A program made the position numbers and the translations under genes. DNA of 32,654 nucleotides from Syntrophomonadaceae bacterium (GTDB taxonomy: Bacteria; Bacillota; Syntrophomonadia; Syntrophomonadales; Syntrophomonadaceae): assembly GCA_012518685.1 (NCBI GenBank), contig JAAYRQ010000070.1:1-32654 (forward strand). Direction: 5' to 3'. Of this stretch, positions 1 to 32,654 are shown piece after piece. Below the pieces are notes generated by a model. That model was not told the origin of the DNA. It ran no database searches and was given only the letters and a program-made list of their open reading frames with translations. Each line of letters begins with the position of its first letter. Position 1 is the stretch's first letter.

Positions 1-3
1 AAC

Positions 4-35
4 AAAAAAACCCTATAGCATTTCTGCCATAGGGT
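4..35 (-). terminator. Intrinsic terminator after rpsI
   Basis: On the minus strand an 11-bp stem (arms 25-35 and 10-20, one G-U pair) closes a GAAA tetraloop and is followed at once by a run of seven T. It lies just after the rpsI stop codon and should end the rplM-rpsI transcript and everything reading through from upstream. Confidence 0.93.
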
Positions 36-50
36 CTTGTATTGCAATAC

Positions 51-443
51 TTATCTTTTTGAATATTGTGGGGCTTTTCTAGCTTTATGTAAGCCGTATT
101 TTTTCCTTTCCTTCATCCGTGGATCACGAGTTAGGAATCCTGCCCGCTTTAATTCTGGTCTTAAGTCAGGGTTGGCTTTTATTAAGGCTCTAGCAATGCC
201 TAATTGTACTGAACCAGCTTGGCCTGTAACTCCACCACCATGTACTCTACATATTACATTATATCTACCTATAGTATCAGTAAGCTCTAAAGGTTGCTGA
301 ACAATTAGCCTACTAGTCTTATTAGGAAAGAAATTTTCAAAAGATCTATCATTAATGATAATTGTGCCATCACCAGGTACTAACCTTACCCGTGCAACAG
401 CTTTTTTTCTTCTTCCAGTTCCCCAGTATTGAACTTTCGCCAT
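51..443 (-). CDS. rpsI: 30S ribosomal protein S9
   Basis: This is the small-subunit protein whose C-terminal tail reaches the P-site tRNA. The 130-residue product has the usual family length, the basic N-terminal segment [14 protein letters not shown] (residues 8-21), the glycine-rich [11 protein letters not shown] stretch in the middle, and a basic tail ending in SKR. The start is ATG. It follows rplM by 11 nt, the usual bacterial rplM-rpsI pair, and is closed by a strong terminator. Nothing in it is unusual. Confidence 0.98.
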
Positions 444-454
444 AGTCTATCCTC

Positions 455-889
455 CTAACCTTTGATTTCACGAACTTCAGGCTTTTGTGCTGCATGTGGA
501 TGTTCGCTTCCTCTATATACTTTTAACTTTTTAAACATTTGTCTGCCTAGACGATTATGAGGTAACATTCCTTTGATGGCTACCTCTACCGCCCTTTCTG
601 GTCTTCTATCCATTAAATCCCTATAGCTAACTTCCTTTAAGCCACCAGGATAACCACTATGACGGCGATATTTCTTTTGGTCTAATTTATTACCAGTTAA
701 AACTACTTTTTCGGCATTAATAATAATGACGAAATCCCCAGTATCAACATGGGGAGTATAAATAGCTTTATGTTTTCCTCTTAAAATAACGGCAACTTCA
801 GATGCTAAGCGACCTAAAGTCTGACCATCAGCATCAATAACATACCATTTTCTTCCCACTTCTAATGGCTTAGCCATGTATGTTTTCAC
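455..889 (-). CDS. rplM: 50S ribosomal protein L13
   Basis: L13 is an early-assembly protein of the large subunit. The 144 residues include the [17 protein letters not shown] core near the N-terminus and the family signature [11 protein letters not shown] (107-117). I use the GTG start at 889: a GGAGG sits 7 nt upstream, and clostridial L13 proteins commonly begin MKT.MAKP. An internal ATG at codon 5 has no SD of its own. The gene has its own promoter and an 80-nt leader upstream, so it and rpsI can be expressed apart from truA and the ECF genes. Confidence 0.98.
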
Positions 890-970
890 TTTAGTCCCTC
901 CTGTGAATCAACTTAAAGCCTAAAACTTTTCCTGGGAACGGGGCTGAACCAAGGTCAATTTTTAGACTAC
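890..970 (-). promoter_or_regulatory. Probable rplM 5' leader (L13 leader candidate)
   Basis: About 80 nt lie between the predicted transcription start and the rplM SD. On the minus strand it contains an AGCC segment (complement of the GGCT at 942-945) that can pair with a downstream GGCT (complement of the AGCC at 916-919), enclosing a C-rich loop. Low-GC Gram-positive bacteria are known to carry an L13 leader RNA at this position (Rfam L13_leader), thought to mediate autoregulation. I cannot confirm membership without a covariance search. Confidence 0.45.
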
Positions 971-976
971 CATATA

Positions 977-1006
977 ATATTACCGAAAATCAGCCACCCT
1001 TGTCAA
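977..1006 (-). promoter_or_regulatory. Sigma-A type promoter for rplM-rpsI
   Basis: Reading the minus strand, a perfect -35 TTGACA (1006-1001) and a -10 TAATAT (82-77 of the 900s block, i.e. 982-977) are separated by 18 bp. The site lies between truA and rplM and gives rplM-rpsI an independent start. Confidence 0.85.
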
Positions 1007-1026
1007 GCAAGAAGGCAAATATATTC

Positions 1027-1761
1027 TTAATACTTCACCTCTAACAAATACAGCCCATTAGGTGGAGCAGTTATACTAGCCAATCTACGGTCTTTAGCCA
1101 AAATAATTTCCTTAACCCTAGCAGGGGGAATATTCCTCCGCCCTACCTCAACTAATAAACCCATAATAATCCTAATCATATTATACAAAAAGCCATTAGC
1201 TTCAATAAAAAAATCTATATAAGCATCCTTTTCCACTAGATAGCATTGGCTAACCCTTCGCACATAATCCTTGACCGAAGACCCACTAGCACAAAAAGAA
1301 GCAAAATCATGTTCACCTATAATATAGGCAGCAGCCTCATTCATAAGGTCAATATCTAAAAATTCACTAAGACACCAAGCATAATTTCTCACCATAGTCT
1401 GTCCTATTACAGGACGATAAATCCTATAATTATACAATTTAGAAACCGCATCAAACCTAGGATGAAAACTAGCCTCCACCAAGGAGCTGACCAAAATCCT
1501 AATATCCTCTGGCAATACACTATTTAAAGCCCAAGACCACCTATCAGGCGGAATACTACTAAGAGTATTAAAAACTACCACCTGCCCTAAGGCATGCACC
1601 CCTGTATCAGTTCTCCCTGCACTAATAATCCTAGTTTCCAGCCCAATTAATTTAAAAATCGCAGTCTCTATCTCACCTTGAATACTTTTCGCATTCTTCT
1701 GCCATTGAAAACCATGATAATTACTGCCATCATATTCTACTAAAAGCTTAATCCTCTGCAT
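1027..1761 (-). CDS. truA: tRNA pseudouridine synthase A (positions 38-40)
   Basis: TruA isomerises uridine to pseudouridine at positions 38-40 in the anticodon arm of many tRNAs. The protein has the N-terminal VEYDGSNYHGFQWQ segment and the catalytic motif GRTDTGVHA with the nucleophile Asp52, then YNYRIY and the C-terminal FLYNMIRIIMGLLVEVGR block. At 244 residues it is family length. I choose ATG at 1761, because the AGGTGG just upstream sits at SD distance from it; a GTG at 1770 lies inside that SD. It is the last gene of the ECF block, 31 nt after ecfT as started here, a common Bacillota arrangement. Confidence 0.96.
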   Translation of the reverse strand: MQRIKLLVEYDGSNYHGFQWQKNAKSIQGEIETAIFKLIGLETRIISAGRTDTGVHALGQVVVFNTLSSIPPDRWSWALNSVLPEDIRILVSSLVEASFHPRFDAVSKLYNYRIYRPVIGQTMVRNYAWCLSEFLDIDLMNEAAAYIIGEHDFASFCASGSSVKDYVRRVSQCYLVEKDAYIDFFIEANGFLYNMIRIIMGLLVEVGRRNIPPARVKEIILAKDRRLASITAPPNGLYLLEVKY

Positions 1762-1792
1762 CTTCTCCACCTACTAAACAAATCCTTAGTAA

Positions 1793-2578
1793 CTAAGCCA
1801 AAACAAAAACCCCTATAAATAACAAAACAGCTAAAAAAACATAATCGGTCTTAGTCATAGCAAGATTATGTAAATAAGTCCGCCCTAGCCCCCCATTATA
1901 ACACCTTGTTTCCATGGCTATAGCAATATCGGAAGCCCGATTAAAAGCCACCCTTAAGAGCGGAATTAAGAGGCTACTTATAGCCCTTATCCTTTGTTTA
2001 ATAGAGCCACTTCCATAATCTATCCCCCTAGCCTGTTGAGCCAGGCTAAGCCTACTAGCTTCCTCGATAAACAAAGGGATGAATCTTATACTAATCGTCA
2101 TAATCATGACTAGTTCCTGAACAGGCAAGCCTATATAAGTAAAAGGTTTTAATAGCTTTTCAAGGGCAGCCATTAACTGCTGAGGAGTGGTGGTAGCAGT
2201 TAAAATCCGAATCACTACTAACAAAAGCACTAACCTAATACTGATAGCTGCAGCTAATATTAGCCCTTCCCAAGTGATAGTAATAATACCTAGCGAATAG
2301 CAAGGGGTGCCTTTAACTAATAATACTTGTAATATAACTGTTAACAAAATAATAAGGGCAAAGGGGCGTAAAGCTTCTAAATAGATAAAAAACCTCACCT
2401 GACTAATTTTCAATAAAAATATTACAGGCAAGGATAAAGCTAAAAGTTTATAAGGAAAGCTTGCTACAATAATAAAAACCAGCATAAAAATACTAGCAAT
2501 AATCTTAGTCCTAGCTTCCAAGTTATGCAGGATTGAATCAGATGGAATATACTGCCCCACCCTAATTCCTCTATGCAT
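1793..2578 (-). CDS. ecfT: ECF transporter transmembrane subunit EcfT
   Basis: EcfT is the membrane scaffold of group II energy-coupling factor transporters for vitamins and metals; it couples the two ATPases to interchangeable S components. The 261 residues hold several hydrophobic segments (about 26-58, 71-90, 104-130, 153-172, 243-261). The cytoplasmic coupling helices carry ARG at 183-185 and a second, altered motif TRC at 224-226, where ARG or ARC is usual. The sequence is also rich in the GGLGRT ending typical of the family. Its start overlaps the ecfA2 stop by 8 nt, indicating coupled translation. No S-component gene is in the window. Confidence 0.93.
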   Translation of the reverse strand: MHRGIRVGQYIPSDSILHNLEARTKIIASIFMLVFIIVASFPYKLLALSLPVIFLLKISQVRFFIYLEALRPFALIILLTVILQVLLVKGTPCYSLGIITITWEGLILAAAISIRLVLLLVVIRILTATTTPQQLMAALEKLLKPFTYIGLPVQELVMIMTISIRFIPLFIEEASRLSLAQQARGIDYGSGSIKQRIRAISSLLIPLLRVAFNRASDIAIAMETRCYNGGLGRTYLHNLAMTKTDYVFLAVLLFIGVFVLA

Positions 2579-3419
2579 AATTATCTCCCCTAAAAACCTT
2601 AGCTATTCCTTCTAAGACAGCTTCTTTATTATTAAGACTAATATCATAGCCCCTAGCCCTTAGCTTAAAAACCGTCTCTAAGTAAGCAGGTAAGATATAA
2701 TTAGCCATATATAAGGCTTCTAAGTCCATTAAACTAGACTTATTAGTAATAATGGAATCTATAGTGCCATCAGCTATGATATATATTTCATCACAAATAT
2801 TTAATAAATAATTAAGATTATGTGATACTAAAACGACTGTCTTATCATTTGCCTTTAAGTCGGCTATAAGTCTCTCTAAGTCTAATCTGCCTAAGTAATC
2901 TAACCCTGCAGTAGGTTCATCTAAGAGAATATACTTAGTGTCCAAAGCCAAAATAGTAGCAATAGCTACCCTTCTTTTTTCACCACTACTAAGGGTTCTT
3001 ATGTTTCTATCCTTATAAGTAGAAAATGACAATCCCACTAAACCTAGGCTTTTTTCAACCCGTTCCTTAATAATAAATTTATCTAAATTCTGATAAGTTA
3101 AGCCATAAGCAATTTCATCATAAACCCTGTCCAAGACGAACTGAGTTTCTGGAAATTGAAAGACTAAGCCAATATTAGTAAACTTTCGCCTTTTACCTTT
3201 TGCAATCAGCTTGACATCATCTACTAATACTTGACCTTTTTGTGGTACTATTAAGCCTGCCATTACTTGCAGCAAGGTCGTCTTGCCTGAACTAGTAATA
3301 CCAAATAAGCCCACTACACTATTATCATTTATTGTAAGGACAACATCCCTTAAAGCCAGCTTCTCATAAGGAGTACCTACTTGATAAGCATAGCTAACAT
3401 TATTTACTTTAATCGGCAT
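2571..3419 (-). CDS. ecfA2: ECF transporter ATP-binding protein EcfA2
   Basis: This is the second ABC ATPase of the energy-coupling module. Visible motifs are a Walker A GITSSGKT (40-47), Q-loop Gln88 in VFQFPETQ, signature LSSGE (143-147), Walker B ILLDEP with Asp167-Glu168, and H-loop His200. Both the Walker A (usually GHTGSGKS in EcfA2) and the signature (usually LSGGQ) carry a serine in place of a glycine. The FPETQ after the Q loop and the position after ecfA1 fit EcfA2. It overlaps ecfA1 by 16 nt and ecfT by 8 nt. The ATG start is placed inside the end of ecfA1. Confidence 0.92.
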   Translation of the reverse strand: MPIKVNNVSYAYQVGTPYEKLALRDVVLTINDNSVVGLFGITSSGKTTLLQVMAGLIVPQKGQVLVDDVKLIAKGKRRKFTNIGLVFQFPETQFVLDRVYDEIAYGLTYQNLDKFIIKERVEKSLGLVGLSFSTYKDRNIRTLSSGEKRRVAIATILALDTKYILLDEPTAGLDYLGRLDLERLIADLKANDKTVVLVSHNLNYLLNICDEIYIIADGTIDSIITNKSSLMDLEALYMANYILPAYLETVFKLRARGYDISLNNKEAVLEGIAKVFRGDNYA

Positions 3420-4228
3420 AATTCATTCACCAACTCATCTACCGTTAATAAATTATGGGGCAAGGACTCTAGCCCCTTATTATTAAGCTCATCTATTAGT
3501 TGGGTAACTTCTGGCAATTCTACCCCAGCGGCAGATAATACCGCTTTATTATCATACATCTCCTCTGGTTTAATGTCCGCTTTAATCAGACCCTCATCTA
3601 AGATTAAAATTCTATCGGCTTTGACTACCTCTTCTAAATCATGAGTAATCATAATCACCGTAAGATTAGTAGCATTTTTAATATCGAGGATGGTCTTAAT
3701 AACATCTTGCTTACTTTGGCTATCTAGCATTGTAGTAGGCTCATCCAAGACTAAATACTTAGGATTTAGGGCTAATAATCCTGCCAAAGCCACCTTTTGC
3801 TTCTGACCTCCAGACAAAAGATAAGGAGGATGTTTTTTAAACTCCTCCATTTTTACCATTTTAAGAGCTGCATCAACTCTATATTTTATTTCCTTAGTAG
3901 GTAAACCTAAATTTTCAGGACCAAATGCTACATCTTCTTCAACTAAATTAAAAATAATTTGGTTGTCTGGAGAAGATAATAATAATCCTACCTTTTGCCT
4001 AATCTTAATCTGATTTTCTCTATCCTTAGTAGATAAACTATCTACTATTACTTGCCCATTTACAGGCACAAGTAACCCATTAAGCAAACGAGCCAAAGTC
4101 GATTTACCTGAACCATTCTTACCTACAACTGCAATAAACTCACCCTCTAAAAAATCCCCGCTAATATTATTTAAAATATTACGGTTACTTTTCGGATACT
4201 GGTAGGTTACATTTTGTAAACTAATCAT
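3404..4228 (-). CDS. ecfA1: ECF transporter ATP-binding protein EcfA1
   Basis: This is the first ATPase of the ECF module, predicted to dimerise with EcfA2 and power vitamin or metal uptake. It has Walker A GKNGSGKS (36-43), signature LSGGQ (138-142), Walker B VLDEP with Asp162-Glu163, and H-loop His196. The SPDNQ segment after the Q loop is typical of EcfA1, but the Q-loop glutamine itself is replaced by Ser85 (LLLSSPDNQ where VFQNPDNQ is common). It starts 6 nt after rplQ and is probably transcribed from the ribosomal operon, a frequent Bacillota arrangement. Confidence 0.93.
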   Translation of the reverse strand: MISLQNVTYQYPKSNRNILNNISGDFLEGEFIAVVGKNGSGKSTLARLLNGLLVPVNGQVIVDSLSTKDRENQIKIRQKVGLLLSSPDNQIIFNLVEEDVAFGPENLGLPTKEIKYRVDAALKMVKMEEFKKHPPYLLSGGQKQKVALAGLLALNPKYLVLDEPTTMLDSQSKQDVIKTILDIKNATNLTVIMITHDLEEVVKADRILILDEGLIKADIKPEEMYDNKAVLSAAGVELPEVTQLIDELNNKGLESLPHNLLTVDELVNELCRLK

Positions 4229-4234
4229 ACTTTG

Positions 4235-4576
4235 TTAGTCAACTAGTTCCAAAATTACCATAGGAGCACCGTCACCTTTACGGTTTCCTGTTTTAATAAT
4301 ACGAGTATATCCCCCTTGACGGTCAGTATAACGCCCAGCTATATCCGAAAAAAGTTTATCTACAGCCGCTTCAGAAGTGATAAAAGCTAAGGCTTGCCTT
4401 CTGGAATGTAAATCACCCTTTTTCCCCAAAGTAATCATTTTATCAGTAATTTTTTTGATTTCCTTTGCTCTGGTTTCAGTTGTAGTAATTTTCTCAGCTT
4501 CAATTAAAGAAGCCACAGAATTCTTAAGTACTGCCTTTCTTTGACTACTTGCTAGGCTTAGTTTACGATAGCTCAA
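4235..4576 (-). CDS. rplQ: 50S ribosomal protein L17
   Basis: L17 is a large-subunit protein and the usual last ribosomal gene of the alpha operon. The 113 residues start [18 protein letters not shown], which matches the family opening (GYRKLGR..DQRKA.LRN), and end with [12 protein letters not shown]. The start is TTG at 4576, with AAAGGAGG eight bases upstream; no ATG fits the family N-terminus. It lies 16 nt after rpoA. Nothing is missing. Confidence 0.97.
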
Positions 4577-4592
4577 AAAGGGCCCCTCCTTT

Positions 4593-5543
4593 CTAATCTT
4601 CAGGTTTCTTCAAAGTCAAATCTAATTCTTTTAACTTGCGTTCTATTTCCTCTAGCGATTTTTGACCTAGATTCCTAATTTTACTCATTTCCTCCCTAGT
4701 CTTTTCAATAAGATCACCTACATTATTAATGTTAGCTCGTTTAAGACCATTAGAGGCTCTAACCGATAATTCTAATTCTTCTATAGACATTTCTAGGACT
4801 TTGTCTTTCTTTTCTTCTTCTTTTTCTACCAAAATTTCGACTTCAGAATAAGTATCATCAATTTCCGTAAATAATTTTAAATACTCAATTAAAATCTGAG
4901 CTGATAGGCTAACTGCCTCTTCAGGATTAATACTACCATTAGTCCAAACTTCCAAAGTAAGACTATCAAAGTCAGTTCTTTTACCAACCCTAGCATTATC
5001 AACCGTGTAATTAACACGAGTTACAGGAGTATAGATAGAGTCAATAGGAATCAAGCCTACTATTTCTTCATTCTTAATCGGCTGTTGATCAGCTACTACA
5101 TAGCCCCTACCTCTTTCAACAGTTAGCTCCATTACTAGCTTAGCACCATCCGCTAAAGTAGCAATATGCAAATTAGGGTTTAATACTTCAATTTCTGCAT
5201 CAGGTTGGATATCCTTAGCCATAAGCTTCTTAGGACCTTCCTCTTCAAATCTAATAATTTTACGCTCAGGACCATCATAATCCAAAATCATTTTCTTAAT
5301 ATTTAAAATCATTTCCGTAGTATCTTCTACAATATTAGGAATAGTAGAAAATTCATGCAAAACACCGTCAATTTTAATAGAAGTAACAGCTGCACCAGGT
5401 AAAGAAGATAAGAGAACCCTACGCAAAGAATTTCCTAATGTAGTACCATAACCTCTCTCTAATGGTTCAATCACAAATTTCGCATAATTAGACTCAGGAA
5501 CTTTTTCCACACAATCGATTCTAGGTTTTTCCATCTCTAGCAT
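4593..5543 (-). CDS. rpoA: DNA-directed RNA polymerase subunit alpha
   Basis: The alpha dimer nucleates RNA polymerase assembly and its C-terminal domain binds UP elements and activators. The N-terminal domain (about 1-230) shows [22 protein letters not shown] and the GRGY..ADQQ region. A short acidic/lysine linker (EKEEEKKDK) precedes the C-terminal domain, which has [13 protein letters not shown] and a [13 protein letters not shown] helix-hairpin-helix. The length is 316, normal for Bacillota. The ATG at 5543 has GGAGGGG seven bases upstream. Confidence 0.98.
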
Positions 5544-5578
5544 CTATTTATCCCCTCCTTCATTAATAGAGGTTTCTT

Positions 5579-6208
5579 TTATCTAGAGTAGAGTTCAACT
5601 ATTAACTGTTCATTAACTGGAGTATCAATCTGATCTCTAGTTGGGTAAGCTAGAACAGAACCGTTTAAATTCTCTACATTAACACTTAGCCATTCGGGCG
5701 GAGTCTTATAGGCAGCTTGTTCCTTTAACTCCTGAAACTTAGCTGAGGATACACTTTTTTCTTTTACTTGAATTTCATCCCCTACCTTAAGTAACATAGA
5801 AGGAATATTAGCCTTCTTACCATTAATCGTAAAATGCCCATGTGTTACTAGTTGGCGAGCTTCCTTTCTAGAAGCAGCAAATCCTAATCTATATACAATA
5901 TTATCTAATCGTCTTTCAATAAGAATAAATAAATTCTCACCAGTAACCCCTTTTTGGCGTTCAGCTTTTTCAAAATACCTACGGAATTGCTTTTCCAAAA
6001 TACCATAAGTTCTTCTCATTTTTTGCTTTTCCCTTAGCTGAATACCATATTCACTAACCTTTTGCCTACGGCCTTGACCATGTACACCAGGAGCATAAGG
6101 TCGTCTTTCTACAGAGCATTTTTCCGAATAACATCTATCACCTTTTAAAAACAGTTTTTCGCCTTCCCTGCGGCATTGGCGGCAAACAGCATCCGTATAT
6201 CTTCCCAC
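5579..6208 (-). CDS. rpsD: 30S ribosomal protein S4
   Basis: S4 is a primary 16S rRNA binder and a helicase element at the mRNA entry site. The 209-residue protein has an N-terminal four-cysteine zinc site (Cys9, Cys12, Cys26, Cys31), as in many Clostridia, and an S4 RNA-binding domain around [20 protein letters not shown]. The start is GTG, 10 nt after AAGGAGGG. In Bacillota rpsD is often elsewhere; here it sits between rpsK and rpoA, as in many Clostridia. S4 usually represses its own mRNA, but no leader was recognised here. Confidence 0.98.
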
Positions 6209-6224
6209 TTAAAACATTCCCTCC

Positions 6225-6617
6225 TTAAACCCTTCTTCTTTTTGGTGGTCTGCAACCATTATGAGGAATAGGGGTAACATCTTTAATTGCACTGACTTCT
6301 AGTCCTGCAGCCTGAAGTGATCTAATCGCAGCCTCACGCCCTGCACCTGGACCCTTAACATAACATTCTACTTCTTTAAGTCCATGCTCCATCGCAGCCT
6401 TAGCGGCATTTTCAGCAGCCTGTTGAGCAGCAAATGGGGTACTTTTTCTAGAACCTTTAAAACCAGAACTACCAGCACTAGCCCAAGAAATAGCATTACC
6501 ATGTTTGTCAGTTATAGAAATAATAGTATTGTTAAAAGTTGATTTAATGTGAGCAATACCCTGTTCGATATTCTTCTTCTCACGCCTTTTAACCCTAGTC
6601 GTTGTTTTTCTTGCCAC
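6225..6617 (-). CDS. rpsK: 30S ribosomal protein S11
   Basis: S11 lies on the platform of the 30S subunit near the mRNA exit. The 130 residues include [30 protein letters not shown] and the strongly conserved C-terminal [18 protein letters not shown]. The start is GTG with AAAGGGG upstream. It lies 29 nt downstream of rpsM and 16 nt upstream of rpsD. Confidence 0.98.
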
Positions 6618-6646
6618 TTAATTTTCCCCTTTCTTAAATCAGGCTT

Positions 6647-7015
6647 TTACTTTCTTTTCACATTAGCAACCCGTTTGGGCCCTTTGCGAGTTCGAGCATT
6701 GTTTTTAGTATTTTGACCCCTGACTGGTAAACTACGACGATGGCGAATACCTCTATAACAACCTAAATCCATTAAGCGTTTAATATCCATGTTTACTTGT
6801 CTGCGTCTATCACCTTCGACTAAATAACCTTTATCTATAATATCCCTTAATCTGGAGACTTCTTCTTCAGTTAAATCTTTCACTCTTGTATCAGGGTTTA
6901 TACCTGCTTCAGCTAATATTTTCCTAGCTGAAGGTCTGCCGATACCAAAAATATAAGTTAGTGAAATTTCTACCCTTTTATCACGGGGTAGGTCAACACC
7001 TGCAATTCTTGCCAA
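6647..7015 (-). CDS. rpsM: 30S ribosomal protein S13
   Basis: S13 sits in the 30S head, bridges to the 50S and touches P-site tRNA. The 122 residues begin [25 protein letters not shown] and end with the basic tail [23 protein letters not shown], both typical. The start is TTG at 7015, seven bases after GGAGGTGA. It is preceded by rpmJ with a 23-nt gap. Confidence 0.98.
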
Positions 7016-7038
7016 AACTAATTCACCTCCTGCTCCTT

Positions 7039-7152
7039 TTAACCTTGAACTTGTTTATGCTTGGGGTTTTCACATATAACCATGACTTTACCCCTTCGCT
7101 TAATTACTTTACATTTTTCACACATTGGTTTTACTGATGGTTTAACCTTCAA
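7039..7152 (-). CDS. rpmJ: 50S ribosomal protein L36 (zinc-ribbon type)
   Basis: This 37-residue gene is easily missed because it starts with TTG and is short. The product reads [20 protein letters not shown] followed by [17 protein letters not shown]. Cys11, Cys14, Cys27 and His32 form the zinc site of the C+ type of L36. GGAGG lies about six bases before the TTG. It sits between infA and rpsM, the expected spc/alpha boundary position. L36 organises 23S rRNA near the base of the L7/L12 stalk. Confidence 0.96.
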
Positions 7153-7182
7153 ATTAATACCTCCTTAACTCGAGTAAAAGGC

Positions 7183-7401
7183 TTACTTAAAACGATAAGT
7201 TATTCTGCCGCGATTTAAATCATAAGGCGATAATTCCACCATTACTTTATCACCAGGTAAGATTCTAATGAAATTCATCCGCATCTTTCCAGATATATGG
7301 GCGAGGACTTGATGGCCATTTTCTAGTTCTACCGTAAACATAGCGTTTGGTAGGGGTTCAAGAACTATACCCTCAACCTCTATTACATCATCCTTAGCCA
7401 T
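7183..7401 (-). CDS. infA: Translation initiation factor IF-1
   Basis: IF-1 occupies the ribosomal A site during initiation. The 72-residue protein is a single S1/OB-fold domain and is full length: [20 protein letters not shown] at the start, [15 protein letters not shown] in the middle, and [12 protein letters not shown] at the end. The start is ATG. Its place between the KOW gene and rpmJ is standard for Clostridia. Confidence 0.98.
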
Positions 7402-7427
7402 TTACCAGACCTCCTTCCCCTTGGTTT

Positions 7428-7694
7428 TTAACCTTTAATAATCTGTTTAAGGTTTTTACGAATTATATGATTTTCGGGCATTTCTCCCTTAACGAGATAA
7501 GCTAAAACTTCATTTGCCACTGAGTTAGTAATTTTAATATGTTTAATATTTTTAAGCTTGGGGTTTTCAATTCTTCTCAAATCCCCATCAGCTAATAATA
7601 CATTCTTTTCATTAACAACCTCAATTACTACAAAAGGCCTGCCTGCATCTCGCCCTGCTTTTGAATATGCAATTTTACCTATTCTATCGTCCAC
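7428..7694 (-). CDS. KOW-domain (L14e/L6e-like) RNA-binding protein
   Basis: This 88-residue protein belongs to the KOW-containing family annotated as L14e/L6e/L27e-like in Clostridia. The N-terminal part has the KOW pattern: GKIAYSKAGRDAGRPFVVIEV, then VLLADGDLRRIENPKLKN. The C-terminal third is basic and helical. The GTG start has GGGAGGTGG eight bases upstream. It sits between map and infA, a conserved clostridial position, which suggests a ribosome- or RNA-related role. The exact function is not known to me. Confidence 0.9.
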   Translation of the reverse strand: MDDRIGKIAYSKAGRDAGRPFVVIEVVNEKNVLLADGDLRRIENPKLKNIKHIKITNSVANEVLAYLVKGEMPENHIIRKNLKQIIKG

Positions 7695-7713
7695 TAACTA
7701 GGCCACCTCCCAC

Positions 7714-8478
7714 TTACAAGAGAGTTAATATATCAGGCCCCTCCTCAGTTATCGCTATAGTATGCTCAAAATGAGCTGAAAGACTACCATCACGAGTTAC
7801 TATAGTCCATTCATCTTCTTTAGTAAGTACTTTATATGAACCGATATTAACCATAGGCTCAATAGCTATAGTCATGCCGTTTTGAAGCTTTGGCCCACTA
7901 TTAATTCTACCATAATTTGGAACAGGAGGGTCTTCATGCATATCCCTGCCAATGCCATGACCTACAAAATCACGCACTACTGAAAAACCATGCTTTTCTA
8001 CCTGGGATTGGACTGCATTAGAAATAGCACCCAACCTATTACCTATGATAGCGGCATTAATACCACACATTAAAGATTCCTCAGTAACCCTTAAAAGCTT
8101 AGCAGCTTCATCACTAATTTCCCCTACTGGAATAGTAGTAGCAGAATCACCTGCAAAACCATTAACTAAAACTCCAAAATCGATACTAATGATATCGCCT
8201 TCCTTAAGTTCCCTATTAATCGGAATACCGTGGATAACTTCCTCATTAATAGAGGCACATATAGCACCTGGAAATGGCCTACCACCCTTAGGGTTAGGAT
8301 AATTCTTAAAAACGGGAATCGCATTTCTTCTTTTACATTCATGTTCAGCAATAGCATTAAGATTAGCAGTAGTAATACCTGGCTTAACTTTTTGTCTTAG
8401 GATATCAAGCACCTGTGCTACTACCTTACCTGCTACCCGCATTTTCTCAATTTCATCCCGATTTTTTAGAATAATCAT
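7714..8478 (-). CDS. map: Methionine aminopeptidase type I
   Basis: This enzyme removes the initiator methionine from nascent proteins. All five metal ligands of the pita-bread fold are visible: Asp100, Asp111, His174, Glu207 and Glu238. His83 (EEVIHGIP) and His181 are the usual substrate-contacting residues. The 254 residues lack the N-terminal zinc-finger extension of some types. The ATG overlaps the adk stop codon (TAATG), so its translation is probably coupled to adk. Confidence 0.97.
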   Translation of the reverse strand: MIILKNRDEIEKMRVAGKVVAQVLDILRQKVKPGITTANLNAIAEHECKRRNAIPVFKNYPNPKGGRPFPGAICASINEEVIHGIPINRELKEGDIISIDFGVLVNGFAGDSATTIPVGEISDEAAKLLRVTEESLMCGINAAIIGNRLGAISNAVQSQVEKHGFSVVRDFVGHGIGRDMHEDPPVPNYGRINSGPKLQNGMTIAIEPMVNIGSYKVLTKEDEWTIVTRDGSLSAHFEHTIAITEEGPDILTLL

Positions 8479-9125
8479 TATATACTCTCCAGCAACTTTT
8501 TAATATCGGCAAATACTTCTTTGGGATTCCGATATCCATCAAACTCATACAGCACATCTTGGGCCTTATAATAATCTAACAAAGGATTAGTTTGCTCATG
8601 ATAAACTGTAAGTCTATTTTTAATAGTTGCTTCACTATCATCACTACGCTGAACTAGCTCACTACCACACTTATCGCAAACCCCTTCTTTTTGCGGAGGG
8701 GTAAACTTCAGGTTATAAACCGCTTTACAACTAGGACAACTAATACGATTAGCAATACGCTGAATAACTATCTCATCAGGTACAGCAATATTAATGGCCA
8801 CTTCCACTTTAGCATCCAAGCCAGACAAGACCTCATCTAAAGCCTTAGCTTGTTCGTTAGTGCGAGGAAATCCATCTAATAAAAATCCCGCCTTACAGTC
8901 ATCTTCGGCTAATCTTTCCTTAACCATTCCTATAATCACTTCATCAGGAACTAACTTGCCCTCATCCATAAAAGACTTAGCTTCTAACCCTAGTTTCGTA
9001 CCACTACTGACCGCTTCCCTTAAAATGTCCCCCGTAGAAATATGGGGAATAGGGAAATTTACCTTAATCAATTCTGCTTGTGTACCCTTACCTGCACCAG
9101 GTGGGCCCATAAGGATAATATTCAC
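8478..9125 (-). CDS. adk: Adenylate kinase (zinc LID form)
   Basis: Adenylate kinase interconverts ATP plus AMP with two ADP in the cytoplasm. The protein begins with the P-loop GPPGAGKGT (7-15), has the AMP-binding DGFPRT (84-89) and a long LID (about 126-163) carrying four cysteines (130, 133, 150, 153), which form the structural zinc site typical of Gram-positive enzymes. The length of 215 is usual. The start is GTG after AGGAGATGA. It follows secY by 14 nt and overlaps map by one base. Confidence 0.98.
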   Translation of the reverse strand: MNIILMGPPGAGKGTQAELIKVNFPIPHISTGDILREAVSSGTKLGLEAKSFMDEGKLVPDEVIIGMVKERLAEDDCKAGFLLDGFPRTNEQAKALDEVLSGLDAKVEVAINIAVPDEIVIQRIANRISCPSCKAVYNLKFTPPQKEGVCDKCGSELVQRSDDSEATIKNRLTVYHEQTNPLLDYYKAQDVLYEFDGYRNPKEVFADIKKLLESI

Positions 9126-9139
9126 GAAATCATCTCCTA

Positions 9140-10405
9140 TTATTTAACAAAACCTTCATAACTTCTTAATAGTAAATGTGACTCAATCTGTTTCATAGTA
9201 TCTAATGCAACACCTACTACAATAAGTAATGCAGTTCCACCGAACCATAAACTAGTAATACCAGTCAGCCCGATGACGAAGTTAGGCAATATCGCAATCA
9301 ATCCTAAGAAAACCCCTCCTGACAAAGTCAATCTCGATAAAATTTTATCGATATATTCGGCAGTAGGGCGACCAGGTCTTATACCTGGCACAAAGCCACC
9401 ATATTTTTTAATATTCTCTGCTACATCCATAGGGTTAAATATTATAGCCACATAGAAATAAGTAAAGAATACAATTAACAGAAAATAAAATAGATTATAA
9501 GCAACGCTACCAAAATGAAAATAAGTATTCAAAAATTGGTTAATTGTAGAATTAGGATCAGACCACGAAGCAATTGTAGCTGGGAACATCATCAATGCCA
9601 TCGCAAAGATAATAGGTATAACTCCAGCCGCATTAACCTTAATAGGTAAAAATGTACTTTGCCCACCATAGACTCTCCTACCTACTACGCGTTTAGCATA
9701 TTGTACAGGTATCCTTCGTTGACCCTCATTGACTGCAATAATAGCTACAATTATCGCTAAAGCTATTATGATAAAAAGAATAATATTGAAAAAACCAATT
9801 ATTCCCCCTGATAATTCTTGACCTACCCCAGCAATTTGGCTAGGTAGTCTAGATACAATACCAGCAAAAATAATCAAGGATATTCCATTACCAATACCAT
9901 GTTCCGTTATCATTTCACCAATCCACATCAAAAATGCCGTTCCTGCAGTTAAGGAGATAGCTATAATTAAATAAGAACCAATTCCAGGACTATTTATAGC
10001 ACCATTTTTCCCTAAAGCAAAAGACATACCTAAGGCTTGGATAAAAGCTAATACTACAGTACCATAACGGATATATTGTGCTATTACCTTACGACCTTCT
10101 TCGCCTTCCTTGGATAATTCCTCTAAACGCGGAACTATAACTTGTAATAGTTGCATAATAATAGAGGCATTAATATACGGAGTTATACTCATAGCAAAAA
10201 TACTAAACCGTTTAAAAGCACCACCAGATATTATGTCAAAAAAGCCGAATAACTGTCCACTTAATAATTGTGCAATCGCCTCTGGATTAATACCAGGGAC
10301 GGGAATATGTGCTCCTATTCTGAAAACTAGAATCATCATCAAGGTAAATAGCAATTTTCTTCTTAAATCTCCGACTTTAAAGGCCTGCCCGAATGATCCT
10401 AGCAT
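9140..10405 (-). CDS. secY: Protein translocase subunit SecY
   Basis: SecY forms the protein-conducting channel in the cytoplasmic membrane with SecE and SecG. The 421 residues contain about ten hydrophobic segments, an early HIPVPGINPEAI motif, GGAFKRFSIFAMSITPYINASIIMQ-like plug/TM2 sequence (starting near residue 61), and the conserved cytoplasmic loop GQRRIPVQYAKRVVGRR. A second loop near the C-terminus has GGFVPGIRPGRPT. Its ATG overlaps the rplO stop (TAATG), implying coupling, the arrangement typical of spc operons. Confidence 0.98.
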   Translation of the reverse strand: MLGSFGQAFKVGDLRRKLLFTLMMILVFRIGAHIPVPGINPEAIAQLLSGQLFGFFDIISGGAFKRFSIFAMSITPYINASIIMQLLQVIVPRLEELSKEGEEGRKVIAQYIRYGTVVLAFIQALGMSFALGKNGAINSPGIGSYLIIAISLTAGTAFLMWIGEMITEHGIGNGISLIIFAGIVSRLPSQIAGVGQELSGGIIGFFNIILFIIIALAIIVAIIAVNEGQRRIPVQYAKRVVGRRVYGGQSTFLPIKVNAAGVIPIIFAMALMMFPATIASWSDPNSTINQFLNTYFHFGSVAYNLFYFLLIVFFTYFYVAIIFNPMDVAENIKKYGGFVPGIRPGRPTAEYIDKILSRLTLSGGVFLGLIAILPNFVIGLTGITSLWFGGTALLIVVGVALDTMKQIESHLLLRSYEGFVK

Positions 10406-10845
10406 TAAATCACCTCTACTTTACCGCCTTTAGCAGTAACTTTCTCTTCTGCTTGTTTGCTAATTTTGTGTGTCTTAATATTTAAAGACTTTTCTAATTC
10501 ACCTTCACCTAGTATTTTAACACCATCTTTTACAGACTTAATTATACCATTTTCTTGTAATAGTTCAGGTGTTATTTCGGTACCATCAGGAAAAACATTA
10601 AGTTCCCTAAGATTTACGATAGCATATTCCTTTTTGAATATATTAGTAAATCCGCGCTTGGGAAGCCTTCTGTAAAGAGGCATTTGCCCACCTTCAAACC
10701 CAGGTCTAACCCCACCGCCAGAGCGGGATTTTTGACCTTTATGTCCCCGAGTAGATGTTTTGCCGTGTCCAGAACCAATACCTCTACCTACTCTTTTCGC
10801 TTTTTTATTAGCACCAGGTGAAGATTTTAATTCATGCAGTTTCAC
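10405..10845 (-). CDS. rplO: 50S ribosomal protein L15
   Basis: L15 is a late-assembly protein of the large subunit. The 146-residue product opens [21 protein letters not shown] and continues through the glycine/arginine-rich extension [20 protein letters not shown], with the globular C-terminal half ending AKGGKVEVI. The start is GTG with GGGAGG upstream. It lies 18 nt after rpmD and overlaps secY by one base. Confidence 0.98.
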
Positions 10846-10863
10846 CTTGAAACCTCCCTACTA

Positions 10864-11049
10864 TTAATCTAACTCTTCTACTTTTAGCAGATGTTTAACT
10901 TTATTGACTTGACCCCTGATTTCAGGACGATCGTCTTTAACTACACTATGGTTTAATTTCCTTAAGCCTAAGCTTTTAACCGTCGCCTTTTGAGTTTTGG
11001 GGCAGCCTATTGTACTTTTGGTCAATGTAATTTTAATTTGATTAGCCAA
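10864..11049 (-). CDS. rpmD: 50S ribosomal protein L30
   Basis: L30 is a small peripheral protein of the large subunit. The 61 residues match the family along their whole length ([23 protein letters not shown], then [15 protein letters not shown]). The start is TTG at 11049, with AAGGAGGG about seven bases upstream. It lies between rpsE and rplO as expected. A cysteine at position 16 stands where Arg or Lys is more common. Confidence 0.97.
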
Positions 11050-11061
11050 GTGTCTCCCTCC

Positions 11062-11565
11062 TTAGCCTAGTATCTCATTTATAGTTTTACCCCTTTGCCG
11101 AGCGACATCTTCAACCCGCTTAAGGTTTTTCAAGCCTTCCATAGTCGCATTAACCATACTAATAGGGTTAGCAGAACCTAATGATTTAGTTAGAATATCT
11201 TTAACTCCAGCAGCTTCTAGAACAGCTCTTACTGGACCGCCAGCAATAACACCTGTACCAGGAGCAGCAGGTTTTAATAAAACTTGGCCTGCACCAAACT
11301 TCCCTACTAAAGGATGGGGAATTGTTCGCTCATCAATAAGAGGTATAGTAATAAGATTCTTTTTCGCATCTTCCACAGCTTTCCTAATTGCTTCTGGAAC
11401 TTCTACAGCCTTACCTTTGCCAACTCCAACTCGTCCTTCGCCATCACCTACAACTACTAGGGCACTAAAGTTAAAGCGGCGTCCACCTTTAACAACTTTG
11501 GCTACTCTTCTTATATTAACTACTTTTTCTATAAATTCAGGAGTTGTTTGTTCCTTGTTAATCAT
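11062..11565 (-). CDS. rpsE: 30S ribosomal protein S5
   Basis: S5 helps maintain decoding accuracy and the mRNA entry channel. The protein shows the dsRBD-like N-terminal domain ([20 protein letters not shown]), the [25 protein letters not shown] segment, and the C-terminal [20 protein letters not shown]. Two adjacent ATG codons are possible; the second (11565) lies six bases from GGAGG and is preferred over 11568, which is three bases away. The resulting length is 167 residues. Confidence 0.97.
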
Positions 11566-11586
11566 CATTTCCCTCCTTTAAATATT

Positions 11587-11952
11587 TTAAAATTGTAATC
11601 CGCCTTCTCTAGCCGCATCAGCTAAAGCAGCTACTTTACCGTGATATTTATAACCACTACGGTCAAATACTACCGAAGTAATACCATTATCTTGGGCTAT
11701 TTTAGCTATGTGAGCCCCTACTCTTTTAGCAGCTTCAATATTAGTTTTATTAGTTAAATCACTTAACTCCTTATCTAAAGTAGAAGCCGATGCTAGAGTA
11801 ACCCCTTTTTGGTCATCGATAATTTGTACATAAATATGATTCAAACTTTTATATACGCATAATCTAGGGCTTTCAGCCGTACCCGAAATCTTCTTACGAA
11901 CCCTTTTTTGTTTACTTTTTCTAATATCATTACGAATAGGTTTTTTAAACAA
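11587..11952 (-). CDS. rplR: 50S ribosomal protein L18
   Basis: L18 binds 5S rRNA in the central protuberance. The protein has [20 protein letters not shown], then [24 protein letters not shown], and ends with the invariant [15 protein letters not shown] favour a TTG start at 11952: AGGAG lies eight bases upstream and the product then begins MFKKPIRN, matching the family opening. A GTG at 11961 adds three residues but has its SD almost touching the start codon. Confidence 0.95.
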
Positions 11953-11974
11953 CTTGCTCACTCCTTCCTATCAG

Positions 11975-12514
11975 CTATTTAGCCCCTGCTTTACCAGCTT
12001 TACGCCTAATAATCTCATTTTCATACTTTATACCCTTACCCTTATAAGGTTCAGGTTTTCTTATAGCACGAATATGAGCCGCAGTATTACCCACAAGTTG
12101 TTTATCTATACCCTTTACCGTAATCCTTGTAACGGCTGGCACTTCAAACTCTATCCCTTCGGGTGGATCAAGTTCAACTGGATGTGAAAATCCAATATTA
12201 ATAACTAATTTACTACCTTGCAGTTGGGCTCTATACCCTACTCCAACTAATTCAAGCTTCTTTTCATAGCCATTAGTTACACCTTCCACCATATTGCTTA
12301 ATAACGAGCGAGTTAGACCATGTAAAGCCCTATGATCTTTTTCATCACTAGGTCTAGTTAATATTAGCTCATTTTCCACCTGCTCAATATTTATTTCTGC
12401 AGGTAAATCCTTAGTCAAAGCCCCCTTAGGACCTTTTACAGTAACAAGACTACCGTCCTTTTTCACTTCTACGCCTTTGGGTAGGCTGATAGGCTTTTTA
12501 CCAATTGGTGACAC
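11975..12514 (-). CDS. rplF: 50S ribosomal protein L6
   Basis: L6 lies next to the sarcin-ricin loop and the factor-binding site. The 179 residues comprise the two duplicated domains of the family, from [16 protein letters not shown] at the start to the C-terminal [24 protein letters not shown] signature. The start is GTG behind GAAGGAGGAG. It is 18 nt downstream of rpsH and 13 nt upstream of the longer rplR start. Confidence 0.98.
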
Positions 12515-12532
12515 AGTTCACTCCTCCTTCAG

Positions 12533-12931
12533 CTACCATATATAACATATAACTTCTCCGCCAAGACCAGCTTTGCGGGCATTCTTATCAGTCATCAACC
12601 CTTGGGATGTTGAAATAATGGCAATTCCTAAGCCTCCTAGAACTTTAGGAACTTCATCCTTTTTAACATATACTCTCAAGCCAGGCTTACTGATTCTTTT
12701 AAGTCCAGTAATAACCTTTTCATTATTTTGGCCATACTTGAGGTATAACCTAATAACTCCTTGCTTCCCATCAGCTATATATTCAAAATCCTTGATGTAC
12801 CCTTCATCTTTCAAAATTTCAGCTAAACCTAACTTAATTTTTGAACTAGGCACTTCAACGGTTTCATGCATGACCATATTCCCGTTCCTGATACGAGTCA
12901 GAAAATCGGCTACTGGATCAGTCATGACCAT
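12533..12931 (-). CDS. rpsH: 30S ribosomal protein S8
   Basis: S8 binds the central domain of 16S rRNA. The protein reads [17 protein letters not shown] at the start and ends with the conserved [13 protein letters not shown], giving 132 residues. I use ATG at 12931, which has AAAGGAGG eight bases upstream and gives the family N-terminus; the frame stays open further upstream but the longer version would translate its own SD. In enterobacteria S8 represses the spc operon; no leader mimic was recognised here. Confidence 0.97.
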
Positions 12932-12956
12932 ACTTATACCTCCTTTACATAACAAC

Positions 12957-13142
12957 CTACCAACTTGATTTGGTTACTCCAGGGAGTTCTCCCTTATGGG
13001 CAAGCTCTCTAAAGCAAATCCTGCATACTCCGAATTTACGCATATAAGCTCTAGGTCTTCCACATATCCTACATCTGTTATAACTACGCACTTCATATTT
13101 TTGCGGTTTTTGTTGTTTAGCAATCATTGCTTTTTTCGTCAT
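12957..13142 (-). CDS. rpsN: 30S ribosomal protein S14, zinc type (S14Z)
   Basis: This is the short zinc-binding form of S14 (61 residues), with Cys24, Cys27, Cys40 and Cys43 in the pattern CRIC-x12-CRIC. It ends in the family's characteristic [11 protein letters not shown]. The type Z form is common in Gram-positive and thermophilic lineages, and no C-minus paralog is seen in the window. The ATG follows the rplE stop by 11 nt. Confidence 0.98.
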
Positions 13143-13153
13143 TTAATTACCCC

Positions 13154-13690
13154 CTATCTAAAAGGCATTCCCATTTCTTTAAGTAGCTCTCTAGCTTCTT
13201 CATCAGTTTTCGCAGTAGTAACTATAATAACCTCTAAGCCTCTGATTTTATCAATCTTATCATAATCAATTTCAGGAAAAATCGTCTGTTCCTTAATACC
13301 TAAGGAATAATTACCTCTACCATCAAAAGCGTTAGCAGATACCCCTCTAAAGTCACGCACCCTAGGTAGCGAAAAATTAATAAGTCTATCTAAAAACTCA
13401 TACATTCTTTCCCCGCGTAAGGTAACCTTACAACCAATAGACATACCTTCCCTTAGCTTATAAGTAGCAATAGATTTTTTAGCTTTAGTAATAACAGGTT
13501 TTTGACCAGAGATAATTGTTAGGTCATTTACTGCACCATCGAGTGCCTTAGGGTTTTGCACCGCTTCCCCTACCCCTATATTTAAAACTACTTTATCTAT
13601 TTTAGGTACTTGCATAATATTTTTATATTGAAACTTCTCCATTAATTTTGGAGTAACTTCATTTTTATATTGTTCGTATAACCTCGCCAT
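13154..13690 (-). CDS. rplE: 50S ribosomal protein L5
   Basis: L5 binds 5S rRNA and contacts P-site tRNA. The 178 residues show the N-terminal [20 protein letters not shown], then [32 protein letters not shown], and the C-terminal [20 protein letters not shown]. The start is ATG. It lies 30 nt after rplX. Standard length and content. Confidence 0.98.
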
Positions 13691-13720
13691 TTAGCATTTA
13701 TCCTCCCTTCATGGAGATTA

Positions 13721-14032
13721 TTAGTCAATTACTTCTCCGCATTTCTTGCAGTATCTTACTTTCTCATTATTACTTAAAATTTTTACACCTACTCGAGTCG
13801 GTTTGTTACATCTGTCGCAGACTAACATAACATTAGACATATTAAGCGGTGACTCTATTCTGTTAATACCACCTTGTGGTAAAGCCCGAGTTGGCTTCTG
13901 ATGCTTCTTGACTCGGTTAACACCTTCTACTACAACTCTGCCTTCTCTAGGTAGTACCCTTAATACCTTACCTTTTTTACCATTATCCTTGCCAGCTATA
14001 ACAAGGACATTGTCACCCTTTTTAATCCGCAA
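13721..14032 (-). CDS. rplX: 50S ribosomal protein L24
   Basis: L24 is an assembly initiator that binds 23S rRNA near the exit tunnel. It has the KOW motif in MRIKKGDNVLVIAGKDNGKKGKVLR (given here in part as KKGDNVLVIAGKDNGKKGKV) and a C-terminal CDRC...CKKCG pair of cysteine knuckles typical of clostridial L24. The 103-residue protein starts with TTG at 14032, six bases after GGAGGTG. It follows rplN by 18 nt. Confidence 0.97.
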   Translation of the reverse strand: MRIKKGDNVLVIAGKDNGKKGKVLRVLPREGRVVVEGVNRVKKHQKPTRALPQGGINRIESPLNMSNVMLVCDRCNKPTRVGVKILSNNEKVRYCKKCGEVID

Positions 14033-14050
14033 TTACTACACCTCCATCGA

Positions 14051-14419
14051 CTAAAGGACTTCTGGAGCCAAAGATATAATTTTCATAAAATTTTTTTCCC
14101 TTAGTTCCCTGGCTACGGGTCCAAAAATACGGGTTCCCTTAGGGTTTTGGTTATCATCAATAATAACGGCAGCATTTTCCGAAAAAGAAATATAAGAGCC
14201 GTCATTTCTTCTGACTTCTTTCTTAGTTCTAACTACGACCGCCTTAACGATTTCACCTTTTTTGACTACTCCACCAGGAGCAGCTTCCTTAACCGAAGCT
14301 ATGATGACATCGCCTACAGTAGCATATCTTTTCTTAGAACCACCTAAGACTTTTATACATAAAACCTTCTTAGCTCCAGTGTTATCTCCTACTTGGAGCA
14401 TCGTTTCTTGTTGAATCAC
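14051..14419 (-). CDS. rplN: 50S ribosomal protein L14
   Basis: L14 forms part of the 30S-50S interface. The 122 residues begin [17 protein letters not shown] and include the family signature around [20 protein letters not shown] and ending [12 protein letters not shown]. The start is GTG after GGGAGG. It lies 13 nt from rpsQ. No anomalies. Confidence 0.98.
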
Positions 14420-14432
14420 TTTGTAGCCTCCC

Positions 14433-14702
14433 TTACTGCAAAGTCTTAGCTTTTTTAACTATTTCTATAAGCCTAAATCTTTTATCTTTGCTAATAGGGC
14501 GAGTTTCCATAATTCTAACGATATCGCCGGTTTTAGCTTCATTGTTCTCATCGTGAACTTTGTATTTTTTACTAGTTTTGATAGTCTTTTTATACAAAGG
14601 ATGGCGTTTAACAGTTTCTACACTAACGGTAATCGTTTTTTCCATTTTATCGCTAGTTACTGTTCCTAGCCTAACCTTTCTGTTTCCTTGGTTCTCAGCC
14701 AC
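14433..14702 (-). CDS. rpsQ: 30S ribosomal protein S17
   Basis: S17 is an OB-fold protein that binds the 5' domain of 16S rRNA. The 89 residues contain [37 protein letters not shown] and the [13 protein letters not shown] signature. The start is GTG, eight bases behind GGAGG. It sits between rpmC and rplN as in other S10 operons. Confidence 0.98.
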
Positions 14703-14717
14703 CGTTTGACCTCCTTA

Positions 14718-14921
14718 TTAGCTATTACTTTGGGCTAATTCCCTTTGTCTAATAACTGTTTTACATCTTGCAATATTTTTCCTAACTTCCCTAATTCTCA
14801 TAGGGTTATCTAATTGACCGGTAGCAAGTTGAAATCTTAAATTAAACAATTCCTCTTTATAATCTGAAACTTTTTTGTTTAATTCTTCGTCGGTTAGCTC
14901 CCTTATTCTACTAGCTTTCAC
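14718..14921 (-). CDS. rpmC: 50S ribosomal protein L29
   Basis: L29 is at the polypeptide exit and helps dock trigger factor and SRP. The product is a two-helix hairpin with [21 protein letters not shown], the most conserved part of the family. I choose the GTG at 14921, which gives [14 protein letters not shown] as in related L29 proteins (67 residues); GTG codons at 14930 and 14933 would add three or four residues. The start lies within the last codons of rplP, overlapping by 11 nt, so translation is probably coupled. Confidence 0.95.
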
Positions 14922-15345
14922 TAACCTCACCACCCATTTCTTCTCTTTTTACAAACTTACACTTAACGGGAAGTTTATGTGCCGCAAGTCTCATCGCTTC
15001 CCTAGCAACCTCTTCTTCAACACCAGATAACTCAAACATAATACGGCCTGGCTTCACTACAGCTACCCAATGTTCTGGAGAGCCTTTCCCTTTACCCATA
15101 CGAGTTTCTGCAGGTTTTTCAGTAATAGGTCTATCGGGAAATATCTTAATCCACAACTTACCGCCTCTTTTAATATATCTATTAATCGCAATACGGGCAG
15201 CTTCTATTTGTCTATTAGTAATCCAAGCAGGTTCAAGTGCCTGTAAGCCATATTCACCATAAGTTATAGTGTTACCCTTGTTAGCTTTTCCTGCCAAGCT
15301 AGGACGATGTTGTTTTCTACGCTTAACTCTTTTTGGGGTAAGCAT
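14911..15345 (-). CDS. rplP: 50S ribosomal protein L16
   Basis: L16 sits near the A-site tRNA elbow. The 144 residues start [17 protein letters not shown], and include [20 protein letters not shown] and [20 protein letters not shown], all characteristic. The ATG overlaps the rpsC stop (TAATG). The 3' end overlaps rpmC by 11 nt. Confidence 0.98.
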
Positions 15346-16019
15346 TATTTACCTGCCTCCTCCACTTCTTTCTCATTAGGTCTTTTCTTAGCTTCAGGTA
15401 GAATTTCACCCTTATTAATCCAGACCTTGACCCCTAATTTACCATAAGTAGTGTTAGCTTCAGCGAAGCCATAATCAATGTCAGCTCTTAAAGTGTGAAG
15501 CGGTACTTTACCTTCTGCATACCATTCAGTTCTAGCAATTTCAGCTCCACCTAAACGGCCAGAAATGGCAATTTTAATACCTTCGCCACCAGCCCTTAGG
15601 GTTCTACTGACAGTTTGCTTCATAGCCCTTCTAAAAGAAACCCTTTTTTCTAATTGTTGGGCTACATTTTCCGCTACTATTTGAGCATCTATTTCAGGTT
15701 TCTTAATCTCTTGAATATTAATATTAATATTCTTACCCGTCATTTTAATAAGATCATTTTTCAATGCTTCTACTTCATTACCACCACGACCTATTACAAT
15801 ACCAGGCTTTGCCGTATGGATAGTAATCCTTACCCTGTTACCAGTCCTTTGAATTTCTATCTTAGCAATCCCAGCTATATAAAAACGGTCTTTAATTAAC
15901 TGTCTTATTTTATAGTCTTCATGTAAAAGATCAGCATAATCACGGTCGGCATACCAATTGGAATCCCAGTCCTTAATAACTCCAATTCTAAATCCTTTTG
16001 GATGTACCTTTTGACCCAC
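15345..16019 (-). CDS. rpsC: 30S ribosomal protein S3
   Basis: S3 lies at the mRNA entry and has helicase activity with S4 and S5. The 224-residue protein has the N-terminal [19 protein letters not shown], a KH type II domain with the [10 protein letters not shown] loop ([10 protein letters not shown]), and the C-terminal domain with [15 protein letters not shown]. It ends with a charged tail. The GTG start overlaps the rplV stop as TAGTG. It overlaps rplP by one base. Confidence 0.98.
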
Positions 16020-16360
16020 TATTTAACCTCCCTTTCTCTGAGTACTACGGTTATATGACTAGTTCTGTGTCGTCTAACATCTGCTCTCCCATATGCTCTA
16101 GGACGCATTCTTTTAATTATTGGTCCTTCGTCAACCATAATCTCAGATATAAACAATTCATCTGCATCCATATCATAATTATGTTCAGCGTTAGCTACTG
16201 CAGATTGTAATACCTTGTTAATTAGAGGAGCTGGTCTTTTATTCGTATATCTTAAGATTCCAGCAGCTTCCCTAACATCTTTGCCTCTAACCAAATCTGC
16301 TACCTGACGAGCTTTCATAGGAGATATCCGCAAATAGCGAGCCACGGCTCTAGCTTCCAT
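16019..16360 (-). CDS. rplV: 50S ribosomal protein L22
   Basis: L22 lines the nascent-peptide exit tunnel. The protein opens [20 protein letters not shown], and the long beta-hairpin loop is seen in [21 protein letters not shown] choose ATG at 16360 (113 residues) because it gives the family N-terminus and lies about 10 bases after AAGGGGG; a TTG at 16366 would add two residues and is also possible. The stop overlaps the rpsC GTG. Confidence 0.96.
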
Positions 16361-16378
16361 AATCAAATTGCCCCCTTC

Positions 16379-16663
16379 CTACTTCGCTCTACTTGTTTTT
16401 TCGTTTTTACCAGCATGACCTCGATAAGTTCTAGTCGAAGCAAACTCCCCTAACTTCATACCTACCATATCTTCAGTAACATATACCGGAATATGTTTAC
16501 GCCCATCGTGAACGGCAATAGTATGCCCAATCATTTGTGGCATAATAGTAGAACGCCTCGACCAAGTTTTAATAACCTTTTTTTGGTTACTTTCATTCAT
16601 GCTATTAATTCTATTTAACAACTTTTCTTCACAGTAAGGTCCTTTTTTTAGTGACCTGCCCAT
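16379..16663 (-). CDS. rpsS: 30S ribosomal protein S19
   Basis: S19 is a 30S head protein next to S13. The 94 residues are typical: [19 protein letters not shown], then [20 protein letters not shown] and [16 protein letters not shown]. The start is ATG. It lies 13 nt downstream of rplB. Confidence 0.98.
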
Positions 16664-16676
16664 TTAAAGACCTCCT

Positions 16677-17501
16677 TTACTTGCGTTTCCTTACAATCAT
16701 ATTATCAGATGGTTTTTTCCGACGAGTTTTGCCGCCAATAGCAATTTTACCCCAAGGAGAAACAGGATATTTCCTCCCAATAGGAGCCCGCCCTTCCCCT
16801 CCACCATGAGGGTGATCAACAGGGTTCATAGCCGACCCTCTAACATGGGGTCTTTTACCCATCCAGCGGGATCTACCTGCTTTACCTATAGTAATATTTT
16901 CATAATCTAGATTACCTACCTGCCCGATCGTAGCCCGACAAGTTAAGTGAACCAAACGAACTTCACCAGAAGGAAGCCTTACATGTGCATAAGCCCCTTC
17001 TTTAGCCATCAGCTGGGCTACCGCACCAGCTGAGCGTACTAATTGTCCACCTTTACCAGGACGAAGTTCAATATTATGAATAAGTGAACCAACGGGGATA
17101 TCCTTAAGTTGTAATGAATTACCTGCTTTAATATCCGCATTAGCACCAGCTTCTACAATATCGCCTACCTTAAGATTATTAGGGGCAATAATGTAAGCTT
17201 TATAACCATCAGCATAATGCAAAAGAGCAATATTAGCTGAACGGTTAGGGTCATATTCAATAGCTGCTACCTTGGCAGGAACCCCTTCCTTAGTACGCTT
17301 AAAATCAATTATTCTATATAGTCTTTTATGTCCGCCCCCACGATTTCTAACCGTAGTACGCCCATATACATTTCTTCCTCCCGAACTTTTCAAAGGAGCA
17401 GTCAAAGATTTTTCAGGTTCCTTTTTAGTTAGCTCGTCAAAAGAAATAACTGTCATATGTCTTCTACTAGGTGTTGTCGGTCTATATTTTTTAATAGACA
17501 T
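16677..17501 (-). CDS. rplB: 50S ribosomal protein L2
   Basis: L2 is a primary 23S rRNA binder needed for subunit association and close to the peptidyl transferase centre. The 274 residues include the N-terminal [20 protein letters not shown] and the strongly conserved [20 protein letters not shown] near the C-terminus, with the catalytic-centre His in HPHGGG. The start is ATG. The gap to rplW is 29 nt. Confidence 0.99.
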
Positions 17502-17530
17502 TAATTAATTCCCTCCTTAAAGCTATTTGA

Positions 17531-17818
17531 CTACATACCTTCAAATATCCGTATTTTATGACCTGGTTTCAAAGTCACAATAGCTTTTTTGCGACTAGGC
17601 GTTTTGCCTTCAAATCTTCCCATTCTCTTAGTTTTGCCTGGCATATTCATAGTAGAAACTTTAAGCACATTTACTTTAAATATGTTTTCAATAGCATTTT
17701 TAATTTCAGTTTTATTAGCCTTTTTATCAACAATAAAAGTATATTTATTATCAGCTAACAAATCCATCGACTTTTCTGTGATAACAGGCTTAATAATAAT
17801 GTCTCGAAAATCTCTCAT
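17531..17818 (-). CDS. rplW: 50S ribosomal protein L23
   Basis: L23 is the exit-site docking point for trigger factor and SRP. The 95-residue protein shows [20 protein letters not shown], then [19 protein letters not shown] and the extended loop [20 protein letters not shown]. Its ATG overlaps the rplD stop (TAATG), implying coupled translation. Confidence 0.98.
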
Positions 17819-18441
17819 TAGGCAAACACCTCCTCTACTCTAGCTACCGCATCCTTAGTAATGAGCAGAGTATCGTATTTTAAAAGATCATACACATTAA
17901 CAAAGTCAACCCTTAAAGGCTTAACACCAGGAATATTTCGTGCTGATTTTGTTACATTTTCATTAGCATCTAGGGTAACTACTAAAGTTTTATTATTAAT
18001 ATTTAGATTACTTAAAGTTTTAACCATTTCTTTCGTCTTAGGTTCATTAAATTCTAACTTATCTACAACTATGATACTGTTTTCCTTAACCTTGGTAGAA
18101 TAAGCAGATTTTAAAGCCAACCTTCTCACCTTTTTGGGCAAACGATATGAATAATCTTTTGGTCTAGGTCCAAAAGCTACTCCACCACCAACCCAGACTG
18201 GATTTCTAGTGCTTCCCACCCGAGCACGGCCAGTTCCTTTTTGTCTCCAGGGCTTTCTGCCCCCACCTCTTACTTCTGCTCTAGTTTTCGTAGAGCTGGT
18301 CCCAAGTCTTTTATTAGCTAATTGCATTTTAACAAAATCCGCCATCACAGCTTCATTTGGTTCAATTCCAAAAATACTATCATTTAAGTCTAGCTCACCA
18401 ATTTGGGCCCCGCTCATATCATATAAATTAACCTTAGGCAT
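17818..18441 (-). CDS. rplD: 50S ribosomal protein L4
   Basis: L4 has a globular domain and a long loop that reaches the exit tunnel. The loop is seen in [20 protein letters not shown] followed by [19 protein letters not shown]. The 207 residues are normal length. The start is ATG. In enterobacteria L4 represses the S10 operon; that mechanism is not established in Bacillota. It follows rplC by 41 nt. Confidence 0.98.
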
Positions 18442-18482
18442 TTATTCATAACCTCCTCATTTTCAGTAGTGCTTAAACTTAC

Positions 18483-19121
18483 TTAAGCTTTAACTGAATT
18501 CCTTATGATAACAAGACCTTTATTGGGCCCAGGGATAGCACCCTTTACCAAGATAAGGTTTCTGTCCGAATAGACTTTTACTACCTTCAAGCATTGAACA
18601 GTAACTCTTTCTCTGCCCATTCTGCCGGGCAACTTTTTACCTTTAAAAACCCGAGCTGGTCCTTTAGCACCTAACGAACCAGTACCCCTATGGTATCTGG
18701 AGCCATGCCCCATAAGACCACGGGAAAAATTATGCCTTTTTACTGAGCCAGCAAACCCTTTACCTTTAGAAGTTCCAGTAACATCAATAATATCGCCTTC
18801 TTCAAAAATTCCAACATTAAATTCTTGTCCTATTTCATAGTCATCAACATTGTTAACCCGAAACTCTCTAATATAACGCAAAGGTTTGACATTAGCTTTT
18901 TTATAATGACCTTTAATAGGTTTATTAGCTAAGTTTTCTTTTAGGTTGTAAAAGCCTACCTGAATCGCCTCATAACCATCAGTTTCTACTTTCTTCTTTT
19001 GCAAAACCGTACATGGTCCAGCTTCAACTACTGTTACAGGAATAGCCTTACCTTCCTCAGTATATATCTGGGTCATACCAACTTTGATACCCAGGATAGC
19101 TTTTTTTAGATTATTAGCCAT
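18483..19121 (-). CDS. rplC: 50S ribosomal protein L3
   Basis: L3 is one of the two assembly initiators of the 50S subunit and reaches the peptidyl transferase centre. The protein begins [20 protein letters not shown] and has the central loop signature [20 protein letters not shown] and [15 protein letters not shown]. The 212 residues are full length. The ATG has AGGAGG upstream. A 140-nt spacer, longer than usual, separates it from rpsJ. Confidence 0.98.
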
Positions 19122-19162
19122 CTTACTTAATTCCTCCTAGCTTGAGCATTTCTTTGCGATTG

Positions 19163-19243
19163 GTTGGAAGTAGGAATTCCAACTTCACTTCTAATTTTCG
19201 GAAATTATTCGCCTATAAGACTTTTAAAAAACCTACTAGTCTT
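19163..19243 (-). other. Structured spacer between rpsJ and rplC
   Basis: The rpsJ-rplC gap is 140 nt, where most S10 operons have a few tens. It holds two inverted repeats: a 7-bp perfect stem with a 7-nt loop (arms 19163-19169 and 19177-19183) and a 6-bp stem (19217-19222 with 19238-19243) enclosing a T-rich loop on the minus strand. Neither is followed by a convincing U-run, so they look more like leader or processing structures than terminators. Confidence 0.4.
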
Positions 19244-19261
19244 TAAGCACCGAACCCCTAA

Positions 19262-19573
19262 CTATAACTTAATTTCAATATCTACCCCAGAAGGTAGATC
19301 TAGATGCATAAGTGCATCGATAGTTTTAGGATTAGGATCTAATATGTCAATTAGCCGTTTATGAGTTCTCATTTCAAACTGTTCCCTCGCATCTTTATCG
19401 ACATGCGGTGACCTTAAAATAGTAAAAATATTTCTTTCAGTTGGAAGAGGAATAGGTCCAGATACATTAGAACCATTCTTCTTAGCAGTATCTACTATTT
19501 TTTGCGAAGATTGATCTAGCAACTTGTGGTCAAACGCCTTTAGTCTTATCCTTACTTTTTGTTGACTACTCAC
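19262..19573 (-). CDS. rpsJ: 30S ribosomal protein S10
   Basis: S10 is the first gene of the S10 cluster, a 30S head protein that also pairs with NusB in antitermination. The 103-residue product from GTG 19573 begins [20 protein letters not shown] and includes [20 protein letters not shown] and [13 protein letters not shown] prefer this GTG because AAGGAGG lies upstream at usable distance (11 nt) and the family starts just there. An in-frame ATG at 19597 has no SD and would translate the SD itself. Confidence 0.95.
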
Positions 19574-19630
19574 CTTTGACTTAACCTCCTTAGTCATATG
19601 GTATATAGTACACGCTGCCGGGTGTATGGT

Positions 19631-19656
19631 AGCGAAGGACCAAGTCGTCCCTCGCT
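19631..19656 (-). other. Strong hairpin between tuf and rpsJ
   Basis: A 10-bp stem (arms 19631-19640 and 19647-19656, one G-U pair on the minus-strand RNA) with a 6-nt loop lies in the 112-nt tuf-rpsJ spacer. No U-run follows, so it is not an intrinsic terminator. No convincing promoter was found between tuf and rpsJ, so the hairpin may mark an RNA-processing site or a leader element of the S10 transcript. Confidence 0.6.
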
Positions 19657-19685
19657 AATAACTAACAATATTTATAAGATACATC

Positions 19686-20882
19686 TTATACGGAAGTTAC
19701 CACGCCAGCTCCTACAGTTCTGCCACCTTCTCGAATAGCAAATCTCAAGCCTTCTTCAACGGCAATCGGAGTAATTAATTCAATTTTCATTTGAATATTA
19801 TCCCCAGGCATTACCATTTCCACACCGTCAGGTAATTCAATAACACCAGTTACATCAGTTGTACGGAAATAAAACTGTGGTCTATAACCCCCGAAAAATG
19901 GAGTGTGTCTGCCACCTTCTTCTTTAGATAAGACATAAACTTCCGCCGAAAAACTAGTTAAAGGCTTAATACTACCAGGTTTAGCTAAAACCATGCCTCT
20001 CTCAACTTCAGTTCTATCCACACCTCTTAACAATGCTCCGATATTATCTCCAGCTTCAGCATAATCTAAGAGTTTTCTAAACATTTCTACCCCAGTACAT
20101 ACTGTTTTACGAGTTTCTTCTCTCATGCCAACGATTTCAACTTCATCGCCTACTTTAACTTGACCTCTTTCTACCCTACCAGTAGTTACAGTACCTCTAC
20201 CAGTGATAGTAAAGACATCTTCAATAGGCATTAGGAATGGTCTTTCTGTAGCTCTTTCAGGTAGAGGGATATAGCTATCTACAGCATCCATCAGTTCCCA
20301 AATACGGCCACACCATTCACAATCTCTAGAACCACAGCCACACTCTAAGGCTTTAAGTGCAGAACCTTGTACTACAGGAATATCATCTCCTGGGAATTCA
20401 TATTCACTTAATAGTTCTCTAACTTCCATTTCTACTAATTCTAATAATTCTTCATCATCAACCATATCAGTTTTATTCATAAATACAACAATATAAGGAA
20501 CTCCAACTTGTCTGGAAAGTAGAATATGCTCTCTAGTTTGAGGCATAGGTCCATCAGCAGACGATACTACTAATATGGAACCATCCATTTGTGCTGCACC
20601 AGTAATCATGTTCTTTATGTAGTCAGCATGACCTGGGCAGTCAACATGGGCATAGTGTCTAGTTTCAGTTTCGTATTCAACATGAGAAGTATTAATAGTA
20701 ATACCTCTTTCTCTTTCTTCTGGAGCCTTATCAATAGCTTCATAAGAAGAAGCCACAGCTCCCCCAGTCGAAGATAAAGTTAAAGTAATTGCTGCAGTTA
20801 AAGTTGTTTTACCGTGGTCAACATGTCCTATAGTTCCAATGTTTAAGTGGGGTTTAGTTCTTTCAAATTTTGCCTTTGCCAT
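19686..20882 (-). CDS. tuf: Elongation factor Tu
   Basis: EF-Tu delivers aminoacyl-tRNA to the ribosome as a GTP complex. The G domain has GHVDHGKT (19-26), the switch-II DCPGH (81-85) with catalytic His85, and NKTD (136-139); domains 2 and 3 are complete, ending [13 protein letters not shown]. After GSALKALE (173-180) there is a four-cysteine insertion, Cys181, Cys183, Cys188 and Cys191, where most Bacillota have only GDPEWEAK. I recall similar insertions in some Peptococcaceae-like Clostridia. The start is ATG with a GGAAAGGTG upstream. It lies 135 nt after fusA. Confidence 0.98.
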
Positions 20883-20954
20883 TAGTCTTTCACCTTTCCT
20901 TTCTATTTTTTTCTTTTTGCACTATCTTAAAAAATTCTTTTAAAACAGTATATG

Positions 20955-20990
20955 AAAAACTAAAAATTTAGCTAGGTTAAGCAACTTAGC
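20955..20990 (-). terminator. Weak terminator-like hairpin between fusA and tuf
   Basis: On the minus strand an 8-bp stem with one mismatch (arms 20983-20990 and 20971-20978) and a 4-nt loop is followed by TAAATTTTTAGTTTTT. It could partly terminate the str transcript before tuf. I saw no strong promoter for tuf after it, so complete termination seems unlikely. Confidence 0.35.
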
Positions 20991-21017
20991 AATAATTAAG
21001 TTTTCCTAAAAAGATAA

Positions 21018-23102
21018 TTAGACTGGCAACCCATATCTTATAGCTATTATTTCCTTACTACGAGATTCTGGTACCTTCGCATAATCTTTTAGTTGCATAG
21101 AAAAAGTAGCTCTTCCTTGGCTAGCTGATCTTAAGCTAGTCGCGTAACCAAAAGTCTCTGCTAAAGGCACAGTACCTTTAATAACTTTGCTTTCTCGGTG
21201 TTCCTCCATAGCTAGAACTCTACCTCTACGAGAATTAAGATCAGCAATAATATCCCCGACATATTCTTCAGGTGAAATTATTTCCAAATCCATAATCGGT
21301 TCTAGCAAAGATGGTTTTGCCTTGCTCAATCCTTCCTTGACTGCCATACTACTCGCCACCTTAAATGCCTGCTCTGTCGAGTCAACTTCATGGAATGAGC
21401 CTCCCAACAAAGTAACTTCCAAATCATCCACTATATAACCTGCTAGAATTCCAGCTTGCAAAGCTTCAAAAACTCCAGTTTTAATAGCGGGAACAAATTC
21501 GTGAGGAATCTGCTCTGCTGATGATTGGTTTACAAACTGCTTCCCTTCCCCAATAGGTAAGGGTTCTATCTTAAGGATTACTTGGGCAAATAGCCCTCTT
21601 CCACCAGTTTGTCTTTCAAATACAGCCTCAGCTTTAGCACTACTAGTAACAGTTTCCTTATAAGCCACTTGTGGTTTACCTACATTAGCATTTACCTTAA
21701 ACTCCCTTAATAAACGATCGATAATTATTTCTAAATGTAGTTCACCCATACCTGAAATAATAGTTTGTCCCGTTTCTTCGTTAATTTTAGTTCTAAAAGT
21801 AGGATCTTCCTCAGCTAGCCTTTGTAAACTTTCACCTATCCTATCCTGGTCAGCCTTAGTTTTCGGCTCAATAGCAATATCTATTACTGGTTCAGGAAAA
21901 CTAATATTTTCAAGAATGATAGGCTCTTTCTCATCACACAAGGTATCACCTGTTACAGTATATCTTAACCCAACACCTGCTACTATATCACCTGCACCAG
22001 CACTTTCAATCTCTTCCCTATGATTAGCATGCATTTTTAATATTTTAGTTATGCGTTCCTTCTTATCCTTAGTGCTGTTATATATATACTGTCCAGCTTT
22101 TAGGCTGCCAGAATATATTCTAAAGTAAGTTAGTTTGCCTACATAAGGGTCAGATAGCATTTTAAAAGCCAGGGCACAAGTATCCTCATCATAACTAGTA
22201 TGACGGGTTATGGGCACCTTAGTATTAGGGTCAAACCCTTCAACATCTGGCACATCTATAGGTGATGGAAGATAATCTAATACTGCATCTAGTAGCATTT
22301 GTACCCCTTTATTCTTAAAAGATGAACCACATAAAACAGGTACAATATTATTATTAATAGTTTCATTTCTCAAAGAACTTTTAATCTCTTCGCTAGAGAT
22401 GGTTTCACCTTCAAGGTATTTTTCTAGAATATTATCATCATTTTCGGATAGTTTTTCAAGTAGCAAATTATAGTAATGTGTAGCCTTTTTAAGTTCCTCT
22501 GCATCCAAATCCCTAGTTGTAAAATGTTCACCTAATTCATCTTCATATATATAAGCTTTAAGGTTGATTACATCTATAATCCCTACAAAGTCATCTTCGA
22601 CTCCTATAGGAAGCCCTATAGGGATGGGTTCCCCACCTAACACATCTGCTATCATTTGTACGGCACTGTAAAAATCAGCCCCGATTCTATCCATCTTATT
22701 AATATAAATTATACGAGGAATTCGGTACTTATCAGCTTGTCGCCATACAGTTTCAGATTGAGGCTGAACCCCTGCAACCGCACAAAATATACCTACCGCT
22801 CCATCAAGTATCCGTAATGACCTTTCTACTTCAACCGTAAAGTCCACATGGCCGGGTGTGTCGATAATGTTTATTACAAAATCTTTCCACTCACAAGTAG
22901 TTGCGGCAGATGTAATAGTAATCCCCCGCTCCTGTTCTTGGCTCATCCAATCCATAGTAGCAGTTCCTTTATCGACATCTCCCATTCTATGAAGCCTACC
23001 CGAATAATATAACATTCTTTCAGTAGTTGTCGTCTTGCCTGCATCAATATGAGCCATAATGCCAATATTTCTAATATTAGTCAACAAAGTACTTTGGGTC
23101 AT
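21018..23102 (-). CDS. fusA: Elongation factor G
   Basis: EF-G catalyses translocation and, with RRF, ribosome recycling. The 694-residue protein has P-loop AHIDAGKTT (17-25), DTPGHVD (81-87) and NKMD (135-138), then domains II-V; the domain IV tip is seen in [14 protein letters not shown]. The stretch [20 protein letters not shown] (105-124) differs from the usual Bacillota [20 protein letters not shown] and resembles proteobacterial-type EF-G. The C-terminal domain is also somewhat divergent. It is the only EF-G in the window and lies in the normal str position, so it is likely the housekeeping factor. The start is ATG. Confidence 0.96.
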
Positions 23103-23125
23103 TAATAACCACTCCTAGTATAATC

Positions 23126-23988
<863 letters not shown>

Positions 23989-24008
23989 AATTGCACCTCC
24001 TTCCCCGT

Positions 24009-24257
24009 TTATTCATTAAGTATAGCTACTGTTGCCGAGCCTACATCAATGCCACAGTTTTTCCCTAGCAATTCCTTGCTCAACACTATTTCATATTCCA
24101 CCTCGTGTTCTTCACAAGCAAGTTTAATAGGTTCAATAATGTGGGGCTCAGCATCCTGAGCAATATAAACTTTTTTAGCCTTTTTACTTGTAATAGCCTT
24201 CCTTACTTGTTTAGCACCTATTACCTTAGGCATTTCTGAAATATCTTGCAGTGCCAA
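24009..24257 (-). CDS. L7Ae-family ribosomal/K-turn RNA-binding protein
   Basis: This 82-residue protein belongs to the L7Ae/L30e/S12e family, found in Bacillota between rpoC and rpsL (YbxF/RplGB-type). The family is known to bind kink-turn RNA. Visible elements are [31 protein letters not shown] and the C-terminal [18 protein letters not shown], where the GIDVG motif fits. The start is TTG at 24257, six bases after AGGAGG. It is the first gene after the str promoter. No K-turn was found in its own leader. Confidence 0.88.
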
Positions 24258-24299
24258 AGTTAACCTCCTAGATATCTATACTTAAACACAGATAAATAG

Positions 24300-24349
24300 C
24301 TGCATCTTTGCCACACACTAGAACATTGTAACACCTAGCAAAGATGCAG
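24300..24349. repeat. 12-bp perfect inverted repeat around the str promoter
   Basis: CTGCATCTTTGC (24300-24311) and its exact reverse complement (24338-24349) flank 26 bp that include the -10 element. One arm starts in the -35/spacer region and the other lies in the early transcribed region. It could be an operator, or a hairpin formed only in RNA that reads through from rpoC. No U-run follows it, so it is not a typical terminator. Confidence 0.8.
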
Positions 24350-24353
24350 TCAA
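24325..24353 (-). promoter_or_regulatory. Sigma-A type promoter of the str operon
   Basis: On the minus strand a -35 TTGACT (24353-24348) and a -10 TACAAT (24330-24325) are 17 bp apart, and a TG dinucleotide lies one base before the -10 (extended -10). It lies 36 nt after the rpoC stop and should start the L7Ae-rpsL-rpsG-fusA-tuf transcript. Confidence 0.85.
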
Positions 24354-24388
24354 ATGTTTTATTTAATGCTTAAAAAGCTCAGCCCTAA

Positions 24389-27300
24389 TTAGTCATTAAC
24401 TTCTACTACTTCGACCTCCGAATGGTTTTCTATTTGAGTTTTACGATAAATAGAATAACCCGTACCCGCAGGAATTAACTTCCCAATAATGACATTTTCC
24501 TTAAGCCCTATCAAGTTATCTACCTTGCCCTTAATAGCAGCTTCGGTTAAAACTTTAGTAGTCTCCTGGAAAGATGCCGCCGATAAGAAAGACTCCGTAT
24601 TAAGGGAAGCCTTAGTAATTCCTAGCAACATAGGAGAACACACTGCAGGTAGTAAGCCTTGCTCTATAGCATTCAGGTTCTCCTCCTCAAAAGTTACAAT
24701 ATCCACGAAAGCTCCTGGCAATAGGGTGGTTTCCCCAGCATCTTCTATTTTAACTTTTTTAAGCATTTGCCTAATGATTATTTCAATATGCTTATCACTT
24801 ATATCAACACCCTGAGAACGATAGACCTTCTGAACTTCCTGTAATAAATACCTTTGTACCTCTTGCAAACCTTTCGTTTTCAAAATGTCGTGAGGATTTA
24901 AAGGACCTTCAGTTAAGGCATCTCCAGTTTCAATATAATCGCCTTCCGCAACCTTAAGTCTAGAACCATAGTGAACTAGATAAGCATCTAATTCCTCGCC
25001 ATTTTCATCCAAAACTTCGATTTGTCTTCTACCCTTATTTTCCCCGAACTTAACCTTACCGTTAATTTCCGTAACTACAGCTTGACCTTTGGGCTTTCTA
25101 ACTTCAAAAAGTTCCTCTACCCTAGGCAGACCCCTAGTAATATCTTCACCAGCGACCCCCCCAGTATGGAAAGTACGCATAGTTAGCTGGGTTCCAGGCT
25201 CTCCAATCGATTGAGCAGCTACGGTACCTACTGCCTCGCCGATTTCTACATCATAACCTGTAGCTAAGTTGCGACCATAGCATTTTTTACAAACCCCATG
25301 CTTAGTTTTACAAGTAAGCACAGTTCTAATCTTTACTCGTTCAATACCAGCTTCTTCGATAGCCTTACCCTCTTCATCGCCTATCATTTCATTTTCATTA
25401 ATTAATACCTCCGCAGTTTGGGGATGAAGAATAGTATCAACTGATACTCTACCAATAATACGCTGTTGCAAAGGCTCAATAAGCTGAGAGCCTTCCATAA
25501 TCTTTTCTACCCATATACCTTCGGCAGACTCACAATCATCTTCGCGAACGATAACATCTTGTGATACATCGACCAACCTTCTAGTCAAGTAGCCGGAGTC
25601 AGCTGTTCTTAAAGCCGTATCAGCTAAGCCCTTTCGTGCTCCATGAGTGGAGATAAAATACTCCAAAACAGTTAAACCTTCTCTAAAATTAGCCTTAATA
25701 GGTAAGTCAATAATCTTACCCGAGGGGTCAGCCATAAGTCCCCGCATACCAGCTAATTGCCTAATCTGTTGGAAATTACCCCGAGCACCTGAAATAGCCA
25801 TCATATATACAGGATTATCTTCATTAAGATTATTTTTCAGAACCTCAGTAATATCATCAGTAGCTTGGTTCCATATTTCTACTACTTGCCTATGTCGTTC
25901 TTCCTCTGTAATTAAGCCCATCATATAATTTTGCTCAATCTCATCTACAATAACATCGGCTTCACCTATAATCTCCCACTTGGCTTCAGGAGTTTTAAAA
26001 TCAGTAACACCTACACTCGCTCCTGCTTGAGTAGCATACTTAAAACCTAAGCTTTTCAGCCCATCAAGCATAATAGCCGTAGTAGCATTACCTTCTAATC
26101 TATAACATTCATATACAATATGACCTAGTTTTTTCTTATCAATAACTTCATTAAAATAGCCTAAACTATCAGGAATAATTTCATTAATAATAATCCTTCC
26201 TACTGAAGTTTCGATAATTTGCTCTTCTAACTCTAATATACCGTCACCATTAAGGATAGGCATAGCGATCTTAACCCTAATTTTCTCGTGGAGCTTAATA
26301 TGGCCCAAGTCAAAAGCCATCTGGGCTTCCTCTGGCGAACTATAAGCCTTCGGTCTATCCTGCTCCCAATCATTTTGCCCCATATAGGTTAAATAATATA
26401 AACCCATAACCATATCTTGAGTAGGAGTAACTACTGGCTTACCATCCTTAGGATTTAGAATATTATTACTAGCTAACATAAGTAGCCTAGCTTCCGTTTG
26501 GGCTTCCGCTGAAAGTGGTACATGCACTGCCATTTGGTCACCATCAAAGTCAGCATTATAGGCTGTGCATACCAAAGGATGTAATTGTAGAGCCCTACCT
26601 TCAACCAATACAGGCTCAAAAGCTTGAATCCCCAAGCGGTGCAAAGTAGGAGCCCTATTTAGTAGTACAGGATGTTCCCTAATAACATCTTCTAATATAT
26701 CCCATACCTCTTCACGACCTCTTTCCACCATCTTCTTGGCACTCTTAATATTAGTAGAAATGCCCTTATCCACTAGCTTCTTCATAACGAAAGGCTTGAA
26801 AAGCTCCAAAGCCATTTCCTTAGGCAGACCACATTGATGAATTTTAAGTGATGGTCCTACTACTATTACCGACCTGCCAGAGTAATCCACCCGCTTACCC
26901 AACAAGTTTTGTCTAAAACGACCTTGCTTACCCTTAAGCATGTCACTTAAGGATTTTAAAGCTCGATTACCAGGTCCAGTAACAGGTCGCCCCCTCCTAC
27001 CATTATCAACCAAAGCATCCACCGCTTCTTGTAGCATCCGTTTTTCATTACGAACAATAATGTCAGGTGCACCTAAATCGAGCAATCTCTTAAGGCGATT
27101 ATTACGGTTAATAACCCTACGATACAAGTCATTCAAATCAGAAGTAGCAAATCTACCGCCATCTAACTGGACCATAGGTCGTAATTCTGGTGGAATAACT
27201 GGTAAGACATCCATTATCATCCATTCAGGATTATTAGTGGATAAACGAAAAGACTCCATTACTTCAAGCCTTTTAATAGCTCTACTTTTACGCTGTCCAG

Positions 27301-27895
27301 TAGTAGTAGCAATCTCTTCCTTTAAATCAATAGCCTCTTTTTCCAGCTTAACTTCATTAAGCAATATCTTAACAGCTTCAGCCCCAATCGAGGCTACAAA
27401 AGCATCCCCATACTTATCCCGATTTTCTCTGTATTCCCTTTCATTTAAAAGTTGCTTCTTAAGCAAGGGAGTATCACCAGGATCAATCACAATATAATTA
27501 ACAAAATATATGACTTTTTCTAAAACCTTAGGTGACATATCTAGCAAAAGCCCCATTCTACTTGGTATCCCCTTAAGATACCAAATATGACAAACAGGAG
27601 CTGCTAGCTCAATATGTCCCATTCTTTCCCGCCTAACCTTAGAAGTAGTAACCTCTACTCCACAACGGTCACATACAATACCGCGATGTCTAACTCTTTT
27701 ATATTTACCACAATGACATTCCCAGTCTTTTACAGGTCCAAAAATCTTTTCACAAAATAGACCCTCCTTCTCAGGTCTTAGGGTTCTGTAATTAATAGTT
27801 TCAGGCTTTTTAACTTCTCCACTACTCCAAGACCTAATTTGTTCTGGGGAAGCTAAAGATATCTTAATTCGTTCAAAATTATTGACATCTAGCAA
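24389..27895 (-). CDS. rpoC: DNA-directed RNA polymerase subunit beta'
   Basis: The beta' subunit holds the catalytic magnesium. The motif NADFDGDQM (447-455) supplies Asp449, Asp451 and Asp453. Zinc site 1 is Cys60, Cys62, Cys75 and Cys78; zinc site 2 is the [14 protein letters not shown] cluster with an upstream cysteine in DDCES. The trigger loop region ([20 protein letters not shown]) is complete. The length of 1168 is near that of other Bacillota. The start is TTG at 27895, eight bases after GGGAG; no ATG gives the family N-terminus [12 protein letters not shown]. It lies 68 nt after rpoB. Confidence 0.98.
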
Positions 27896-27963
27896 GACAT
27901 TCTCTCCCTTCCAGAAGAATAATAAAGTCGCACCTCATAAAAAACGACTTAAGGTAAATGGTA

Positions 27964-30900
27964 TTAATCTAAGATATCATCCTCATCGTCAAATTCATCA
28001 TCTATCTCGTCTATTTCGTCCATCATTTCCATTTCGTCGATATCAACCTCTTCATCATCGTCTTCTATCTCATCATCAGGCTCATTAGGTTCCATATCAT
28101 TAAGAATCTCGGGTAATTCTACCCCTAATTCTTTAGCTTTTTCCTTTTCATTAACCTCTATATCAGGATCCTGAATTAAGATTTCTTCATCATTACCAGA
28201 TAAAACCCTAACATCAAGAGCCAAGCTTTGTAATTCCTTAATCAAAACCTTAAAGCCCTCTGGCACCCCAGGCTCAGGGATATTTTCACCCTTAACAATC
28301 GCCTCATAAGTTTTCAGCCTACCTACCACATCATCAGACTTAACCGTTAGTATTTCTTGCAGGGTATAAGATGCTCCATAAGCCTCTAAGGCCCACACTT
28401 CCATTTCTCCAAACCTTTGACCACCGAATTGGGCTTTACCACCTAAAGGCTGCTGGGTAACCAAAGAATAAGGTCCAATGGATCTAGCATGAATCTTATC
28501 ATCAACTAAATGGGCTAGTTTTAACATATATACATAGCCGACTGTAATCTCACTATCAAAAGGCTCCCCAGTACGCCCATCATACAATATAGCCTTACCA
28601 TTTTCAGGTAATCCAGCCTCTCTTAACTTCGCAAAAATATCCTCCTCATTAGCACCATCAAAAACGGGAGTCGCGATATTAACGCCCAGCTTGCTAGCCG
28701 CCCACCCTAAGTGACATTCCAGAATCTGTCCAATATTCATACGCGAAGGTACCCCAAGAGGGTTTAATACAATTTCGATAGGTGTGCCATCTTCTAAAAA
28801 CGGCATATCCTCCTCAGGTAATATGCGTGAAATAACACCCTTATTACCATGGCGACCAGCCATCTTATCCCCTTCAGATATCTTCCTTTTTTGGGCAATA
28901 TATACCCTAACCAGTTGGTTAACACCAGGGGGTAGCTCATCACCATTCTCTCTCGAAAATCTCTTTACAGCGACAATTTTTCCAGCTTCACCATGGGGCA
29001 CTCTTAAAGAAGAATCCCGCACTTCCCTAGCCTTCTCACCAAAAATCGCCCTTAAAAGTCTTTCTTCAGGAGTCAATTCAGTTTCCCCTTTCGGGGTAAC
29101 CTTGCCTACCAAAATATCATCAGGTCTAACCTCAGCACCTACCCTAATTACTCCAAATTCATCCAAGTTCTTCAGCATATCTTCCGAAACATTAGGAATA
29201 TCACGAGTAATTTCTTCAGGACCTAACTTAGTATCACGAGCTTCACATTCATATTCCTCAATATGAATAGAAGTAAAAACATCTTCCTTAACTAATTTTT
29301 CCGATATCAAAATCGCATCCTCGTAGTTATAACCTTCCCAAGGCATAAAAGCGACTAAGACATTCTTACCTAAGGCTAATTCGCCATTATCGGTGCTAGG
29401 ACCATCAGCGATAATCTCATCAGCTTCAACCCTATCACCCTCTTTAACAATAGGTCTTTGATTATAACAAGTCCCTTGATTAGAGCGGACAAACTTCAAA
29501 ATATCATAACTATCCAAAGAACCTGCCACATTCTCTATCACAATTCGGTTGGCAGTAACAGTTTTAACCACACCAGCCCTCTTAGAAACAACTACCGCCC
29601 CAGAATCCTTAGCAGACTTGTACTCCAAGCCAGTCCCTATAACAGGAGACTGGGTCCTAATCAAAGGAACCGCTTGCCTTTGCATATTAGCACCCATTAA
29701 AGCCCTATTAGCATCATCATTTTCTAAAAAAGGAATCAAAGAAGTTGCCACACTAAAAACTTGTTTAGGTGACACATCCATAAAATCCAATCTGCTAACA
29801 GGTACTTCCAAGATTTCTTCAAACCAGCGAGCCTCAACTCTTTCATCGATGAAAAAACCTTCTTCATCTAAGGGAGTATTAGCCTGTGCAATAACAAACT
29901 CATCTTCCTCATCGGCAGATAAATAAACAATCTCATTTAATACCTTACCTGTATCCTTATCGACCTTGCGATAAGGAGTTTCAATAAAGCCAAAATCATT
30001 AACCCGTCCGTAAGTAGCCAAAGAACCAATCAAACCAATATTAGGTCCTTCAGGTGTTTCAATAGGACAGATACGACCATAGTGAGAATGGTGCACATCT
30101 CGCACCTGGAATCCAGCCCTTTCCCTAGTAAGACCGCCAGGTCCTAAAGCACTAAGCCTTCTTTTGTGAGTTAGCTCAGCCAAAGGATTAGTCTGATCCA
30201 TAAACTGCGACAACTGTGAACTACCGAAAAACTCCTTAACAGCTGCCGTAATAGGACGAATATTAATTAACACTTGGGGGGTAAGAGTTTCCACATCGTG
30301 AATACTCATCCTTTCCCTAACGACCCTTTCCATACGAACTAAGCCAGTTCTAAACTGGTTTTGTAAGAGTTCACCTATAGACCTAAGCCTTCTATTGCCC
30401 AAGTGATCGATGACATCAGTCTTACCCTCACCGTCAATAAGCTTTAACATATAGCCAACCGTAGTAGTAATATCCTCCAAGGTTAAATGTCTAGTTTTAA
30501 TATCAATATCCAAACCTAGCTTCTTATTAACCTTATACCTACCAACCGTAGCCATATCATAACGGCGGGGATCAAAAAACAGGTTATTCAAAAGCGTTTC
30601 AGCCGCATCCTCGGTCGCCATTTCCCCTGGACGCAAACGCCTATAAAACTCAATTAAAGCTTCCTTCTTATTAGTAGAAGTATCCTTTTCCAAAGTTTTT
30701 AAAATAGTCTCATGATTATCATACAATTCTAATATTTCCTCATTAGTAGCATAACCAAGAGCCCTTAACAAAACTGTAATAGGAATCTTCCTCGTCTTAT
30801 CAATCCGAGTATAAATAAGCCCTGCAGCATCCATTTCCAGCTCAAACCAGGCACCACGATTAGGAATAATCGTAGCCCCATATAAGATGTTACCAGTAAC

Positions 30901-31350
30901 ATCAGGGGGTCTATCATGGAAATACACTCCAGGTGACTTAACTAGCTGACTAACAACTACCCTTTCCGCACCATTAATAATAAAGGTGCCCTTATCAGTC
31001 ATAAGAGGTAAATCCCCCATATAGACTTCCGATTCTTTAATCTCGCCCGTCTCCTTTTCAGTCAGCCTGACCTTTAACTTAAGAGGGGCTTGATAACTTA
31101 CATCTCTTTCCTTACATTCATTAACATCATACTTAGGATCACCAATAGAGTAATCCAAAAAAGCTAAATCAAGATTACCCGTAAAATCCTCAATGGGGAA
31201 AACTTCATGTAAAGCTTCCCTAAGCCCATGTTTTAAAAACCATTCATAAGAACTTAGTTGTACCTGAATTAAATTAGGAAGTTCGATAGGTTCATCGATT
31301 CGAGAGTAACTTAGCCTTTTTACTTTGCCATAATCTTGGATGTGGACCAA
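27964..31350 (-). CDS. rpoB: DNA-directed RNA polymerase subunit beta
   Basis: The beta subunit forms one side of the active cleft. The rifampicin region is canonical, with Asp385, His395 and Ser400 matching E. coli 516, 526 and 531, so a sensitive sequence is expected at those sites. Other conserved segments include [17 protein letters not shown] and the C-terminal [18 protein letters not shown]. The last 45 residues are almost entirely Asp, Glu, Met and Ile, an acidic tail. The start is TTG at 31350, preceded by AAAGGGGTGAT at proper distance. The length is 1128. Tandem promoters lie upstream. Confidence 0.98.
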
Positions 31351-31391
31351 CTCCTAATCACCCCTTTAAAATATTCCTAAACGAGTGAAAA

Positions 31392-31414
31392 GCAAGGTTA
31401 ATAAACAACCTCGC
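31392..31414 (-). other. Hairpin in the rpoB leader
   Basis: On the minus strand arms 31407-31414 and 31392-31399 pair over 8 bp (one G-U) with a 7-nt loop and are followed by TTTTCACTCGTTT. It could be a weak attenuator or a protecting 5' structure in the rpoB-rpoC mRNA, some 42 nt before the TTG start. Confidence 0.4.
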
Positions 31415-31447
31415 CTCATTGCATACATTTAAAAAATCTAAAATCAA

Positions 31448-31476
31448 ATTTTACCATTATATATTATGAATGGCAA
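31448..31476 (-). promoter_or_regulatory. rpoB promoter P2 (proximal)
   Basis: On the minus strand a -35 TTGCCA (31476-31471) and a -10 TAAAAT (31453-31448) are separated by 17 bp. It lies about 100 nt before rpoB and just downstream of the stronger P1. Confidence 0.6.
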
Positions 31477-31482
31477 TTATTA

Positions 31483-31511
31483 ATGTTAGCATAAGTATTA
31501 TTTCGAGTCAA
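31483..31511 (-). promoter_or_regulatory. rpoB promoter P1 (distal)
   Basis: On the minus strand a -35 TTGACT (31511-31506) and a -10 TAACAT (31488-31483) are 17 bp apart, with a TG dinucleotide one base before the -10 (extended -10). It lies in the spacer after the membrane-protein gene and should drive rpoB-rpoC independently of rplL. Confidence 0.8.
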
Positions 31512-31547
31512 GGAATAATGTAAAAATAATTAATTAAGCTTATTTCC

Positions 31548-32327
31548 CTAGCCTTCTACCCCATCATCCTTCTCATTAACAAGGGCATCCGCCACCATAT
31601 TATTGTCAGCATTATCTATGCCCATTTCATTTGCAGAAACATCAGCTTTAACTTCAGCCTCAGAATTAGCTTCTTTTGCCCTTACTTCTGCTTCCGCTTG
31701 CTTATTCAAATAATTTTCTATCGAGTATTCCTCTACAATCAGCTTATCCACCCGACTAATCATCCTATAATAAACCACAGTGATAATTAAAACCCCTAAA
31801 ACAAAAATCCCTATACCTAAAATAAGCCCATCAAAGCTTAAAAACTTAGTCAAAATATCCTTAGAAAAGCCTGTAGCATTAGGATTAGAAAAGAGATAAC
31901 TAGTCGTATAATCCCCTACCTTATCCCCAGAGTTTTTAAAATACAGACCATAGGCAGTAAATTCAAGCTTAACTGGACCAGAATAATTCCTTAAAATATT
32001 AGTTTCATTATTACTATCAACTAATAAAGTATTAATAGAGAAAATAGCAAAATTATTATTATGTACAAGAATAGGGAACTTTTCCGTTAAACTATTATAA
32101 GTCTGCCAATCCTTAGTATCACGATAAAAATACTCATCTATATCGTTATATGCAAAACCCACCCTAGCCAAATGATTAATCAGAGCCTCATCATCTGTAA
32201 AAACTTTTTCTTCTATAGTAGTCTCCTCATCCCCCCCAATTTGCCATACAGTATTAGCATAAACCGCACTAGTACTAAATAGCAATAATGCTACAACGAA
32301 AGATAAAAACACAGCTAACCTTTTCAT
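31548..32327 (-). CDS. Unrecognised signal-peptide, single-TM protein
   Basis: I do not recognise this 259-residue protein. It has a clear signal peptide (1-24, MKRLAVFLSF... ending AVYA, cleavage before Asn25), an extracellular part of about 140 residues rich in Asn, Asp and aromatic residues, a transmembrane helix at about 167-187 (FDGLILGIGIFVLGVLIITV), and a cytoplasmic tail of about 70 residues that is acidic and Ala/Glu-rich with an imperfect repeat (AEVRAKEANSE, AEVKADVSANE). No cysteine and no catalytic motif is visible. The ATG at 32327 has only a distant GAAAGG, so translation may be weak. It lies between the rplL terminator and the rpoB promoters with a possible promoter of its own, so it looks like a separate one-gene unit. 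Topology resembles a sensor or scaffold, but that is inference. Confidence 0.8.
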   Translation of the reverse strand: MKRLAVFLSFVVALLLFSTSAVYANTVWQIGGDEETTIEEKVFTDDEALINHLARVGFAYNDIDEYFYRDTKDWQTYNSLTEKFPILVHNNNFAIFSINTLLVDSNNETNILRNYSGPVKLEFTAYGLYFKNSGDKVGDYTTSYLFSNPNATGFSKDILTKFLSFDGLILGIGIFVLGVLIITVVYYRMISRVDKLIVEEYSIENYLNKQAEAEVRAKEANSEAEVKADVSANEMGIDNADNNMVADALVNEKDDGVEG

Positions 32328-32418
32328 TATTCACATCATTACCTTTCTTAGTAAAATTTAAACTGTCTTTACTAAACTTATCCACAATAAAATAAAAAAC
32401 AGTTTATCCTAAGACTAG

Positions 32419-32445
32419 ATTATACTAGAAAAAACAAGTATTCAA
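32419..32445 (-). promoter_or_regulatory. Possible promoter of the membrane-protein gene
   Basis: On the minus strand a perfect -10 TATAAT (32424-32419) lies 15 bp after TTGAAT (32445-32440). The spacing is shorter than the ideal 17, so the assignment is tentative. It is located after the rplL terminator and about 90 nt before the membrane-protein start. Confidence 0.5.
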
Positions 32446-32467
32446 TGTCTAAGTTGGACGAAATATG

Positions 32468-32495
32468 CCAAAAGAGCATAAAATAGTCCAAAAGA
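32468..32495 (-). repeat. Direct repeats upstream of the membrane-protein promoter
   Basis: The octamer CCAAAAGA occurs at 32468-32475 and again at 32488-32495, exactly 20 bp apart, about two helical turns. It is upstream of the candidate promoter in its direction of transcription. A TTGGAC (32454-32459) and a GTCCAA (32486-32491) also form an inverted pair in the same stretch. The arrangement could be a protein-binding site. Confidence 0.4.
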
Positions 32496-32514
32496 ATACT
32501 TATAAAAGAGCTGT

Positions 32515-32555
32515 TAAGAAAAAGAAGCGGTAGGTGATTAACAATCACCTACCGC
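32515..32555 (-). terminator. Intrinsic terminator after rplL
   Basis: A perfect 13-bp stem (arms 32543-32555 and 32527-32539) with a 3-nt loop is followed on the minus strand by TTCTTTTTCTT. It starts about 20 nt after the rplL stop and should separate the rplL transcript from the membrane-protein and rpoBC units. Confidence 0.9.
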
Positions 32556-32574
32556 ATTTTAAAGCTTAAGTAAA

Positions 32575-32654
32575 TTACTTAACTTCTACGCTACCGCCAG
32601 CTTCTTCGATTTTAGTCTTAATTTCTTCAGCTTCCTCTTTAGAAACCTTTTCCT
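32575..32654 (-). CDS. rplL: 50S ribosomal protein L7/L12 (C-terminal end only)
   Basis: Only the last 25 complete codons are in the window; the gene runs off the right edge. The product ends EKVSKEEAEEIKTKIEEAGG followed by SVEVK, the typical C-terminal helix and strand of L7/L12, the stalk protein that recruits translation factors. It is followed by a strong terminator. The rest of the rif cluster (rplJ, rplA and so on) presumably lies beyond the edge. Confidence 0.95.
   Translation of the reverse strand, partial: EKVSKEEAEEIKTKIEEAGGSVEVK

Follow-up and report, generated by a model that had tools for sequence, protein, structure and literature searches.

A Lineage-Specific Bitopic Membrane Protein with a Remotely LppM-like Outer Domain Is Encoded between rplL and rpoB in Syntrophomonadaceae

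Results

The Gene and Its Flanking Signals

The window analyzed here is the whole stretch of 32,654 nucleotides of contig JAAYRQ010000070.1 (assembly GCA_012518685.1), from a member of the Syntrophomonadaceae. All features described lie on its minus strand. In the order of that strand they are the 3' end of rplL (only its last 25 codons, the contig ending at 32654), an intrinsic terminator at 32555-32527 with a 13-bp stem, a 3-nt loop and a T tract, an open reading frame from 32327 to 31548, and rpoB from 31350. The open reading frame starts with ATG and comprises 259 codons plus a stop; family conservation and purifying selection mark it as the coding sequence of a bitopic membrane protein. 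Upstream of rpoB (31448-31511) there are two promoter-like sites in tandem, at 31511-31483 and 31476-31448; the terminator on one side of the gene and the tandem promoters on the other, as reported in the preliminary description, were thus both found. The predicted rpoB promoter TTGACT-17-TAACATTAATAATTGCCATT lies within this region and is conserved across the order; written as TTGAC-17-TG-N-TAACATTAATAATTGCCATT (about 31465-31511), it is nearly unchanged there. A conserved hairpin in the rpoB leader (GGCGAGG...CCTTGC, 31392-31415) bounds the gene on its downstream side.

The gene has a promoter-like element of its own at 32419-32445, TTGAAT-15-TATAATCT, predicted from its resemblance to the consensus. 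It was missed by our consensus scan because of its short spacer. When the upstream regions of 32 members were aligned, a TATAATCT-type element was found in register ahead of most homologues, in most of them some 45 nt from the start codon, and TTGAA or TTGC often precedes it; in the window, TATAATCT is found about 92-97 nt upstream of the start. The Shine-Dalgarno sequence AAGAAAGG (32342-32349) is 14 nt before the ATG. It had been described as weak, a view that we do not share: AAGAAAGG is unremarkable, and most homologues carry, at a like place, a good AGAAGGGA-type sequence (AGAAGGGA or GAGGGGG). With a promoter-like element and Shine-Dalgarno sequence of its own, and with a separate promoter-like element for rpoB, the gene is probably a separate, monocistronic transcription unit between rplL and rpoB. 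Searches of Rfam families around the gene gave no match.

Architecture of the Protein

The first 25 residues form a signal peptide (MKRLAVFLSFVVALLLFSTSAVYA, 32253-32327) with an AxA-type cleavage site (VYA|N) and without a lipobox cysteine, as in the homologues. It is followed by an ectodomain of about 140 amino acids with a net charge of -10 (residues 26-166; 31830-32252), and by a single hydrophobic helix (residues 167-188; 31764-31829), which was recognized from hydropathy and charge and is also helical in the models of two members. The residues immediately after this helix are basic, and by the positive-inside rule the large domain would therefore lie outside and the tail inside. The first cytoplasmic segment (residues 189-205; 31713-31763) carries a juxtamembrane motif with the family consensus R-x2-V-x2-LI-x-EEYSL. 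The remainder (residues 206-259; 31551-31712) is an acidic tail with a net charge of -10, which is probably helical (helix at residues 203-252 in the model, at modest confidence). The secreted ectodomain, single transmembrane segment and acidic cytoplasmic tail that had been proposed from the window alone are therefore borne out by the signal peptide, the helix and the charge pattern.

In the family alignment, W28, E40, R69, W74, Y77 and P85 of the ectodomain are near-invariant, as is a strand pair of the form VPG-x-SSA-x-W, and few stretches of the family are as well conserved as the juxtamembrane motif. The acidic tail is very variable. An imperfect 11-residue repeat in it (AEVRAKEANSE/AEVKADVSANE), to which the preliminary description had drawn attention, is real but weak and is confined to the window genome; the acidic tails of other members are shorter and lack it. 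In one member (L009 in G023, about 1480-1540, minus strand), two adjacent TAG codons shorten the tail. The preliminary description had suggested a sensor or anchoring factor as possible roles; the protein showed no signature of a kinase or of a sigma/anti-sigma system, no LPXTG motif and no known signature of peptidoglycan binding.

Distribution, Synteny and Selection

A whole-genome search with the protein found homologues in 43 of 101 genomes of relatives, all of them in the same family, Syntrophomonadaceae. A family profile matched all 28 Syntrophomonadaceae genomes that were at least 90% complete, and the gene was full-length in 26; the two exceptions were G003, in which the ectodomain is missing, and G041, which has a fragment. 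Wherever a fetched locus held both neighbors, the gene lay between rplL and rpoB. Beyond these two genes there were no constant neighbors, and no conserved partner gene was found in the fetched loci. Among named records, the carriers were Syntrophomonas and other Syntrophomonadaceae. A scan of named genomes with the single protein gave no match, the family being too divergent, and no record of the gene was found in the literature under putative Syntrophomonas locus tags.

Within the order, one genome of a sister family (G059) has a full-length copy, and in the other sister family the rplL-rpoB gap lacks the gene. The family profile found no full-length homologue outside the order in 200 genomes drawn from the phylum Bacillota. 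The gap was also surveyed in 69 other Bacillota in which rplL and rpoB are adjacent. Its median length there is 387 bases; it contains the known methyltransferase gene in 4 of these genomes and a recognizable bitopic relative in none. The survey of this interval in relatives, which had been suggested as a check, thus showed that gene and location are conserved in Syntrophomonadaceae, as expected of a real gene.

The gene is lost or broken in G014, G015 and G041 and is therefore not strictly essential. When set against the RpoB tree, presence, losses and short forms fit vertical descent with a few losses. In G041, a genome rated 100% complete, a 65-residue fragment amid stop codons lies upstream of rpoB (L074), i.e., a pseudogene. 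In G015 (L064), a ComF-like phosphoribosyltransferase gene stands upstream of rpoB in place of rplL, and the cluster is broken there.

Identity to the window protein is only about 20-30% across members, compared with about 83-88% for the N-terminal parts of RpoB. In ten close pairs, dN/dS was 0.09-0.29. The protein is therefore changing fast for its neighborhood, yet under purifying selection. This is the opposite of absence from close relatives combined with a dN/dS near 1, the outcome that the preliminary description had set against its own proposal; that proposal, of a lineage-specific envelope protein in a housekeeping locus, agrees with the presence throughout the family, the constant position and the purifying selection.

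Relation of the Ectodomain to LppM and DUF3153

When the window protein was compared with Pfam and NCBIfam, and the family with Pfam, nothing rose above cut-off, and searches of the PDB by sequence and by family profile gave nothing meaningful. Sub-threshold matches of the window protein to DUF3836, DUF485, Csx27 and OadG were not shared by other members in the Pfam scan of the family and were attributed to chance. Five of 29 members touched Pfam LppM in hmmscan (E 0.012-0.1), and in a genome search with LppM two genomes scored some 15-16 bits at this locus. No member reached the LppM (PF21946) cut-off of 27 bits, and DUF3153 (PF11353; cut-off 21.4 bits) had no match in the Syntrophomonadaceae genomes of a 300-genome sample. 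Conversely, among the 200 genomes of the phylum, the family profile picked out proteins of G134 and G151 (E about 0.001-0.003), for which LppM and DUF3153 are the nearest Pfam families. A 111-residue match in G102 was rejected as part of an ion-channel-like pore, and the weak LppM matches L090 and L091 were left out, L090 being by eye an unrelated kind of protein.

Profile-profile comparison with LppM/DUF3153 proteins (hhalign) gave 89.2% with three templates. With seven LppM-like proteins from other Bacillota the probability was 96.6% over nearly the full length, a score to which the signal peptide and membrane helix contribute. When these were removed, the ectodomain alone scored 32.9, compared with 11.2 ± 2.0 (maximum 17.9) for 200 column shuffles, none of which reached 32.9, and 11.6 for the reversed profile; the strongest alignment was limited to about 38 columns. 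The structure models were of low confidence (pLDDT 57 and 54), and in a model with the window sequence first the ectodomain was poor. In Foldseek, a low-confidence model ranked LppM (2nc8) third of 350,542 chains, the match being weak (E 0.11, TM 0.25-0.30).

From these comparisons we take the ectodomain to be a remote homologue of the LppM/DUF3153 superfamily. We speak of remote homology rather than of family membership because the cut-offs are not reached and the lipobox is absent. The earlier statement that the protein has no familiar motif therefore holds at the level of Pfam and NCBIfam cut-offs, but not at that of profile-profile comparison. In LppM the domain is folded as a pseudo-beta-barrel, closed by a helix in 2nc8, with phosphatidyl-myo-inositol mannosides as ligands (PMC6151718); an lppM mutant of M. 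tuberculosis clumps (PMC2936551).

Forms Lacking the Ectodomain

The ectodomain has been lost in at least two lineages, which still have the R-x2-V-x2-LI-x-EEYSL motif along with membrane helix and acidic tail. Within the family, the 109-residue protein of G003 consists of signal peptide, helix, motif and tail; it matches positions 4-26 and 162-220 of the profile (E 1.6e-10) and has a similar leader. In a sister family, G055 and G057 have short open reading frames of 57-72 codons with a transmembrane segment at the same locus. That of G055 keeps helix, motif and tail (profile E 2e-4); that of G057 looks alike, with a profile score at chance level (E 0.67). The retention of the inner half after loss of the ectodomain suggests that helix, motif and tail have a role of their own.

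Discussion

The family is a new, uncharacterized, order-specific branch of the LppM/DUF3153 kind, and not a new kind of system. We consider it reasonably likely that its members are type-I bitopic envelope proteins, with an LppM-like, ligand-binding outer domain and a cytoplasmic docking motif, which are inherited vertically and diverge fast within the order. The protein would be made from its own monocistronic unit, expression presumably being constitutive. After cleavage of the signal peptide, the beta-rich LppM/DUF3153-like domain would face outside, anchored in the cytoplasmic membrane by one helix. The outer domain would most likely bind a component of the envelope: a wall polymer or, by analogy with LppM, a lipid or glycolipid of the membrane. 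Against the analogy, LppM binds a mycobacterial lipid, which would not be expected in these organisms. On the inside, where the acidic tail would also lie, the juxtamembrane motif would most likely dock on a membrane-proximal partner. Such a protein would act as a constitutive binding or scaffold factor of the envelope, rather than as an enzyme. A reading in which helix and motif of this order-specific family, kept at the rplL-rpoB junction even where the ectodomain has gone, dock on RNA polymerase or the ribosome and tie gene expression to the membrane or to the state of the envelope seems to us very improbable, with only the location in its favor.

The functional core might be just the helix, motif and acidic tail, which would serve a cytoplasmic or membrane complex much as small membrane regulators or scaffolds do, with a fast-evolving and dispensable ectodomain. 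Two separated lineages have forms without the ectodomain at this locus (G003; G055 and G057), and these forms and the strong conservation of the inner motif would agree with such a core. However, by far the most members have the ectodomain, and most of the invariant residues (W28, E40, R69, W74, Y77 and P85) lie in it; in addition, the short G057 frame lacks a significant profile score (E 0.67). On balance we think this reading unlikely. It is distinctly doubtful that the ectodomain has another fold and resembles LppM only through a short strand-turn-strand match arising by chance or convergence. The restriction of the ectodomain-only alignment to some 38 columns, the low-confidence models and the equal ranking of other, unrelated folds in Foldseek all leave room for that idea, but neither the 200 column shuffles nor the reversed profile reached the score, the full-length architecture (signal peptide, domain, C-terminal helix) aligns as well, and matches arise in both search directions.

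The bitopic topology, the conserved inner motif and the position beside rpoB would also suit a transmembrane sensor, whose ectodomain detects an envelope or extracellular signal and whose tail relays it to the machinery of transcription or translation encoded by the adjacent genes. Against this, neither a signaling domain nor a sigma/anti-sigma pair is present, nor is there an additional conserved partner gene; the tail varies greatly, and the promoter and terminator features suggest transcription apart from both neighbors, so that we rate a sensor as improbable. That the gene is a chance open reading frame or a decaying insertion without function can practically be dismissed: a few genomes lack it and G041 has a broken copy, but the dN/dS of 0.09-0.29, the 26 full-length copies in 28 genomes and the conserved promoter-like element, Shine-Dalgarno sequence and synteny refute such an origin.

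The reading that we favor, an LppM-like envelope protein, can be set beside known proteins. LppM (PF21946; M. tuberculosis Rv2171, PDB 2nc8) likewise has an exported beta-rich domain of similar size that matches at the profile-profile level, with an LPG/VPG-x-SSA/NA-x-W strand pair near the domain end and, in the compared Bacillota members, a C-terminal transmembrane helix thereafter. The window family differs in scoring below the cut-off, in lacking a pathogen context, and in adding the conserved cytoplasmic motif, the acidic tail and the fixed position between rplL and rpoB. In other Bacillota, LppM-like proteins (L096, L097, L098, L135, L136 and L138) have a lipobox cysteine, whereas the window family has an AxA-type site and no conserved cysteine. 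DUF3153 (PF11353), matches to which overlap those to LppM in some proteins (L102 and L096), shares the N-terminal export signal, the ectodomain, the VPG...W strand pair and the C-terminal transmembrane helix; however, it sits at unrelated loci in few Bacillota, and no member of the window family reaches its cut-off. As to location, the RsmC/YbxB-type 16S rRNA methyltransferase gene of Bacilli is likewise kept in the rplL-rpoB slot of the rpoBC cluster, but encodes a cytoplasmic enzyme of unrelated sequence. In Lactobacillaceae, nrdHEF is inserted between rplL and rsmC (PMC8046335).

Few places in bacterial genomes are as constant as the rplL-rpoB junction. It is unusual that an entire family of syntrophic fatty-acid degraders should keep a membrane protein at this place although its sequence drifts to 20-30% identity. 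With this family, the LppM/DUF3153 kind would come to include a motif-tailed form in syntrophs that is not a lipoprotein, and the order would gain a defining, testable envelope protein. The ectodomain deletions that occur in nature set the role of the inner half apart from that of the outer half. The general picture of transcription or translation is unchanged by the finding.

Some observations concern the noncoding DNA on either side of the gene. Between its promoter-like element and its start, in the longer leader of this genome, we noted by eye an inverted repeat, TTAGTAAA...TTTTACTAA (about 32342-32378, minus strand), which is a possible operator. Upstream of rpoB, 20 bases from the -10 element onward are almost invariant across the order, which exceeds the needs of a promoter and hints at a conserved start region or operator. 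The rpoB leader hairpin, AAGCGAGGTTT...GGCCTTGCTTTT (31392-31415, minus strand, in the window), was seen upstream of rpoB in 74 loci; it precedes rpoB in nearly all of the Syntrophomonadales loci that were examined, as well as in some 27-29 of 85 loci from other Bacillota. In the window it had no Rfam match, and it is possibly an unrecognized rpoB leader RNA element.
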